Positions 1 to 64,000 of a DNA stretch of 64,000 bases are shown piece after piece. The translations under genes were made by a program, and so were the position numbers. Each line of letters starts with the position of its first letter. Positions within the stretch are counted from its first letter, which is position 1. Source of the stretch: an uncultured Bacteroidales bacterium (GTDB lineage Bacteria > Bacteroidota > Bacteroidia > Bacteroidales > F082); assembly GCA_900318265.1 (NCBI GenBank), contig ONKA01000005.1, positions 62,001 to 126,000 on the forward strand, given 5' to 3'. Below the pieces are notes generated by a model. The model saw only the letters and a list, made by a program, of their open reading frames with translations. It was not told the origin of the DNA and did not search any database.

Positions 1-1455
<1,455 letters not shown>

Positions 1456-1469
1456 TTAAAATTTGGCCG

Positions 1470-1502
1470 CAAAATTAGGCATTCCTATTCAAATAAGCAA
1501 AA
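1470..1502 (-). promoter_or_regulatory. Bacteroidota-type promoter for nifJ
   Basis: On the minus strand TAATTTTG (1470-1477) matches the -7 consensus TAnnTTTG, and TTTTG (1498-1502) lies 20 nt upstream as the -33 element. The predicted start of transcription is about 50 nt before the nifJ ATG. Confidence 0.6.
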
Positions 1503-1575
1503 CAAAATCAAAAGAATTATTATCAAGTATTTTTACAAATTTTTCATTTTTTCAATAACTTCTTGAAATATTTTG

Positions 1576-1583
1576 TACTTTTG
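1576..1583 (+). promoter_or_regulatory. -7 promoter element for the Cys/His-rich lipoprotein gene
   Basis: TACTTTTG matches TAnnTTTG, followed by GCA as is common in this window. It lies about 50 nt before the ATG at 1635. No convincing -33 element was found at 19-22 nt spacing. Confidence 0.5.
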
Positions 1584-1634
1584 CACGCTCAAAAACAGAA
1601 AAAACCATTAAACAACATTTAAAACTCATTGAAA

Positions 1635-2168
1635 ATGAAGAAATTAGTTCTTACACTCGGACTGGCCAGCCTCTTCATGGTGGCCTGCAACAACACTCCC
1701 AAGGAACCCGTCCAGCCTGCTGAACCCGTTCAGGAAGAGAAGACCGAAGTTGTTGAAGAAAAACACGAATGCCCCATGCACGCCCTGAAGGAAGAGTTTG
1801 CCAAGTGGGACGAGATGACCGACGAAGCCAAGGCCGAGTTGAACAAGAAGGCCGCTGACGTTTTCACCGCCATGGACGCCGAAATGGAAGCCAAGAAGGC
1901 TGAGATGGAAGCCAAAGGCGAGCAAGTCTGCAAGGAAATGGCCGAAATGACCGAAGAAGCCAAGGCTGAATGCGAGAAGAAGTGCGCCGAGATGAAGGCC
2001 AAGTGGGACAACTTTGCCAACCTGACCGTCGACGAGCAGAAAGACCTCATCATGGAGCGCCTCAATGGCTGCGAAGGTGAAAAGAGCTGCTGCAAAGGTG
2101 AAGGTGAAGGCCACAAGTGCCAACACGAAGGCGAAGAAGGCCATCAGTGCCAGCACGAAGCTAAGTAA
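1635..2168 (+). CDS. small lipoprotein with Cys/His-rich C-terminal tail, function unknown
   Basis: A 177-residue protein. The start is ATG at 1635; the TTG at 1629 is rejected because the signal peptide begins MKKLVLTLG. A lipobox (FMVAC, Cys18) predicts a lipid-anchored envelope protein. After a Pro/Glu linker the body is a highly charged, probably helical segment with repeated EAKAE/EMxAK patterns, suggesting a coiled coil. The protein has ten cysteines. The last 32 residues hold a Gly/Glu-rich tail with CEGEKSCCKG and two HxCQH units (HKCQH, HQCQH), which suggests metal binding (inference). It has its own promoter and a strong terminator, so it is probably monocistronic. I do not recognise a named family. 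Confidence 0.8.
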   Translation: MKKLVLTLGLASLFMVACNNTPKEPVQPAEPVQEEKTEVVEEKHECPMHALKEEFAKWDEMTDEAKAELNKKAADVFTAMDAEMEAKKAEMEAKGEQVCKEMAEMTEEAKAECEKKCAEMKAKWDNFANLTVDEQKDLIMERLNGCEGEKSCCKGEGEGHKCQHEGEEGHQCQHEAK

Positions 2169-2189
2169 GTTTCATTCACATTTCATCAA

Positions 2190-2220
2190 AAAAAGAGGGC
2201 TGAAAAGTCCTCTTTTTTTT
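2190..2220 (+). terminator. intrinsic terminator after the lipoprotein gene
   Basis: A GAGGGCT/AGTCCTC stem (2195-2201 with 2206-2212, one G-T pair) closes a GAAA tetraloop. It is preceded by A's and followed by T's. Confidence 0.85.
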
Positions 2221-2252
2221 GTACATTTTCTTTCCTCAATCCTTATTTTTTG

Positions 2253-2260
2253 TATTTTTG
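2253..2260 (+). promoter_or_regulatory. -7 promoter element for ruvA-sprA
   Basis: TATTTTTG matches TAnnTTTG, 25 nt before the ruvA ATG at 2285 and directly after the preceding terminator. Confidence 0.5.
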
Positions 2261-2284
2261 CAGTTTAATCCAAACTGCGCCCAA

Positions 2285-2866
2285 ATGTACGCCTATATCA
2301 CTGGCAAAGTAGCCGAAAAGTCGCCCACCTACGTCGTCTTGGACAACCAGGGCATCGGCTACCTCATCAACATCACGCTCAACACCTTCACCGCCATCGG
2401 CGAGAAGGAAGAAGTGCGGCTCTACACACATGAGCAAATCCTTGAAGATGCCCACAACCTCTTCGGCTTCTATTCTGCCAAGGAACGCGACCTCTTCGAA
2501 TTGCTCATCTCCGTGTCGGGCGTGGGCTGCAACACGGCCAGACTCATCCTCAGCTCACTGACCGTCAACGAACTGAGCAATGCCATCGCCAACGACGATG
2601 TGAAGACCATCCAAGCCGTGAAAGGCATCGGCGCCAAGACCGCCCAACGCATCGTCATCGATTTGAAGGACAAACTCAAGAAAAACGACTTCCCGACGGA
2701 AATTTTCGCCGCTCCAAACAATACTATCAAAGCCGAAGCGTTATCAGCATTGACGATATTGGGCTTCAGCAAATCCGCCGTCGACAAAGCACTCGACCGC
2801 CTGCTGAAACAAATGCCTGACGCCAACGTCGAAACGCTGATCAAAGAAGCACTTAAAATATTGTAA
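2285..2866 (+). CDS. ruvA: Holliday junction branch migration protein RuvA
   Basis: RuvA binds Holliday junctions as a tetramer and loads the RuvB motor in recombinational repair. The start is ATG at 2285 (MYAYITGKVAEKSPTYVVL), giving 193 residues, normal for the family; an in-frame upstream extension reads through the promoter and is rejected. Seen: the N-terminal OB-fold; two helix-hairpin-helix motifs in the middle (VSGVGCNTARLILSSL and VKGIGAKTAQRIVIDLK); and a C-terminal RuvB-binding domain (LSALTILGFSKSAVDKALDRLL). sprA starts 21 nt downstream, an arrangement found in many Bacteroidota. Confidence 0.97.
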   Translation: MYAYITGKVAEKSPTYVVLDNQGIGYLINITLNTFTAIGEKEEVRLYTHEQILEDAHNLFGFYSAKERDLFELLISVSGVGCNTARLILSSLTVNELSNAIANDDVKTIQAVKGIGAKTAQRIVIDLKDKLKKNDFPTEIFAAPNNTIKAEALSALTILGFSKSAVDKALDRLLKQMPDANVETLIKEALKIL

Positions 2867-2887
2867 ACCTGTATTTTGAAAGACTCA

Positions 2888-5800
2888 ATGAAACGACATA
2901 TATTCCTTTTACTTCCGATACTGTTCGTGCTGTTTTTTGCCCGAACGGCATCGGCAGGCGTATACGACATCTTCTTCCACCCTTATGAGGTGGAACCCGA
3001 CACCACCAAGGTCATCTACCCCATCCCTGTCAACACGGGCAACCCTTTGGAAGACCTCAACAACAAGTCGCCCCTCTACCTCAACGACCCCGACAACTTC
3101 AACACCGAAATCATCTACGACCCGCTGACCGGACAATACACCTTCAAGCGCCGCATCGGCCAGTTCTACTACGACACCCCCACCACCCTATCACAAAGCG
3201 AATATTTTGAGTATCAAAACAAAAAAGGTATACAGCAATACTGGAAGGAACGCCGCAGCCAAAACGCACGTTCGACCACCAACGGCAGTTCCATCATCCC
3301 TCCACTCTACATCGGCGGCAAGGCCTTTGAGACCATCTTCGGCAGCAATACCATCGACATCCGTCCCCAAGGCTCCGTCGACCTCACCTTCGGCTTCAAG
3401 CACAGCTTCCGCGACGACCCCTCGATGACCGAGCGCCGCAAACGCCACAACGACTTTGTCTTTGACACCGACTTGCAACTCAACGTGATTGCCAAAATCG
3501 GCGACAAGATCAACTTCAACATTAACAAGAACACTAAGGCGACCTTCAACTACCAAGACAAGCTCGACCTGAAATACCAAGGCAAGGAAGACGAAATCAT
3601 CCAGCTGCTGGAAGCCGGTAACGTCAGCTTCCCGCTCAACAGCACCCTCATCACGGGTACACAACAGCTGTTCGGTGTGAAGTCGAAACTGAAGTTCGGC
3701 AAGACCACCGTGTCATCCATCGTCTCTTACCAAGAGAGTGAGTCACAAAACATCACCGTTCAAGGCGGCGCACAAACCAACCAGTTTGAGCTCAGCTGCC
3801 TGGAATACGAGGAAAACCGTCACTTCTTCCTAAGCCAGTACTTCCGCGACCAATATGAGGCCGCCATGTCGACCCTCCCCACCATCACCTCCAGCATCAA
3901 CATCACGAAAATCGAGGTATGGATCACCAACACCAACACTTCGACACAAAACACACGTAACATCCTTGCGCTGAACGACTTGGGTGAAGGCAAAAACAAC
4001 TGGATCTACAACTCGGAAATCACTCCGACCAATAGCAAGGTGTTTCCGCGCAACGCGGCCAACAACCTGCTCACCCGCATGGACACCACGCAGATCCGCA
4101 GCATCAGTTCGGTGACCAACTACATGAGCAATGACCCTATGCGCATCGGCCGATCGGGTTACATGGTCTCGGGCCGCGACTTCGAGAAAGTGGAGAACGC
4201 CCGCCGCTTGAGCAACACCGAATATTCGCTCAACTCCAAATTGGGCTTCATCTCCTTGAATGTCAGCCTCAACGCCAACCAAACCTTGGCCGTGGCCTAC
4301 CAATACACCATAGTGGGTTCAGACGAGGTCTACCAAGTCGGTGAATTCTCCGACCAAGGCATCAACACACCCAAGGTATTGGTGACCAAACTGCTGAAAG
4401 GCACCACGGTGAACACCAAGATGCCCATCTGGAACCTGATGATGAAAAATGTCTACAACATCAGGGCCTACCAAATCGGGTCGCAGGACTTCATGCTGAA
4501 CATCTTCTACAACGGCAACTCGAACAGCACGCCGTACGGCTATTTCACCGAAGGCTCAGTGAAAGGCGTCGCTCTGCTGAACCTGATGGGCTTGGATAAC
4601 TTAACTACGCAAAACAACCCCATTGCTGGTGGCGATGGCGTGTTTGACTTCTTGGATAACGCAGCCACGCAAGGCGGTACCATCAACTCATCAAATGGCC
4701 GCATCTTCTTCCCTGTGCTAGAGCCTTTCGGCAAGCACATCCACGAAAAGATCTTCCCCGACGAACCTAACTTGGCCAACAAATACGCCTTCGACTCACT
4801 GTACACGATGACGAAAACCTCGGCTGAGCAGTATTCTGAGAAGAACAAATTCAGCTTGAAGGGTTATTACTCGTCGCAGTCGGGCAGTGAGATCAGCCTC
4901 AACGCCATGAACGTGGCACAAGGCTCGGTGACCGTCACCGCAGGTGGTGTGCAACTCGTTGAGAATGTCGACTATACCGTCGACTACACTTTGGGTCGCG
5001 TCACCATCCTCAACGAAGGTATCCTCAACTCAGGCACACCCATCAACATCTCATTGGAGTCGAACTCGGGCTTCAGCGCCATCCGAAAGACCTTCTTGGG
5101 TACCCGCGTCGAACACGAGTTCAACCGTGACTTCCATGCGGGAGCCACCCTACTCTACTTGGGCGAAAAATCCTACACCCAGAAAATCAACTATGGCGAG
5201 GAAGCCATCGCCAACACCATCTATGGCGCCGACCTCAGCTACCACACCGAGGCGCGTTGGCTGACAAGCTTCATCAACGCATTGCCTGGTATCAGTACAA
5301 AGGCTCAATCGCGCATCAACGTTGACGGTGAGTTTGCCCGCTTCATCCCTGGCCTTTCCAAGTCGGCCAGCGAACCCGGCACTTCCTACATCGACGACTT
5401 TGAAGGCGCCAAGTCGACCATCGACCTGCGTCTGCCCACTTTATGGTACATGGCCAGCACGCCGCAGAACCAAAACGACCTCTTCCCCGAGGCAGCCGCC
5501 AACACCGGCCTCAACTACGGCAAGAACCGCGCTAAGTTGTCGTGGTACGTCATCGACAACTCCATCTTCTACGACCGTAACTCCAACTACCGTCCAGCCA
5601 ACGTGGACAACGAAGAGCTATCGAAAAACTCGGTCCGTCAAGTGCTTGAGACCGAGCTCTTCCCCAACAAAGACATCGAGACTGGCACGCAGACCAACAT
5701 CTCTGTGCTCAACTTAGCCTACTATCCCGAAGAACGTGGTCCCTATAACTATGACGTTGACCCGACGCCTTACTCCGCCGGTATCACCGAAGATGGCAAG

Positions 5801-8800
5801 CTGAAAGACCCGAAGAGCCGTTGGGGCGGTATCATGCGTAGGATGGAGTCGACCGACTTTGAAGCCACCAACATCGAATACATCGAGTTCTGGCTCATGG
5901 ATCCCTTCGCTGACGAGGAATTTGCAGACAACCCCGGTAAGCTATACATCAATTTGGGCGACGTTTCGGAAGACATCCTCCGCGATGGCCGCAAGTTCTA
6001 CGAGAACGGTCTGCCTACCACTTCGGCGGTAGAGAACGTCGATACCACTATCTGGGGTCGCGTGCCCACCTTACAGGATATTGTTGGTACCTTCAACAAC
6101 TCGGCGGAAGCCCGCCAATACCAAGACGTAGGTTACGATGGCTTGCGTGACGAGGACGAACGCAACTTCTTCGAAAACACCTACTTGAACATCGTTAGAG
6201 ATCGTTTTGGCGAAGGCTCAGCCGCCTACGCCAAAGCCTTCGACGACCCGTCGGGCGACAATTACCATTACTTCCGCTCCAACGACTGGGATTCGCCTGA
6301 AGACGAAGTCCACAGAAGCATCTTGGCGCGTTACAAGGAGTTTAATGGTCCCGACGGCAACTCTCCTGCCGACTACCAGCAGACCGAAGGCTATATGAGC
6401 AGCAACTCCACCCTGCCCAACGCCGAAGACATCAATGGCGACAACACCTTGAGCGAGTCGGAGCGCTACTACCAATATGAAATCGACCTCAACCCCGCCA
6501 AGATGGTCGTCGGTCAAAACCACATCGCCGACATCTTCCAATCTGGTGGCGTGGCACTGCCCAACGGACAAATCAGCGGCGTGACCTGGTACCAGTTCCG
6601 CATCCCCGTCAGACAGCCCGACCGCGTCATTGGCCGTATCGACGACTACTCAAGCATCCGCTTCATGCGTATGTTCTTGACCGAGTTCCAGAAACCTATC
6701 GTGCTGCGTTTCGCCACCCTCGACCTCGTGAAAGGCGAATGGCGCACCTATTCGCAGAGCATCCAAGCCCCTGGCGAATATGAGCCCAGCGACATCAGCA
6801 ACGAGACCACTTTTGATATCTCGGCCGTCAGCGTTGACGAGAACAACCGCCGCGTTCCCGTGCCTTATGTCACCCCTCCCGGCATTCAGCAAGAACGTGT
6901 CATCGGAATGACACAGACCGTCCGCATCAACGAGCAGGCACTTCAGATGACCGTGCAGAACCTCGTCGACGGCGATGGTCGCGCCATCTACAAGACCGCC
7001 GACTTCGACCTGCGACAATACAAATACCTGAAGATGTTCGTCCACGCCGAGGCGGCCCATGAAGACATGCCGCTCGACGACCAAGACCTCACCGTCTTCA
7101 TGCGTATCGGTACCGACTTCACCGAGAACTACTACGAATACGAGGTGCCTTTAAAAGTGACAGCTTGGGGAACACCCTATACCAACGACGAAGCCATCTG
7201 GCCAGAAATCAACAACTTGGACATCCGTTTGGAAGACCTTGTTGAGGTGAAGCAACGGCGCAACGAGGCCATGAACCAACCCAACAGCAACGTACGCCTC
7301 AACTACATCTACTCCGAAAAGACCAAGAAAGGCACCGTTGACAACAAAGACTACTATCACACCATCAAGGTGATAGGTAACCCGAGCATCAGCGACGTGG
7401 AAGCAATGATGATAGGTATCCGCAACCCGAAACGACAAAACCTCGCCGACACCGACGACGGCCAACCCAAAAGTGCGGTGGTGTGGGTCAACGAGCTGCG
7501 CCTCACCGACTTGAACAGCAACGGTGGCGTGGCCGCTACGGGACGACTGGAAGCCACCCTTGCAGACTTGGGCCGTGTGAGCGTCAACGGATCCTATAGT
7601 TCAGCAGGCTTCGGTGCCTTGGACAGCCGTATCACCAACAACACCTTTGAGGCGCGGTCGGCTTTCAATGTCTCTACTGACCTCGAGTTGGGCAAGTTCT
7701 TCGAAAACACTGGCCTCAAGATTCCGATGCACATCGACTACGGGCAAAACAAGGTCACGCCACTCTATAACCCCTACGACCCCGACATCAAGCTGAAAGA
7801 CGCCCTTGCCGCCATGAACAGCGACGAAGAGAGGGCCGAATTCACCTCCACCATCCACGACTACACCCGACAGAAGAACATCAACTTCATGAATGTGCGA
7901 AAAGAGCGCGTCACGAAGAAACGTAACGAGGATGAAGGAGGTAAAGGCAAGAAAGAAAAAGAGAATCCAAGAGATCCCAACAGAAGCCTGAGCGGCGGCC
8001 GTGGCAACATGCCAAAGGTACACTTCTACGACATCGAGAACTTCAACCTCTCATTCGCCTACAGTGAGACCTTCCAAGAAAACACCGACATCAAGTCGAA
8101 CATGGTGAAGACCTACCGTGGCGGATTGGGCTACAACTATGCGGGCAATCCCAAGCCCGTGGAGCCTTTCGCCAAGGCCAAATGGGCATCAAAGCCCGCT
8201 TTGCAGATCATCAAGGACATCAACTTCTACTACGCGCCCAAGACCCTCACCTTCAATACGGAGATGTACCGTTACTATTCGGAGCGTGAGATGCGTAACA
8301 AGAGCGGTGGCATCATCAACATCATCCCCACCTTCTCAAAGCAATGGGACTGGACGCGTAACTACCAAGTGCGTTATGACCTCACCAAGGCTCTCACCTT
8401 CGATTACTCGGCACAAGCCCAGGCCTACATCTATGAGCCCGCCGGCTTCGTCGACCGCAATGCCGATCCCGAGAAATGGCAAAAGGTACAGGACACCATC
8501 AAAAACGAGTTGAAGAACTTGGGCTCTGTGTCGCGCTATACGCAAAACTTCAACGCAAGCTACACCCTGCCCATCAACAAGATTCCGATCTTCAACTGGG
8601 TCACAGCAAGCGCCAACTACCAAGGCACTTACAATTGGACGGCACCTGCCAAATCCATCCAGCACCGCTTGGGCAACACCATCGACAACTCAAACAATAT
8701 CCAAGGTAATGCCACCCTCGACTTTGCCAAGCTATACAACAAGGTGCCATACTTGAAGCAAGTGAATTCGCCACAGCGACGCAGTGACGGCAAGAACGAA

Positions 8801-10363
8801 AAAGACAAAGGCAAGGGAAAAGACAACAAGAAAGAGAAGGACGCAAAAGACAAAGAAAAAGACGGAAAGGAGGAGGGCGGACAGCCTGCCGACTCGACCA
8901 AAACCGCACCCAAGACAAACTACGGCAAACTTGTCCTCGACAACTCGTTACGCATACTTACCCTCGTCAAGAAAGTGTCAGGAACCTATTCTCTTAACCA
9001 AGGACAGTCGCTGCCAGGCTTCATGCCCAAGACCAATTACTTTGGTATGAGTACACCGGGATGGGCACCAGGTGTAGGATTTGTGTTGGGCAGCAACTTT
9101 GGAAGCGACGCCAACATCTTCGATAAAGCCGTTCTCAACAGCATCGACGTGGAAGACGCCATGCGTTGGCTCACCACCGACTCGATTCTCAGCGACCCGT
9201 ACATACGCCGCAAGACGGAAACCATGAACTACCGCGTCAACACCGAGCCTTTGCCCGGCATCAAGATCGACTTCACAGGAAACCGTAGCTACGCTGAGAA
9301 CCAGCAACACTACTTCCGCTACAACGAGCTGACCAACAACTTCGATGTGTTCACTCCGACCAACAACGGTAACTTCAGCATGAGTTATTTCATGGCTGGT
9401 ACCGCCTTCGTCACCTCCGACTCCACCTCGTCGCGGCTGTTCGACAACTTGATGGAGAACCGAAAAATCATAGCCGAACGCATCGCACGCAACAACCCGC
9501 AGTGGATCGATCAAGTGAATGAATACACCTTCGATAGCATCGCAGGCGACTACTTCCCGAAAGGCTACGGCTCGAGCTCAATGGATGTGTTGCTTTACTC
9601 CTTCATTGCTGCCTACACCGGAAGAGATGCCAACACCATCAGCCTCAATCCCTTCCCGCGCATCCCATTGCCCAACTGGACACTCACCTACAACGGTTTG
9701 ACCAACATCCCTTCAATTGGCAAGATTTTCAAGACCGTCAACATCACCCACGGCTACAAGTCGAACTATGCCATCAACGCATGGGCCAGCAACGTGTATT
9801 ACGACGAGGACAACACCATACAAACCTTCGAGAACTCCGACATCATCATTCCAAAGTACGACATGTCGCAAATCGTCCTCAACGAGCAATTCACTCCTTT
9901 GTTGGGCATCGACTTAGGTTTGCAAAACTCCATGACCATCAACTTACAGTATAAGAAGAGTAGGACGCTGACCTTGAGCTTTGCCAACAACCAACTCACC
10001 GAGGTGAACGGTCGTGAGATTGTTGTCGGAGGCGGCTATCGCATCAAGAACCTGTCGTTCAACATCACACCCATTGGCGGTAGCGGCAAGTCACAAACCA
10101 TCAAGAACGACCTCGTGCTGAAACTCGACGTCGGCTTCAAGAGAGACATCACCATCTTGCGCCGCATCGACGAAAACAACAACCAAGTATCGGCCGGCCA
10201 AAACAAAATCAACTTCTATCTCACAGCCGACTACAACTTCAGCCAAAGATTGTCAGCACAGGCATTCTTCAAGTACGACCTCGCCATTCCAGAGGTGGCC
10301 AACACCTTCCGGAACTCCACCACATACGGTGGCATCACCCTTAGACTTAGCTTGGCACAATAA
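2888..10363 (+). CDS. sprA: type IX secretion system outer-membrane translocon SprA (Sov)
   Basis: SprA is the giant beta-barrel channel through which T9SS cargo crosses the outer membrane. The start is ATG at 2888, giving 2491 residues, in the usual range. A signal peptide (MKRHIFLLLPILFVLFF, cleavage near TASA-G) is followed by an N-terminal plug-like region and very many Asn/Tyr-rich beta segments. The family hallmark SYIDDFEGAKSTIDLRLP is near residues 831-850, and the chain ends in an aromatic beta strand (GITLRLSLAQ). Two Lys/Asp/Glu-rich low-complexity insertions occur near residues 1673-1700 and 1963-2004. At least five proteins in this window carry T9SS sorting tails and are presumed substrates. 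It is probably cotranscribed with ruvA. Confidence 0.97.
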   Translation: MKRHIFLLLPILFVLFFARTASAGVYDIFFHPYEVEPDTTKVIYPIPVNTGNPLEDLNNKSPLYLNDPDNFNTEIIYDPLTGQYTFKRRIGQFYYDTPTTLSQSEYFEYQNKKGIQQYWKERRSQNARSTTNGSSIIPPLYIGGKAFETIFGSNTIDIRPQGSVDLTFGFKHSFRDDPSMTERRKRHNDFVFDTDLQLNVIAKIGDKINFNINKNTKATFNYQDKLDLKYQGKEDEIIQLLEAGNVSFPLNSTLITGTQQLFGVKSKLKFGKTTVSSIVSYQESESQNITVQGGAQTNQFELSCLEYEENRHFFLSQYFRDQYEAAMSTLPTITSSINITKIEVWITNTNTSTQNTRNILALNDLGEGKNNWIYNSEITPTNSKVFPRNAANNLLTRMDTTQIRSISSVTNYMSNDPMRIGRSGYMVSGRDFEKVENARRLSNTEYSLNSKLGFISLNVSLNANQTLAVAYQYTIVGSDEVYQVGEFSDQGINTPKVLVTKLLKGTTVNTKMPIWNLMMKNVYNIRAYQIGSQDFMLNIFYNGNSNSTPYGYFTEGSVKGVALLNLMGLDNLTTQNNPIAGGDGVFDFLDNAATQGGTINSSNGRIFFPVLEPFGKHIHEKIFPDEPNLANKYAFDSLYTMTKTSAEQYSEKNKFSLKGYYSSQSGSEISLNAMNVAQGSVTVTAGGVQLVENVDYTVDYTLGRVTILNEGILNSGTPINISLESNSGFSAIRKTFLGTRVEHEFNRDFHAGATLLYLGEKSYTQKINYGEEAIANTIYGADLSYHTEARWLTSFINALPGISTKAQSRINVDGEFARFIPGLSKSASEPGTSYIDDFEGAKSTIDLRLPTLWYMASTPQNQNDLFPEAAANTGLNYGKNRAKLSWYVIDNSIFYDRNSNYRPANVDNEELSKNSVRQVLETELFPNKDIETGTQTNISVLNLAYYPEERGPYNYDVDPTPYSAGITEDGKLKDPKSRWGGIMRRMESTDFEATNIEYIEFWLMDPFADEEFADNPGKLYINLGDVSEDILRDGRKFYENGLPTTSAVENVDTTIWGRVPTLQDIVGTFNNSAEARQYQDVGYDGLRDEDERNFFENTYLNIVRDRFGEGSAAYAKAFDDPSGDNYHYFRSNDWDSPEDEVHRSILARYKEFNGPDGNSPADYQQTEGYMSSNSTLPNAEDINGDNTLSESERYYQYEIDLNPAKMVVGQNHIADIFQSGGVALPNGQISGVTWYQFRIPVRQPDRVIGRIDDYSSIRFMRMFLTEFQKPIVLRFATLDLVKGEWRTYSQSIQAPGEYEPSDISNETTFDISAVSVDENNRRVPVPYVTPPGIQQERVIGMTQTVRINEQALQMTVQNLVDGDGRAIYKTADFDLRQYKYLKMFVHAEAAHEDMPLDDQDLTVFMRIGTDFTENYYEYEVPLKVTAWGTPYTNDEAIWPEINNLDIRLEDLVEVKQRRNEAMNQPNSNVRLNYIYSEKTKKGTVDNKDYYHTIKVIGNPSISDVEAMMIGIRNPKRQNLADTDDGQPKSAVVWVNELRLTDLNSNGGVAATGRLEATLADLGRVSVNGSYSSAGFGALDSRITNNTFEARSAFNVSTDLELGKFFENTGLKIPMHIDYGQNKVTPLYNPYDPDIKLKDALAAMNSDEERAEFTSTIHDYTRQKNINFMNVRKERVTKKRNEDEGGKGKKEKENPRDPNRSLSGGRGNMPKVHFYDIENFNLSFAYSETFQENTDIKSNMVKTYRGGLGYNYAGNPKPVEPFAKAKWASKPALQIIKDINFYYAPKTLTFNTEMYRYYSEREMRNKSGGIINIIPTFSKQWDWTRNYQVRYDLTKALTFDYSAQAQAYIYEPAGFVDRNADPEKWQKVQDTIKNELKNLGSVSRYTQNFNASYTLPINKIPIFNWVTASANYQGTYNWTAPAKSIQHRLGNTIDNSNNIQGNATLDFAKLYNKVPYLKQVNSPQRRSDGKNEKDKGKGKDNKKEKDAKDKEKDGKEEGGQPADSTKTAPKTNYGKLVLDNSLRILTLVKKVSGTYSLNQGQSLPGFMPKTNYFGMSTPGWAPGVGFVLGSNFGSDANIFDKAVLNSIDVEDAMRWLTTDSILSDPYIRRKTETMNYRVNTEPLPGIKIDFTGNRSYAENQQHYFRYNELTNNFDVFTPTNNGNFSMSYFMAGTAFVTSDSTSSRLFDNLMENRKIIAERIARNNPQWIDQVNEYTFDSIAGDYFPKGYGSSSMDVLLYSFIAAYTGRDANTISLNPFPRIPLPNWTLTYNGLTNIPSIGKIFKTVNITHGYKSNYAINAWASNVYYDEDNTIQTFENSDIIIPKYDMSQIVLNEQFTPLLGIDLGLQNSMTINLQYKKSRTLTLSFANNQLTEVNGREIVVGGGYRIKNLSFNITPIGGSGKSQTIKNDLVLKLDVGFKRDITILRRIDENNNQVSAGQNKINFYLTADYNFSQRLSAQAFFKYDLAIPEVANTFRNSTTYGGITLRLSLAQ

Positions 10364-10444
10364 AATTTTCAGCAAAATGTGAAGTGAGCCACTAAAATAT
10401 GTAATTTCGCAGCCTAAACAGAAACACTTTAAAACATACATCAA

Positions 10445-10834
10445 ATGAATATTCCAGCAAATCTGAAGTACACCAACGACGACGAATGGATCCGCCTCGA
10501 AGGCGAAGAAGCCTACGTCGGCATCACCGATTACGCACAACACGAACTTGGCGACATCACCTTCGTTGATGTTGACCCCGACATCGTCGGCGAGACCCTT
10601 GACGCCCAAGAAGAATTCGGCGCCATCGAAGCCGTGAAGACCACCGCCGAGCTACTCATGCCCGTCGCCGGCGAAATCCTCGAAGTCAACGAAGCCCTCA
10701 CTGACGAAGAGAATGCCAAACTCGTCAACAGCGATCCTTACGGCGAAGCTTGGATCATCAAGATCAAAGTGAACGACGTCGCCGAACTCGACGGTCTCCT
10801 CGATGCTGCCGCTTACGAAGCCAAGATCGGTTAA
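10445..10834 (+). CDS. gcvH: glycine cleavage system H protein
   Basis: The lipoyl carrier shuttles the aminomethyl group between the P, T and L proteins of glycine cleavage. The protein has 129 residues, a typical length. The lipoyl-lysine site is Lys65 in GAIEAVKTTAELLMPVAGEI. The N-terminal LKYTNDDEWIRLEGEEAYVGITDYAQHELGDITFV pattern is standard GcvH, quoted here in parts: NDDEWIRLEG and GITDYAQHELGD. No other gcv gene is in the window. A -7-like TAATTTCG upstream near 10402 differs from consensus by one base. Confidence 0.97.
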   Translation: MNIPANLKYTNDDEWIRLEGEEAYVGITDYAQHELGDITFVDVDPDIVGETLDAQEEFGAIEAVKTTAELLMPVAGEILEVNEALTDEENAKLVNSDPYGEAWIIKIKVNDVAELDGLLDAAAYEAKIG

Positions 10835-11228
10835 TCCCTTGGAACGTCTAACCAGAAATAGCATCCCGGGAATCCTGTGTGGAATCGTCATCCTGATTCT
10901 GACCGGACTCCCGGGTTCTTTTTTTCCCGACGTCAAGCCAGCAATTGGACTCGACAAGGTGGCCCATGTCTTGATGTATGCAGGTTTTGCCTTTGCCTGC
11001 CTCTGGGGCTATCGCAAGCAATTCGTTTCCAATGGGCAACACTATAGGCGAAAAGCCATCATTCTTACCGTCATCATCAGCATTGCGTATGGTGGACTGA
11101 CCGAAATCATGCAAGAAACCATCACCTTTCTTCACCGCTCAGGCGACTGGCGCGATTTGATTGCCGATAGCATCGGAACGGGGATCGGCGTACTTGTTTT
11201 TTATCTTTTTTTCAGAAGAAAAAAATAA
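10803..11228 (+). CDS. VanZ-like family membrane protein
   Basis: A small integral membrane protein of the VanZ-like family with about four hydrophobic segments. Seen: GILCGIVILILTGLPGSFF, the family-typical LDKVAHVLMYAGFAF, then IILTVIISIAYGGLTEIMQ, the GDWRDLIADSIGTGIGVL motif, and a basic tail FFRRKK. The biochemical role is unknown. The start is uncertain. ATG at 10803 gives 141 residues and overlaps gcvH by 32 nt; TTG at 10839, just after the gcvH stop, would give 129 residues. Its position between gcvH and a TonB gene downstream of sprA is a recurrent Bacteroidota arrangement. Confidence 0.85.
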   Translation: MLPLTKPRSVNPLERLTRNSIPGILCGIVILILTGLPGSFFPDVKPAIGLDKVAHVLMYAGFAFACLWGYRKQFVSNGQHYRRKAIILTVIISIAYGGLTEIMQETITFLHRSGDWRDLIADSIGTGIGVLVFYLFFRRKK

Positions 11229-11240
11229 AATTTGCCTCAT

Positions 11241-11273
11241 TTGCGTTTTATAAGCAAAATATTACTACTTTCG
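11241..11273 (+). promoter_or_regulatory. promoter for the TonB-family gene
   Basis: TTG (11241-11243) and TACTTTCG (11266-11273, one mismatch to TAnnTTTG) are separated by 22 nt. The ATG follows at 11314. Confidence 0.45.
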
Positions 11274-11313
11274 CAACGTCAAATTGGAAAGTAGAATTTA
11301 AAAACATACAACC

Positions 11314-11994
11314 ATGGAAGAGAAAAAATCACCTAAGGCTAATCTTGAGAACAAGAAAGTGATGTTCACGCAGATAGGTTTGATCATCAGCTTGCTCATC
11401 GCATGGTTGGCCTTCGAGCACAAGAGCTACGACAAGCGCCAGATTGACGAAAGCTTGCTCAATCGCGAGGTCGTATTGGACGAGGAAATGGTGGAAATCA
11501 CCAAGCAAGAGGAGCAAAAGCCTCAGCCGGTGGAACAGCCCCAGCAGACCACTCAGCTCGAAATTGTGGACGACAATGTAGAGACTGAAGACATCAACAT
11601 CAACGCCGAAGTGGAACAGAACGAAGTCATCGAAGAGTATGTTGCCCCTGAGGTCGTGGAAGAAGAAGTCGTGGAACAGGAGATCTTCCAAATCGTGGAA
11701 GAGATGCCTGCCTTCCCTGGCGGCGAGCAAAAACTGATGGAGTATGTTGGTAAAAACATCAAGTATCCTCAGATTGCCCGTGAGACTGGTATCCAAGGCC
11801 GTGTGTTCATCGGTTTCGTTGTTGAACCCGATGGTTCCGTCTCCAACGTGAAGCTGCTCCGTGGCATCGGTGGTGGCTGCGACGAAGAAGCCATGCGCGT
11901 CGTCAAGTCGATGCCGAAATGGAAACCCGGCAAGCAGCGTGGTAAGGCCGTGCGTGTGTCCTACCAAATCCCTGTGTTCTTCAAGCTGCAGTAA
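11314..11994 (+). CDS. energy transducer TonB family protein
   Basis: TonB proteins couple inner-membrane proton motive force to outer-membrane TonB-dependent receptors. The protein has 226 residues. Seen: a short cytoplasmic N-terminus; one membrane segment (about residues 17-34, MFTQIGLIISLLIAWLAF); a periplasmic linker (about 45-125) unusually rich in Glu, Val and Gln rather than Pro/Lys; and a C-terminal TonB domain (about 130-226) with FPGGEQKLMEYVGKNIKYP, GRVFIGFVVEPDGSVSNV and PKWKPGKQRGKAVRVSY. No ExbB or ExbD gene is adjacent. It has its own promoter and a terminator shared with convergent uvrC. Confidence 0.93.
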   Translation: MEEKKSPKANLENKKVMFTQIGLIISLLIAWLAFEHKSYDKRQIDESLLNREVVLDEEMVEITKQEEQKPQPVEQPQQTTQLEIVDDNVETEDININAEVEQNEVIEEYVAPEVVEEEVVEQEIFQIVEEMPAFPGGEQKLMEYVGKNIKYPQIARETGIQGRVFIGFVVEPDGSVSNVKLLRGIGGGCDEEAMRVVKSMPKWKPGKQRGKAVRVSYQIPVFFKLQ

Positions 11995-12015
11995 ACACTT
12001 GAAGAAAGGTGAAAC

Positions 12016-12044
12016 AAAAAGCCAGCGTCATGCTGGCTTTTTTT
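12016..12044. terminator. bidirectional terminator between tonB and uvrC
   Basis: AAAAAGCCAGC and GCTGGCTTTTT flank a GTCAT loop. A-tracts and T-tracts on both sides allow use from either strand. The uvrC stop codon (12043-12045) touches it. Confidence 0.85.
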
Positions 12045-13845
12045 ATTTAAAGTGCTCGTAAACCACCCTCGCCTTGGCAGGGCCAACAATCTCGGCAAGC
12101 CGCTCCATGGAGGCCTCCTTGATGCCTTTTACCGATTTCAATTCGAGGAGCAACTTCTCTGCCGTCTTCTTCCCTATTCCCTTGATGTCGGCCAACTCGG
12201 AGTGCATAAATCCCTTCTCGAACTTCTTCCTATGGAAAGTGATGGCGAAACGGTGTACCTCGTCCTGGATATGCGCCAGCAGACGGAACACCTCTGAATT
12301 GGGCTTCAAGCCCACCACACGAGGCGGGAAACCGAAAAGCAATTCATTCGTGCGATGACGGTCATCCTTAGCCAAGCCGGCAATGGGGATGTCGACATGC
12401 AACTCGTCTTGTATCACCTGACGCACCACCTCCATTTGACCTTTGCCACCATCGGTGATGATGAGGTTGGGCAAAGGCTTGTTTTCCTCAATCAACCTAG
12501 AATAGCGCCGACACACCACCTCTTTCATCGAGGCGTAGTCGTCGGGACCTTCCACCGTCTTGATGTTGAAATGCCGGTAACCTGCCTTGTTAGGCTTGCC
12601 GTTCACGAACTGTACCATGCCCGCCACGGCATAGTCGCCTTGGAAATTGGAGTTGTCGAAACACTCGATGACATTAGGCACCTCGTCAAGCTGCAAGGCC
12701 TCTTTCAAGCTGTTCAAAACCCGTTTCTGATGGCGCTCGGGATCAACGAGTGTGCGCTGCTTATCAAGATCAATCTTGTATTGGAATGCGTTGCGGCGCG
12801 AGAGGTCGAGGAGCTTTAACTTGTCGCCGCGTTGAGGAACGGTCACCTCCACTTCCTCGATGTCATAGTCCAGCTTCATCGGAACGATGATTTCTGGAGC
12901 ATGGTCACCAAACTGCTGACGCAAGTCGGTAACAGCTAAGAGGAGCAACTCATCAGGGGTCTCTTCCAGCTTGCGTTTCATCTCGAAGGAATGCGACTGC
13001 ACCACAGCGCCGTCCTTCACCTTCATATAGTTCACATAGAAAGTCTCGTCGTCGTCGACAAATGAAAACACCTCAACATTATGGATGGTCGCGCTGACCA
13101 CCGTGGAACGGCTACGGTATTCTTCCAAAAGGTCATATTTCTCCTTGATGAGCTGAGCCTCCTCAAACTCCATACGTGAGGCATGGTCCATCATTGCCGA
13201 TTTAAGTCCTCGAAGCACCCAACCCAAGTTGCCCTTGATCACCTCGCGGATCTCGGCAATCATGGTGTTGTAGTCCTCTTTGGAGATCAAGCCTTCGCAA
13301 GGACCGTTGCATTTGTGGATGTGATAATCGAGACAAACCTTGTATTTACCTTTTTCGACACCCGCTTCCGTCAATGGTGTGCGGCAGGAACGCACCTTAT
13401 AGACTTGACTGAGCAAGTCCAGCAGAATATGCGCCGTGCGCACCGAGGGATAAGGACCGAAGTACTCCGAGCCGTCGTTCACCTTGCGCCGGGTGAGGAA
13501 CACACGCGGGAAGGCCTCCTTCTTGATGCAAATCCAAGGATAGGTCTTGTCGTCCTTGAGCATGATGTTGTAGCGCGGCTTGTACTGCTTGATCATCGTA
13601 TTCTCAAGCAAAAGTGCCTCCGACTCCGAGTCGACGATGCTGTATTCAAGGTCGGCAATTTTACTCACAAGGACGCGCGTCTTGCCGAATTGTTCCTTAT
13701 TGAAATAACTGCTGACACGACGTTTCAGGTTCTTGGCCTTGCCGACGTAGATGAGGGTGCCGCTTTTGTCGAAATAGCGGTACACGCCAGGCTTGTTGGG
13801 CAGCGCGGCGAGCTTTTGTTTCACTATTTCAGGCAATTCTATCAT
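12043..13845 (-). CDS. uvrC: excinuclease ABC subunit UvrC
   Basis: UvrC makes the dual incision in nucleotide excision repair. I chose ATG at 13845 (MIELPEIVKQKLAALPNKPG, 600 residues, normal). An in-frame ATG at 13878 would add 11 residues encoded by a repeat element. Seen: the N-terminal GIY-YIG nuclease (GVYRYFDKSGTLIYVGKAKN, about residues 15-34); the UVR motif (MEFEEAQLIKEKYDLLEEY) in the middle; the RNase H-like endonuclease domain (ECFDNSNFQGDYAVAGMVQF, ITDGGKGQMEVV); and C-terminal tandem HhH (IKGIGKKTAEKLLLELKSV). thiL lies upstream on the same strand, separated by a 146-bp repeat. Confidence 0.97.
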   Translation of the reverse strand: MIELPEIVKQKLAALPNKPGVYRYFDKSGTLIYVGKAKNLKRRVSSYFNKEQFGKTRVLVSKIADLEYSIVDSESEALLLENTMIKQYKPRYNIMLKDDKTYPWICIKKEAFPRVFLTRRKVNDGSEYFGPYPSVRTAHILLDLLSQVYKVRSCRTPLTEAGVEKGKYKVCLDYHIHKCNGPCEGLISKEDYNTMIAEIREVIKGNLGWVLRGLKSAMMDHASRMEFEEAQLIKEKYDLLEEYRSRSTVVSATIHNVEVFSFVDDDETFYVNYMKVKDGAVVQSHSFEMKRKLEETPDELLLLAVTDLRQQFGDHAPEIIVPMKLDYDIEEVEVTVPQRGDKLKLLDLSRRNAFQYKIDLDKQRTLVDPERHQKRVLNSLKEALQLDEVPNVIECFDNSNFQGDYAVAGMVQFVNGKPNKAGYRHFNIKTVEGPDDYASMKEVVCRRYSRLIEENKPLPNLIITDGGKGQMEVVRQVIQDELHVDIPIAGLAKDDRHRTNELLFGFPPRVVGLKPNSEVFRLLAHIQDEVHRFAITFHRKKFEKGFMHSELADIKGIGKKTAEKLLLELKSVKGIKEASMERLAEIVGPAKARVVYEHFK

Positions 13846-13856
13846 AGGTGTTTCTC

Positions 13857-14002
13857 TCACAAAACTTGCAAAACCCACAAAACTTATTTCTCAGTTGGGG
13901 AAAGCGGCCAACCAGCCCGCTTTCCGGCGGCAACCCAGTTGGGTGCCACCACACGCTTTTCTTCGGATTTTTTCTGTTTTGACAGTTTTGTTGGTTTTGT
14001 GA
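13857..14002. repeat. hairpin-rich dispersed repeat, copy A
   Basis: 146 bp bounded by TCACAAAAC and GTTTTGTGA. Inside are a hairpin GGAAAGCGG/CCGCTTTCC and a second with left arm GGC-A-ACCC, loop AGTT, right arm GGGT-GCC. Related copies are at 17182-17391 and 61401-61544. It sits between the thiL stop and the uvrC start. Confidence 0.8.
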
Positions 14003-14010
14003 TAAATAAA

Positions 14011-15066
14011 CTATTCTTGTTTCTTTCTCATGTGATCCCAGCCTTGGGCTTTGATGGGAATGACGTGGTTGTCGGGAGTGATCATCTCGGCCACGCCCTT
14101 GTCGTCGGTCATATAGCCGATGACCGTCACGTCAGCCGACATGGTTTGAATCTTCTCGTAGTCTTTCTGGTCAATGGTGAAGAGCAGCTCATAGTCCTCG
14201 CCGCCACTCAGCGCTGCCACAGAAGGCACAATCTGGAACTCCTTAGCCATCTTGTCCGTGGTCGGGTCAATCGGGATCTTATTTTCATAGAGTTGGCAGC
14301 CCACGCCCGATTCCTTGCAGAGATGCAGGATTTCGGAGGCCAAGCCGTCGGAGATGTCAATCATCGAGGTAGGTTTGATGCCCAAGGTCTTCAACTGTTC
14401 CACGACGTCCTTTCGAGCTTCGGGCTTCAGTTGGCGTTCCAGCACATACTCCATGCCTTTCAGTTGGGGTTGCATATTGGGGTTGGAGAGGAACTCCACT
14501 TTCTCGCGTTCGAGGATGAGCAGGCCGATGTAGGCACCACCCAAGTCGCCCGAAACACAGAGCAGGTCATTCTTCTTGGCACCGCTGCGGTAGACGATGT
14601 CCTCGTCTTTCGCCATGCCGATGACTGTGATGGAGATGACAAGGCCCGTCTTGCTGCTCGTGGTATCGCCACCCACCATGTCGACATGGTAACGCTCACA
14701 AGCCAAACGAATGCCAGCATACAACTCATCCAATGCTTCGGCGGAATAGCGGCTCGACACACCCAAGCCGACCACAATCTGTGTGGGTGTGCCGTTCATG
14801 GCATAGATGTCGGAGAAATTGCTGACAGCCGCCTTATAGCCAAGGTGCTTCAAAGGGCAATATGTCATGTCGAAATGGATGCCTTCGATGAGCATGTCGA
14901 CCGAGACGAGAGTACGATACCCTTCGTGGTTGATGACAGCGGCATCGTCGCCGACGCCTTTCAGCGAAGAGGCATTGCGCAAGGGGAAGTCCTGCGTCAG
15001 TTGGTCGATGAGGCCGAATTCACCAAGTTCGTCGAGTTCGGTCAAGGGTTTGTTTTCTTCTGCCAT
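14011..15066 (-). CDS. thiL: thiamine-monophosphate kinase
   Basis: ThiL phosphorylates thiamine monophosphate to thiamine diphosphate, the cofactor used by pyruvate:ferredoxin oxidoreductase among others. The start is ATG at 15066 (MAEENKPLTEL), giving 351 residues. Seen: GVGDDAAVI (Gly-Asp-Asp at 39-41, metal and ATP binding), VSVDMLIEGIHFD, GLGVSSRYSAEALDELYAGI, VGGDTTSSKTGLVISITVIG, MIDISDGLASEILHLCKESG and SGGEDYELLFTI, in family order. An AIRS-type kinase fold is expected. It shares a divergent promoter region with sdaA. No TPP riboswitch could be fitted in the short leader. Confidence 0.96.
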   Translation of the reverse strand: MAEENKPLTELDELGEFGLIDQLTQDFPLRNASSLKGVGDDAAVINHEGYRTLVSVDMLIEGIHFDMTYCPLKHLGYKAAVSNFSDIYAMNGTPTQIVVGLGVSSRYSAEALDELYAGIRLACERYHVDMVGGDTTSSKTGLVISITVIGMAKDEDIVYRSGAKKNDLLCVSGDLGGAYIGLLILEREKVEFLSNPNMQPQLKGMEYVLERQLKPEARKDVVEQLKTLGIKPTSMIDISDGLASEILHLCKESGVGCQLYENKIPIDPTTDKMAKEFQIVPSVAALSGGEDYELLFTIDQKDYEKIQTMSADVTVIGYMTDDKGVAEMITPDNHVIPIKAQGWDHMRKKQE

Positions 15067-15087
15067 ATTCTTCTTTATTATTGGCTG

Positions 15088-15114
15088 CAAAGGTAAGTTT
15101 TTTTCCTAACTTTG
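15088..15114. promoter_or_regulatory. divergent promoters for thiL (minus) and sdaA (plus)
   Basis: Minus strand: TACCTTTG at 15088-15095. Plus strand: TAACTTTG at 15107-15114. Both match TAnnTTTG and are only 11 nt apart. The plus element ends 4 nt before the sdaA ATG, so sdaA mRNA probably has little or no leader. Confidence 0.6.
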
Positions 15115-15118
15115 CGCC

Positions 15119-16321
15119 ATGAAAACCATCAAAGACATTTACAAGATCGGTGTTGGCCCCTCAAGCAGCCACACCATGGGCCCGCAGAAGGCCGCACATA
15201 TTTTCAACGAGCGTTTCCCCAACGCAGCCTCGTTTGAAGTGACACTTTATGGCAGTCTCGCTGCCACGGGCAAAGGCCACATGACCGACACCGCCATTCT
15301 CAATACCCTTCAGGCACCCACAGAAATCGTTTGGAAACCAGATGTCATTCTCCCATTCCACCCTAACGGTATGTTGTTCAAGGCTTTCGATGCGGAGAAA
15401 GACCTTCTCGGAGACTGGCAGGTGTTCAGCATAGGCGGCGGCAACCTGGCCGAAGAGGGCAAATTGGATGAATCACCTGAGGTCTACCCGCTCTCGAAGA
15501 TGACAGACATCCTCAACTGGTGCGAGCGCACCGGCCGTACCTATTGGGAGTATGTGTACGAATACGAGAACCAAAAGGAGATTGAGGACTACATGCTGAA
15601 GGTTTGGCAAGTGATGAAGGCTGCCGTTGAGCGTGGTCTTCAAGCTGAGGGTGTCTTACCCGGTCCGCTCAACTTGAGCCGCAAAGCCGCCACCTATCAC
15701 ATCAAGGCATCGGGGTATACGCACACCTTGAAGAGTCGCGGCTTGGTGTATTCCTACGCCTTGGCTGTCTCGGAAGAAAATGCCTCAGGCGGGGTCATCG
15801 TTACAGCACCGACCTGTGGGTCATGTGGCGTGATGCCTGCCGTATTATACCATCTCTCAAAGAGCTATGATTTCACCGACCAACGCATCGTCCGCGCCTT
15901 GGTGACGGCAGGACTGGTAGGCAACATCGTTCGTACCAACGCCTCCATCTCGGGCGCAGAGGTAGGATGTCAAGGCGAGGTGGGCGTGGCATGCGCCATG
16001 GCTGCCGCTGCTGCCAACCAGTTGTTTGGGGGAAGTCCAGCCCAGATTGAATACGCTGCAGAGATGGCGCTTGAGCACCACTTGGGCATGACCTGCGACC
16101 CTGTTTGCGGTCTTGTCCAGATTCCTTGCATCGAGCGCAATGCCTACGCCGCTGCCCGTGCCCTCGACTCCAACATCTACTCTACTTTTTCCGATGGCCA
16201 CCATCGTGTGTCGTTCGACAAGGTCGTGGAAACGATGAAAGAGACCGGCAAGGATTTGCCATCGCTTTATAAGGAGACATCGCAAGGCGGATTGGCAAGG
16301 GATTACACACAAATGAGCTAA
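15119..16321 (+). CDS. sdaA: L-serine ammonia-lyase (iron-sulfur type, single chain)
   Basis: SdaA converts L-serine to pyruvate and ammonia using an oxygen-sensitive [4Fe-4S] cluster. It has 400 residues, the single-chain beta-alpha form. Seen: the N-terminal beta domain with IGVGPSSSHTMGPQKAAHIF (about residues 11-30); the alpha domain with VIVTAPTCGSCGVMPAVLYH; and a Cys-rich region (GCQGEVGVACAMAAAAANQL, then HHLGMTCDPVCGLVQIPCIE) that supplies cluster ligands by analogy with the family. The start is ATG at 15119, immediately downstream of a -7 box. Pyruvate made here would feed NifJ and the Pta-AckA route. A terminator follows. Confidence 0.96.
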   Translation: MKTIKDIYKIGVGPSSSHTMGPQKAAHIFNERFPNAASFEVTLYGSLAATGKGHMTDTAILNTLQAPTEIVWKPDVILPFHPNGMLFKAFDAEKDLLGDWQVFSIGGGNLAEEGKLDESPEVYPLSKMTDILNWCERTGRTYWEYVYEYENQKEIEDYMLKVWQVMKAAVERGLQAEGVLPGPLNLSRKAATYHIKASGYTHTLKSRGLVYSYALAVSEENASGGVIVTAPTCGSCGVMPAVLYHLSKSYDFTDQRIVRALVTAGLVGNIVRTNASISGAEVGCQGEVGVACAMAAAAANQLFGGSPAQIEYAAEMALEHHLGMTCDPVCGLVQIPCIERNAYAAARALDSNIYSTFSDGHHRVSFDKVVETMKETGKDLPSLYKETSQGGLARDYTQMS

Positions 16322-16325
16322 GAAA

Positions 16326-16355
16326 CAAAAAAGCCACTCGTAAGTGGCTTTTTTT
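16326..16355 (+). terminator. intrinsic terminator after sdaA
   Basis: AAAAAGCCACT / AGTGGCTTTTT around a CGTA loop, followed by T's. It is also positioned after the convergent tRNA gene. Confidence 0.85.
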
Positions 16356-16359
16356 GTTG

Positions 16360-16433
16360 TGGTCCCACTAGGGCTTGAACCTAGGACCTACTGATTATGA
16401 GTCAGTTGCTCTAACCAACTGCGCTATGGGACC
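16360..16433 (-). tRNA. tRNA with CAU anticodon (Met, or Ile2 if lysidine-modified)
   Basis: The reverse strand folds as a standard cloverleaf. The acceptor arm is GGTCCCA/TGGGACC, the D arm is in AGCGCAGTTGGTTAGAGC, and the anticodon arm is ACTGA-CTCATAA-TCAGT with CAU at 34-36. The T arm CTAGG-TTCAAGC-CCTAG follows and the discriminator is A. CCA is not encoded. An elongator Met or Ile2 identity cannot be separated by eye; initiator features (three G-C pairs in the anticodon stem) are absent. Confidence 0.93.
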
Positions 16434-16533
16434 GCAAAAAACCAAGCAAATTCACACTTTTCAGCGTTTTTTCTTGCTTTTTGCGCTGCAAATTTACAAT
16501 TTTGCACCGAAATAGACTGAAATTTTCTCAAAA

Positions 16534-17181
16534 ATGAGCGCAAAAATCAAGAATATCATCTTCGACCTTGGCGGCGTCATCCTCGACATCGATGAAACCA
16601 TTGTGTATAAAGAACTCGAAAAAATGGGCATCAGCACTTCTGAATTGGCTCATTCCAAGGAGTTTATAGACATCATGAGCAAATTCGACACAGGCATCTA
16701 CACCGCCCCCACCTTCCGCAAAAAAACCAAAACCCTTCTCGGTCAGGAAAAAATGACAGACCAGAGATTCGATGCCATTTGGAACGCCATGCTCCTCGAC
16801 ATCCCCCGCGAGCGCATAGAGGCCATTGAGAAGGTGAAGAAACACTACAAGATCTTCTTGATGAGCAACTCCAACGTAATTCATTACGATTTGTATGTTA
16901 GAGATTTGCAGCTACGTTTCGGCTACCACGAGTTTGACGAACTGTTCAACAAGTCGTATTTCTCCTTTGCCGAACATCTGGAAAAGCCCGACCCGCGCTT
17001 CTTCGAACTGATTCTTGACCATGAAGGCTTGTCGCCTGAGGAAACACTTTTCATCGACGACACGGCAGCAAATATTGAGGTCGCCAAGTCATTGGGCATC
17101 AAAACGTATCATATTCGACGTGATGAGTTGGTGAGAAATTTGTTTGAGAATGGAGTTTTGAAGGAAGGGGTTGTCGAATAA
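16534..17181 (+). CDS. HAD-superfamily hydrolase, subfamily IA
   Basis: A probable small-molecule phosphatase of the haloacid dehalogenase superfamily, 215 residues. Motif I is FDLGGVILDID with the nucleophile Asp11 (the usual second Asp position holds Gly, as in several HAD-IA members). Motif II is FLMSNSN, the Lys motif lies in HLEKPDPRFF, and motif IV is TLFIDDTAANIEVAKSLG. A helical cap lies between motifs I and II. The substrate is not predictable from sequence. It is transcribed alone between the tRNA and repeat copy B. Confidence 0.9.
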   Translation: MSAKIKNIIFDLGGVILDIDETIVYKELEKMGISTSELAHSKEFIDIMSKFDTGIYTAPTFRKKTKTLLGQEKMTDQRFDAIWNAMLLDIPRERIEAIEKVKKHYKIFLMSNSNVIHYDLYVRDLQLRFGYHEFDELFNKSYFSFAEHLEKPDPRFFELILDHEGLSPEETLFIDDTAANIEVAKSLGIKTYHIRRDELVRNLFENGVLKEGVVE

Positions 17182-17391
17182 TCACAAAACCTTCAAAACT
17201 TACAAAACCATTATTTTAACAGGAAAGTCGCCAACCGGCTCCTTTCCTAAGCATCCTAAAGGATGCAGTTTTGACTTATTAATACGTGTTCTGACTTACC
17301 AGCAACCGTAGGGTGCGTTGCAATGGAACCCAGTTGGGTGACATTGCCAGTTCAATTATTACAAGTTTTGATTGTTTTGTGGGTTTTGTGA
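17182..17391. repeat. hairpin-rich dispersed repeat, copy B (longest)
   Basis: 210 bp bounded by TCACAAAAC and GTTTTGTGA. It contains GGAAAG...CTTTCC around GCC-AACC-GGC, an extra GCATCC/GGATGC hairpin, and GCAATG-GA-ACCC-AGTT-GGGT-GA-CATTGC. Its right arm encodes the last codons and the stop of dusB (17359-17361). Confidence 0.8.
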
Positions 17392-18366
17392 CAAATAATA
17401 ATGGGAAATCTCGTCAAGAATTCCAAAAACCTCTTCAACAGAAAGCGTCTCCATTAACCTCATTTTGAACGGCTTAAAATTCGGTAAACCTTTGAAATAG
17501 GCCGACCAATGCTTGCGGATTTCCAATAAAGCAATGTGCTCACCCTTCCATTCGATGGAACGCTGCAGATGAATTTTACTCACTCGTACGCGTTCTGCCA
17601 CATTTGGTGAAGGCAACTCTTCCTCTGTTTCCAAATAATGTCTTATTTGGCTGAAAATCCATGGATTGCCGTATGAAGCGCGGCCAATCATCAGTCCATC
17701 CACGCCGTAGGTGTCCTTGAAATGCTTGGCTGAAGGTCCATCCACCACGTCGCCGTTACCGATGATAGGGATGTGCATGCGGGGATTGTTTTTCACGGCT
17801 CCAATGAGGGTCCAGTCGGCAGGATCGCTGTATTTGGTGGTGCGCAGACGGCCGTGGATGGTCAAGGCGGCGATGCCCACGTCTTGCAAGCGTTCGGCGA
17901 TGTCGACGATTTCGCGGTGCGCGTCATCGTAACCGAGGCGTGTCTTGACCGTCACAGGTGTCTTTACCGCCTCCACCACAGCTTTAGTGATGGCCACCAT
18001 CTTAGGGATGTCGTTCATGATGCCTGAGCCCGCACCTTTCGAAGCCACCTTCTTCACCGGACAGCCAAAATTGATGTCGATGATATCGGGATGGGCGGTC
18101 TCAGCATAACGTGCCGCCTCAACCATGGGCTCGACAGCGTTGCCGAAGATTTGGATACCCACGGGACGTTCCATCTCCTCGAAATCGAGTTTCTTGATGC
18201 TCTTCACCGAGTCGCGGATGAGGCCGTCGGCGGAGATGAATTCCGAGTACACCACGTCGGCGCCAAAGAGTTTGCAGACATAACGGAACGGCGGGTCCGA
18301 CACGTCTTCCATAGGCGCGAGGAGCAAGGGATAATGCTCGAATTCGAGGTGGGCGAGTTTGTACAT
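17359..18366 (-). CDS. dusB: tRNA-dihydrouridine synthase
   Basis: This FMN enzyme reduces specific tRNA uridines to dihydrouridine. I chose ATG at 18366 (MYKLAHLEFEHYPLLLAPME, 335 residues). An upstream in-frame extension to 18495 reads a REP palindrome (giving PELVEGS) and the promoter, so it is rejected. Seen: the FMN-barrel start LAPMEDVSDPPFRYVCKLF (about 17-35); catalytic Cys102 in INFGCPVKKVASKGAGSG; VKTRLGYDDAHREIVDIAE; LTIHGRLRTTKYSDPADW; and IPIIGNGDVVDGPS. The last ten residues (SQNPQNNQNL) and the stop codon come from repeat copy B, so the native C-terminus has been replaced or extended. Confidence 0.94.
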   Translation of the reverse strand: MYKLAHLEFEHYPLLLAPMEDVSDPPFRYVCKLFGADVVYSEFISADGLIRDSVKSIKKLDFEEMERPVGIQIFGNAVEPMVEAARYAETAHPDIIDINFGCPVKKVASKGAGSGIMNDIPKMVAITKAVVEAVKTPVTVKTRLGYDDAHREIVDIAERLQDVGIAALTIHGRLRTTKYSDPADWTLIGAVKNNPRMHIPIIGNGDVVDGPSAKHFKDTYGVDGLMIGRASYGNPWIFSQIRHYLETEEELPSPNVAERVRVSKIHLQRSIEWKGEHIALLEIRKHWSAYFKGLPNFKPFKMRLMETLSVEEVFGILDEISHYYLSQNPQNNQNL

Positions 18367-18377
18367 TTTTTGGTATC

Positions 18378-18417
18378 GGCCCTTCGACCCTTCGACGAGC
18401 TCAGGGCTCAGAACCTT
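18378..18417. repeat. REP-like palindrome (CCTTCGAC...GAGCTCAGGG type) in the dusB leader
   Basis: CCCTTCGACGAGCTCAGGG (18388-18405 region) is preceded by a partial second unit GGCCCTTCGA. The same family occurs at 59988-60050. It lies in the 5' untranslated region of dusB between promoter and ATG. Confidence 0.75.
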
Positions 18418-18430
18418 GGATTTTACGCTG

Positions 18431-18455
18431 CAAAAGTACAAAAAGTGTATCTTTG
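18431..18455. promoter_or_regulatory. divergent -7 elements for dusB (minus) and the CPBP protease gene (plus)
   Basis: Minus: TACTTTTG at 18431-18438. Plus: TATCTTTG at 18448-18455. Both match TAnnTTTG and are 9 nt apart, so polymerases would compete. Confidence 0.55.
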
Positions 18456-18474
18456 CAGCAAAATAAACCTCATC

Positions 18475-19371
18475 ATGAACGACAACTTGAAACAATCCAC
18501 GGGAATCAGAATCCTTATCTTCTTGGTCATTTTATTGATCAGCGGCCTGATAGGTGTTGCGGCTTCCGCCATCTTTATGTTTGCTGGTGACACGGGCATG
18601 AAACTCGGACAAGGCATCAGTTCCATCTTCATGTTTGTTGTACCACCCATCGTCTACTATTTTATCACGCGCAAGGAACACCAAATGAGGGATTTAGGTC
18701 TTCGCAAACTCAGCCCTCCCTGGTGGCTCATATTAATAGGTGCCATCTTGATGTTCATCTCATTGCCAGTCTCCAACCTGCTGACCGAATGGAACGAAGG
18801 TATGAAACTAGGTGGAGCGTTCCAGATATTGGAAGACATGATGAAGACTCTGGAACAAACCGCAACAGACCTTACCGAGCGCATGCTCAACGTCGACACC
18901 ATCGGAGGCTTGCTGCTCAATCTGGTCATCATCGCATTGATACCGGCCATAGGAGAAGAATTGACCTTTCGTGGCGTGATACAACAAGCGCTAACGCGTA
19001 AGATGAACCCTCATGTCGCCATCATCCTTTCGGCAGCCATCTTTTCCTTCATCCACTTCCAGTTCTACGGCTTCCTGACGCGTATGTTCCTCGGCATGCT
19101 CTTAGGTTACATGTTCTACATCACCGGCTCGTTGTGGACGAGCATCCTCATGCACTTTCTCAACAACGGAAGCGCTGTTTTGATCTATTACCTTAACAAC
19201 AAGGGTATCATCAATGTCGATGTCGACCACTTTGGCGCCACGCAAAGCGTATGGCTCATCATCGTCAGTGCAATGGTGACCATCGGACTCATCGCTTGGA
19301 GTTGGATCAAGGCGCAGCCCAAGAAACAAGCCGAGACTACTCCCTTAACTCCGCCAGCGGGAAACAATTAA
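18475..19371 (+). CDS. CPBP family intramembrane glutamic endopeptidase
   Basis: A multi-pass membrane protein of the CPBP (Abi, Rce1-like) family, 298 residues from ATG at 18475. About seven or eight hydrophobic segments are seen. The catalytic motifs are present in order: EELTFRG (Glu161, Glu162, Arg166), FSFIHFQFYG (His194) and LMHFLNN (His227, Asn231). The role in this organism is unknown; relatives act in prenyl-protein processing, bacteriocin self-immunity or membrane protein turnover. The chain ends in a Lys/Gln/Pro-rich tail. Its stop codon overlaps the cdd stop codon on the other strand. Confidence 0.92.
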   Translation: MNDNLKQSTGIRILIFLVILLISGLIGVAASAIFMFAGDTGMKLGQGISSIFMFVVPPIVYYFITRKEHQMRDLGLRKLSPPWWLILIGAILMFISLPVSNLLTEWNEGMKLGGAFQILEDMMKTLEQTATDLTERMLNVDTIGGLLLNLVIIALIPAIGEELTFRGVIQQALTRKMNPHVAIILSAAIFSFIHFQFYGFLTRMFLGMLLGYMFYITGSLWTSILMHFLNNGSAVLIYYLNNKGIINVDVDHFGATQSVWLIIVSAMVTIGLIAWSWIKAQPKKQAETTPLTPPAGNN

Positions 19372-19868
19372 AGGAACTTATCCAAGAAGATAAAGGGCAT
19401 CAGCGACTCGACACCGTCAAATACCATGACAGGGCCGGTGTCGCCTTGGCAGAGCACGCGCAAAGGTCGTTGCGATACCTGCTCCACCTCCACCATCACC
19501 TGACGGCAAGCCCCGCAAGGGGCCACAGGCTCGTCGATGGCTTTTGTGGCCGACCATGCCGTCACCGCCAAAGCCTCGAAAGGCACACCCGGATATTGCG
19601 CCATGGCGGCAAACATCGCAACTCTTTCGGCACACAAACCGCTGGGATAGGCAGCATTTTCGATATTGTTGCCCAATACAACAGCGCCATTGGCCAAACG
19701 CACGGCAGCGCCCACATTGAACTTGGAATAGGGTGCGTATGCATTACGAGCCGCATCGTGGGCAAACCGCAACAATTCAGCATCACTCGGGTCGAGTTCC
19801 TCAAGATGATCGTAAACAGTGTAAGGGCAAATAAAGCGTTCTTTTTTCATGATGGCATCATTTTTCAT
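19368..19868 (-). CDS. cdd: cytidine deaminase
   Basis: Cdd deaminates cytidine and deoxycytidine in pyrimidine salvage. It has 166 residues from ATG at 19868, or 160 from ATG at 19850 (MKKERFICPYTVYDHLEELD). Numbered from the second start, the zinc ligands are Cys73 (in GLCAERVAMF), Cys112 and Cys115 (in PCGACRQVM), and Glu75 is catalytic. The three-Cys site fits the homotetrameric class. AAYPSGLC and YSKFNVGAAV are also family-typical. It converges on the CPBP gene, with both stops in a shared TTAA. Confidence 0.95.
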   Translation of the reverse strand: MKNDAIMKKERFICPYTVYDHLEELDPSDAELLRFAHDAARNAYAPYSKFNVGAAVRLANGAVVLGNNIENAAYPSGLCAERVAMFAAMAQYPGVPFEALAVTAWSATKAIDEPVAPCGACRQVMVEVEQVSQRPLRVLCQGDTGPVMVFDGVESLMPFIFLDKFL

Positions 19869-19879
19869 TCATGATGCTG

Positions 19880-19887
19880 CAAAGATA
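19880..19887 (-). promoter_or_regulatory. -7 promoter element for cdd
   Basis: TATCTTTG on the minus strand. The expected transcript start is about 7 nt before the ATG at 19868 or 25 nt before the ATG at 19850. Confidence 0.5.
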
Positions 19888-19899
19888 AGGAAAAAATCC

Positions 19900-21528
19900 T
19901 TATTGATTGACATCCACACGTCTTTGAGGCTTGGCAAACAGCAACAAGGCCATAAAGAAGGCAAACAGGGTGGCGCCAGCTTGGGTCTCCAAAGTGTCCT
20001 CGGGAAACATGGAGAGCAGCATAACGCAAAGGAACACCATATACAAATAAGTGTGATTCCGTTTTGACGAAAACCAAGGATAAAGCAAGACGAAAAGGAA
20101 GAAAGCCAAGCCCACCAAACCGAACGCTACTGCAATCGCAAGGTATTGATTATGGGCACGGAATCGAAACTCCTCTTTCAACGGAGAATGGATCTCATCG
20201 TAGGTCTGGGCAAAGGTTTGCGGCACATCGCCCGTGCCCACGCCAAACCAAGGATGGCGTCCTATTATATGGAATGAAGCCCGCGTGTACTCAATGCGTT
20301 GCGAAAGAGAGCCACCATTGGGATTGTTGTAGCGGCGGTAGAGATTGTATTCAAAAAGCGTTGAAGAAAGTCGCGCCCGAAGGCCAGGATGTTTCCAATT
20401 GTTATAGTTGGCCACGCCTTGCTCAATGTTTTTGACGTCCTCGTCAGTCAAGGCCATCACTCCTTCCGCATCTTTGCGCAAATCCTTTGAGGTGAGGTAA
20501 CGCGCCAAAGTGGCTTCAAGGTTCTCGCCATCGGCGGTAGCGCCGTCAAAAGGCAGTTCGCTGCGCTGCGACCAAGCCTCTCTCAATTCATTCCTATTAT
20601 AGTATAGGCCTACATATTTGCCGTCCTCAACGGGATTGTGGATCGTGTCGTGCCAATAGGGATTACCTTGTGCCGTCGTCTTCTCCAAAGTACTGAGATC
20701 AACGGGCTTCACCTCCACCATGGGTTTGACGACGACCCAAACCGCCACCACAATGGCAGCTATGACCATCAAAGCCGAAACGCCAAGGGCAACACGCCAG
20801 CCTCTACCCTTTTTCCATCGCAGGAAAGCAAATAGCAACGTAGCCAGGACGACAGCGGCCAAAATCACATAGCCCGATAAGGATTCAAAAATGAAAATCA
20901 CATAAGCAAACCAGAACAGCAAGAGCCACATCAGGAATTGGTCAATAACCACCTTTATCCCAAAACTTGGCACGCTTTTCCCTTTCGAAATACGTCTTTT
21001 ATAAAGGTAATACCCAATCACCGCCATGCTGAAGACGATGTTGAGGCAAAAACGGATATGACTGATGAAACGGGAAATCTCGCGGACATCCTCGTAATCG
21101 TGCCTGACATAACGGAAAAAGCTGAACTGTGTGGCGATGAAGACCGAAAGCACATAGACGAGCATCACCAAGTCGAAACGCTTGCGGTCGAGTGGTTCCA
21201 GGCTCGACAACACGAAGGGCATGACCAAAATGGGCAGCTTGACACGAAGGTCTTTCATCGCATACTCGAAATCAGAGGTCCACAGTAATCCGACAACGTG
21301 CATGAGATAGAATGCGACCAGCAAAACAGCGGCTTTATTGTGCCAAAACCGAGATAGCTTCTGCTTGAAGTCTCTGGCGACAATGCCATCCACAAGCCAT
21401 ACGAGGACAAGCCAAAATTGCGACATGCCCATCAAAAACGGCGAGAGCGTGAGGCCTACGGCCACCATCAGCAAACCCAACAAGTAGGCTTGGTTCAGGT
21501 AGGGTCGTATGGAAGCCTGCGCCTTCAT
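19900..21528 (-). CDS. O-antigen ligase / polymerase family membrane protein
   Basis: A large multi-pass inner-membrane protein, 542 residues, with about ten hydrophobic segments. A long extracytoplasmic loop (roughly residues 255-420) ends in the Wzy_C/WaaL-type motif GRHPWFGVGTGDVPQTF, followed by RFRAHNQYLAIAVAFGLVG. Relatives join or polymerise surface polysaccharide. The loop is long and rich in charged residues. The ATG overlaps the stop of the S41 protease gene upstream (TGATG), so the two are translationally coupled. It is the last gene of the DUF4271-hemD-rnpA-yidD-ctp operon. The exact glycan is unknown. Confidence 0.86.
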   Translation of the reverse strand: MKAQASIRPYLNQAYLLGLLMVAVGLTLSPFLMGMSQFWLVLVWLVDGIVARDFKQKLSRFWHNKAAVLLVAFYLMHVVGLLWTSDFEYAMKDLRVKLPILVMPFVLSSLEPLDRKRFDLVMLVYVLSVFIATQFSFFRYVRHDYEDVREISRFISHIRFCLNIVFSMAVIGYYLYKRRISKGKSVPSFGIKVVIDQFLMWLLLFWFAYVIFIFESLSGYVILAAVVLATLLFAFLRWKKGRGWRVALGVSALMVIAAIVVAVWVVVKPMVEVKPVDLSTLEKTTAQGNPYWHDTIHNPVEDGKYVGLYYNRNELREAWSQRSELPFDGATADGENLEATLARYLTSKDLRKDAEGVMALTDEDVKNIEQGVANYNNWKHPGLRARLSSTLFEYNLYRRYNNPNGGSLSQRIEYTRASFHIIGRHPWFGVGTGDVPQTFAQTYDEIHSPLKEEFRFRAHNQYLAIAVAFGLVGLAFFLFVLLYPWFSSKRNHTYLYMVFLCVMLLSMFPEDTLETQAGATLFAFFMALLLFAKPQRRVDVNQ

Positions 21529-23180
21529 CACTTGCCACTCAAGATGCTGTGGTATTCGTCCTTGCCGTTGGTATTGAGCAGGATCTCAAAGGCGCGTTTC
21601 AGGTCGGGGTCATCATTAAGCGAGGCGACAATACGACCTTTTTGATAATAGTAGCGACCTACGATTTCAGAACGCAACAGCTCTTCGATATCCTTGCGGT
21701 TATTAAGCAAGTCGTTATCCTTCTCGGCGGCGAGATTTTTCTCCAACAAATCGATTTGTGGCTTTATCTTGTCCAGATAGCCTTCTTCTTTAGCCGTTTT
21801 CTTCAATTTTTCAATGGCCTTCTCACTCTCAGTAGTGTAGCTGAACTTCTTGTCCTTCACGAACTTCATAAAGTCCTGATAAGTGGCCTCGTCAATTTGG
21901 AAGCGTTCGGCTGGTGCTATGCTCTTATGCTCGCTGTAGAATTTGTTGGCATAGTCGAAAATATAGTTCTTGCCGAAGAGATAGGCCGTCACCGTGGCGT
22001 AAGGGTCACGACTGACCTTCACATCGGGGGTGATGCCATGGCCTTCGTAGACAGTACGGCCGCCCATAGTCTTGAATGCTTTACCGAGGGTGTCTTTCTT
22101 CATCTGGGCAGTGTCTTTCTTATGCGAATAGTCGATCTCCTGGATGCAGCGTCCACTAGGGATGTAGTAGTGAGCCACCGTAACCTTCATCTGGGTGTTG
22201 TAACTCAGAGGTAAGATGTTTTGTACCAATCCTTTACCAAAAGTCCTTTGTCCGATGATGACACCGCGGTCATAGTCCTGGATGGCACCCGCCACAATCT
22301 CACTGGCTGAGGCACTGCTGCCGTCGACGAGGATGGCCAAAGGGATCCCAAGGTCCACAGGCTCGTTGGTGGTGGGATGCATGCTGTTGGCCGTGGCAGC
22401 CTTGCCCTTCATCGAGACCACAGGTTTGCCTTTGGGAATGAAGAGGTTGACGATGTCGACCGCTTCGTTCATAAGACCACCTCCATTGCCGCGTAAGTCG
22501 ATGACGAAGCCTTTTAATTCATTACCTTTTTTCATCTCCACAAACTTCTCCTTCACTTCCTTGGCTGCATCACGGGTGAAGCCACTCAAAGAGAGATAAG
22601 CGATACCGTTGTCGAATACCTTATAATAAGGTATGTTATCGATCTTCACCTTCTCGCGCTTCAACTTGATTTCCAAAGGCTGCTCTTGACCATACCGCTT
22701 GAGTTTCAGCGTCACCTCAGTGCCAGGTTGCCCCTTCAGCAGGTTGCTGACCTCTTGGGTGTTCTTTTTCTTGCAGTCTACGCCGTTCACCTCAAGGATG
22801 GCGTCGCCAGCAATGATGCCCGCTTTCTGTGCCGGCCAACCTTCGTAGGGGTCGGAGATGCGGGTGAACTCGCCGTCGTATTGGATGATGGCGCCGATGC
22901 CGCCATATTCGCCTGTGGTCATGAACTTGGCGTTCTCGATGTCCGACTCGGGGATAAAGACCGTGTAGGGGTCGAGGCCTTCGAGCATGGCCTTGATGGC
23001 AGTCTCGTTGAGTTCGCCTGGGTTAATTTCGTCGACATAGTTGAGGTTCAGCTCACGGAGAAGACTGTTGTAGATGTCGAGGCTTTTGGCGATTTCGAAG
23101 TTGTTCTGCTTCTCTTGGGCGAGGAGGCCCAGCGGGAGGAGCAATGCGACTAAAAAAACAAAAAGTTGTATCTTTTTCAT
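21528..23180 (-). CDS. S41 family C-terminal processing peptidase (CtpA/Prc-like)
   Basis: A periplasmic serine protease that trims or degrades envelope proteins, 550 residues. ATG at 23180 (MKKIQLFVFLVALLLPLGLL) is preferred over an in-frame TTG at 23186. Seen: a signal peptide ending near LLAQ; an N-terminal helical region; a PDZ domain (YGGIGAIIQYDGEFTRISDP, AGIIAGDAILEVNG); and the S41 catalytic domain with GFVIDLRGNGGGLMNEAVDI. The Ser of DGSSASASEIVAGAIQD is near residue 290 and the Lys of QRTFGKGLVQ near 315. The C-terminal helical part is long. Downstream overlap with the O-antigen ligase suggests a shared transcript. Confidence 0.94.
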   Translation of the reverse strand: MKKIQLFVFLVALLLPLGLLAQEKQNNFEIAKSLDIYNSLLRELNLNYVDEINPGELNETAIKAMLEGLDPYTVFIPESDIENAKFMTTGEYGGIGAIIQYDGEFTRISDPYEGWPAQKAGIIAGDAILEVNGVDCKKKNTQEVSNLLKGQPGTEVTLKLKRYGQEQPLEIKLKREKVKIDNIPYYKVFDNGIAYLSLSGFTRDAAKEVKEKFVEMKKGNELKGFVIDLRGNGGGLMNEAVDIVNLFIPKGKPVVSMKGKAATANSMHPTTNEPVDLGIPLAILVDGSSASASEIVAGAIQDYDRGVIIGQRTFGKGLVQNILPLSYNTQMKVTVAHYYIPSGRCIQEIDYSHKKDTAQMKKDTLGKAFKTMGGRTVYEGHGITPDVKVSRDPYATVTAYLFGKNYIFDYANKFYSEHKSIAPAERFQIDEATYQDFMKFVKDKKFSYTTESEKAIEKLKKTAKEEGYLDKIKPQIDLLEKNLAAEKDNDLLNNRKDIEELLRSEIVGRYYYQKGRIVASLNDDPDLKRAFEILLNTNGKDEYHSILSGK

Positions 23181-23191
23181 TTTCAATTATT

Positions 23192-23210
23192 AAACTCTAA
23201 ACTCTAAACT
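23192..23210. repeat. short tandem AACTCTA-type repeat between yidD and the S41 gene
   Basis: TAAACTCTAAACTCTAAACT is a run of 7-nt units just upstream of the S41 start on the minus strand. Confidence 0.6.
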
Positions 23211-23212
23211 AA

Positions 23213-23443
23213 TCACGGCACAGGGTCGTACCCGCTACCACCCCAAGGGTTGCAGGAGAGGATGCGTTTGAAGGTGAGCCAGCCGCCTTTGAAGAAACCG
23301 TATTTCTGGATGGCCTCGATGCCGTAGTTGGAACATGTGGGCGTATAGCGGCAGCTGTTGCCAATGAAAGGCGACAGCGTCACCTGATAGATGCGGATGA
23401 GCAGGATCAGGAACTTAGCCGGCAGTTGGGCGATGCGTTTCAT
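23213..23443 (-). CDS. yidD: membrane protein insertion efficiency factor YidD
   Basis: A small membrane-associated protein that assists YidC-mediated insertion. I chose ATG at 23443 ([20 protein letters not shown], 76 residues); an ATG at 23467 would add eight residues. Seen: the family sequence [19 protein letters not shown] and [19 protein letters not shown], with conserved cysteines in CRYTPTCS and SCNP. It overlaps the 3' end of rnpA by 29 nt, a common rnpA-yidD arrangement that couples translation. Confidence 0.96.
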
Positions 23444-23873
23444 GGTTGATGAGCTTTGTCGAATCATGGCTGGTGTGCTTTGTCGAATTATACTTATTAA
23501 TCAGCTCATTAACGGCTTTCTTAGTCTTGGCAAACATCTCCTCGTAGCTGTGGATGACCGTAGCCGTATAGACTAACGCTACATCCACGGAAATATTATC
23601 CTTTTCGCAGATTTCGTAGAGGGCCGCCTTGTTTCGACGCCACGACTCGCGAATCAGACGTTTCACGCGGTTGCGATTAATGGCATGGTGGAAGCGTTTC
23701 TTGGAGACGGAAACGAGCAAACGGCAGGTGACGGGATGGCTTTCGTCATGTCTGAACAAATAGACGACACGATAAGGATACACACCGAAGCCATGGCCTT
23801 TGTCGAAAAGCGCCTGGATGTCGTTTTCCTTACAAATCCTCTCGTATTTGGGGAGTCCCTCCTGAGCCGTCAT
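23415..23873 (-). CDS. rnpA: ribonuclease P protein component
   Basis: The protein subunit of RNase P, which matures tRNA 5' ends. It has 152 residues, longer than the usual 110-130. The signature [16 protein letters not shown] is present, with [15 protein letters not shown] before it. The extra length is a C-terminal tail after about residue 128 ([20 protein letters not shown]) encoded by a short duplicated stretch near 23450-23490 containing two GCTTTGTCGAAT units, and it overlaps yidD. The tail is probably not needed for catalysis (inference). Confidence 0.95.
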
Positions 23874-23897
23874 GGCATGAAACGCTTTTCGGGAGGG

Positions 23898-24662
23898 TTA
23901 TTTTTTCTTGCTCTTCTTGTTCTCGGCAGCAAGGTATTCCTCCATGGCCATGGTCATGGAAGGAGCCGTCTGTGTGGGAGCACGGAAGCTGAGCTCAAAG
24001 CCAGCATCAATGATGGCTTGGCAGGTGGCATCACCGAAACCGCCGATGGCGACCTCTTTCTGCTCGAATTCAGGGAAGTTCTCTTTCAACGAAAGGATAC
24101 CGGCAGGGCTAAAGAATACCAGCATGTCATAGTCGTTGATTTTTATGATATCCTTCAAGTCGGCCGAAACGGTGCGGAACATCACGGCCTTGGTGAAATT
24201 GAGCTTTGCGGCAGTCAACAGGTCAAGTGTGGCATCAGAACTGATGTCGGAGCAACAATAGAGGTATTTCTCGTCCTTGTGCTTCTTCATGATGTCGATG
24301 AGGTCGTTAAGGGTCTGGCTCCCATAGAACACCTTGCGCTTGCGGTATTGCACGTAACGCTGGAGATAGAAGGCTGTCGACTCGTTGATGCAGAAATACT
24401 TCAGTGTTTCGGGAACAGCATAACGCATTTCCTTGGCCACTCTGAAGAAATGGTCGATGGCGTTACGGCTAGTGAGGATGATGGCAGTGTATTCCGGAAG
24501 CTTGATATGTTCCTGGCGGAGTTCGCTTGCAGAGACTGCGTCAAGTTTGATGAACTTTTCGAAAGTAATGTTCACGCCATACTTCTTCGTCATGTCGGCA
24601 AAAGGCGTCTTCGAAATGTCGGCAGGCTTGGGTTGTGACACCAAAATCGACTTAATCTTCAT
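23898..24662 (-). CDS. hemD: uroporphyrinogen-III synthase family protein
   Basis: HemD cyclises hydroxymethylbilane to uroporphyrinogen III in tetrapyrrole synthesis. The protein has 254 residues with the loose HemD pattern. It begins IKSILVSQPKP and contains YTAIILTSRNAIDHFFRVAK, a second half with YLYCCSDISSDATLDLL, and DYDMLVFFSPAGILSLKENF. The Lys-rich tail KKSKKK is unusual. No other hem genes are nearby; linkage of hemD to a DUF4271 gene and rnpA is common in Bacteroidales, which supports the call. Sequence conservation in this family is low, so function rests partly on context. Confidence 0.85.
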   Translation of the reverse strand: MKIKSILVSQPKPADISKTPFADMTKKYGVNITFEKFIKLDAVSASELRQEHIKLPEYTAIILTSRNAIDHFFRVAKEMRYAVPETLKYFCINESTAFYLQRYVQYRKRKVFYGSQTLNDLIDIMKKHKDEKYLYCCSDISSDATLDLLTAAKLNFTKAVMFRTVSADLKDIIKINDYDMLVFFSPAGILSLKENFPEFEQKEVAIGGFGDATCQAIIDAGFELSFRAPTQTAPSMTMAMEEYLAAENKKSKKK

Positions 24663-24728
24663 CTTTTTCTTCTCTTTTTAAGAACGTAAAATACCCTCGT
24701 TTTACCCGCATCAACGTTACATAACTCG

Positions 24729-25550
24729 TTAAAACACAGACCCATGATTAAAGAATCGCCAGCCTGCGGTCACGAGTGTTGCAACGGGTGCGATTTCGAG
24801 GGCGCAAAAATACAAAAAAATATAAAACGCGGATATTTTTGTTGTCACTCTCGATTCAATTATCCCCATGACAAACCTCACTAAAGCGGCTAAACCCAAT
24901 AAACCAATGCCAATCCACACAAAATACTTTGTTGGATTATAAATCAACAGCAACACAACGGGCATCATCACCATAAGGGTGAAGATGGAGATGCAAAACT
25001 GGACGGACATCTGACGGTCGACGGTATCACGTGCATCGAAGAGCCAATTGACGAAATGCAAGGTCAGATAACGGAGCAGCACCCAACCCGTCATGCAGCC
25101 ACAGATGGTCCAAAACACCGACCAATTGTTGTATTTCGCCACGTCGTGCGACAGCACCACACAACTCTTCTGCATAAAGAGTGAGATGAGTAGGATGTAA
25201 CCTATTGTAAAAGAAACACACAGGAAACTGCGCATAGGATTCCATTCCCTCAGCAACTGGTTGGTATGGGCCACACCACCTGGCACCGACAGCACCTGAC
25301 GGAACTGACGGGGATAAAGTTGCTTATTGAGCACGATGAGCAGCAACAAGAGTCCCAACAGCGCCAAATTCCAGCCTTGTAGGATCTCGTAACTCATGCG
25401 CACCAAAGGCGTGAGCGTACCCTCAAAACCGGATGTGATGAAGCTTGGCACCACGCTATCGCAGGCAATGGTGTCGACAGCTTGCACTGTGTCAACGGCT
25501 TGAGCGTGTTCCACAAAAGGGTTATAGAATATGTCGGGATACTGCGGCAT
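24729..25550 (-). CDS. DUF4271 domain membrane protein
   Basis: 273 residues. A soluble N-terminus (about 50 residues) is followed by six or so hydrophobic segments. These include LALLGLLLLLIVLNKQLYP, FLCVSFTIGYILLISLFMQ, LMVMMPVVLLLIYNPTKYF and FYIFLYFCALEIAPVATLV. The family is found mainly in Bacteroidota and its function is unknown. It is the first gene of the operon to hemD-rnpA-yidD-ctp-ligase, behind a promoter divergent from pta. Confidence 0.85.
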   Translation of the reverse strand: MPQYPDIFYNPFVEHAQAVDTVQAVDTIACDSVVPSFITSGFEGTLTPLVRMSYEILQGWNLALLGLLLLLIVLNKQLYPRQFRQVLSVPGGVAHTNQLLREWNPMRSFLCVSFTIGYILLISLFMQKSCVVLSHDVAKYNNWSVFWTICGCMTGWVLLRYLTLHFVNWLFDARDTVDRQMSVQFCISIFTLMVMMPVVLLLIYNPTKYFVWIGIGLLGLAALVRFVMGIIESRVTTKISAFYIFLYFCALEIAPVATLVTAGWRFFNHGSVF

Positions 25551-25573
25551 GGATTTCTTGCAAAATTGCGCTG

Positions 25574-25622
25574 CAAAAATAATGGATTATTTGCAAACCG
25601 ACACAAAAACTTCTTAACTTTG
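25574..25622. promoter_or_regulatory. divergent promoters for the DUF4271 operon (minus) and pta-ackA (plus)
   Basis: Minus: TATTTTTG at 25574-25581. Plus: TTG at 25591-25593 and TAACTTTG at 25615-25622, spaced 21 nt. The pta ATG follows 60 nt further on. Confidence 0.6.
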
Positions 25623-25682
25623 CAGGTCTATTTTTGAAATCAATAATTAAACAATAATCATTCAACAATCAAACACAGCAAA

Positions 25683-26696
25683 ATGGACTTAATGCAAGAA
25701 ATCATTGCCAACGCGCAAGCCAACAAGCAGCGCATTGTGCTCCCCGAGGGTGACGAACCCCGTACCTTGAAAGCCGCCGATCGCCTTTTGGCTGACGGCG
25801 TCGCCGATATCATCCTCATCGGCCCTGCCGAGAAGATCAAAGAGATGACCGCCGAGTTCGGTCTGAAGAACATCGACAAGGCCCGTATCATCGACCCGAA
25901 GAACAACCCCGACAAACAGAAATATGCCGACCTGCTTTACGAACTGCGTAAGGCTAAAGGCATGACCCCCGAGCAAGCCGACGACCTGGCACAGAACTTC
26001 ATGTATCTCGGCATCCTCATGGTCAAAGCCGGTGAAGCCGATGGTCTCGTCAGCGGTGCCCGCAGCACCACAGGCGACATGCTCCGTCCCGCTTTGCAAA
26101 TCATCAAGACCGTGCCTGGCGTGACCTGCGTCAGCGGCGCCTTCACGATGTTCCTGCCCGAGGGATGCCCCTACGGCACCAATGGCCGCATGGTCTTTGC
26201 CGACTGCGCCGTCACGCCCATGCCGACAGCAGAACAGCTGGCTGAAATTGCCATCTGCACCGCCGACACCGCCAAGGCCATCGCCAAGATCGACCCCGTC
26301 ACCGCCATCCTGAGCTTCTCCACCAAGGGCAGTGCCAAGCATGAGGTGGTCGACAAGGTCATCGAAGCCACGCGTATCGCCAAGGAGCGTCGTCCCGACC
26401 TCGTCCTCGACGGTGAACTGCAGGCCGACGCCGCCATCGTGCCTTCAGTCGGTTCAAGCAAGGCTCCTGGCAGCCCCGTCGCCGGCAAGGCCAACACACT
26501 CGTGTTCCCCTGCCTCGAAGTCGGTAACATCGCCTATAAGCTCGTCCAACGTCTAGCTGGTGCCGAAGCCGTCGGTCCCGTGCTGCAAGGCCTCGCCAAG
26601 CCCTGCAACGACCTCAGCCGTGGCTGCTCAATTGATGACGTGTATAAACTGGTCGCCATCACCTGTAACCAAGCAATCGCACAAAAACAGAAATAA
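25683..26696 (+). CDS. pta: phosphate acetyltransferase
   Basis: Pta converts acetyl-CoA and phosphate to acetyl phosphate. The protein has 337 residues, the short form without an N-terminal regulatory domain. Seen: NKQRIVLPEGDEPRTLKAAD (about 15-34), MVKAGEADGLVSGARSTTGD (the conserved SGA-T segment), ASVAT-like VFADCAVTPMPTAEQLAEIA, and SKAPGSPVAGKANTLVFPCL. ackA follows after 2 nt in the same operon. With NifJ this completes a substrate-level ATP-yielding route from pyruvate to acetate. Confidence 0.97.
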   Translation: MDLMQEIIANAQANKQRIVLPEGDEPRTLKAADRLLADGVADIILIGPAEKIKEMTAEFGLKNIDKARIIDPKNNPDKQKYADLLYELRKAKGMTPEQADDLAQNFMYLGILMVKAGEADGLVSGARSTTGDMLRPALQIIKTVPGVTCVSGAFTMFLPEGCPYGTNGRMVFADCAVTPMPTAEQLAEIAICTADTAKAIAKIDPVTAILSFSTKGSAKHEVVDKVIEATRIAKERRPDLVLDGELQADAAIVPSVGSSKAPGSPVAGKANTLVFPCLEVGNIAYKLVQRLAGAEAVGPVLQGLAKPCNDLSRGCSIDDVYKLVAITCNQAIAQKQK

Positions 26697-26698
26697 CC

Positions 26699-27904
<1,206 letters not shown>

Positions 27905-27922
27905 GTATCGCGCTTACACAAC

Positions 27923-27957
27923 AAAAAAAGGAGCGAAAAATTTCGCTCCTTTTTTTC
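27923..27957. terminator. terminator between ackA and the YARHG gene pair
   Basis: A long near-perfect hairpin, AAAGGAGCGAAA / TTTCGCTCCTTT, with flanking A and T tracts. It is usable from both sides; the converging YARHG gene stops at 27959. Confidence 0.88.
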
Positions 27958-27958
27958 T

Positions 27959-29113
27959 TTACTCAGACCAATAATATATCCATCCCCTTTCCGTCTCGCT
28001 CATCGTACTCATGTCATCCACGTAATCGGGATCAGGCACATACCAGTCGGTCGACTCGAAAAACCGGCGCAGCTTTTCATTCTTAAACACCCGACCACGA
28101 TAGGCAAAAGGTATGTTCTTCATGATACGGCGTTGGTCGGCATCGAGTTCGTCTTTCAAGTCGTCGTCTTTCAACGGGGCAAGGTCACACATCGTTTGTT
28201 TTACCAAATCCAGAATCTCAGTAGCACCACAACCAGCAAACCCACACGGCAATAAATACAACACAATGGGCTTGCTAATATTCAGTTCACCATCAGGATG
28301 AAAGTTGTCCTTGTGAAAACTAATGCTACCCTTTTGGACATGAAACATCGGCTCAGATTGGCGCTCCCATTTTCCAGAAGGCGTGACCCGACCCTTACCT
28401 TTAAAGGTCCATTCATCGACACTACTGAAGAAACTTTGATCCATGCAAAACGATTCACGTTCGCCCATGTCGATGTTAAGCGTGAAGTCGTCAATCTGAT
28501 GGTTGGCCCAGCGGTTGGCCGCAGTCAGTATGTAGGTAAAACGGTATTCCTCAGCCACAGAATTTGATATCTCAAAGTCGTAAGTGTGTTGCACAATGTT
28601 CAGACCCTCGCGGAAATGCGCATTAAAATGATACACATAATAAAAAGGATACCCCATCCCCTCATATTCATTCATGGTCTTGATGCATTGCTCACGCGAC
28701 AAGTCGGAGAATTGTCCGTTCTTGAAATAGTCCAGCTTCCTGTAATCCTCATCATCGTACAACACATGAGCCACCTCGTAGCCGAGACGATCGCCATTGA
28801 TGGTGACCGTAAAGTTGCTAATATGGGGATGATTGGGAAAGACCTCTGCCATGTCAACATACGAGTCGTAGGGCGGCTCAGCCTCAAAGCCGACAAGCAG
28901 GTCCTTCGGTTTAGTAGGATTGAAAAACTCGTAGTAAACGGTCACTTCAAGACGATCACCCACTCGGTTGATGGTGAGCACTTCCTTACGGACGCTGATG
29001 TCGGTCTCCGTGACAGGAATCAGTTGGTTGCCGCTGGCGTAGAACACACCATCGTTAGCCTTTGCCCCGGCAATGAGGAGCAGAAGGAAAAACAAAATGG
29101 TCAGTTTCTTCAT
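27959..29113 (-). CDS. YARHG domain-containing secreted protein (paralog 1)
   Basis: 384 residues with a signal peptide (MKKLTILFFLLLLIAGAKA). The N-terminal half begins NDGVFYASGNQLIPVTETDI and RKEVLTINRVGDRLEVTVYY, which resembles the DUF4424-type beta domain. The C-terminal part (about residues 325-375) fits the YARHG domain: RIMKNIPFAYRGRVFKNEKL, RRFFESTDWYVPDPDY. The role is unknown; it is probably periplasmic or surface. It is a tandem duplicate of the next gene (29125-30303), 11 nt apart, and is cotranscribed. The N-terminal 50 residues are almost identical between the two, while the middle diverges, including an LYLLPCGFAGCGATE stretch found only here. Confidence 0.85.
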   Translation of the reverse strand: MKKLTILFFLLLLIAGAKANDGVFYASGNQLIPVTETDISVRKEVLTINRVGDRLEVTVYYEFFNPTKPKDLLVGFEAEPPYDSYVDMAEVFPNHPHISNFTVTINGDRLGYEVAHVLYDDEDYRKLDYFKNGQFSDLSREQCIKTMNEYEGMGYPFYYVYHFNAHFREGLNIVQHTYDFEISNSVAEEYRFTYILTAANRWANHQIDDFTLNIDMGERESFCMDQSFFSSVDEWTFKGKGRVTPSGKWERQSEPMFHVQKGSISFHKDNFHPDGELNISKPIVLYLLPCGFAGCGATEILDLVKQTMCDLAPLKDDDLKDELDADQRRIMKNIPFAYRGRVFKNEKLRRFFESTDWYVPDPDYVDDMSTMSETERGWIYYWSE

Positions 29114-29124
29114 CGCTTAATAAG

Positions 29125-30303
29125 TTATTTTGACCAAAACTGGACCCATTTCTTTTCGTCTGGTGTCAACGAATCCATGCTGTCCTTGTAGTTGGGGTCA
29201 GGCATATACCAGTTTGTCGACTCGAAGAATTGTTTCAGTCCAGCATCTTTGAACACGTGGCCACGATAGGCAAAGGGCAGGTTCTTCATGATGCGCTTTT
29301 GCTCGGCAGTGAAGCCTGAGATATTGGTATCCTCAAAGTAATTTGGATTCACGTGGTTGTACTGAAATTTCATCAAGTCGACAACTGGCTGACCGTTATC
29401 GCCCTCCTCCCATGAAGAGTACATATACATCAGGGCCAAGCGCTTGTTGATGTTGAGTTCACCATCGGGGTGGAAGTTCTTCTTCTTAAAGGTGATACTG
29501 CCATCCTGGATATGGAAATAGGGAGAGCCATTTTCACCGGCCAAGCCCCATTCCGTCTCCATTGTGACTCTGCCTTTGCCGTTGATGGTCCAATCCTTGG
29601 CACTCTTGAAGAAGGTCGGCAGCACCATGAAAGACTCTCTCTCGCCCATGTTGATTTCAAGCGTAAAGTCGTCAATACCATTGTTGGCCCAACGGTTGGC
29701 AGCAGTGAGAATATAATCAAATCTGAACTCCTCTTCCACCGAACTTGACAAGTCGAAATCGTAAGTGTGCTGGATAATGTTCAAACCTTCGCGGAAATGG
29801 GAGTTGAAGTGATAGACGAAATAGTATGGATAAACATCGGCAAACTCGCCCGACATGGCATCGAAGCACTGCTTGCGCGTCAAACCTTTGATCTTGCCGT
29901 TGGCATAATACTTGCGCGGAGCCTTGGCATCTGTATCATAGAAGTTGTCCTCAATGTGAGCCACTTCGTAGGATAACTTGTCGCCGTTGAACACCACTTT
30001 GAAGTTACGCATGTGCGGCTGCTCGGGGAAGAGCTGCATGTCCTCCTCATAAGCGGGATAAGGAGCAGGAGCCTCAAAGCCCACCAAAAGGTCCTTCGGC
30101 TTGCCCGGATTGAAAAACTCATAGTAAACCGTCACTTCCAAATGGTCACCGACACGGTTGATGGTGAGCACTTCCTTCCTTACACTGATGTCGGTCTCAG
30201 TGATGGGAATCAGTTGGTTACCACTGGCATAGAACACGCCATCATTAGCCTTTGCACCAATAAAAGAGAGCAAAAAGAGCAAAAGAACTGTTAGTTTTCT
30301 CAT
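29125..30303 (-). CDS. YARHG domain-containing secreted protein (paralog 2)
   Basis: 392 residues, upstream member of the tandem pair. It has a signal peptide (MRKLTVLLLFLLSFIGAKA), then the same NDGVFYASGNQLIPITETDI start, a shared HFREGLNIIQHTYDFD segment, a shared YILTAANRWANNGIDDFTL segment, and a C-terminal YARHG domain (RIMKNLPFAYRGHVFKDAGL, QFFESTNWYMPDPNY). The central region around YMYSSWEEGDNGQPVVDLMK is specific to this copy. No clear TAnnTTTG promoter was found just upstream, where the gap to the PAS gene is only 58 bp and A/T-rich, so it may be read from the PAS promoter. Confidence 0.85.
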   Translation of the reverse strand: MRKLTVLLLFLLSFIGAKANDGVFYASGNQLIPITETDISVRKEVLTINRVGDHLEVTVYYEFFNPGKPKDLLVGFEAPAPYPAYEEDMQLFPEQPHMRNFKVVFNGDKLSYEVAHIEDNFYDTDAKAPRKYYANGKIKGLTRKQCFDAMSGEFADVYPYYFVYHFNSHFREGLNIIQHTYDFDLSSSVEEEFRFDYILTAANRWANNGIDDFTLEINMGERESFMVLPTFFKSAKDWTINGKGRVTMETEWGLAGENGSPYFHIQDGSITFKKKNFHPDGELNINKRLALMYMYSSWEEGDNGQPVVDLMKFQYNHVNPNYFEDTNISGFTAEQKRIMKNLPFAYRGHVFKDAGLKQFFESTNWYMPDPNYKDSMDSLTPDEKKWVQFWSK

Positions 30304-30361
30304 GATTTATAATTTTACAGATTAGACAAATATTCAAAAACAAAAACCATTCCAATCAAAG

Positions 30362-30697
30362 TCATCCACGATCGTAATGTGGCATCTCATCGGGCAAGAT
30401 GATGGAGAATTCAATAAGACCGCCAACGACCTGCTTGGCATCGTCCTCGTACCAAGGCGTCTGGTAAATCAGTTTCTTCTTGCCTTTCTTGGAAATCGTA
30501 TAGACGTTGGTGGCGGCATCATCCAAAAGATGCTTGATGATTTGCTGCGAGCGCTCGTTATGGCATTTCATCAGGTCACGGCCGCGTGCGTCGCCATTCA
30601 CTTCGATAGAGCTGTCGTTCTGATAAAGGATTTCGCCGTCTTTGGCGCTGATAGTAATGGCTATATTCAAGCCTTTGAGATAATCAAGTTGGTTCAT
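30362..30697 (-). CDS. stand-alone PAS domain protein
   Basis: 111 residues, essentially a single PAS fold and nothing else. Seen: LNIAITISAKDGEILYQNDS, the GRDLMKCHNERSQQIIKHLL segment, NVYTISKKGKKKLIYQTPWY and LIEFSIILPDEMPHYDRG. There is no output domain or signal peptide. Similar lone PAS proteins occur in Bacteroidota; ligand and partner are unknown. It is divergent from the Lpt permease gene and upstream of the YARHG pair on the same strand, so it may be first in that transcript. Confidence 0.82.
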   Translation of the reverse strand: MNQLDYLKGLNIAITISAKDGEILYQNDSSIEVNGDARGRDLMKCHNERSQQIIKHLLDDAATNVYTISKKGKKKLIYQTPWYEDDAKQVVGGLIEFSIILPDEMPHYDRG

Positions 30698-30716
30698 AAT
30701 GCGTGTAATTTTTCTG

Positions 30717-30741
30717 CAAAGATAGAATTTTTATAATTTTG
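30717..30741. promoter_or_regulatory. divergent -7 elements for the PAS gene (minus) and the Lpt permease gene (plus)
   Basis: Minus: TATCTTTG at 30717-30724. Plus: TAATTTTG at 30734-30741. Both match TAnnTTTG and are 9 nt apart. Confidence 0.55.
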
Positions 30742-30762
30742 CAGCGTTCTTTCATTAAAATA

Positions 30763-32250
30763 ATGAAGAAACTATACCGCTATATCACCAAGTCGTTCTT
30801 AGGCACCTTCTTCCTCACCTTTTTCATTGTGGTGTTCGTTTGGGTGATGCAATTTGTGTGGCTTTATGTCGACGATTTGGTCGGCAAGGGATTGGAAATC
30901 AAAATATTGGCAGAACTTTTGTTCTACACCTCCATCACCGCCATTCCCATGTCGCTTCCCTTGGCCCTCTTGCTTGCACTACTCATGAGTTTCGGCAACC
31001 TTGGTGAACACTATGAGTTGGTGGCCATGAAAGCCTCAGGCATTTCGATGTGGAGAGTGATGCGGCCTTTGTTGGTTTTTTCGTTGATGACCAGTGTATT
31101 GGCCTTCTTCATCTCCAACAGTCTCATCCCCATCGCCACCTTGAAATGGCGCACCTTGCTCACCGACGTGCAGCGACAAAAGCTGGCTTTCAACATCAAG
31201 GAAGGGGTGTTTTACAAGGACATAGACAACTACGTCATTTATGTGGAAAAGAAAGGGAAGGACGGCAGCCATATCTATGGTGTCAAGATCTATGACCATA
31301 GCGACCGCCTAGGCAACACCAAAATCATCTCAGCCGACTCGGGCATGATGTCGATGAGTCCCAACCAACGCAACATCATCTTCACCTTATACGACGGCTA
31401 CAACTACACCGACCTTACTCCCGATAACTACAAAGACAGGCGGCCCTTCGAACGCATGTCGTTTAAGCAGGAACAACTCAAGTTCAGCTTGGCTTCGTTT
31501 GACATGACCCGTTCGGACGAGGAAATGTACAAGTCGTACCAACAGATGATGAACATCCGCCAGCTTTCCACCTCTTTGGACTCACTTCAACATCGTTTCG
31601 CTGGCAAGCAGGAGGCCTTCACGCTAGGCTTCGAGCGACGATGGGCCAACTACAACAGCCTGCACACGGGTGTGCCTCCCGAAGGCATCGCCTCGCCCGT
31701 TCCCGACAGCATTATAGCCGACACCCTCATTCCCTTGAGTTGGCCGTTGCTCGACCGATTTGAGGGCGAGACACGCTCCATCATCGCCACCATGGCCACT
31801 GGCAGTGCCCAAAACGCCAAAGACAACGTCGCCTTCAACAAACTGGATCTCAAAACCCAGACCGAGAACATCAACAAGCACAAGAAAGAATGGCACAAGA
31901 AGTTCACACTGAGCATCGCCTGCCTCATCTTCTTCTTCATCGGAGCCCCGTTGGGCAGCATCATCCGCCGAGGCGGACTGGGGTTGCCCGTGGTCATCTC
32001 GGTAGTGTTCTTCATCATCTACCACCTCATCTCAACCATTGCCGAGCGCATGGCCGTGTTCGGTGACCTCAACATGTTCCTAGGCGTGTGGCTCTCGTCG
32101 CTCGTGCTGCTACCTGTCGGACTCTTCTTCACCTTCAAGGCCACTACCGACGCCGCCCTCTTCGATGGCGACAGTTGGAAAAAGTTCTTCCAAAGACTAT
32201 TCAAGAAAAAACATGAAGACAAGGTCACTGAGCCAAAAACAATAGCATAA
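30763..32250 (+). CDS. LptF/LptG family permease
   Basis: An inner-membrane subunit of the lipopolysaccharide transport (Lpt) complex, which extracts LPS from the inner membrane. The start is ATG at 30763 (MKKLYRYITKSFLGTFFLTF), giving 495 residues. Three membrane segments lie in the N-terminal 125 residues, a beta-jellyroll periplasmic domain in the middle (about 130-350) and three segments at the C-terminus (LSIACLIFFFIGAPLGSIIR, LPVVISVVFFIIYHLIS, WLSSLVLLPVGLFFTF). ISMWRVMRPLL and GAPLGSIIRRGG are family-typical. LptF and LptG cannot be told apart here. It is followed 11 nt later by a glycosyltransferase gene. Confidence 0.94.
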   Translation: MKKLYRYITKSFLGTFFLTFFIVVFVWVMQFVWLYVDDLVGKGLEIKILAELLFYTSITAIPMSLPLALLLALLMSFGNLGEHYELVAMKASGISMWRVMRPLLVFSLMTSVLAFFISNSLIPIATLKWRTLLTDVQRQKLAFNIKEGVFYKDIDNYVIYVEKKGKDGSHIYGVKIYDHSDRLGNTKIISADSGMMSMSPNQRNIIFTLYDGYNYTDLTPDNYKDRRPFERMSFKQEQLKFSLASFDMTRSDEEMYKSYQQMMNIRQLSTSLDSLQHRFAGKQEAFTLGFERRWANYNSLHTGVPPEGIASPVPDSIIADTLIPLSWPLLDRFEGETRSIIATMATGSAQNAKDNVAFNKLDLKTQTENINKHKKEWHKKFTLSIACLIFFFIGAPLGSIIRRGGLGLPVVISVVFFIIYHLISTIAERMAVFGDLNMFLGVWLSSLVLLPVGLFFTFKATTDAALFDGDSWKKFFQRLFKKKHEDKVTEPKTIA

Positions 32251-32261
32251 ACCACCACATC

Positions 32262-33479
32262 ATGAGGATACTTCTACTCTGCAACAAACCTCCTTACCCT
32301 GCCTCTGAAGGCGGCCCTATGGCGATGAACAGCATCATCACCGGATTGCTCGAAGCAGGACATCAGGTCAAAGTATTGGCGATCAACAGCGAGAAATACA
32401 ACGTCAAGGAAAGCGACATCCCCGAGGAATACAAGCGAAAGACCGGCATCGAACTCATCGACGTCGATTTGACCGTCAAGCCTTTGAACGCCTTCCTCAA
32501 CCTATTCACCAGGAAGTCGTACCATGCAGAGCGTTTCATCTCCGAAGAATTTAAAAAGAGGCTGGCAGCAGTACTTGACAAAGAGCAGTTCGACGTCGTC
32601 CAATTGGAAGTCCTCTTCATGGCTCCTTACGTGGAAACCATCCGCCGGCACAGCAAAGCAATGATTGTGTTGCGTGCCCACAACGTGGAGCACAAGATTT
32701 GGGAAAGGATTGCCAAGGACACAAAATCCCCACTCAAACGTTGGTATATCAACCATCTGGCCAAGACCTTAAAGGAATTTGAACTCAACGCGTTGGAGAC
32801 CGTTGACGGCGTTGCCGCCATCACCAGGAAAGATGCTGCTTTTTTCAGAAAATACTGTTCCAAGCCCGTCATCGACATCCCGTTTGGTGTGTATCCCGAG
32901 CAGTTTGATCCGAAATACGAGATAGAAGGCAAGCCTAAATTCTATCATATCGGCTCCATGAATTGGATGCCCAACGAAGAAGGCATACGTTGGTTCGTCG
33001 ACGAGGTGCTACCCAAGACAGTAGAAAAAGTGCCCGACTTCGTCTACCATCTGGCCGGCCGTTCCATGCCTGAATGGCTTACCTCCATGAAAAACCCGCA
33101 TGTCGACGTGGTCGGCGAGGTGCCTGACGCCAAGGAGTTTGTCACAAATCATGACGTAGCCATCGTGCCTTTGCTTTCGGGTAGTGGTATCCGCATCAAG
33201 ATCATCGAATCCATGGCTTTGGGCAAGACCGTCATCACCACCCGCGTGGGTGCCGAAGGCATCCTCTACGACGAGGAAGTCAACATCATCATCGCCGAGA
33301 ACAAGGCCAAGATGGTGGAGGCCATCCGCAGCCTCAACGAAAACCCCGAAACCGCCGTGCGCATCGGACAAGCCGCAAGGAAACTGGTGGAAGAGACCTA
33401 CGACAACCGCAAGATTATCGCCCGTTTGTTGATGTTCTATGAGCAGATCAAACCTGGAAGTAAGATTAGTTTTCTTTGA
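32262..33479 (+). CDS. glycosyltransferase, family 4 type
   Basis: A probable GT-B glycosyltransferase, 405 residues, acting on envelope glycans. The N-terminal domain has MRILLLCNKPPYPASEGGPM and RAHNVEHKIWERIAK. The C-terminal nucleotide-sugar domain has YHIGSMNWMPNEEGIRWFVD, VDVVGEVPDAKEFV and IVPLLSGSGIRIKIIESMAL, with the EX7E-type motif around IIESMALGKTVITTRVGAEG. It is in an apparent operon after the Lpt permease and before a second glycosyltransferase (33600) that is a distant relative. The sugar and acceptor are unknown. Confidence 0.9.
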   Translation: MRILLLCNKPPYPASEGGPMAMNSIITGLLEAGHQVKVLAINSEKYNVKESDIPEEYKRKTGIELIDVDLTVKPLNAFLNLFTRKSYHAERFISEEFKKRLAAVLDKEQFDVVQLEVLFMAPYVETIRRHSKAMIVLRAHNVEHKIWERIAKDTKSPLKRWYINHLAKTLKEFELNALETVDGVAAITRKDAAFFRKYCSKPVIDIPFGVYPEQFDPKYEIEGKPKFYHIGSMNWMPNEEGIRWFVDEVLPKTVEKVPDFVYHLAGRSMPEWLTSMKNPHVDVVGEVPDAKEFVTNHDVAIVPLLSGSGIRIKIIESMALGKTVITTRVGAEGILYDEEVNIIIAENKAKMVEAIRSLNENPETAVRIGQAARKLVEETYDNRKIIARLLMFYEQIKPGSKISFL

Positions 33480-33491
33480 GTGACTGTAGCT

Positions 33492-33557
33492 TATGGCCTA
33501 TGACTATGGCTGCTTCCCAAGCGCAAAAGCAGCCATAGTCATTAGCCATTGGCCATA
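33492..33557. repeat. inverted repeat of the TATGGCC/GGCTGCTT type
   Basis: Left arm 33492-33515 pairs with right arm 33527-33557, which carries 8 extra nt; the loop is about 11 nt. A related element is at 60702-60808. It lies between the two glycosyltransferase genes, directly upstream of the second promoter. Confidence 0.75.
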
Positions 33558-33573
33558 GTTTTAAAAAAATCAC

Positions 33574-33581
33574 TATCTTTG
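33574..33581 (+). promoter_or_regulatory. -7 promoter element before the second glycosyltransferase
   Basis: TATCTTTG, 18 nt before the ATG at 33600. It suggests an internal promoter for the second glycosyltransferase and ettA. Confidence 0.5.
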
Positions 33582-33599
33582 CTCCCTAATTCCGACGAG

Positions 33600-34790
33600 A
33601 TGAAGATTTTTGTTCTCTTGCCACGCATCCCATTCCCTCTTGAAAAAGGTGATAAACTGCGGGCATTCAATCAGATAAAGCAACTTGCAAAGCACAACGA
33701 AATCGTCCTTTGTGCGCTCAACGACAACCCAAAAGTCAACGAGCAGGACGCTTTCCATGCCTTGCAACCCTATTGCCAGTCCATCAACTTCATCAAAATC
33801 ACCAAGCCTCAGATCCTGCTGGGACTCGTCCGCGCCTTTCTAAAAGGCCTGCCCATGCAGTGTGGCTATTTCTACAACCGCAAGGCTGCCAAGAAAATCG
33901 ATGCCTTGATTGCCAAGCACAAGCCTGACATGCTCTTCGGGCAACTTCTTCGTGTGGCAGAGTACATCCGATACAAGGACCTTCCAAAAGCCATCGACTA
34001 TCAAGACATCTTCTCCTATGGCATGAAACGTCGCGCTGACATCGCCTCTTTCGTCACACGACCCATTTACAACATGGAATACCGTCGTCTGAGCCGCTAC
34101 GAGGCCGCTATCTTTGAAGACTTCGACGTGAAGACCATCATCAGTGAACCTGACAAGGCCTTGTTCCCACACGAACGTCGCAACGAAATCCTCGTCATCC
34201 CCAATGGTGTTGACCACGACTATTTCAATCCACAGGAGCGCGAAAAGTCATACGACCTCGTCTTTACCGGCAACATGAGCTATCCGCCCAATGTGAACGC
34301 CGTTGAATATTTGGCCAACGAAATCCTTCCTGTCGTTTGGAAGACCTTGCCCGACGTAAAACTCTACATTGCCGGTGCCACCCCCGACCCAAAGGTAAAG
34401 AAAGCCGCCTCAGAGCGCATCATCGTCAGCGGCTGGCTCGACGACATTCGCGACGCCTATGCCCAAAGCCGCGTCTTCATCGCGCCTATGCGCATCGGAA
34501 CAGGCCTGCAAAACAAGCTCTTGGAAGCCATGTCGATGCGCCTGCCCTCCATCACCTCTCCTTTGGCCAATGCCTCATTGGGCGCAAAACCTGACGAGGA
34601 AATCCTCATCGGCAACAACGCTGAGGAGATGGCACAACACATCATCTCTCTATTGACCGACCAAGAAAAGGCCGAACGTCTCGCCCTAGCGGGATACAAT
34701 TTCACCAACCGTGTGTATGATTGGGACAAGGCGACCGCCATCATGGAACACGCAATGTCCCAACTGACAACTAAACAACTGAATAACTGA
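33600..34790 (+). CDS. glycosyltransferase (TIGR03087/Stp1-like)
   Basis: 396 residues from ATG at 33600 (MKIFVLLPRIPFPLEKGDKL); an earlier TTG in the repeat is rejected. Domain I has RIPFPLEKGDKLRAFNQIKQ. Domain II has LVFTGNMSYPPNVNAVEYLA, KLYIAGATPDPKVKKAASER, IIVSGWLDDIRDAYAQSRVF and APMRIGTGLQNKLLEAMSM, a GT4-type donor site. This pattern matches sugar transferases described in exosortase-linked polysaccharide loci, although no exosortase is seen here. The C-terminal residues SQLTTKQLNN are encoded by a short tandem repeat (34761-34800). ettA begins 9 nt downstream. Confidence 0.88.
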   Translation: MKIFVLLPRIPFPLEKGDKLRAFNQIKQLAKHNEIVLCALNDNPKVNEQDAFHALQPYCQSINFIKITKPQILLGLVRAFLKGLPMQCGYFYNRKAAKKIDALIAKHKPDMLFGQLLRVAEYIRYKDLPKAIDYQDIFSYGMKRRADIASFVTRPIYNMEYRRLSRYEAAIFEDFDVKTIISEPDKALFPHERRNEILVIPNGVDHDYFNPQEREKSYDLVFTGNMSYPPNVNAVEYLANEILPVVWKTLPDVKLYIAGATPDPKVKKAASERIIVSGWLDDIRDAYAQSRVFIAPMRIGTGLQNKLLEAMSMRLPSITSPLANASLGAKPDEEILIGNNAEEMAQHIISLLTDQEKAERLALAGYNFTNRVYDWDKATAIMEHAMSQLTTKQLNN

Positions 34791-34800
34791 CAACTGAATA
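34761..34800. repeat. short degenerate tandem CAACTGA/CAACTAA repeat
   Basis: Units of CAACTGA, CAACTAAA, CAACTGAATAA and CTGACAACTGAATA span the end of the glycosyltransferase gene and reach the ettA start codon. Confidence 0.65.
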
Positions 34801-36476
34801 TGGCACAAGTAGACGACAAAAAAATCATCTTCTCGATGGTAGGCGTGAGCAAAATCATCCCGCCGTCGAGACAAATATTGAAAGACATCTACCTCTCCTT
34901 CTTCTATGGCGCCAAAATCGGCATCATCGGCTTGAACGGTGCAGGTAAATCCACCCTGCTGCGCATCATCGCGGGCAAGGAGAAATCCTATAACGGCGAG
35001 GTGGTCTTCTCGCCCGGCTATTCGGTCGGCATGCTCGACCAGGAGCCGCAACTCGACGACAACAAGACCGTTCGCCAAGTGGTAGAAGAAGGTGTGCAGG
35101 AAATCGTCGATATCCTCAAAGAATACGAGGAGATCAATAACAAGTTTGCCGAGCCCGACGCCGACTTCGACAAACTGATTGCACGCCAGGGCGAGCTGAC
35201 CGAACTCATCGAGCAACACGATGCTTGGGAACTTGACAACAAACTGGAACGCGCCATGGACGCACTCAACTGTCCCGATGGCGACACGCCTGTGTGCAAC
35301 CTCTCAGGAGGCGAGCGTCGCCGTGTGGCCCTTTGCCGTCTCCTGCTGCAAGAGCCCGACATCCTGCTCCTCGACGAGCCCACCAACCACCTCGATGCCG
35401 AGAGCATCCAGTGGTTGGAGAGCCACCTTCAACAATACAAGGGCACCGTCATCGCCGTCACCCACGACCGTTACTTCCTCGACCACGTGGCCGGCTGGAT
35501 TCTCGAACTCGACCGCGGCGAAGGCATCCCGTGGAAGGGCAACTACTCCTCGTGGCTCGACCAGAAGACCGCCCGCCTCGCCATGGAAGAGAAGACCGAG
35601 AGCAAGCGCCGCAAGACCCTTGAAAGAGAGTTGGAATGGGTGCGCATGGCGCCCAAGGCACGTCACGCCAAAGGCAAGGCCCGTCTGGAATCGTATGAGA
35701 AGATGCTCAACGAGGACGTAAAGGAGAAAGAAGAGAAACTCGAAATCTACATCCCCAATGGCGACCGTCTAGGAACGAAAGTCATCGAGGCGCATGACGT
35801 CACCAAGGCCTACGGTGACAAATTGTTGTTCGAAAATCTCAACTTCAGTCTGCCGCAAGGCGGCATCGTGGGCGTCATCGGTCCCAACGGCGCAGGCAAA
35901 ACCACGCTGTTCCGCCTTATTATGGGATTGGAGCAACCTGACTCTGGCACTTTTGAAGTCGGCGAGACCGTGAAGATTGGTTACGTCGACCAGCAGCATG
36001 CCGATATTGACCCTGAGAAGACCGTCTGGGAAGTCATCAGCGGCGGCAACGAACTCATCCAATTGGGCAAGCGTAGCATGAACTCGCGTGCCTACGTCTC
36101 CCGCTTCAACTTTGGCGGCAACGACCAGCAAAAGAAGGCCGGCGTGCTCTCGGGCGGTGAACGCAACCGCATGCACCTTGCCTTGACCCTGAAGCAGGAA
36201 GCCAACGTGCTCCTTTTGGACGAGCCCACCAACGACATCGATGTGAACACCCTCCGCGCCTTGGAGGAAGGCCTTGAAAACTTCGCAGGCTGTGCCGTCA
36301 TCATCAGCCACGACCGTTGGTTCCTCGACCGTGTGGCCACCCACATCCTCGCTTTCGAGGGCAACTCACAGGTTTATTTCTTTGAGGGTAGCTACTCGGA
36401 ATACGAAGAAAACAAAATGAAACGCCTCGGCAATGTCGAGCCCAAACGTTTCAGATACAAGAAGCTGAAAGAATAA
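34800..36476 (+). CDS. ettA: energy-dependent translational throttle protein EttA (ABC-F)
   Basis: A soluble ABC-F ATPase that binds the ribosomal E site and gates translation according to ATP level. It has 558 residues, matching EttA. Seen: the first ABC domain with GLNGAGKSTLLRIIAGKE (Walker A), LSGGERRRVALCRLLLQ and ILLLDEPTNHLDAESIQWLE; an arm/linker with ARLAMEEKTESKRRKTLE and MAPKARHAKGKARLESYEKM; and the second domain with GPNGAGKTTLFRLIMGLE, LSGGERNRMHLALTL and LLLDEPTNDIDVNTLRALEE. No membrane segments are present. It follows the glycosyltransferase by 9 nt. Confidence 0.95.
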   Translation: MAQVDDKKIIFSMVGVSKIIPPSRQILKDIYLSFFYGAKIGIIGLNGAGKSTLLRIIAGKEKSYNGEVVFSPGYSVGMLDQEPQLDDNKTVRQVVEEGVQEIVDILKEYEEINNKFAEPDADFDKLIARQGELTELIEQHDAWELDNKLERAMDALNCPDGDTPVCNLSGGERRRVALCRLLLQEPDILLLDEPTNHLDAESIQWLESHLQQYKGTVIAVTHDRYFLDHVAGWILELDRGEGIPWKGNYSSWLDQKTARLAMEEKTESKRRKTLERELEWVRMAPKARHAKGKARLESYEKMLNEDVKEKEEKLEIYIPNGDRLGTKVIEAHDVTKAYGDKLLFENLNFSLPQGGIVGVIGPNGAGKTTLFRLIMGLEQPDSGTFEVGETVKIGYVDQQHADIDPEKTVWEVISGGNELIQLGKRSMNSRAYVSRFNFGGNDQQKKAGVLSGGERNRMHLALTLKQEANVLLLDEPTNDIDVNTLRALEEGLENFAGCAVIISHDRWFLDRVATHILAFEGNSQVYFFEGSYSEYEENKMKRLGNVEPKRFRYKKLKE

Positions 36477-36496
36477 CCCATTATAACAGCAATACC

Positions 36497-36979
36497 ATGA
36501 ACGAAGACAACAAAATCACATGTCCCTATTGCGGAACCTGGGTTGACCAAACAGAAGAAGTCTGCCCTCAATGCTTTGCGCCCCTCAAGCCGTCTCAAAA
36601 AGCTATGGTCCATGAGCCCGAGGTCCCTGAGTCTGCGGTTGCTGAGTCCAGCAGAAACATCGAAGGGCCGACAAAACCAGCCAAACAACAGCCTAAACGT
36701 CTCGCTCCCACAGCCATCGCTTCGATGGTGCTTGGCATTCTCTCCATCAACTTCAGTTCGCTGATTATTCCAGGTTTCATATTAGCAGCCATAGGTAAAC
36801 GTAAGGCGAATGAAGGCTATGATGCCATTGCTGCAAACCCTGACACCTACACTGGCGCGGGCATGCTCAACGCTGGTCGCATCACTTCCAAGGTAGGACT
36901 CATCCTCAGCATCGTGATGATTCCTTTCTGGATCCTCTACTTCACCCTCGTTGCCATAGCGATCAGCGAAGGTTACTAA
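36497..36979 (+). CDS. zinc-ribbon DUF4190-like membrane protein
   Basis: 160 residues. The N-terminal zinc ribbon is CPYCGTWVDQTEEVCPQC (two CxxC pairs, about residues 10-27), followed by a low-complexity linker. Two hydrophobic segments come next (IASMVLGILSINFSSLIIPG and VGLILSIVMIPFWILYFTLV). A conserved-looking GKRKANEGYDAIAANPDTY loop lies between them. The function is unknown. It follows ettA by 20 nt, probably in the same transcript. Confidence 0.8.
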   Translation: MNEDNKITCPYCGTWVDQTEEVCPQCFAPLKPSQKAMVHEPEVPESAVAESSRNIEGPTKPAKQQPKRLAPTAIASMVLGILSINFSSLIIPGFILAAIGKRKANEGYDAIAANPDTYTGAGMLNAGRITSKVGLILSIVMIPFWILYFTLVAIAISEGY

Positions 36980-37038
36980 AACTGTTCAAGTATTCGTTAT
37001 TTCTTCATGTTGTAAAGCACCTAATAATAAACCAGTCT

Positions 37039-37080
37039 ATAATAGTCAAACAATAGTCAAACAAACAATAGTTGAAACAA
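37039..37080. repeat. short direct repeats before the C10 protease gene
   Basis: CAATAGTCAAA occurs nearly three times in a row directly ahead of the ATG at 37080. No TAnnTTTG element was found in the 100-bp gap. Confidence 0.55.
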
Positions 37081-39437
37081 TGAGAAAAACCATTCTAACC
37101 TTATGCCTTGCCGCCCTCACTTTGGGCAACTTGTTGGCCGGCCCCGTCGACCAGCAAAAGGCGCAAAAACTAGGTGCCAAATTCCTGGGCACCACTGCCG
37201 TCAGCCAGAAAACTGCTGACATCCAACTGAATCTAGTCTCTGTTGCCGCCAACCGCGACGCCACCGACTATTACGTCTTCAACGTCAGCAATGGCGAAGG
37301 CTTCGTCATCGTGGCCGGCGACGACCGCGTGAAGCCCATCCTCGCGTACTCCACCACGGGCTCAATCGACCCAAACAATATGTCGGAAGGCTTCCAATTC
37401 ACCCTCGAAGGCTTCCGCGAGGAAATCCAATATGTTCGCGAGCACAACCTCACGGCCACGCCCGACATTGTCGCTGAATGGAACGCTGTATCCAAGACTG
37501 GCAGCCTCAACCGCGGTGAGCAGACACGCACTGTGGTCGGTCCGTTATGCCAAACCCTCTGGAACCAAAACTTCCCTTGGAACAGCCAATGCCCCGAAGA
37601 CCCTGAAGGCAATGGCGGTCATGTGTACGCCGGTTGCGTGGCCACGGCCATGGGTATGGTGATGAAGTTTTGGGAATGGCCTGCCCAAGGTGTAGGATCA
37701 CACAGCTACCACCCGCAAGGCTATGCCCAACAAAGTGCCAACTTTGGCGAGACCGAGTACCATTTCGAGCTGATGCCCAATACGCTGGACTCAACCAGCA
37801 CCGAAGAGGAATACTTCGAAACAGCACAGCTGCTGCATCATCTTGGCATCTCAGTCAACATGCAGTATAGCGGTCAAGGCAGCGGCGCCTATTCAGATGA
37901 TGTACCAACTGCCCTGCGCAACTATTTCCGTTACAATTGTGAAGACCATGTGACCAACTACGGCAATTGGTGGCCAGGCTGGGGCTACACCAACGAACAA
38001 TGGGCCCAAATGCTGAAAGACGGTGGCTTGGACGAGCTCCTACCGCTCTACTACAGCGGTCAAGACGACAGCGGCGCTGGTGGTCACGCCTACGTGTGCG
38101 ACGGCTACGACGAAAACGACTACTTCCACTTCAACTGGGGCTGGAGCGGTCGCGATAATGCCTGGTGCCCCATCGGTGCTCTCAACACCACACGTTATGC
38201 ATTCAACCAAATGAACGGCTTCACGGGACACATCATCCCACAAGGCGATGTTTATTACAGCCGTCCCGACAGTGTGGCCAACATGCTCGCCTCCGAAGAT
38301 GCCTCATTGGATGCCGTGCGCCTCAGTTGGACGAACCCCACCCTTGACCTCAACGGCAATGCGCTGACCAACATCACTTCAGTTACCATCCGCCGCAACT
38401 TTGAGGTCATCGCAGAATTGACCGATGCACAAGTGGGTGCCGACATGGAATACGAGGACAACGGCTTAGAGCCCGGCCTTTATGAATACGCCATCTACGT
38501 CACCAACGAAGCCGGCATCAGCCGCACCACCTACCGCAGCATCCTTGTGGGCGAGAAGTGTAACGTTGTTTTCCAACTTCACGATGACGGTGGCGACGGC
38601 TGGAAAGGCGCCGCCATCAGCGTGACCTCCGAAAGCGGACAACGCATTGCGGTGGTCAGCATGACGCAAGGCTCCGAGTTGGTCGTCGACCTGCCCCTGT
38701 TGCGTGGCAACCTCAACTTCATCTGGAACCACGGCTGGTATCATGCCTATCCAGAACACGACACAGACGGAGAGTGCTCCTTCTCCATTCTTGACTATGC
38801 AGGCAATGAGCTCTACACTTCCGCCGACCTCGAAGACGGCATCTTCATGACCTACGAGAACAACTGCGAAGAAGCTCCGCTGAGCTGCTATCCCGTGCAG
38901 AACCTGCAAGGCGAGTATCAATGGCATAGCGGAGAAGAGTATGGCGTTTACCTCTCTTGGAACAAGCCCAACATAACTGCCAACCTTGACCACTTCAACG
39001 TCTATCGCTCCATTCTTGTCACCAAAGAATCTGAACTCATTGCCGAAGTACCCTACACTGGCGCCAACACTTACGAATTCTTCGACGACAACAACGAGCA
39101 AGGCGACTACGAGTATGAGGTCACCTCTGTCTTCGTTAGAGGTAGCGAACAATGCGAATCGGCGGCCGAGGGCATTGGCAACCTGATAGTCACAGCAGTC
39201 AATGAAAACACCGCCAACATCAATGTCTATCCCAATCCGACCAATGGCCTGCTTAACATCGAAGGCCAAGGCACGATGTACATCAGCGTCAGCAACCTCT
39301 TGGGTCAGGCACTCCAAGAGACGACTGCCAACGGCAACACCACCCTCGACATGAGCCGTTTGGAAGCTGGAATGTACCTCATTCGCATTGAGAGTGAAAA
39401 TGGCGTAACAATACAGAAGGTCAATTTACGGAAATAA
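37080..39437 (+). CDS. C10 (streptopain-like) cysteine protease with T9SS sorting domain
   Basis: A secreted cysteine protease, 785 residues. Seen: a signal peptide (MRKTILTLCLAALTLGNLLA); an N-terminal Spi-type inhibitory prodomain (about 20-130, with YYVFNVSNGEGFVIVAGDDR and AYSTTGS); and a C10 catalytic domain with Cys186 in GCVATAMGMVMKFWEWP and His336 in GGHAYVCDGYDENDYFHFNW. Downstream beta-sandwich domains include a CNVVFQLHDDGGDGWKGAAI unit and FN3-like strands. The chain ends in a type A T9SS domain (INVYPNPTNGLLNIEGQG to IQKVNLRK). It is probably exported through SprA and processed on the surface; homologues include periodontain/PrtT-type enzymes. A terminator follows. Confidence 0.93.
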   Translation: MRKTILTLCLAALTLGNLLAGPVDQQKAQKLGAKFLGTTAVSQKTADIQLNLVSVAANRDATDYYVFNVSNGEGFVIVAGDDRVKPILAYSTTGSIDPNNMSEGFQFTLEGFREEIQYVREHNLTATPDIVAEWNAVSKTGSLNRGEQTRTVVGPLCQTLWNQNFPWNSQCPEDPEGNGGHVYAGCVATAMGMVMKFWEWPAQGVGSHSYHPQGYAQQSANFGETEYHFELMPNTLDSTSTEEEYFETAQLLHHLGISVNMQYSGQGSGAYSDDVPTALRNYFRYNCEDHVTNYGNWWPGWGYTNEQWAQMLKDGGLDELLPLYYSGQDDSGAGGHAYVCDGYDENDYFHFNWGWSGRDNAWCPIGALNTTRYAFNQMNGFTGHIIPQGDVYYSRPDSVANMLASEDASLDAVRLSWTNPTLDLNGNALTNITSVTIRRNFEVIAELTDAQVGADMEYEDNGLEPGLYEYAIYVTNEAGISRTTYRSILVGEKCNVVFQLHDDGGDGWKGAAISVTSESGQRIAVVSMTQGSELVVDLPLLRGNLNFIWNHGWYHAYPEHDTDGECSFSILDYAGNELYTSADLEDGIFMTYENNCEEAPLSCYPVQNLQGEYQWHSGEEYGVYLSWNKPNITANLDHFNVYRSILVTKESELIAEVPYTGANTYEFFDDNNEQGDYEYEVTSVFVRGSEQCESAAEGIGNLIVTAVNENTANINVYPNPTNGLLNIEGQGTMYISVSNLLGQALQETTANGNTTLDMSRLEAGMYLIRIESENGVTIQKVNLRK

Positions 39438-39459
39438 AGGTTTTGTTTTCAAACATGAA

Positions 39460-39495
39460 GAAAGCCGCCTCGAAAACGGGGCGGCTTTCTATTTT
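39460..39495. terminator. terminator between the C10 protease and PPi-PFK genes
   Basis: GAAAGCCGCC (39460-39469) pairs with GGCGGCTTTC (39480-39489) around a 10-nt loop, followed by TATTTT. It lies between convergent genes. Confidence 0.8.
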
Positions 39496-39511
39496 GGATC
39501 CTACACCAAGA

Positions 39512-40729
39512 TTACCATTTCAAGATCTTCTTGAAATCGTATTCCTCAGGATTGGGCAAATAAGCCTTTGCCGTGATGTAGTCGACAGGCGAGATGTACT
39601 GCAAGCCTTCATTGAAGATAAGCTCAGCCTTGGGACCGCTCAGGTTCACCAAACGCGGCTTGATCTTGCCGTTCTCGTCTTCCACGTCCTTCAGGTACAA
39701 AGGCATGATCTCACCCTTCGGGTTGGTGGTGACCATAGCGCCACTCACGCCCTTGTCGAAGAGTTTCTTCACGCCATAGCCCAACAACGAGCAGTAGGTC
39801 AAGTCGTAGCCGTTAGGCTCCACGCAACGGATGCCATAACCGATTTCAACGGGACGGCTCTTCACGTTGATGCCCAAAGCTTTCAATCTTTGTTGCAACA
39901 AGAGGTTGAAGATGTGGGCCTTACTGACGTTGCCCAACTCAGGATGGCCATGTTCGTCGTAGGTGAAAGCCACACCCGACTTCTCAATTTCCTCATCGCT
40001 CATGAAGTGGAACACACCTTCACTGATGATGGCCACGCCATAGTTGACACCCAACAGTTTGCGTTTCACGATGGAGCTGACCACCAACTTGATGATGGCA
40101 TCGAAAGTCACTTGGGCGTTATTGAACATCTCAGGGATGACCACCATCGGGCAGTGGCAGGCCGAAGTCATACCAAAAGCCAGGTGGCCCGCCTCACGAC
40201 CCATGGCCGACACCACAAACCAGTTGCCGCTGGTACGGGCATCTTCATAGATGGTCTGAACCAAATGCACGGCAGCATCTTTGGCGGAATAATAGCCAAA
40301 AGTCGGGCTTCCCTCAGGCAACGGCAGGTCGTTGTCGATGGTCTTGGGCACATGGATGTTCTGAATGGGAAAGCCACTATTGGCCAAGAACTTCGAAATA
40401 CGGTTGGCCGTTGAGGCAGTGTCGTCGCCACCGATGGTGACCAACAACTTGATGTTGTTCTTCACGAAGAACTCCGTGTTGAACTCCTCGTTCTTTGGCT
40501 TATAACGGCTCATCTTCAAGGCCGAACCACCTTGTTTGAGGATGGCATCGGCATAGAGGAAGTCCATCTCGACCACGTCGGGATTGGGTTGGAAAAGGTT
40601 CTTGTAGCCGTCGTTGAGGCCGAGTACACGATAACCGTCCTTGAGGAAGGTCTTGGCCACGGTGCTGATCACCGTGTTGATTCCGGGTGCCGGACCGCCG
40701 CCGGCGAGGATTACGATGCTTTCTTTCAT
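39512..40729 (-). CDS. 6-phosphofructokinase, pyrophosphate-dependent type
   Basis: Phosphorylates fructose 6-phosphate in glycolysis. It has 405 residues of the PFK superfamily. The nucleotide site reads GGDDT (100-104), not GGDGS, and the substrate motif is PKTIDND (128-134), not PGTIDND. The Asp and Lys at these places are the accepted hallmarks of PPi users, so PPi is the likely phosphoryl donor (inference from residues). Also seen: ILAGGGPAPGINTVISTVA at the N-terminus and AMGREAGHLAFGMTSACHCP. No strong promoter was seen. A long palindromic repeat sits upstream. Confidence 0.9.
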   Translation of the reverse strand: MKESIVILAGGGPAPGINTVISTVAKTFLKDGYRVLGLNDGYKNLFQPNPDVVEMDFLYADAILKQGGSALKMSRYKPKNEEFNTEFFVKNNIKLLVTIGGDDTASTANRISKFLANSGFPIQNIHVPKTIDNDLPLPEGSPTFGYYSAKDAAVHLVQTIYEDARTSGNWFVVSAMGREAGHLAFGMTSACHCPMVVIPEMFNNAQVTFDAIIKLVVSSIVKRKLLGVNYGVAIISEGVFHFMSDEEIEKSGVAFTYDEHGHPELGNVSKAHIFNLLLQQRLKALGINVKSRPVEIGYGIRCVEPNGYDLTYCSLLGYGVKKLFDKGVSGAMVTTNPKGEIMPLYLKDVEDENGKIKPRLVNLSGPKAELIFNEGLQYISPVDYITAKAYLPNPEEYDFKKILKW

Positions 40730-40766
40730 ATTTTCGGATTTAAAGATTTGTTGTTGTCCATTTCGT

Positions 40767-40858
40767 CGCTTCGCGTCATTGCGAGGAGGAACGACGAAGC
40801 AATCTAGGAATTAAGTTTGTTGTCTAGACTGCTTCGTGCCTCGCAGTGACGCAAAGCG
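40767..40858. repeat. long imperfect palindrome (CGTCATTGCGAGG type)
   Basis: The left arm 40767-40806 and right arm 40824-40858 pair over about 35 nt with a few indels; the loop is 17 nt. It ends 5 nt before the GH92 stop codon and sits ahead of the PFK gene on the same strand. It may help terminate or process the GH92 transcript. Confidence 0.8.
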
Positions 40859-40863
40859 TGTCA

Positions 40864-43761
40864 TTATTCAATAACCAGCTCATCACAGAAGATCCAAGCC
40901 TTCTGTCCGGCGCCGACATGGCCTTCGGGACAGACGCCAATGGTCTTGGCTGCCATCTTCACGTAACGGGCATTCGTGCGCGGACGCACTTCCATCTCTT
41001 GGATAAAGGCACCGTCGGCATCGATCGGGATTTCGTTCTTCACCTTACCCACGCTGCGGAAACTCTTTCCGTCGTCGCTGACAAAATACTCTACCTCGGT
41101 AGGCATCCAAATCCAGGAGTAGATCTCCTGCAGGAAACTGCCAGCCAAGCGATTGATTTTCTTACTCTGGCCCAAGTCGACAGTGGCGATCAGATCGACG
41201 CCGTAATAGCCCTGCCACGAGCCCGTGCGGAAGTTTTCGCCACCACGTTGATGGTCGATCAAAGCCTTGAGGCCACCAGCTTCATATTGTTCGTTATACT
41301 CGTTTTCCAGCTTCACCGAATGGCGTGCATCCACAAGGTAATACTTGGCATCGATAGGCAAACTCCAGCGACCGTCCTGCTCGGCAGCGGCACGCACTGT
41401 GGCATTGTCTTTCAGGCATAGAGGCTGTTCGAAAAGTTGCCCGTTTTCTCTCGGGTCGGTGCCATCCATAGTATAGTATATCTTCACACCTTCGACAGGG
41501 TGACTCATACTCACCATCAGGCTGTCGAAGAAAGTGTCGGAGTCGGCATTGATGGTCGGTACGACGACAATGCTTTCCTCGGGGATGCGCACCACGGGGC
41601 AGTTCTCGGGTTGCGTAGCCCAAGTGGAGTTGGGCTGGTCAGTCATGGTGAACTCCAAAGTACCTCCATTGTACACTTCCTCAAAGGTGATGTAGCTGCG
41701 TTCCAAGGGCTTGCCGTTCAGCTTCACGGATTGCACGTAGCAGTTCTTGTCGCTCAAACCCTTGGCAACAACTTCAAACTGCTTGCCGTTCTCGAAGGTG
41801 AGACGGGTGCGCTCAAAGCGAGGCAGTCCCAACACATAATAGCCCGAGGCAGGCGTGGCGGGATAGAAGCCCATGGCGGAAAACACACCCCATGCCGACA
41901 TCTGGCCGCAGTCCTCGTTGCCGGCATAGCCGTCGCGGCGGTCGGTATAGAAGTCGTCCATCACCTGCTTCACATATTTCTGCGTCTTGGTCGGTTGGCC
42001 GACAAAGTTATACATATACACCGTGTTGTGGCTCGGCTCGTTGCCGTGGGCATATTGTCCGATAAGACCCGTGATATCAGGTTGCACACGGCCCGTCAGG
42101 TTTTCAGGCGCGTTGAAGAGCCCATCAAGTTTGGCAGCATAAGCCTCACGACCACCCATCAGGTCGATGTGACCATTGACGTCCTGGGGCACGAAGAAAC
42201 CGTATTGGTAGGAATTAGCCTCCGTCAAGGTGAAGTTGACCTGTGCGGGATCGAAGGGACGCATCCAACCACCATTTCTACGGCCTTGGAAGAACTGGTT
42301 CTCAGGGTTGTAGATGTTTTTGTAAGCTTGAGCGCGAGCGTAGAATTCCTTGGCAATGTCGGTCTTGCCCATAGCCTCGGCCATGCGGGCTACGCACCAG
42401 TCGTCGTAGGCATATTCGAGGGTCTTGGAAGTAGCCTCGCCTTCGACTTCAATCGGGATATAACCGTATTTCATGTAGGCGCCCATGCCACGGAAATCGT
42501 CTTTTGAGCTTGCCACCATGGCTTCCAATGCCTTTTCCGTGTCGAAGTCGCGGATGCCAGCAAAGTAGGCGTCGGCGATGACGGGGATGGCGTGGTTGCC
42601 AATCATGCAGTAGGTCTCGTTGGCGGCCAGTTCCCAGATGGGTAGCATGTGATGCGGGTTGGTCTCGTACTTATTAATAAAGGTGTTGATGAAATCGAGG
42701 GTGCGTTCGCGCTGCATCAGGCTGAAGAGCGGGTGTAGGCTGCGGAAGGTGTCCCACAAAGAAAAGACCGTATAGACAGGTCTCTCCGACTTGTAAACCT
42801 TCAAGTCGTGGGCACGATAGCGGCCATCAGCATCACTGAATAGGTTGGGCGCAACCATGCAGTGGTAAAGCGCCGTGTAGAAAACCGTCTTGTTTGATTC
42901 GTTGGCATCGGCAACCTCGTAACGCATCAATTCCTTGTTCCATTTGTCGTATGCTTTTTGCTTTAGAGCATCGAAATCGAAGTCGTTTTCGGCGAGTTCG
43001 GTTTTCAGGTTGTTCTTCGCGCCTTCCACGTCGACGGCGGAAAGAGCGAAACGCATCACAAGAGGCTGTTCGGAGGCATCGAAACTCATGCTGACATTGT
43101 TTTCCTCATCAGTATCAAGGGCGAGAATGTCGCGTGAAAACTCCGCATAGAAATAAAGGTACTGGTCGTTGGCCCAATCGCGGGTGCGTCGGAATCCTTT
43201 GATGGCGTTGTATTCTGGTGCACCATCTAAATCCACGTATGACTCCAAAACATACTCGTCGTTGACACCTTGCACCATATTGAGAAACATCCGTTGCGTT
43301 TCCGTTGATGGGAAAGTACAGCGCATCATGCCTACACGGTCGCCAGTAGTCAGTTCCACTTTCACACCATTTTCCAACACTACGGAATAGTAGCCCGCGG
43401 AGGCATCTTCGTTCTCATGCTTGAAAGCAAACTCATTCTGATACTCGCCCACATAAGGCATAAACCTAAAGTCACCATAGTCGGAGCAGCCCGTGCCGCT
43501 GAGGTGGGTGGTGCTGAAGCCGAGGATGGTGTTGTCGGAGGTGTGGTAGCCCGAGCAGCCATCCCAGTCGTTCATTCGGGTATCGGGACTGAACTGCACC
43601 ATGCCGAAAGGCACAGTGGCACCCGGGAAGGTGTGGCCGTGGCCGCCCGTCCCGATGAAGGGATCGACATAATTGGCGGGATCAGTGACATAGTCGGCCT
43701 TGGGCTGCTGCGTGCAGGCCGCAAGGGCAATAAGCAATAAGGGTAGGAATAGTTTTTTCAT
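40864..43761 (-). CDS. GH92 family alpha-mannosidase lipoprotein
   Basis: A calcium-dependent exo-alpha-mannosidase family acting on N-glycan or yeast mannan mannose. It has 965 residues. Lipobox LLIALAAC (Cys16) predicts outer-membrane anchoring. Seen: the GH92 N-terminal domain with YVDPFIGTGGHGHTFPGATV and FGMVQFSPDTRMNDWDGCSG; the catalytic (alpha/alpha)6 region with YEVADANESNKTVFYTALYH; and the signature GNEDCGQMSAWGVFSAMGFY. The C-terminus adds a chitobiase-type domain (GVKIYYTMDGTDPRENGQLF) and an F5/8-type carbohydrate-binding fold (about 815-965). No SusC/SusD pair is adjacent, so it is not in a classical PUL here. Confidence 0.95.
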   Translation of the reverse strand: MKKLFLPLLLIALAACTQQPKADYVTDPANYVDPFIGTGGHGHTFPGATVPFGMVQFSPDTRMNDWDGCSGYHTSDNTILGFSTTHLSGTGCSDYGDFRFMPYVGEYQNEFAFKHENEDASAGYYSVVLENGVKVELTTGDRVGMMRCTFPSTETQRMFLNMVQGVNDEYVLESYVDLDGAPEYNAIKGFRRTRDWANDQYLYFYAEFSRDILALDTDEENNVSMSFDASEQPLVMRFALSAVDVEGAKNNLKTELAENDFDFDALKQKAYDKWNKELMRYEVADANESNKTVFYTALYHCMVAPNLFSDADGRYRAHDLKVYKSERPVYTVFSLWDTFRSLHPLFSLMQRERTLDFINTFINKYETNPHHMLPIWELAANETYCMIGNHAIPVIADAYFAGIRDFDTEKALEAMVASSKDDFRGMGAYMKYGYIPIEVEGEATSKTLEYAYDDWCVARMAEAMGKTDIAKEFYARAQAYKNIYNPENQFFQGRRNGGWMRPFDPAQVNFTLTEANSYQYGFFVPQDVNGHIDLMGGREAYAAKLDGLFNAPENLTGRVQPDITGLIGQYAHGNEPSHNTVYMYNFVGQPTKTQKYVKQVMDDFYTDRRDGYAGNEDCGQMSAWGVFSAMGFYPATPASGYYVLGLPRFERTRLTFENGKQFEVVAKGLSDKNCYVQSVKLNGKPLERSYITFEEVYNGGTLEFTMTDQPNSTWATQPENCPVVRIPEESIVVVPTINADSDTFFDSLMVSMSHPVEGVKIYYTMDGTDPRENGQLFEQPLCLKDNATVRAAAEQDGRWSLPIDAKYYLVDARHSVKLENEYNEQYEAGGLKALIDHQRGGENFRTGSWQGYYGVDLIATVDLGQSKKINRLAGSFLQEIYSWIWMPTEVEYFVSDDGKSFRSVGKVKNEIPIDADGAFIQEMEVRPRTNARYVKMAAKTIGVCPEGHVGAGQKAWIFCDELVIE

Positions 43762-43861
43762 AGGATACGATATTTGAGGCTGTAAAATTAGGAATAATAA
43801 CCATCTGTTTTCAAAAAACCGAAAAAAAAGACGGTTTTATGTCGGTTATTCCAAAATTGTT

Positions 43862-43869
43862 TATATTTG
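43862..43869 (+). promoter_or_regulatory. -7 promoter element of Asp-box gene 1
   Basis: TATATTTG within ATTGTTTATATTTGCAG. Nearly the same sequence precedes the paralogous gene at 46039. Confidence 0.6.
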
Positions 43870-43926
43870 CAGCCCAAATAGAAAAATTTCAATTGTAATA
43901 ATTAACCTATTAAAAACACAAAAAAA

Positions 43927-45924
43927 ATGAGAAAAGTATTACTACTTTCATTGAGCCTTGCATTAGGCTTCAGTGCTTTTGCACAACAGCGCGTTGCCAA
44001 GAACGACATCAAGTCGGTTAAGGTAAGCGCCAAAAAGGTTGCCGTTGGCAATGAGACCATCAACCCCTCGGTTGCCGACTTTGCCCCTCAAACCGCAAAG
44101 AGCGTTGTCGTCAACAGATACCAAGACGTTGAAGACGGCGAGACCATGTGGACCAACTACGACCTCCAGTCCAACAGCTGGTGCTCGAATCGTATGTATC
44201 AACTGCCCAATGGTTCGGTTGCTGTGACTGCCACCTTCTCACACGAGCCCAACCAAACGGCCAGTGACCGTGGTACGGGTTACAACTTCTACGATGCTGA
44301 AGAAGCCGTTTGGCAGGACATGCCTGATGCCCGCGTCGAAAGCATGAGAACGGGCTGGCCCACCATCGCCCAGTGGAAAGAAAACGGTGAAATCCTCATC
44401 TCCCACGCCCCCATGCGCTGCTGGACCAGAGAAGTGGCCGGCCAAGGCGAATGGGTGTACAGAGGTGAACTCCCCATCTCTCCCGAAGGCTTCCCTTATG
44501 ATGACGACGCTTCGTGGCCGAGAGTTGCCACTTCAGGTGACAACCACAACATCATCCACGTGATTGCCGACATCCAACACCAAGGCGACGCCGTCGAGCA
44601 TTACCAAGTGTATCTCCGTTCGGAAGACGCCGAAAACTGGACCATCAGCTACTCTCCTCTTGCCCAAGACGGTGAAGAAATGAACTATTCAGCTGACGCT
44701 TACAACATCACTGCCAACGGCCACAACGTTGCCATGGTTTACGGTGATGACCTCCAAGCTGATATCATTATGTACAAATCCACCGACGATGGTCTGAACT
44801 GGACTAGATACGTGGTTTGGGACAACCCCTATTCCGGTTATGACTGGGCCACTGATCCCCAATCCATCATGACCGACACCGTGTTTGGCCCCGCCAACCT
44901 CGCCATTGCTATTGACAACAGAGGTACTGCTCACGTGGCTCTGACCACCTATGAGTACATCCACGATGAACTCGGCGACAACTACACCACCTGGAGTGGC
45001 CGTGCTGTCGACGGTATTTACCACTGGAAAGACACCGATGGCCCCATCGCTGACACCGAGCACCCTGAGTACATCGGTACTTCTTTGGAAGAGCACTTCG
45101 CCCATCCCAATCCGCACCACGCTATGAGACTGTGGTGGCCTATCGTCAACGAACCTGGTTACGTGCACATGGTAGCCGATTCCACCAAGTGGATTGGCTT
45201 TGTTCCGCTGTACGATGGTGTTGAATGGAGCAATGATAAGTTCTATCGCGAAAAAGACTATTTCTACAAGTTCCGTAGCGGCCAATCTGGCATGCCTGCC
45301 TTCTCCATCGACCCGATGGGCAACATCGCTTGCGCCTACTCTTCTCCTTGCACCAAGCGTCTCGACGACAACGGTGCCTACTACTACAGAAGCATCTATG
45401 TCAGCTACTACAACGTTGACGAGGGCTACTGGCACCAAGTGGTGGACGAAATCACCGATGAAGAAGTCTACTTCGGATTCCTCTATTCAGAGAACATCTT
45501 CACGATGGGCGTAGACAACACCTACGTTCCTGGTGAATTCTGGTTCGGCTTCCAGAGCGACGACCAAGTCGGTTTGTACTGGGGTTCCAATGCCACTCAA
45601 CAACAGGCCAGCGAAAACACCATCCACGTCATCAAAATCACGCCCGACCCCGAAATGGTGAGCGTGCCTGAGAACTACGAAGCCCAGGATGTGGTTTACG
45701 GTATCTATCCCAACCCTGCCACTGACTACGTGGTCGTGAAGTCGTCACAGGATGTCGAGGCTAACATCAGCATCATCAACCTCATGGGCCAGACCGTGAA
45801 GCAGTTCAACAAGAGCCTGAAGATGGGTGAAAACGCCATCGGCATCGACCTGAAGAGCGGCATCTACTTCTGCACCATCAGCGCCAATGGCTTTAGCAAG
45901 ACCATCAAGTTCGTGGTGAAGTAA
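43927..45924 (+). CDS. T9SS-exported Asp-box (BNR) repeat protein, paralog 1
   Basis: 665 residues. A signal peptide (MRKVLLLSLSLALGFSAFA) is followed by a basic pro-region (about 20-60) and a likely beta-propeller. An Asp-box is seen in YKSTDDGLNWTRYVVW (S-x-D-x-G-x-x-W). Repeated features include DRGTGYNFYDAEEA and HNIIHVIADIQH. A C-terminal T9SS type A domain (GIYPNPATDYVVVKSSQDVE to IKFVVK) closes the protein. Asp-boxes occur in sialidases, but I see no FRIP motif or clear catalytic set, so I do not call an enzyme. It forms a tandem pair with 46096-48099; each has its own near-identical promoter and its own terminator. Confidence 0.85.
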   Translation: MRKVLLLSLSLALGFSAFAQQRVAKNDIKSVKVSAKKVAVGNETINPSVADFAPQTAKSVVVNRYQDVEDGETMWTNYDLQSNSWCSNRMYQLPNGSVAVTATFSHEPNQTASDRGTGYNFYDAEEAVWQDMPDARVESMRTGWPTIAQWKENGEILISHAPMRCWTREVAGQGEWVYRGELPISPEGFPYDDDASWPRVATSGDNHNIIHVIADIQHQGDAVEHYQVYLRSEDAENWTISYSPLAQDGEEMNYSADAYNITANGHNVAMVYGDDLQADIIMYKSTDDGLNWTRYVVWDNPYSGYDWATDPQSIMTDTVFGPANLAIAIDNRGTAHVALTTYEYIHDELGDNYTTWSGRAVDGIYHWKDTDGPIADTEHPEYIGTSLEEHFAHPNPHHAMRLWWPIVNEPGYVHMVADSTKWIGFVPLYDGVEWSNDKFYREKDYFYKFRSGQSGMPAFSIDPMGNIACAYSSPCTKRLDDNGAYYYRSIYVSYYNVDEGYWHQVVDEITDEEVYFGFLYSENIFTMGVDNTYVPGEFWFGFQSDDQVGLYWGSNATQQQASENTIHVIKITPDPEMVSVPENYEAQDVVYGIYPNPATDYVVVKSSQDVEANISIINLMGQTVKQFNKSLKMGENAIGIDLKSGIYFCTISANGFSKTIKFVVK

Positions 45925-45950
45925 GCTAACGCACTTATTGAAAACAAAGG

Positions 45951-45980
45951 AAAAGAGGAGGCTTCGGTCTCCTCTTTTTC
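45951..45980 (+). terminator. terminator after Asp-box gene 1
   Basis: AAAGAGGAGGC-TTCG-GTCTCCTCTTT: a stem with a stable TTCG loop followed by T's. Confidence 0.85.
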
Positions 45981-46038
45981 GCAACCAAATAATTCAAAAA
46001 AAAAAAACGCATTTCATTCCTCATTTAAATTAATTGTT

Positions 46039-46046
46039 TATATTTG
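46039..46046 (+). promoter_or_regulatory. -7 promoter element of Asp-box gene 2
   Basis: TATATTTG within ATTGTTTATATTTGCAG, matching the promoter at 43862 including flanks on both sides. Confidence 0.6.
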
Positions 46047-46095
46047 CAGTCCAAATACGCAACTAATCTAAATTACAAACTTAAATCACAACATC

Positions 46096-48099
46096 ATGAA
46101 GAAAATTTTATTCGTGACACTCGCACTGGCCATCGGTATGACTGGCTTTGCGCAAAAGAATTTACGTGTGAAGGCTTCTGACATGGCTAAGGTTCAATCA
46201 GCCACCGCCGCCAAGAAAGCTTTCAAGGGTAACGAGCAAATGACCATGATGGAGTTTACTCCCACTCAGGCCGCTGCCACCAACCCGAACAGAGACACCG
46301 AATTCCCGGTGGACGTGCAATGCTTCTACACCATTTATGACCTGCAGAGCAATGGCTTTGTGGCCAATCGTATGTATCGTTATGACGACGGTTCCGTCGG
46401 CCTGGTTGCCACCTATTCCCAACAAACCGGTTATGGTGACCGTGGTACGGGTTACGACTACTTCAACGGTGACGAATTTGTCTACGACATCGAAAACAAC
46501 CCGATGCCTGGCCGTATCGAAATCGAGAAAACCGGCTGGCCCTGCTACGCCCCTTACGGCGATGGTGAAATCATCATTGCCCACACTGGCACGCAGTTGA
46601 CCTACTACACTCGCGAAAAGAAAGGCGAAGCCACTTGGCAAGGCCCCAACTACATCCCGAACCCCACTTGGCTCGGTGCCCCCTCATGCGACATGACTTG
46701 GCCCAAGATTGCCACCTCTGGTCCCAACCACAACATCATCCACGTTCTGGGTGCTGACCAAAACGCTGACGACCCGTATTATTCCTACCTGTTCTACAGC
46801 AGATCCACTGATGGTGAGACCTGGGAAACCACTTGGGTTCCTACACTTGAAGACTGGGAGCACAACGTCTACGGTTCCGACTACTATGCTTTTGCCACCA
46901 ATGGCGACTATGTTGCCATCCTTTTGATGGACATGTCAGGCCACGGCCTCGTGATCAAGTCAGCCGACAACGGTGAGACTTGGGAACGCATCAAGTTCTG
47001 GGACAACCCGCACGCTGGTGACTGGGAGACCGACCCGAACACTGTCTTCGGTGAAGAAGATGCTATTTACTGCCCTGAGACCGGTGCCATCTGCATCGAC
47101 AACAACGGCATGGTTCACTGCGCCTTCTCCTCCAAGTGCTTCTATCACTCTGAACTCGGCACGAGCTACAACGTCTACGGTGGTGGTACCATGGACGGTA
47201 TCTTCTACTGGAACGAAAGCATGGGCACCATGGTGGCTCCTGAATGGACCTGCCCCGATGACGGCACCGTCATTCCTTCCAACCCCGGCAACTGCTTCCG
47301 TTTCTGGTGGCCTACCGATGCCAGCGGTGAATATGTCGTGCGTAACTTCGAAACCAACAACGTCATCGGTTTCGTCGACGTTGAAGGCTTCAGCGATTGG
47401 TCGAACGATAGCTTCCACGATGAGGACTATAGCGACTACTTCAGAAGCCCCTCGGCTCTGCCTGCCATCTGCATCGACGAGAACGGCGTGATTGCCGTGG
47501 GTTATTCCTGCCCCGACATGACCCGTCTGGCCGAAACTAATGAATACATGAGAAGCATCAAGGTGTCCTTCATCGAAGCTCCTTATCGTATGGCCGACCA
47601 CTATGGCGAGTACACCGAACAACTGGGTGACATCTACTACAACATGTTCAAGCTCCAGGAAGCCGATGACTTCTTGCACAGCTATGACGAGGCCGTCGCC
47701 CTCTGCTCACCCCAAAACACCACTGACATGGAATTCTGGTTCTGCTACCAAGCTGACGATACCCCAGGCTTCAACGTGGGTAACACCGCCAGCCAAAACC
47801 AGCCCACCGACAACTACATCTGGGGCACGAAGGTTATTCCCGACATCGACGGTTTGAGCATCGAGGAACCCTCAGTTGCCTCGAACACCAAGATGGAAAT
47901 CTATCCTAACCCTGCTGTCAACCAACTGAACGTGAGACTGGAGAACAATTCTGAGATCTCCATCTACAACATCATGGGTCAGAATGTGATCAACATGCAA
48001 GGCGTGAAGGGTGTCAACACGATCAACGTCAACGACCTCACCAGCGGTGTGTATTTCATCTCCGCCGGCACCGTGACCCAAAAGTTCATCGTGAAGTAA
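46096..48099 (+). CDS. T9SS-exported Asp-box (BNR) repeat protein, paralog 2
   Basis: 667 residues, clear homologue of the preceding gene along its whole length. Shared patterns include YDLQSNGFVANRMY, DRGTGYDYFNGDEF, the PKIATSGPNHNIIHVLGAD block and the WDNPHAGDWETDPNTVFG block. Three Asp-box matches are seen, the clearest being RSTDGETWETTW and KSADNGETWERIKFW. A signal peptide (MKKILFVTLALAIGMTGFA) and a T9SS type A tail (MEIYPNPAVNQLNVRLENN to TQKFIVK) are present. Probably a surface propeller that binds or cleaves glycan or protein; the substrate is unknown. Duplication with retained promoters suggests dosage or specialisation. Confidence 0.85.
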   Translation: MKKILFVTLALAIGMTGFAQKNLRVKASDMAKVQSATAAKKAFKGNEQMTMMEFTPTQAAATNPNRDTEFPVDVQCFYTIYDLQSNGFVANRMYRYDDGSVGLVATYSQQTGYGDRGTGYDYFNGDEFVYDIENNPMPGRIEIEKTGWPCYAPYGDGEIIIAHTGTQLTYYTREKKGEATWQGPNYIPNPTWLGAPSCDMTWPKIATSGPNHNIIHVLGADQNADDPYYSYLFYSRSTDGETWETTWVPTLEDWEHNVYGSDYYAFATNGDYVAILLMDMSGHGLVIKSADNGETWERIKFWDNPHAGDWETDPNTVFGEEDAIYCPETGAICIDNNGMVHCAFSSKCFYHSELGTSYNVYGGGTMDGIFYWNESMGTMVAPEWTCPDDGTVIPSNPGNCFRFWWPTDASGEYVVRNFETNNVIGFVDVEGFSDWSNDSFHDEDYSDYFRSPSALPAICIDENGVIAVGYSCPDMTRLAETNEYMRSIKVSFIEAPYRMADHYGEYTEQLGDIYYNMFKLQEADDFLHSYDEAVALCSPQNTTDMEFWFCYQADDTPGFNVGNTASQNQPTDNYIWGTKVIPDIDGLSIEEPSVASNTKMEIYPNPAVNQLNVRLENNSEISIYNIMGQNVINMQGVKGVNTINVNDLTSGVYFISAGTVTQKFIVK

Positions 48100-48118
48100 G
48101 ATTCCCAGACTTTAAGTC

Positions 48119-48153
48119 AAAAAAAAGGAGGTTTTTTAAACCTCCTTTTTTTA
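48119..48153. terminator. bidirectional terminator between Asp-box gene 2 and pdxA
   Basis: AAAAAAAGGAGGTTT / AACCTCCTTTTTTT around a short TTTA loop. The pdxA stop (48151-48153) lies on its edge. Confidence 0.85.
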
Positions 48154-49146
48154 TTGTTCCCTGCGGTGACCAATCACATCTGCAGCCAAGAAAATGGCCT
48201 TTCGGTAAGAGTCGGGCAACGCCTTGTTTTGGTTGGCAATGTCGTAGGCGGGCCCGTGCAAGGGTGAAGCACATACCACAGGCAACCCAGCCCAGTAATA
48301 GGCATAGCCTTCATACGCCAAAAATTTCATGGGAAACACGCCCTGCTCATAGTGCAAGGCCATCACTGCATCATACTTCTTCCACCAGCCTGCCGCAAAC
48401 AACTGCGAAGCCGAGAAAGGTCCGAAGGCGAAGAGGCCTTTTTCCTGTGCTTCCTCTACGGCCTTCACCACCCTTTCGTCGTCGCCCGTAGGAATTGACC
48501 CCGAATGCGGATTCAGACCCATCACGGCAATCTTCGGCGAGCTGATGCCGAAGTCAGTCTTCAAGGCTTGAGCCAGCGTGGTGAGTTTTGAAACAAGGAA
48601 ATGGCTGTCGATCTGATCGATGGCAGTACGCAAAGGCACGTCGCTCGTAGCCAAAGCGACGCGCATCTGTCCGCTCACCAACACCTGCAGAGGCTCAGCT
48701 TCCTTGTGGAACGAGAGCAGAAAATCACGATTGATCTTCGCCACTCTGGGATTGTCGGGAGCCAATACCAAGGCATCAAGGTAACCGTTTTGCAGGTCAT
48801 CTGCGGCCCGCTTCATCGAAAGCACCGACATCTCAGCTGAAACATCAGAAGGCACACCTGGTTCAATCTTCAACTCGTTTTCCACGATGTTGATGATATT
48901 GAATTTCTTCTCCCATGCCTGACGCGCATCGCGAGTCAGCGAATAGTTGGGGCTCTCCATGCCAAAGTTCTTCTTGTAGTAGGAAAAGGCCTTCGATTGT
49001 CCATACAAGACGGGGGTGAGTGTTTCGAACATACGGGCATCGGAAAAGGTCTTCAGCATGACCTCGTAACTGATGCCATTGAAGTCACCCTGGCTAAGGC
49101 CGATACGGGGAAGTGTAAGGGGGTAGGGATTGTCTTGCATAGGCAT
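48151..49146 (-). CDS. pdxA: 4-hydroxythreonine-4-phosphate dehydrogenase family protein
   Basis: PdxA oxidises 4-phosphohydroxy-L-threonine in DXP-dependent pyridoxal phosphate synthesis. It has 331 residues (an ATG at 49140 is also possible). The N-terminal LPRIGLSQGDFNGISYEVML, with GDxNGIxYEV, is the Bacteroidota form of the motif. The later active-site segments are atypical: NPHSGSIPTGDDE where most PdxA have NPHAGExGxxGxEE, and DAVMALHYEQGVFPMKFLAY with the zinc-ligand-like His. Function is likely conserved. No pdxJ gene is adjacent. Confidence 0.88.
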   Translation of the reverse strand: MPMQDNPYPLTLPRIGLSQGDFNGISYEVMLKTFSDARMFETLTPVLYGQSKAFSYYKKNFGMESPNYSLTRDARQAWEKKFNIINIVENELKIEPGVPSDVSAEMSVLSMKRAADDLQNGYLDALVLAPDNPRVAKINRDFLLSFHKEAEPLQVLVSGQMRVALATSDVPLRTAIDQIDSHFLVSKLTTLAQALKTDFGISSPKIAVMGLNPHSGSIPTGDDERVVKAVEEAQEKGLFAFGPFSASQLFAAGWWKKYDAVMALHYEQGVFPMKFLAYEGYAYYWAGLPVVCASPLHGPAYDIANQNKALPDSYRKAIFLAADVIGHRREQ

Positions 49147-49187
49147 TGTTTTTTTACTTGGCTGAATCTCAACGGGAAATCAGCCTT

Positions 49188-49218
49188 CAAAATTAGACAA
49201 TAAAAACAACAATCCAAA
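49188..49218 (-). promoter_or_regulatory. promoter for pdxA
   Basis: On the minus strand TAATTTTG (49188-49195) with TTTG (49215-49218) 19 nt upstream. The ATG follows about 40 nt downstream. Confidence 0.55.
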
Positions 49219-49236
49219 ATAAAAGCCCTTTTTTTA

Positions 49237-50463
49237 TTAAAAAAGTGCCTTTTTAAAGCCTTTTATGATGCTTTCCGTTGCCCCCACCTGAGCTTTGAGA
49301 TAGTTTCGGCAAGTTTCTGAAGCCTTGGCATAAAACGCCTCATCGTCGATCAAACGCATTAAGACCTTTGCCAATTCAGCCTCATCACCGACAGAAAAAG
49401 CCCCTTCGAGGGCCACCAAATCGACTGCCTCCTTGAAGCTCTTGTATTTGGGGCCAAACACCACAGGGCAGCCGAAGGTGACCGGCTCCTGGATGTTGTG
49501 AATGTTCACCCCAAAGCCGCCACCGATGTAGACAAAACGTGCATACTGGTAAAGCTGCGACAAGATACCAATCGTGTTGACGATTAATACCTTGCTCTGC
49601 TTTTGGGGATCAAGTTGGGTATACAACTGGCTGTCGGGAAACAGGGCTTGGACTTGAGCCACATGCGAGGCGGAGATGTCGTGCGGGGCGACGATAAAGC
49701 AATAGTCGTCGGGGCATTGCGAAAACACCCTCTCCAGCAGCTTTTCGTCAGGTGGCCAGGTGCTGCCTGCGATGATGCATCGGCGACCGCCAATAAACCG
49801 CTCCACCTCGGGAAAAGGCTTGGCCTGCTGGGCTATAGCAGCCACACGGTCGAAACGCGTGTCACCGCATACGGTGACATTCGTCATGCCATGGGTTTGA
49901 AGCAACTGAGCAGTGGCGTCATCCTGCACGAAGAAATGTCGCACCGATTTCAACTGCTCACGGAACCAAACCCCATACCATCGGAAGAAATAGGAATCAG
50001 GTTTGAGGATAAGCGAGATATAGAACAAAGGTATGCCGGCATCTTTCAAAGCGCGCATATAATTGAACCAAAACTCATACTTGATGAAGAAAGCCGCCAC
50101 AAAATGGTGGCGTTTCACCCATTGTGCGGCATGACTAGGCGTATCGGAAGGAAGATAAAGCACCTCGTCGGCCAAAGGGTAGTCCTTGCGCACCTCGTAG
50201 CCCGAAGGCGAAAAAAATGAAAGCAAAATCTTGTATTGTGGAAACTCCTGCTTCAGTGCCTCGATAACAGGTCGGCCTTGCTCGAACTCGCCCAAAGAGG
50301 CGGCATGAAACCAAATCCAAGCATCGCTTGGCTGAGTCTGCGGCTCAGCCAAGCGATGCTTACGTCCTTTTACCCACTGCATGGCCTTGACGTTGCCAAA
50401 CAACGCCGCAATCCTCACGCCGAAGGAATAGAACAGGATGCCTATGGTATATAAAACGGTCAC
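49237..50463 (-). CDS. waaA: 3-deoxy-D-manno-octulosonic acid (Kdo) transferase
   Basis: WaaA adds Kdo to lipid A precursor at the inner membrane. It has 408 residues. An N-terminal membrane anchor (VLYTIGILFYSFGVRIAALF) is followed by the family motif WFHAASLGEFEQGRPVIEAL, IKYEFWFNYMRALKDAGIP, IAGSTWPPDEKLLERVF, and the C-terminal donor site with VYIGGGFGVNIHNIQEPVTF and GCPVVFGP. An 18-bp perfect inverted repeat (50319-50361) lies in frame and encodes HRLAEPQTQPSDA. It replaces the short linker normally found between GRK and the WIHAASLGE motif. The next gene upstream ends 3 nt before this start. Confidence 0.95.
   Translation of the reverse strand: MTVLYTIGILFYSFGVRIAALFGNVKAMQWVKGRKHRLAEPQTQPSDAWIWFHAASLGEFEQGRPVIEALKQEFPQYKILLSFFSPSGYEVRKDYPLADEVLYLPSDTPSHAAQWVKRHHFVAAFFIKYEFWFNYMRALKDAGIPLFYISLILKPDSYFFRWYGVWFREQLKSVRHFFVQDDATAQLLQTHGMTNVTVCGDTRFDRVAAIAQQAKPFPEVERFIGGRRCIIAGSTWPPDEKLLERVFSQCPDDYCFIVAPHDISASHVAQVQALFPDSQLYTQLDPQKQSKVLIVNTIGILSQLYQYARFVYIGGGFGVNIHNIQEPVTFGCPVVFGPKYKSFKEAVDLVALEGAFSVGDEAELAKVLMRLIDDEAFYAKASETCRNYLKAQVGATESIIKGFKKALF
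50319..50361. repeat. perfect 18-bp inverted repeat inside waaA
   Basis: Left arm 50319-50336 (AAGCATCGCTTGGCTGAG) pairs perfectly with right arm 50344-50361 around a 7-nt loop. It lies within coding sequence, in frame. Its centre resembles the palindrome at 51323-51356 (shared GCTTGGCT). Confidence 0.9.
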
Positions 50464-50466
50464 CTA

Positions 50467-51282
50467 TTAATAATAATAGTAATCTTGCGGCCTGCGTTCG
50501 TAGGTGGGGATGTCCCAGGTGACGCGGATGCCGTAATAGAGGTCGTTGTAACGCTTGTTCGGGTCAGTGTAGCCCACAGGCTCCATCACTCCAGTTTCAG
50601 GATTGGTAAACACGCGGAAGTCGTAATCGCGAAGGTCGTGGGTGCGGGCGTATGTCACCTCCAGGGCAACCGAAAGGTTGAGCAGACGCGTATCGTTGAG
50701 CAACAGATAACCCACTTCAAAATGCGCTGCCGGACCGCCACGCATGCGGTCGTAGCCAAAGCGATAGTCCTTATCGACTGGCAGCGGTGTGTTGAGTAAT
50801 GCCTGCTGATAGTCGATGCGGAGACGGTTTTGCAGATAGCCAAGACCGCCCTGAACGAAGAAACCACAGTTGGGGTTAGGACCCAATGGGAACAACTTAC
50901 CCACTTCGCCCTGAAAATGGAAGCCGCGTTGGTTGAGTTCCAACATCGTGAAACTGCCTCCACTGCCTATGATCTCACCCGCATCAGTGGTGATGCCCTC
51001 TCCCATGAGCTCCACGCGGTCGCCTTTCACCTTGGTACCATAGATGTAGTTGCCGTTAAACGTCAGCAGCCAGTTGGACGCGGTTTTATAACAAAAGCCA
51101 CCTCCCACATTGTGGCTGACACCATACAAAACCTTGGTGTCGAGGCCAGGGACATGGAAGGCATAGGTAGCCTGAAACATAGCCACCGGAATCGAGTTCT
51201 GCATGATGCTCTTGGGTTGTTGCGCCAAGGCACCGACCGTCAAGCAGAGACAAAACAAAATGGGTAAAATAATCCTTCGCAT
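50467..51282 (-). CDS. predicted outer-membrane beta-barrel protein
   Basis: 271 residues from ATG at 51282 (MRRIILPILFCLCLTVGALA, a signal peptide). A longer frame would read through the palindrome upstream and is rejected. The mature protein alternates short amphipathic strands and turns: AMFQATYAFHVPG, NWLLTFNGNYIYGTKV, GFFVQGGLGYLQNRLRIDY, AAHFEVGYLLLND, LLNLSVALEVTYART, LYYGIRVTWDIP. These fit an 8-12 strand barrel ending in a Tyr-rich tail (PQDYYYY). The exact family is not recognised. It starts the operon with waaA, suggesting an envelope role. Confidence 0.78.
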   Translation of the reverse strand: MRRIILPILFCLCLTVGALAQQPKSIMQNSIPVAMFQATYAFHVPGLDTKVLYGVSHNVGGGFCYKTASNWLLTFNGNYIYGTKVKGDRVELMGEGITTDAGEIIGSGGSFTMLELNQRGFHFQGEVGKLFPLGPNPNCGFFVQGGLGYLQNRLRIDYQQALLNTPLPVDKDYRFGYDRMRGGPAAHFEVGYLLLNDTRLLNLSVALEVTYARTHDLRDYDFRVFTNPETGVMEPVGYTDPNKRYNDLYYGIRVTWDIPTYERRPQDYYYY

Positions 51283-51322
51283 ACAATTTGGTTTTTTTGT
51301 CAAACGAAAAACAATAGGTTTT

Positions 51323-51356
51323 ATTGCTTGGCTCCCGCAAGCGGGAGCCAAGCAAT
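51323..51356. repeat. perfect 16-bp palindrome between the barrel gene and the subtilase gene
   Basis: Arms ATTGCTTGGCTCCCGC (51323-51338) and 51341-51356 are perfectly complementary with only AA between them. It ends 5 nt before the subtilase stop codon region (51361) and may act as a terminator or REP site. Confidence 0.88.
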
Positions 51357-51360
51357 CATT

Positions 51361-54300
51361 TTACATCTTAACCACTCTACGGACCAGCACAGCTTCACCT
51401 TTGTGGATACGAAGCGTGTAGATACCATTATCGAGGCCGTCGAGCTGATAGGCATCGCCCTCCACTTGGATGCGCTGCACCAGCTTGCCTTCGACGTTAT
51501 AGACATCAATCAACGACATGCCTTGGCATTCAATGTTCACCTTATCGGAGGTCGGGTTAGGATAAATGCTCAACTTACCGTCGTTCTCGCCAAGTCCATT
51601 GAAATAATTGGCACAAGCGGCTTCACCTACGTCGGAAACACCCTTTTCGAACACCGACTGCACAGCATAGCAATGCTGCGCGTTGAGAGCCATTTCGGTG
51701 TCGTTATAAGTGGTCTCATTGAGATGCTCGGCAATCAGTTCGCCATCGCGGTATAGGTTGTAGGCGATGGCTGAGGCCCAAGGATAGTCAACCTCGGTCC
51801 AAGCCATCGAGATATAGCCGTCGTGAACATCGGTGATACGAATTTCAGGAGCAATGTTGTAAACGCTCTCGATAAAGCAGGAGGCAATAAGCGACATGCA
51901 GTCTTCATGGACAGGCATAACTTGAACGGTGAGGCTGCCCATTAATGTGTCCATAAAGGTATTGGTCTCCACAATTACTGGTTCGGCGCCATCCACGACG
52001 ACTTCATAGGCATCAGCATCACCAAACCATGTCACTGTAACCAAATCGCCGTTGAAATGATAATCCAAACTGTCGACGGAGGCACAGATGTTTTGGGAGA
52101 GGCAAACCGTTTCGGCATCACAGCCATAGACGGACTGCGCTGTCACGCAAATCGTATTCTCACCAATAAGCATATCCGTCATAAGAAGACTGGTAGAGCC
52201 AGTCGGAGAAGGCAGCAGCTCTAAAACATTACCATTGTATACCACATTAAAACGCTCCACATCTGCCGGATTGTCCCACTGCCAATAGAAGCGATTATTG
52301 ACACCATTGGAAACAAATTCCAAACCCGTCACCGCTTCGGCGAAACAAATCTCAACACTTGCGCTCAGCACATAGCAGTTTTCAGCAACCGCTTTCACCA
52401 TTACGGTGGTCAGACCAGCTTCCACGTCGAAAGCGTAGGCCGTCGTCTCAACCGTGGCAGCCAGCGTCCCGTTGACGTACACCTCGTATTCGTCCACTCC
52501 TTCGATGGCATCCCAATTCAGGATGACATTATGGCTTTCCATTTGATAGGTCAAATTTTGCACAGCGCCAACAACGCAAACGGCTACATGCACGTCTTTC
52601 TCACAACCCTCAAACACAGCCTTCACAGCCATATCGTGTTCTCCTTCCGTGACGACAAAAGCATAAGTCAATTCATTGGTCGTTGCCAACAGCTCTTCGT
52701 CCATATAGACTTGGTACTCCAGCAATCCCGTCGGGTCTTCAGGAGCTTCCCATGTGAGGGTAAGCAGCAGATTGTCGTCAATAGTATAGTCCAAGTTCTG
52801 AACAGGGCCGCACACCGACACCTCTGCCTCTAGGCAAACAAACTCGCTCTGGCAATCATTGTAAACGGCATAGACGCAGTAGTTGTAAAGGCCTTCCTCA
52901 AGATCGGCATCGGTGTAAGTCAGTTCCGTTGTAGTGGTGAGCAGCACTGTCTCGCGATAAACCTCGTAACCCGTTGGGGCGCCACTCTCGGGAGCATCCC
53001 AAGTCAAAACGACATCATGGCCGACTAACTCGTAGGCCAGGTTCCTGACCGGATTGCAAAACTCTTGTGCCCCAGCCCCTCCGCTACAGTTAACGGTAAA
53101 GGTCTGCGTGCCACTAAATCCGCCGCTATTCTGGTAGATGACCGTGCCATCTTCATAGGTGACCTCGAAACTGCATTCTGAGGTCCACTGGCCGTTGTGC
53201 CAAGTGAGCGTCACCTCACAGCCTGAGGCCAACTCTCTCGTATAAGTGGCCGAACTGCCATTGTTTACGGTCATCTGCTCGGAAGGCGTGCCATCGGAAT
53301 AATTGACCGTGAGGTAATTGCCTTGCCAACCGTCGCCGTAGGAGTCGTGCAGCGAGAAAATGATGTTGCATGCATTCCTGTAATTGAAAGTCAAGAGGGT
53401 ATGACGACCGAAGGCATCCACGAGGTCGAGCGTGAAAGGAATGACGAATTCAGCAGGTGCGGCGGCATCGAGAGTGACGTTAAAGTCGGCATAAGCCATC
53501 ATATCGGCGCCGATGGTGCTGTAAGGTTTCTCAGTCTCGTTGAGGGTGATGTATTCGTAATCCGTCGACAAAGTACCCACCACCATTTGCGCCATCTCAT
53601 TGCCGACATTATCGACCAAGATACGCAAGTCGGCTGTCTCGCCAGGATTTAGGAGACCATTGGCATTGTCGTCGTTCAGCACCACTGTGGTACCATATTG
53701 CAGCATATAATCATAAACCATGACCTTGACGCCATAGGTAGCCGTGTTTTCACCTGCAACATACACCTCCAAGTCGAATTTGATTTCCTGATTGGCCAGC
53801 ACTTGATCGTTGACCGAGAAGGCAAAGGCGTTCTCCGCGGTGAGGGTTTCGTTGGGAGCAAAGTTGGGGAAGTCGACCGTATTGTCAGTGATGGTGACAT
53901 TGGGATCTTCAGTAGCCAGCACAACGGTGACATTGCTAACAGGATCTTCGGTGACGTTGTCCATCGTCAAGGTCATCATGACCGACTCGCCAGGATTAAG
54001 ATGATGGTTGTTGTTGCCCTCAGGGTCATTAATGGCGAACGAATTGTATCTGATGGCTCCCAGTTGTATGGCTTCAACGGCTTGGAACACATCCACACGG
54101 CCGAAGCCAAAAGTGTTGCTCTTGCCATCCGACAATGGAAGCGCCGTCTCCTCAAGGATGCGGCAAACATCGGCAGGCGTGAGGTTGATGTCCTTGCTCA
54201 GCATGAGTGCCATGCAGCCTGCCACACAAGGCGTGGCCATTGAAGTACCGCTCATGGTGGTGTAGCCTGTGTTGCTTTGATAATTCAACGACTTGATGTC

Positions 54301-55527
54301 GACACCAGGAGCGCACACATCGGGGCGGATGAGGCCGATTCCAGGTTGGTAGGGATAGTCGCCAAACTCCGTGTTCTGCCATGTGACAGGGCCACGCGAA
54401 GTGAAGTTAGCGGCAGCGTCGTTATAGTTAACGGCACCTACACACACCGAGCAGGTCTGACCACCAGGGTTTTCGCCCTGAACGGCATCCATATAGGGAG
54501 GCGGGCAGCTGCCAGGCACACGTACATTGTTGGGGATGGGATACATCCAAGTGCTATTGCCTTCGTTGCCAGCAGCGATGGCAGCCACAATGCCGGCATC
54601 CAAAGCAGCCTCACAAGTGTGACGCAACAAGGTACGGTCAGGAATGGAGGAATTGGGCAAACCGAGCGACATGCTGAACAGGTCGCAGCCATGCTCCACC
54701 GCCCATTGTATGCCTTCGGAAATACTCTGGGCGCCGCCGTTGCCGTTACCATCCAAGCACTTGACACACATCAGCGTGGCATCGGGAGCCATGCCCGTTT
54801 GGGAAGCGCCCGAACCATCACCGCACACCGTACCCGCACAATGCGAGCCATGGCCCATATCATCTATGGGGTCGTTGTCGTGGTTATACACATCGTAGCC
54901 ATGATTCGGAAAGTCGGATCCGCCGTCCCAAAGATGGTCGGCCAAGTCGACGTGATGATAGTTGACACCCGTGTCGATGACAGCCACCACGACACCTTGA
55001 CCTGTATAGCCCAGTTCCCATACCTGGTTGGCATGGACTTGGATGACATTCTGCGTGATTTCGCGGGTGGCCATTGCAGGAGTGGCTTCTTCACCATCGG
55101 GAATCCAGTTGTATTCCTTGGCAAAACCCATGATCTCGATGTCGTTGCGATACGCCAAATCTTGAATGGCCGCCTTGGTGGCATCGAAATACAGGGCATT
55201 TGCCATCCATAAGACAACAGGTTCGGTGGTCATGTCGTTGCGTTGCATCTCGGCCAACGAATGGCGAAGGTCGTACTGCGAAGCATCAGCAAACGCCTTC
55301 AACTCGTTGACAACAAATGCACGACGCTCGGAGCGGTTGACATAATAGTCGGCACGACGATTCATCTCTGCCCTATCGTATTGTGACTTCATGATTACGA
55401 TGACCTTGATTTTCTCGTCATCGCTGCGTCGGGTCATCTCTTCACTCAGCAGAGGATCGATGACAGCTTGTGCATAGCCTGCCATGCAGCAGACCGCAAG
55501 TAGGAGAAGGGTAAACAGTTTTTTCAT
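51361..55527 (-). CDS. S8 family subtilisin-like serine protease with beta-sandwich repeats and T9SS domain
   Basis: A 1388-residue secreted protease. Seen: a signal peptide (MKKLFTLLLLAVCCMAGYAQ); an I9-like inhibitory region (about 30-140, KVIVIMKSQYD...); and a catalytic S8 domain with Asp185 (AVIDTGVNYHHVDL), His226 (DDMGHGSHCAGT) and Ser429 (GTSMATPCVAGCMAL). CARDB-like domains follow (VTVVLATEDPNVTITDN). Then come five to six degenerate FN3-like repeats starting with V(R/Q)NL...Y (VRNLAYELVGHDVVLTWDAP, VQNLTYQMESHNVILNWDAI). The T9SS type A tail is LSIYPNPTSDKVNIECQG to RRVVKM. It is probably surface exported through SprA. The promoter is divergent with the M16 gene. Confidence 0.95.
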   Translation of the reverse strand: MKKLFTLLLLAVCCMAGYAQAVIDPLLSEEMTRRSDDEKIKVIVIMKSQYDRAEMNRRADYYVNRSERRAFVVNELKAFADASQYDLRHSLAEMQRNDMTTEPVVLWMANALYFDATKAAIQDLAYRNDIEIMGFAKEYNWIPDGEEATPAMATREITQNVIQVHANQVWELGYTGQGVVVAVIDTGVNYHHVDLADHLWDGGSDFPNHGYDVYNHDNDPIDDMGHGSHCAGTVCGDGSGASQTGMAPDATLMCVKCLDGNGNGGAQSISEGIQWAVEHGCDLFSMSLGLPNSSIPDRTLLRHTCEAALDAGIVAAIAAGNEGNSTWMYPIPNNVRVPGSCPPPYMDAVQGENPGGQTCSVCVGAVNYNDAAANFTSRGPVTWQNTEFGDYPYQPGIGLIRPDVCAPGVDIKSLNYQSNTGYTTMSGTSMATPCVAGCMALMLSKDINLTPADVCRILEETALPLSDGKSNTFGFGRVDVFQAVEAIQLGAIRYNSFAINDPEGNNNHHLNPGESVMMTLTMDNVTEDPVSNVTVVLATEDPNVTITDNTVDFPNFAPNETLTAENAFAFSVNDQVLANQEIKFDLEVYVAGENTATYGVKVMVYDYMLQYGTTVVLNDDNANGLLNPGETADLRILVDNVGNEMAQMVVGTLSTDYEYITLNETEKPYSTIGADMMAYADFNVTLDAAAPAEFVIPFTLDLVDAFGRHTLLTFNYRNACNIIFSLHDSYGDGWQGNYLTVNYSDGTPSEQMTVNNGSSATYTRELASGCEVTLTWHNGQWTSECSFEVTYEDGTVIYQNSGGFSGTQTFTVNCSGGAGAQEFCNPVRNLAYELVGHDVVLTWDAPESGAPTGYEVYRETVLLTTTTELTYTDADLEEGLYNYCVYAVYNDCQSEFVCLEAEVSVCGPVQNLDYTIDDNLLLTLTWEAPEDPTGLLEYQVYMDEELLATTNELTYAFVVTEGEHDMAVKAVFEGCEKDVHVAVCVVGAVQNLTYQMESHNVILNWDAIEGVDEYEVYVNGTLAATVETTAYAFDVEAGLTTVMVKAVAENCYVLSASVEICFAEAVTGLEFVSNGVNNRFYWQWDNPADVERFNVVYNGNVLELLPSPTGSTSLLMTDMLIGENTICVTAQSVYGCDAETVCLSQNICASVDSLDYHFNGDLVTVTWFGDADAYEVVVDGAEPVIVETNTFMDTLMGSLTVQVMPVHEDCMSLIASCFIESVYNIAPEIRITDVHDGYISMAWTEVDYPWASAIAYNLYRDGELIAEHLNETTYNDTEMALNAQHCYAVQSVFEKGVSDVGEAACANYFNGLGENDGKLSIYPNPTSDKVNIECQGMSLIDVYNVEGKLVQRIQVEGDAYQLDGLDNGIYTLRIHKGEAVLVRRVVKM

Positions 55528-55553
55528 TTTAAATAGAATTGATTTTAAAGGTG

Positions 55554-55589
55554 CAAAGTTAGAAATGTTTTGGGTTTATCGTATCTTTG
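55554..55589. promoter_or_regulatory. divergent -7 elements for the subtilase (minus) and M16 protease (plus) genes
   Basis: Minus: TAACTTTG at 55554-55561. Plus: TATCTTTG at 55582-55589. The M16 ATG is at 55608, only 18 nt past the plus element. Confidence 0.55.
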
Positions 55590-55607
55590 CAGCCCAATTT
55601 TTACCCC

Positions 55608-56849
55608 ATGTTGGAAAACAAATACAAAGAGTCCGTCCTCCCGAATGGCATTAGGCTGATACACAAGGAAAAACAAGGCGAAATCGCCCATTTGGTACTG
55701 ATGGTGGAGACCGGCACGCGCGATGAGGTGGCCCACGAAAACGGCCTCGCCCACTTTGTGGAACACACCATCTTCAAAGGCACGCAAAACCGCAAGGCAT
55801 ACCATATCCTGAGTTGCCTCGACAACGTAGGCGGCGACCTCAATGCTTTTACCACCAAGGAGGAGACCTGCCTGCAAGCCACCTTCCTCAAGCAACATTA
55901 TAAACGCAGCCTCGACCTCTTTGCCGACATCGCCTTCCGTTCCACCTTCCCCGAGAACGAGCTGGCCAAGGAAAAGGAAGTCATCTTGGACGAGATCAAC
56001 TCCTATCTGGATTCTCCCTCCGACGAGATCTATGATTTGTTTGAGGAGATGGTTTTCAAAGGACATCCTTTGGCACGCAACATATTGGGTACTACAGAGT
56101 TGGTAAAAGGATTCCATCGTCAGGACATCCTCGACTTCATGGCGCACAACTACAGCACCGACCAGATGATTTTAGCCTCCATCGGCGACATCAGCTTCAA
56201 GGAGTTCGAGCGGATGGCCATGACTTATTTTGGAAGCCAACCTGCACACATTATTAATAAGAAACGCGAAATCTTCGAAGGCTATAGACCCGAAAGTCGC
56301 ATCGACAAGCGCAACAACCATCTGAGCCACTGCATTATAGGTAACATCGCCCCCGAGTTCAGCAGCCCTATGCGCATGCCCATCGTCATGCTCAACAACG
56401 TGCTTGGCGGTCCAGCCATGAGTTCGCGTCTCGGCCTGAACATCCGAGAAAAATACGGTTTCGCCTACAGCATCGAGTCGCAATACACAGCCTATTCCGA
56501 CGTCGGTCTCATCAACGTCTATATGGGTGTCGACCCCGACTCGCTTGAACGCGCCATCGAGTTGGTCCATAAGGAATTGGACAAGCTCTGTACCCAAAAG
56601 TTAGGCACCCTACAGTTGCATCATGCCAAGCAGCAACTCATAGGGCAGGTGGCATTGAGCTACGAAAGTGGCATGAACGAGTTGCTGAGTGCGACGCGTT
56701 CGCTCATCATGGGCGAAGAAATCGAATACATGGATGATATCATACAAAAGGTAGAGGCCGTCAATGCGGAAGACATCCTGGAAGTGGCCAATCAAGTCTT
56801 CGACAAGAAACAGTTGAGTCGGATTGTTTTTGAAGGAGATACCCCGTAG
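55608..56849 (+). CDS. M16 family (insulinase-like) zinc metallopeptidase
   Basis: 413 residues from ATG at 55608 (MLENKYKESVLPNGIRLIHK). The inverted zinc motif HFVEH gives His49, Glu52 and His53, and the third ligand region is KEKEVILDEINSYLDSPSD (about residues 124-142). The C-terminal half has the second M16 fold with GGPAMSSRLGLNIREKYGFA and the family-typical YGFAYSIESQYT. No signal peptide is evident, so a cytoplasmic or processing-peptidase-like role is likely. The last codons are ACC CCG TAG: the stop lies within the first REP palindrome (56841-56854), so the ancestral C-terminus may have been altered. Confidence 0.93.
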   Translation: MLENKYKESVLPNGIRLIHKEKQGEIAHLVLMVETGTRDEVAHENGLAHFVEHTIFKGTQNRKAYHILSCLDNVGGDLNAFTTKEETCLQATFLKQHYKRSLDLFADIAFRSTFPENELAKEKEVILDEINSYLDSPSDEIYDLFEEMVFKGHPLARNILGTTELVKGFHRQDILDFMAHNYSTDQMILASIGDISFKEFERMAMTYFGSQPAHIINKKREIFEGYRPESRIDKRNNHLSHCIIGNIAPEFSSPMRMPIVMLNNVLGGPAMSSRLGLNIREKYGFAYSIESQYTAYSDVGLINVYMGVDPDSLERAIELVHKELDKLCTQKLGTLQLHHAKQQLIGQVALSYESGMNELLSATRSLIMGEEIEYMDDIIQKVEAVNAEDILEVANQVFDKKQLSRIVFEGDTP

Positions 56850-56974
56850 GGGTTCCCTTTTAATAACAAACAAACAACCATCAACACATTATAATTACCC
56901 CGTAGGGGTTTTCTATTCATAACCAACAGTACTCACATTACACTAATGACACTACCCCGTAGGGGTTTTCTATT
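56841..56974 (+). repeat. three upstream CCCCGTAGGGG palindromes
   Basis: Copies at 56841-56854, 56897-56917 and 56954-56974. The core is a 5-bp stem ACCCC/GGGGT with a GTA spacer, followed by TTTTCTATT in the last two; the first continues TTCCCTTTTAATAAC. The intervals (about 43 and 36 nt) differ in sequence. Confidence 0.88.
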
Positions 56975-56977
56975 AAG

Positions 56978-57439
56978 ATGGCAAACACATACAATCAAAT
57001 CTACATCCATTTGGTCTTCGCAGTAAAATTCCGCGATGCCGTCATCAACAAATCATGGCGACAAGAGCTTTACCAATACATTATCGGCCTAATTGCGAAC
57101 AGAGGCCACAAAGTTTATGCAATTGGTGGGATGAGCGACCATATCCACATCTTGGTGAGCCTTTCACCCAAACAAGCCATTTCGGAATTAGTGCTGGAAG
57201 TGAAAAGAGCTTCGTCATTGTGGATAAAAGAAAAACAATATGTTAGATGCCAATTCGCCTGGCAAGAAGGTTTTGGGGCTTTTTCATACAGCAAGTCACA
57301 GGTTGATAGCGTGGTGAAATACATTCAAAATCAAGAAGCTCATCATGCAAAACACACATTCAAGGATGAATATGTTTCGTTTCTTCAATTGTTTGGAATC
57401 GAATTTGATGAGAGATACATTTTTAAGGAAATGGCGTGA
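56978..57439 (+). CDS. REP-associated tyrosine transposase / IS200-like Y1 transposase
   Basis: A 153-residue single-strand DNA transposase of the Y1/HUH superfamily. Seen: YNQIYIHLVFAVKFRDAVIN at the N-terminus; the HUH motif His55-Ile-His57 in GGMSDHIHILVSL; WQEGFGAFSYSKSQVDSVV; and the probable nucleophile Tyr115 in VKYIQNQ (assigned by family pattern). The frame is intact, suggesting activity or recent loss of selection only. It is A/T-richer than most neighbours. It starts 4 nt after the third palindrome and stands alone without tnpB. An IS200 transposase that is still mobile is the alternative to a domesticated RAYT. Confidence 0.9.
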   Translation: MANTYNQIYIHLVFAVKFRDAVINKSWRQELYQYIIGLIANRGHKVYAIGGMSDHIHILVSLSPKQAISELVLEVKRASSLWIKEKQYVRCQFAWQEGFGAFSYSKSQVDSVVKYIQNQEAHHAKHTFKDEYVSFLQLFGIEFDERYIFKEMA

Positions 57440-57450
57440 CAATGTAAAAG

Positions 57451-57520
57451 AAAACCCCTATGGGGTAATACAAACAAAAAATGACACGAATCTATTATAA
57501 GAGAACCCCTACGGGGTACC
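57451..57520 (-). repeat. two downstream palindromes in opposite orientation
   Basis: Copies at 57451-57467 (CCCCTATGGGG, centre changed from GTA to ATA on the minus strand) and 57504-57520 (CCCCTACGGGG). Both are followed outward by a near-copy of TTTTCT on the minus strand. Confidence 0.88.
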
Positions 57521-57690
57521 AACCAAACTCCATATAAGCCATCTTAATAATAAAACTTAAAGCGGAAATTTTGAGATTAAAACAGAATTTTTATATTTAA
57601 ATCAAAATAATTTCCCAAAATGTACAAGTTTTTTCTCCGCTGACACATAGCAACTTATCCTATGTGACGAAAAATAGTTGAAAAAAATGC
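57521..57690. other. A/T-rich intergenic stretch with no gene seen
   Basis: Between the last palindrome and the next promoter. No open frame with coding character, RNA gene or repeat was recognised. With the surrounding palindromes and promoter, the whole gap 57440-57858 is non-coding. Confidence 0.6.
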
Positions 57691-57721
57691 TTGACAAAGC
57701 TTATTTCAGATTGTAGTTTTG
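57691..57721 (+). promoter_or_regulatory. promoter for the 504-residue T9SS protein gene
   Basis: TTGACA (-33) at 57691-57696 and TAGTTTTG (-7) at 57714-57721, with 20 nt between the TTG and the -7 box. The leader is about 130 nt and A/T-rich. Confidence 0.6.
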
Positions 57722-57858
57722 CGATATAAAATGATAAAACAAACTATTAAAACGGAATAATTACGATTAAATTCACTTTCAAAATCATCAATCAGGCCAT
57801 CAAATTGATAACATGAAACAGACTTAACCGAATCATTCACCCACAAAAAACTAAAGCT

Positions 57859-59373
57859 ATGAAGACAAAATTTTACACCCTCCTCACTGGCCTGGTGATG
57901 GCCGCCTGCATCACGAGTTACGGACAGGAATTTGTCAACAGATTCTCCATCCAGGAACCCAACAGGATATTCATGGGATGCGACATTATGGAAAACCAAG
58001 ACGAGACGCTTTTAATCGGAGCGGTCAGCTGTACCAACCCCTACTACTATGACCCTGAATACCTGATTTACAAGACCACTCCCGAAGGCGAGATCCTCAA
58101 TTCTTTGAGCATCACCGCCCCTAACGGGATGAACGGTGAGTATTTTACCAACGTCTTAGACATTTGTGACAAACATTTCCTGCTTCGTAATGCCGCGGCT
58201 CCTGACTCGTACATTGTCGCCAATCACTATCGGGACATGGTCAACAACCATTATTTCAGGATGGTTAACACCGACGCCAACCTCAACGTAATTGATGATA
58301 TTTCCATTTTGGTTGATGAGGATTTTGAAGGTTCTTTCACCTGGGACAAATGGCTTATCGACTCACGAAACGATTTCATTATCTCGTTTTGGATCGACGA
58401 CGCGTTTCATCTCATGCGCATCGGACTTGATGGTACGGTCAAGACTCATCGTGAAATCACCGAAATCTATCCTCCCAAATTTGACTATGAGTACCACCCT
58501 GACACTGTATTGTGGTATTCTGGTTTTGGCATCTTCAATGAATCTCCCCTGACCTATTACAAATTAGGAAGTTATCAGACAGCAACGGAGAATTATCCTG
58601 TGCATTGCTATTTCTTCGATGAAGACCTCAACATTATTGGAGCACATTGGTTTGAACGCTACGACGAAGACATCCTTTTCAGCGGAGGCAACTCCGAGCA
58701 TATCATCCCCTTAGGCGAAAGTTCCTATCTGATGGCTTCGCAAATGGAGTACCCAAATGGCGATGCGGGGTCTGCCCTGATCAAATTTGACATGGACCTC
58801 AACCCGATTTGCATTTCACCGGAATTTGGGAACCTGGGGTATCCCTTTGACACCAAAATTACAAACGACAACAGCATCTTCCAATTATACGTCAACTTTG
58901 GAAACACCTCATGGCCCATGTCGTTGGCCTGCTTGGACAGTGAATTGCATCTGAATTGGGACATTGAATTACCAGGACTCCAGTACGACGGACTGAGCGG
59001 AAACAACATGATAGCCAAGGCAAATGGCGACATTGTTGTAGCATTTGGAGGCTCTAATGACTATGGAGCCAGCAATACTATCATTTATGTCTACACCATA
59101 CGCAACACTCCCGCAAACACCTCAGAAAAAACCATTTTCAGCACACCATACTCCCTCTACCCCAACCCCGTGAAAAACCAGCTGAACCTCCGCTTCGATG
59201 ACGGCGTTGAGCCCGAGAGCGTTGAACTTTATAACCTTGCTGGTTGCCTGGTTGCCACAAGGCGCAACAACATTCAAAGTATCGACATGAACAAGATGTC
59301 CTCCGGGGTATACACACTGCGCGTCACGATGAAAGACGGGACGAGCTACCATGAAAAGGTAATAAAAGAATAA
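57859..59373 (+). CDS. secreted protein with T9SS type A sorting domain, function unknown
   Basis: 504 residues. A signal peptide (MKTKFYTLLTGLVMAACITS, cleaved near YGQ) precedes a beta-rich body with repeated aromatic strands. These include LLIGAVSCTNPYYYDPEYLI, HLMRIGLDGTVKTHREI and YLMASQMEYPNGDAGSALIK, patterns that suggest a propeller or similar scaffold; I do not recognise an enzyme motif. The C-terminus is a T9SS type A domain: SLYPNPVKNQLNLRFDDG then MNKMSSGVYTLRVTMKDG. Base composition is lower in G+C than the neighbours. It lies just downstream of the transposase unit. Confidence 0.8.
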   Translation: MKTKFYTLLTGLVMAACITSYGQEFVNRFSIQEPNRIFMGCDIMENQDETLLIGAVSCTNPYYYDPEYLIYKTTPEGEILNSLSITAPNGMNGEYFTNVLDICDKHFLLRNAAAPDSYIVANHYRDMVNNHYFRMVNTDANLNVIDDISILVDEDFEGSFTWDKWLIDSRNDFIISFWIDDAFHLMRIGLDGTVKTHREITEIYPPKFDYEYHPDTVLWYSGFGIFNESPLTYYKLGSYQTATENYPVHCYFFDEDLNIIGAHWFERYDEDILFSGGNSEHIIPLGESSYLMASQMEYPNGDAGSALIKFDMDLNPICISPEFGNLGYPFDTKITNDNSIFQLYVNFGNTSWPMSLACLDSELHLNWDIELPGLQYDGLSGNNMIAKANGDIVVAFGGSNDYGASNTIIYVYTIRNTPANTSEKTIFSTPYSLYPNPVKNQLNLRFDDGVEPESVELYNLAGCLVATRRNNIQSIDMNKMSSGVYTLRVTMKDGTSYHEKVIKE

Positions 59374-59415
59374 AGTAAGTGCTTTTTTTCATAATGATTT
59401 GGTTTTAGTTGATTT

Positions 59416-59443
59416 GTAGAGACGGTGCATGCACCGTCTCTAC
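59416..59443. repeat. perfect 28-bp palindrome of the GTAGAGACG family
   Basis: The sequence is its own reverse complement (14+14), centred at 59429/59430 on GTGCATGCAC. It lies between convergent T9SS and purE genes. Same family as those at 62355, 62856 and 62899. Confidence 0.9.
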
Positions 59444-59459
59444 TGTTTTCTATACCAAA

Positions 59460-59966
59460 TCAGTTTGTCTTGTATTTATACTGCACCTCTTTCAGTTCGG
59501 CGTTGGCCTTTGTAATCTTATTCTTCAGATTATCCTTGTAATTCGCCACTTTGGCAGCGATTTGTGCGTCGCCTAAAGCCAGCATTTCTGCAGCAAGGAT
59601 AGCGGCATTGAGGGCGCCATTCACACCTACCGTGGCCACAGGGATGCCAGGAGGCATCTGGATGATGGACAGCATGGCATCGAGACCATCGAGCATACCT
59701 TTCACAGGCACGCCGATGACGGGCAGAGTGGTATTGGCTGCAATCACACCAGGCAAAGCGGCGGCCATGCCAGCGGCGGCAATGATGACTTTGATGCCAC
59801 GGCCTTGGGCTTCGCGGGCAAAGGTTTCAACCTCTTGCGGGGTGCGGTGCGCGCTGAGGGCGTTCATCTCAAAGGGGATTTCCATTTCGTCGAAGAACTG
59901 AGCGGCTTTTTCGAGAACGGGAAGGTCAGAAGTGCTTCCCATGATGATGCTTACTATTGGAGTCAT
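59460..59966 (-). CDS. purE: 5-(carboxyamino)imidazole ribonucleotide mutase
   Basis: PurE converts N5-CAIR to CAIR in de novo purine synthesis. It has 168 residues. Seen: VSIIMGSTSDLPVLEKAAQF (about 5-24), MNALSAHRTPQEVETFAREA, and IKVIIAAAGMAAALPGVIAA with the GMAAALPG motif, then PVIGVPVKGMLDGLDAML, all standard class I PurE. No purK is adjacent. The leader contains the REP elements at 59988-60050. Confidence 0.97.
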   Translation of the reverse strand: MTPIVSIIMGSTSDLPVLEKAAQFFDEMEIPFEMNALSAHRTPQEVETFAREAQGRGIKVIIAAAGMAAALPGVIAANTTLPVIGVPVKGMLDGLDAMLSIIQMPPGIPVATVGVNGALNAAILAAEMLALGDAQIAAKVANYKDNLKNKITKANAELKEVQYKYKTN

Positions 59967-59987
59967 TTCAGTTATTCATTTAAAGCA

Positions 59988-60050
59988 GGTTGCTGAGCCT
60001 GTCGAAGCACCGTCATTCTATTGGTCGGCCCTTCGACGGGCTCAGGGACC
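59988..60050. repeat. pair of REP-like palindromes in the purE leader
   Basis: TGAGCCTGTCGAAGC (59993-60007) and CCCTTCGACGGGCTCAGGG (60029-60047) are complementary and face each other across about 20 nt, forming a hairpin. Same family as 18378-18417. Confidence 0.8.
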
Positions 60051-60063
60051 TTGGTTGGTGATG

Positions 60064-60119
60064 CAAAAATAGTTTTTTTTCAAATGCTGGTGACCCTATC
60101 GAAGCATTTTGTATATTTG
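60064..60119. promoter_or_regulatory. divergent -7 elements for purE (minus) and hpt (plus)
   Basis: Minus: TATTTTTG at 60064-60071. Plus: TATATTTG at 60112-60119. The purE transcript would start near 60059 and run through the REP hairpin. Confidence 0.5.
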
Positions 60120-60162
60120 TATCGCCTTAACAAAAGGACAAACCAACCTCAATCCTTTGAAA

Positions 60163-60699
60163 ATGAAAACAGTAAAAGTTTTAGACAAGGAATTTGGGCT
60201 CTACATCCCCCAAGAAAAAATCGAAGCCAGCATCCAGAATGTAGCTGACCAAATCAACCAGGACATGGACGGCATGAACCCGCTGTTTCTGGTCATCCTC
60301 AACGGTGCCTTCATGTTTGCCTCCGAGCTGTTCAAGCGACTGACGATTCCCTGTGAGATCTCGTTCGTCAAGCTATCGTCATATGCCGGCACGGAGACCA
60401 CCAACGTCGTCCGCGAGCTCATCGGTCTGGACCATCCCTTGAACGGCCGCCATGTGGTCATCGTGGAAGACATCGTCGACACTGGCCACACCTTGCGCTA
60501 CACCACACAGAAACTCCGCGACTTGAAGGCCTCCGACGTGCGCATTGCCACGCTGTTCTTCAAGCCGAACAATTTCCAATACACCTACCCTATCGACTAC
60601 AAAGGCATGGACATCGGCAACGAGTTCATCGTGGGCTACGGATTGGATTATGACCAACAAGGAAGAAACCTACCAGATATTTATAAAATCATAGAATAA
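60163..60699 (+). CDS. hpt: hypoxanthine phosphoribosyltransferase
   Basis: Hpt salvages hypoxanthine and guanine to nucleotides with PRPP. The start is ATG at 60163 (MKTVKVLDKEFGLYIPQEKI), giving 178 residues; an earlier frame extension covers the promoter. Seen: PLFLVILNGAFMFASELFKR, the PRPP loop HVVIVEDIVDTGHTLRYTTQ, FFKPNNFQYTYPIDYKGMDI and VGYGLDYDQQGRNLPDIY. The hpt-adk order is common in Bacteroidales. It is followed by a repeat, then adk. Confidence 0.96.
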   Translation: MKTVKVLDKEFGLYIPQEKIEASIQNVADQINQDMDGMNPLFLVILNGAFMFASELFKRLTIPCEISFVKLSSYAGTETTNVVRELIGLDHPLNGRHVVIVEDIVDTGHTLRYTTQKLRDLKASDVRIATLFFKPNNFQYTYPIDYKGMDIGNEFIVGYGLDYDQQGRNLPDIYKIIE

Positions 60700-60701
60700 G
60701 C

Positions 60702-60808
60702 GGCCTCTGGCTACTGGCCTCTGGCTATTGGCAGCGAAACAAAGAAGTTGTAATTTCACAGCTCTGATAAAGCTGCCAACAGCCAACAGCCAATAGCTAA
60801 TAGCCAAA
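60702..60808. repeat. inverted repeat between hpt and adk (GGCTATTGGC type)
   Basis: The left arm about 60702-60735 and the right arm about 60772-60808 pair imperfectly, with a loop of about 36 nt. Each arm has internal tandem units (CTGGCTA, CAACAGC). Related to 33492-33557 by the GGCTATTGGC-like motif. Confidence 0.65.
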
Positions 60809-60825
60809 CAAACAAAAACAACCCT

Positions 60826-61395
60826 ATGCTAAACATAGTACTTTTCGGCCCTCCCGGGGCAGGCAAAGGAACGCAGTCACAGTTCCTGCGCGAGAAATAT
60901 AACCTGACCTATATCTCCACCGGCGAAATCCTGCGCGAGGAAATCGCCGCCGAAAGCGAACTTGGCCTTCAAGTCAAGGAAATCATCAGCCAAGGCAACC
61001 TCGTCTCCGACGAAATCGTGGCCCAAATCATCGAGAAGAAACTCTCCGAGAACATGGACTCGGCGGGCTTCCTCTTCGACGGCTATCCGCGCACGGTGCG
61101 CCAAGCCGAGATCCTGGACGAGATGATGGAGAAGTTCGAGATGTCGCTGACAGGCGTGTTGAGCCTTGAAGTGCCCGAAGAACTCCTCATCGAGCGTATG
61201 CTTGAACGTGGCAAGACCAGCGGTCGCGCCGACGACAACCTTGACTCCATCAAGCACCGCTTTGTGGAATATGAGGCCAAGACGCGCCCCGTGCTCGATT
61301 TCTACCAAGGCAAGGACAACCTGCACGCGGTGAACGGCGTGGGCGAGATCCCGCAAATCTTCGAGAACCTCTGCTCCGTCATTGACACTTTGTAG
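60826..61395 (+). CDS. adk: adenylate kinase
   Basis: Adk balances ATP, ADP and AMP. It has 189 residues, the short form without the zinc-type LID insertion. Seen: P-loop FGPPGAGKGTQSQFLREKYN (about 6-25), STGEILREEIAAES, FLFDGYPRTVRQAEILDEMM, and ERGKTSGRADDNLDSIKHRF, a short LID. It is followed by repeat copy C, with no other terminator needed. Confidence 0.97.
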   Translation: MLNIVLFGPPGAGKGTQSQFLREKYNLTYISTGEILREEIAAESELGLQVKEIISQGNLVSDEIVAQIIEKKLSENMDSAGFLFDGYPRTVRQAEILDEMMEKFEMSLTGVLSLEVPEELLIERMLERGKTSGRADDNLDSIKHRFVEYEAKTRPVLDFYQGKDNLHAVNGVGEIPQIFENLCSVIDTL

Positions 61396-61400
61396 GATTA

Positions 61401-61544
61401 TCACAAAACCCACAAAACAATCAAAACTTCTTTGTAGTAGAGGGAAAGCGGCCAACTGGCCCGCTTTCCGGCGGCGACACAGTTGTGCGCCGCCCTCCTC
61501 TTTGACAAAAAAAAACGGTTTTGTGGGTTTTGTATGTTTTGTGA
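61401..61544. repeat. hairpin-rich dispersed repeat, copy C
   Basis: 144 bp bounded by TCACAAAAC and GTTTTGTGA. Hairpins: GGAAAGCG-GCC-AACT-GGC-CCGCTTTCC, then GGCGGCG-A-CAC-AGTT-GTG-CGCCGCC. The left arm starts identically to the right arm of copy B on the other strand for about 29 nt. It lies between convergent adk and the acyltransferase gene. Confidence 0.82.
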
Positions 61545-61553
61545 GAAAAAAAA

Positions 61554-62216
61554 TCAGTGTTCCCAGCGGATATCGTGCTTGAGGATAGTTGGCGGGTTGC
61601 CGCCAATGACTTGATGCTCGCCGCTGAAAGATGAGGTCAGCAGCGTGCCTGCTGCCACAACCGTGTTGTCGGGCACCACGGCACCTTTCAGCAACACACA
61701 CTTGCATCCAATCCAGACATGGTCGCCAACCTGAATGGCCTTGTCGGGATTGATGCGTTCGTTTTCCATATTATATAGGGGATGCTCGTCGGTGTCCATC
61801 ACGAGGATGTCCCAACTCAATAGGCAGTCGCGCCCGAAACGGATCTCCTTGGCGCATACGATGGTGCTTTCGGCAGTCATGTTGAAGCCATCGCCAAAAC
61901 ACAAATTTCCGCGAACCGAAAGCTTCGAGCCATGCCCAATGCTCGCCTTGCCGCCAAAGCTGACCGTGCCGCTCACCTGCCAGATGCCACGGGAACGCTT
62001 GCGGTCGTAATGGCCCACATCGCCGAAGCCGATTTTTATCATTGCCCTTTCCACCTTTTCGGGAAGCTCCACCTTACCGTGCAGTTCGCGCAGGTAGGTG
62101 CGGTGCGACACCACGACAGGCAGCTTCAAGGCCGTCTTCAGCGGAAAATAATGAAGATTAAAGCGCAGCGTCTTCGGAATCGAGCAGAGGATATTGAAGA
62201 AATCAAAAGCGGTCAT
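61554..62216 (-). CDS. acyltransferase of the left-handed beta-helix (hexapeptide) type
   Basis: A probable acetyl- or acyltransferase acting on sugars, 220 residues from ATG at 62216 (MTAFDFFNILCSIPKTLRFN). Hexapeptide-repeat strands are seen in the middle to C-terminus: GKASIGHGSKLSVRGNLCFG, STIVCAKEIRFGRDCLLSWD, then HVWIGCKCVLLKGAVVPDNT and VVAAGTLLTSSFSGEHQVIG. DTDEHPLYN is a WecB/WbbJ-like segment. The N-terminus is helical with a basic patch. The substrate is unknown; envelope glycan modification is likely. It is divergent from the TPR gene. Confidence 0.86.
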   Translation of the reverse strand: MTAFDFFNILCSIPKTLRFNLHYFPLKTALKLPVVVSHRTYLRELHGKVELPEKVERAMIKIGFGDVGHYDRKRSRGIWQVSGTVSFGGKASIGHGSKLSVRGNLCFGDGFNMTAESTIVCAKEIRFGRDCLLSWDILVMDTDEHPLYNMENERINPDKAIQVGDHVWIGCKCVLLKGAVVPDNTVVAAGTLLTSSFSGEHQVIGGNPPTILKHDIRWEH

Positions 62217-62235
62217 AGTGGTCTGATTTATGGCG

Positions 62236-62283
62236 CAAAGATAATCATTTCGCATTCAACCGACCGAATTTTGACTAATTTTG
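62236..62283. promoter_or_regulatory. divergent -7 elements for the acyltransferase (minus) and TPR regulator (plus) genes
   Basis: Minus: TATCTTTG at 62236-62243. Plus: TAATTTTG at 62276-62283. The plus element ends 5 nt before the ATG at 62289, so that message probably has almost no leader. Confidence 0.55.
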
Positions 62284-62288
62284 CGGCG

Positions 62289-64000
62289 ATGAAACTGAAC
62301 AGGATATTAATAGGATGGTTTGTTTTGTTGGCCTTGGCCTCATGCCATGACCCTGTAGAGACGCGGCGCGCCACGTCTCTACAACCCGAGGTATCGCCCG
62401 AATTGTTGTATATCGACAGCCTAATGTGGTATCATCCAGACAGTGCCTTGATGCACCTGATTTATTATTTCAAACCCGATAGCGCGACCATCACCCTCTC
62501 CACAAGAACGGAATGCAACCAACGATATGCACACTTGCTACTGTCGGAATTGCTGTTTAAAAATGGTTATCCACAAACCAACCGAGAAAATCTATTGTGG
62601 TCAGTAGATTATTTTGATTCGTTAACAATGGTGAAAATACACGGGACGGACACACGCGGTGTGTCCCTACAGACCGCATCGGATTGTAGGAACGCATCAA
62701 ATGCGTCCGCCCAAAACATGTCCCCAAATAATGTATTTTTGTCCGCCCGCGCCCATTATATGAATGGCGTTGGCTATCTGGAACACGACAGCATCATCGA
62801 GGCCTACAACGAATACATCCGCGCCTTGGAAATCATGGAAACGCATTTCCCAATTGTAGAGACGTTGCGTGCAACGTCTCAAAACACGACATCAAAAAAG
62901 ACGTTGCACGCAACGTCTCTACACATCATACCCCACCTTCCTCGTTTCATGATGCTGATCCATTGCCGTCTCGGCGGCCTGTTTTCCGACCAATACATGC
63001 AGGAACCTGCCCTCTATTGTTTCAAAAAAGCACTCGTTTTCAACAGATTGGAACCTATTTTCCTAGACGATTATCCCAAATCGTTGTATTACATTGGGTT
63101 GCAATACGACAAACTACAGCAATGGGACAGTGCGCAAAACTATTACGATGAAGCACTTCGCCTGCTACCCGACACAAGCAACTGGCTTTTCAAATGTCTG
63201 ATGGCAAACAAGGCCAACCTCAATTATGCTTCAAGTGAGGACGTTGAACCCGCCGTGAGCAACTTGAAACGCATTGCGGCGAAAGCCGATTCCTACGAAA
63301 AGCCATGGCATTTCTTCCTCATTGGGCAGATTTATTACAACGAAAAACAATATGACTCAGCCTTGGTTTATCTGGAACCAACCTTTGAACAAAGCAAGAA
63401 CATTGAAACCAAAGCCCTGGTAGCCAAGTTCTTGCACGACATTTACCAAAGTCGAGGCGACACATTGGAGGCCTCGCAATATGCGGTCTATCATGCGGAA
63501 CACACGGAACAAGAAAGGGTGAAAATGGCGCGGGTTTCATACCTCAACGAACTGTTTCAGAAACATTTGCAAAAAGAACAAGAAGCCAAATTGCTCATTG
63601 AGAAGAAAAAGAAAATCAGAACATGGCTCATTGTGGGATTGCCTTTGGCTGTGATAGTATCGGTTTCTGTGGTGGTCGTAGTTCGGCGAAGAAACCGAAA
63701 ACGTTTGGCAGCGCAAGAAGCCTACGCCAAACGCCAGTTGAATGAAGTCCAACAACGCCACGACGAGGCAGAACGTGAGTTGCAAGCCAAGATGGAACAA
63801 GCCGCACAACACACGCGGGAAGTACTGCAACAGCGCGCCATGACGATTTACCAATCGGGCAGCGAGAACCGCTTGAAACAGATTTTGGCGGAATTTGAGG
63901 CCGTCTATCCGAAAGCCATGCCCGAATTGATCTCCACACATCCCGAATTGAGCGAAACAGAATGTCATATCGCCATACTCAATTTCCTTCGTTTCCGAGC
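62289..64000 (+). CDS. TPR membrane regulator with coiled coil and start of LuxR-like HTH (partial)
   Basis: Open from ATG at 62289 to the window edge (570 codons; the 3' end is outside). A lipobox-like N-terminus (LIGWFVLLALASC, Cys19) is followed by TPR-like helices (NGVGYLEHDSIIEAYNEYIR, YYIGLQYDKLQQWDSAQNYY, FFLIGQIYYNEKQYDSALVY). A membrane segment (about 443-465, WLIVGLPLAVIVSVSVVVVV) and a Glu/Gln-rich coiled coil (about 466-520) come next. The visible end is HPELSETECHIAILNFLRFR, the start of a LuxR/sigma-like HTH seen in similar Bacteroidota regulators. Three palindrome clusters (62355, 62643, 62856) lie inside the frame without breaking it. Confidence 0.82.
   Translation, partial: MKLNRILIGWFVLLALASCHDPVETRRATSLQPEVSPELLYIDSLMWYHPDSALMHLIYYFKPDSATITLSTRTECNQRYAHLLLSELLFKNGYPQTNRENLLWSVDYFDSLTMVKIHGTDTRGVSLQTASDCRNASNASAQNMSPNNVFLSARAHYMNGVGYLEHDSIIEAYNEYIRALEIMETHFPIVETLRATSQNTTSKKTLHATSLHIIPHLPRFMMLIHCRLGGLFSDQYMQEPALYCFKKALVFNRLEPIFLDDYPKSLYYIGLQYDKLQQWDSAQNYYDEALRLLPDTSNWLFKCLMANKANLNYASSEDVEPAVSNLKRIAAKADSYEKPWHFFLIGQIYYNEKQYDSALVYLEPTFEQSKNIETKALVAKFLHDIYQSRGDTLEASQYAVYHAEHTEQERVKMARVSYLNELFQKHLQKEQEAKLLIEKKKKIRTWLIVGLPLAVIVSVSVVVVVRRRNRKRLAAQEAYAKRQLNEVQQRHDEAERELQAKMEQAAQHTREVLQQRAMTIYQSGSENRLKQILAEFEAVYPKAMPELISTHPELSETECHIAILNFLRFR
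62355..62382. repeat. GTAGAGACG-family palindrome inside the TPR gene, cluster 1
   Basis: One mismatch in 14+14. In frame it encodes VETRRATSL just after the lipobox. Confidence 0.88.
62643..62707. repeat. paired palindromes inside the TPR gene, cluster 2
   Basis: GGACACAC/GTGTGTCC (62648-62666) around GCG, and GGAACGCAT/ATGCGTCC (near 62688-62707) around CAA. In frame they encode parts of GTDTRGVSLQ and RNASNASAQ. Confidence 0.82.
62856..62922. repeat. two GTAGAGACG-family palindromes inside the TPR gene, cluster 3
   Basis: GTAGAGACGTTGCGTGCAAC... (62856-62880) and its partner ending CAACGTCTCTAC (62899-62922), 18 nt apart, each near-palindromic and together forming a larger inverted repeat. 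In frame they encode VETLRATS and TLHATSL. Confidence 0.9.

Follow-up and report, generated by a model that had tools for sequence, protein, structure and literature searches.

A Y1 HUH transposase gene in the window (the whole 64-kb stretch of DNA analysed here), from an uncultured and probably ruminal bacterium, lies between mirror-image arrays of short hairpins, and gene and arrays probably make up a REPtron-like system (estimated probability about 0.7) based on a transposase of the IS200 lineage (class 1, subclass 1.2), by which the hairpins would be multiplied. This reading draws on the architecture of the locus, its recurrence across kin of the enzyme, a recurrent hairpin unit, arrays that differ from species to species, copies dispersed in genomes, an insertion for which empty sites exist, and purifying selection. 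The first-pass annotation had described a lone transposase in a REPtron arrangement; this arrangement is confirmed and is found again in kin, and the genome has a single transposase of this type to accompany it. REPs are common in bacteria, and their spread and the retention of their transposases are unsettled. If the IS200 branch has a parallel system, with a different hairpin unit and visible empty sites, it would offer a test of which features turn a transposase into a hairpin-multiplying resident rather than an insertion sequence. It would also mean that subclass 1.2, until now described without REPs, has a role.

The transposase gene (tnpA, 56978..57439, +) is an ORF of 153 aa with the motifs DHIH, WQ and YIQNQEAHH, of the TnpAY1 subclass 1.2 type. 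Its upstream neighbour is an M16 peptidase gene (55587..56849, +), at the 3' end of which the array begins in six species. The upstream array (56841..56977, +) contains three hairpins of the form ACCCC(GTA)GGGGT, spaced by 56 and 57 bp: U1 (56841..56853, +), U2 (56897..56909, +), which is followed by TTTCTATTCATAAC, and U3 (56954..56966, +), which ends 11 nt before the ATG. In four syntenic kin the upstream spacing is 50-54 bp, except for one step of 115. The downstream array (57440..57520, -) is inverted relative to the upstream one and contains two hairpins with a spacing of 51 bp, reading on the minus strand ACCCC(ATA)GGGGT (D1, 57454..57466) and ACCCC(GTA)GGGGT (D2, 57505..57517). The M16 peptidase gene ends within U1, which provides its stop codon (TAG, 56847-56849), a feature absent from the first-pass annotation. 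The three upstream and two downstream core copies in mirror orientation that had been described there are confirmed, as is the ATA centre of one downstream copy on the minus strand (57455-57465). Of the 11-bp core with a TTTTCTATT tail, the core stands, and the tail is exact in only two of the five copies, the rest having TTCCCTTTT, TTTTCTTTT and TTCTCTTAT. The nearest copies had been placed 3 nt upstream and 11 nt downstream of the coding region; measured from the 11-bp cores, the distances are 12 nt to the ATG and 15 nt from the stop codon, and the upstream figure is true only when the tail is counted in.

With at most one mismatch, CCCCGTAGGGG has five matches in the 64-kb window, all at tnpA (56842, 56898 and 56955 on the plus strand, 57455 and 57506 on the minus strand), compared with a mean of 0.62 and a maximum of 4 in 100 dinucleotide shuffles of the window, so that five was never reached. 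Each hairpin has a 5-bp stem and a 3-nt loop, with a predicted single-stranded DNA fold of -3.7 kcal/mol. Taken singly, the hairpins do not clearly exceed their own shuffles in stability (z -0.8 to -1.4); stability was therefore dropped as evidence, and repetition is the striking feature. A search of Rfam gave no matches in 56500-57900, and an RNA family identity was rejected.

The window protein matches Pfam Y1_Tnp with 99.8 bits. H55, H57, Y115, Q119, H122 and H123 are invariant in an alignment of 28 sequences (the window protein included), and the HIH motif at 55-57 and Tyr115 had thus been correctly recognised. The NCBIfam IS200 model is passed (74.1 bits, cut-off 55) and REP_Tyr_transpos is missed (25.1 bits, cut-off 80), and the Y motif is Y---Q--HH, as opposed to the Y---NP of class 2. 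In a tree of 38 proteins, the class 2 proteins (n=5, given this label from their Y---NP motif) separate with a support of 100, and seven annotated IS200 proteins form one clade (support 99) that joins the distant (C19-like) kin of the window protein with a support of 38-77, so that subclass 1.2 may or may not be a single clade separate from IS200 subclass 1.1. The RAYT identity proposed in the first-pass annotation is therefore not borne out by the HMM and tree comparisons that it had itself suggested, and these rule out membership of RAYT class 2. The nearest solved structures by sequence are ISDra2 and IS608 TnpA; 11 solved-structure sequences match at E<=10, and the RAYT of E. coli is absent from them. 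An AlphaFold2 model of the transposase (mean pLDDT 90.7) was built from an alignment that excluded L076 and L086, which have in-frame stops, plus L100 and L113. In Foldseek, the lowest E-value belongs to ISDra2 (1.4e-8), IS608 comes next, and 4er8, a RAYT structure, reaches 4.8e-5. Superposition on the model gives 3.1 Å for 4er8 and 5.0-13.8 Å for the listed IS chains; IS transposases swap a helix between subunits, and a monomer model thus cannot discriminate between IS and RAYT. By its motifs, HMM scores, position in the tree and nearest solved structures, the window protein is placed on the IS200 side, as a TnpAY1 of subclass 1.2.

Subclass 1.2, first characterised by Quentin et al. 2018 by their own account (PMC6006769), is described there by Y---Q--HH, low copy number and an occurrence in Cyanobacteria and Bacteroidetes, and the table of that paper has a 'no' under REP. 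The protein resembles that description in DH[IV]H, WQ and Y---Q--HH, all three of which it carries, in a length of about 150 aa, in low copy number and in its host phylum Bacteroidetes (PMC6006769, description of the subclass). Y...Q..HH is carried by 95 of the 104 kin loci described below (91 of 99 distinct proteins). The window genome has four Y1 genes, none of them near-identical to the window gene; the closest relative is 42% identical, and no near-identical second copy of tnpA was found in this MAG, which is 89% complete. Plasmid and phage collections yielded only kin below 60% identity. Unlike the REP entry 'no' in the table of PMC6006769, arrays here stand beside most sampled members (85 of 99 enriched). 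The automatic REP search described by Quentin et al. 2018 (PMC6006769) required a GT[AG]G foot and a stem of 7-20 bp, and footless 5-bp stems would thus be missed. No report of REPs of subclass 1.2 was found in the open-access literature searched.

To place the arrays among kin, 104 tnpA loci were compiled, 80 from a scan of genome contigs plus the loci of a 60-genome genus search; these kin were picked by similarity to the query and are mostly from Bacteroidota MAGs. Removal of five loci with duplicate proteins left 99, including that of the window. With hairpins defined by a stem of at least 5 and a loop of 3-5, in 300 bp per side and with 100 shuffles per locus, 475 hairpins were observed in the flanks, compared with 54 expected from shuffles, and 85 of the 99 loci are enriched at p<=0.05 (about five by chance alone). 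A control gene was obtainable in 58 of the 99 loci, and its flanks hold 45 hairpins versus 263 in the tnpA flanks of the same 58. At least three hairpins are found at 79 of 99 tnpA loci versus four of 58 controls. Fourteen of the 99 loci are without enrichment, and L114, L122 and L124 have no hairpins; the last two are the two cyanobacterial loci, in agreement with 'no REP' for that phylum. In looser comparisons, six of seven annotated plasmid IS200 loci have at most one upstream hairpin, a repeated stem family was seen at none of the seven, and three of four class 2 genes have zero hairpins by the same criterion.

The inner stem tracks protein similarity (Mantel r 0.394, 0/999 permutations, 55 loci) and is identical in 91% of 46 pairs with at least 80% protein identity, a correlation that would also arise from common descent alone. 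Over the 60 genus genomes, the number of Y1 kin correlates with the number of RCCCCRTAGGGGY (rho 0.69), the density of which has a median of 2.07 per Mb in the 42 genomes with Y1 kin and of 0 in the 18 without; these counts take in copies beside genes and those of other Y1 genes. The same genomes hold 341 palindromes versus five in a reversed-pattern control. Shared ancestry accounts for part of both correlations. Hairpins are a feature of the enzyme family and not of the window locus alone, which suggests that an enzyme group recorded without REP-like hairpins may copy or move them. At L027 and L029, which encode related proteins, CCCC(ATC)GGGG is repeated beside tnpA (seven and four copies), with the loop ATC and not GTA.

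Read towards the gene, the loops of the 475 hairpins are most commonly GTA (108), with 48 GAA and 32 TAC. GTA-type loops are present in 60 loci, and 226 hairpins from these were profiled; having been selected for a GTA-type loop, they carry no evidence on the loop itself. Their stems vary, C-G closes the loop in 94%, and conserved positions of the 3' tail are +9 to +13 (A/C-T-A-T-T) and +15 to +18 (GTAG-like). No conservation was seen 5' of these 226 hairpins of 60 loci, and the GT[AG]G 5' foot of RAYT palindromes is thus missing; for canonical REPs, PMC8266576 and PMC2817692 describe GTAG at the 5' foot. Inward-facing hairpins predominate on both sides (79 vs 21 upstream, n=100; 81 vs 25 downstream, n=106), and the nearest hairpin faces inward in 43 of 51 loci upstream and 40 of 44 downstream. 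Where GTA-type loops are present on both sides, 26 of 35 loci are mirror-image and nine are not. Units within one array are barely more similar to each other (mean identity 0.69) than are same-side units of different species (0.65). Alternate units at L048 are identical or nearly so, as if doublets had been duplicated. Downstream of tnpA at L052, ACCCC(TNAC-type)GGGGT alternates with GCTCC(GTA)GGAGC in opposite orientation and with a 60-bp period, which ties both stems to one transposase.

Gene and arrays are found behind the M16 gene at the same spot in six species (the window, RUG13948, Tb.RUG.400, RUG11296, RUG14460 and RUG358). Within 350 bp of the gene, the five named MAGs carry 2-5 perfect upstream hairpins and 2-7 downstream ones. 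Mean dN/dS is 0.041 for tnpA (15 pairs), 0.060 for M16 (15 pairs) and 0.030 for purE (10 pairs, from five of the six species), the ratios being rough because dS is about 0.9 for tnpA and M16. These values indicate that tnpA is under strong purifying selection. In the wider genus, the M16 gene is present in 58 of 60 genomes searched, and among the 30 loci read, three have tnpA with arrays, two have hairpins only (one of them with a mutated first hairpin), and the remaining 25 lack both, although a single hairpin of a different kind is present within 170 bp at two of them. Occupancy by tnpA is patchy on a tree of 29 M16 genes, and loss, gain and exchange are thus indistinguishable.

A hairpins-only site (L220) and one with tnpA (L051) share flanks of 97% (1.4 kb) and 95% (1.5 kb) identity and differ by a stretch between two same-orientation hairpins: in a single event, the gene plus its inverted arrays was gained or lost. 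Both this difference and the turnover of arrays could be due to ordinary direct-repeat recombination. The claim that the transposase does not move itself thus stands in part: the locus is fixed in six species, but across the genus the gene has a patchy distribution. In one genome pair it came or went between two direct hairpins, and 3' remnants of such a gene are present in two dispersed elements of a relative (G079). At L231, in G033, a palindrome GTAGAGACGTAGCGCGCTACGTCTCTAC lies just after the M16 gene, about where the window has its hairpin array, so that two REP types may share one spot.

The exact 16-mer of core and tail has two matches in the window genome, both at the tnpA locus. A 20-mer with at most two mismatches has eight, five at the locus and three elsewhere, versus one in a reversed-pattern control. 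No second copy of the exact window unit was found elsewhere in this genome (MAG 89% complete), and the genome scan called for in the first-pass annotation thus found the exact family at this locus only, the outcome named there as speaking against a RAYT-REP system. Dispersal is seen instead for what appear to be cousin hairpins. One of the three off-locus matches sits in an element of about 111 bp on contig C27 of the window genome (G000; about 35018-35128), which consists of two direct hairpins GCTCC(GTA)GGAGC with a similar tail and starts 5 nt after the stop of an open reading frame. This element has further matches, 74-110 bp long, on C34 of the same genome and in G002, G074, G075, G076 and G077. 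The C27 site was found in 10 of 12 genomes searched: the element is present in G000, G073 and G075 and absent from G021, G043, G074, G076 and G077, and two more sites are unalignable on the right. No target duplication is evident at the C27 doublet. Its stem is CTCC and not the CCCC of the window, and the putative link between doublet and enzyme draws on the loop and tail that they have in common and on the L052 array, in which a single tnpA has both stems beside it.

Many dispersed copies of the same palindrome, as in a REPtron, were not found in the window genome for the exact family, and are found in the relatives G079 and G065. In G079, the tnpA of which is 80% identical, there are 29 matches versus one in the control; 10 surround tnpA, and the remaining 19 are spread over nine sites away from it. 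None of 26 hairpins in the nine stretches that were read lies in ORFs, which cover a quarter of these stretches. Two dispersed elements keep 3' tnpA remnants (scores 62 and 44 vs 38 and 33 for the best of 300 shuffles). G065, in which one Y1 gene was found, has 15 palindromes, four on the contig of the gene and 11 on six others. Four composite elements read in this genome, about 150 bp long, carry oppositely oriented hairpins, and none of 11 lies in ORFs, which cover 0.75 of the stretches. For other sets, two of 10 hairpins of the C19 type and one of 15 in the CTCC doublets lie in ORFs. The GTCCC-type core occurs in 11 of 13 genomes searched, nine of which have 1-3 copies, G066 11 and G065 15.

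In the REPtron-like reading, the enzyme would recognise a short hairpin as single-stranded DNA, with a variable stem, a mostly GTA-type loop and an AT-rich 3' tail often ending GTAG-like, and would cut and rejoin strands near it, the cleavage and its site being conjectural. Its substrates would be hairpin units of about 52 nt, multiplying beside the gene, often two at once, and at times inserting elsewhere; doublets may have been moved by the window enzyme rather than by a relative. The gene itself would mostly stay in place, and at times be gained or lost between two same-orientation hairpins. Speaking against this reading are the 14 loci without enrichment, the modest share of GTA among the loops (108 of 475), the nine loci that are not mirror-image, the near-equal likeness of units within and between arrays, and the failure to find the exact unit elsewhere in the window genome. 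A broader proposal is that palindrome multiplication arose a second time, on the IS200 side, in subclass 1.2 across Bacteroidota, with an own hairpin family for each enzyme, a GTAG signal in loop and 3' tail, and a mobile direct doublet landing behind stop codons. The chances of this are judged to be even.

An unlikely alternative is that the locus moves whole, as an IS200-like insertion sequence whose ends are unusual in having several hairpins, the dispersed hairpins being MITE-like deletion derivatives. The IS200-side protein, the patchily occupied M16 site, the 3' tnpA ends retained in two dispersed G079 elements, and L220 without the stretch that L051 has between same-orientation hairpins (with the 97% and 95% identical flanks) all speak for such an element. 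However, there is no near-identical second gene in its own genome, where the next of four Y1 genes is 42% identical, the same locus is occupied in six species, and the gene is under strong purifying selection. The ends of IS200/IS605 elements have one subterminal hairpin each, on the same strand, unlike the inverted arrays on two sides here. Mobility as a unit has one copy in the window genome and one locus in six species to contend with, yet gain or loss of the gene unit and remnants are seen.

A role of the hairpins as terminators or insulators that block read-through into tnpA, or as passive tandem repeats, in either case unrelated to the chemistry of the enzyme, is improbable. The five terminator-like sites in 56500-57900 (1.2 expected) are the five hairpins, pointing inward from both sides, as such a role would have it. 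But the tails in kin are A/T-mixed, often with a GTAG-like end, and not a T run, stems change along with the protein, and similar doublets are inserted elsewhere, with empty sites known; a terminator-only role was rejected on these grounds. Least probable of all, and hardly tenable, is the reading first proposed, in which the gene is a canonical class 2 TnpAREP (RAYT) and the hairpins are its REPs. Inverted palindromes do adjoin a lone Y1 gene, and 4er8, a RAYT structure, can be aligned with the model (Foldseek E 4.8e-5, 3.1 Å), but the REP_Tyr_transpos score is far under its cut-off, class 2 proteins split off with a support of 100, the hairpins have no conserved GTAG/GTGG foot on their 5' side, and NP is absent from the Y motif.

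The REPtron-like system favoured here shares with RAYT/TnpAREP REPtrons, as these are portrayed in PMC2817692 and PMC8266576, a lone gene, inverted flanking palindromes, a separate palindrome family for each enzyme, copies that are dispersed in some of the genomes, and a concentration near the gene as reported for Marinomonas. It differs from them (same sources) in an IS200-side protein, in a GTAG that spans loop and stem and is often present in the 3' tail rather than at the 5' foot, and in units that are often direct doublets. The window gene is well conserved, whereas rayt genes are reported as faster-evolving than their neighbours. TnpAY1 subclass 2.6 (RAYT group 5), in the account of PMC6006769, is likewise from Bacteroidetes and has atypical flanking hairpins with copies elsewhere, but is a class 2 protein with a Y---NP motif. 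CGTC-tagged repeats are dispersed palindromes with Bacteroidetes among the hosts reported in PMC3733652; unlike the window hairpins, they have stems of 8-9 bp and loops of 4-5, and are reported there without association to a transposase gene. The stem length given in that paper rules them out as the identity of the window hairpins. With IS200/IS605 elements (ISDra2, IS608), the window system shares the catalytic core, and these provide the nearest solved structures. It differs in three plus two mirror-image hairpins versus one hairpin per end, and is without sign of recent copying as a unit.

Other Y1 genes of the window genome also have palindromes of their own. A second gene of subclass 1.2 type (G000:C19:32883-33335, L014) encodes a protein with YIFGQAEHH, 42% identical to that of the window. 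Its hairpin type GCCCCGTAGGGGC, with a GACAG flank, is dispersed in the window genome (10 hairpins in seven stretches read). The dispersed GCCCCGTAGGGGC was rejected as a member of the window family, sharing by eye the flank CCGCCTGCTTA...GTC with the hairpin beside the C19 gene. The Y1 genes at G000:C7:41628-42071 (L015) and G000:C17:151577-151807 (L016) have, by eye, adjoining palindromes (CCCCACATGCAGTGTGGGG and GTCAGTCGGCCCGACT-like, respectively), and the C17 protein groups as class 2 (RAYT-like) in the tree. Finally, a palindrome GTAGAGACG...CGTCTCTAC occurs in the window at 59416-59443, 62355-62382, 62856-62883 and 62895-62922, the last two being half-copies face to face. It resembles a double-foot REP that Quentin et al. 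2018 assign to subclass 2.4 in their description (PMC6006769), and has 33 sites genome-wide with at most three mismatches, versus none in a reversed-pattern control.
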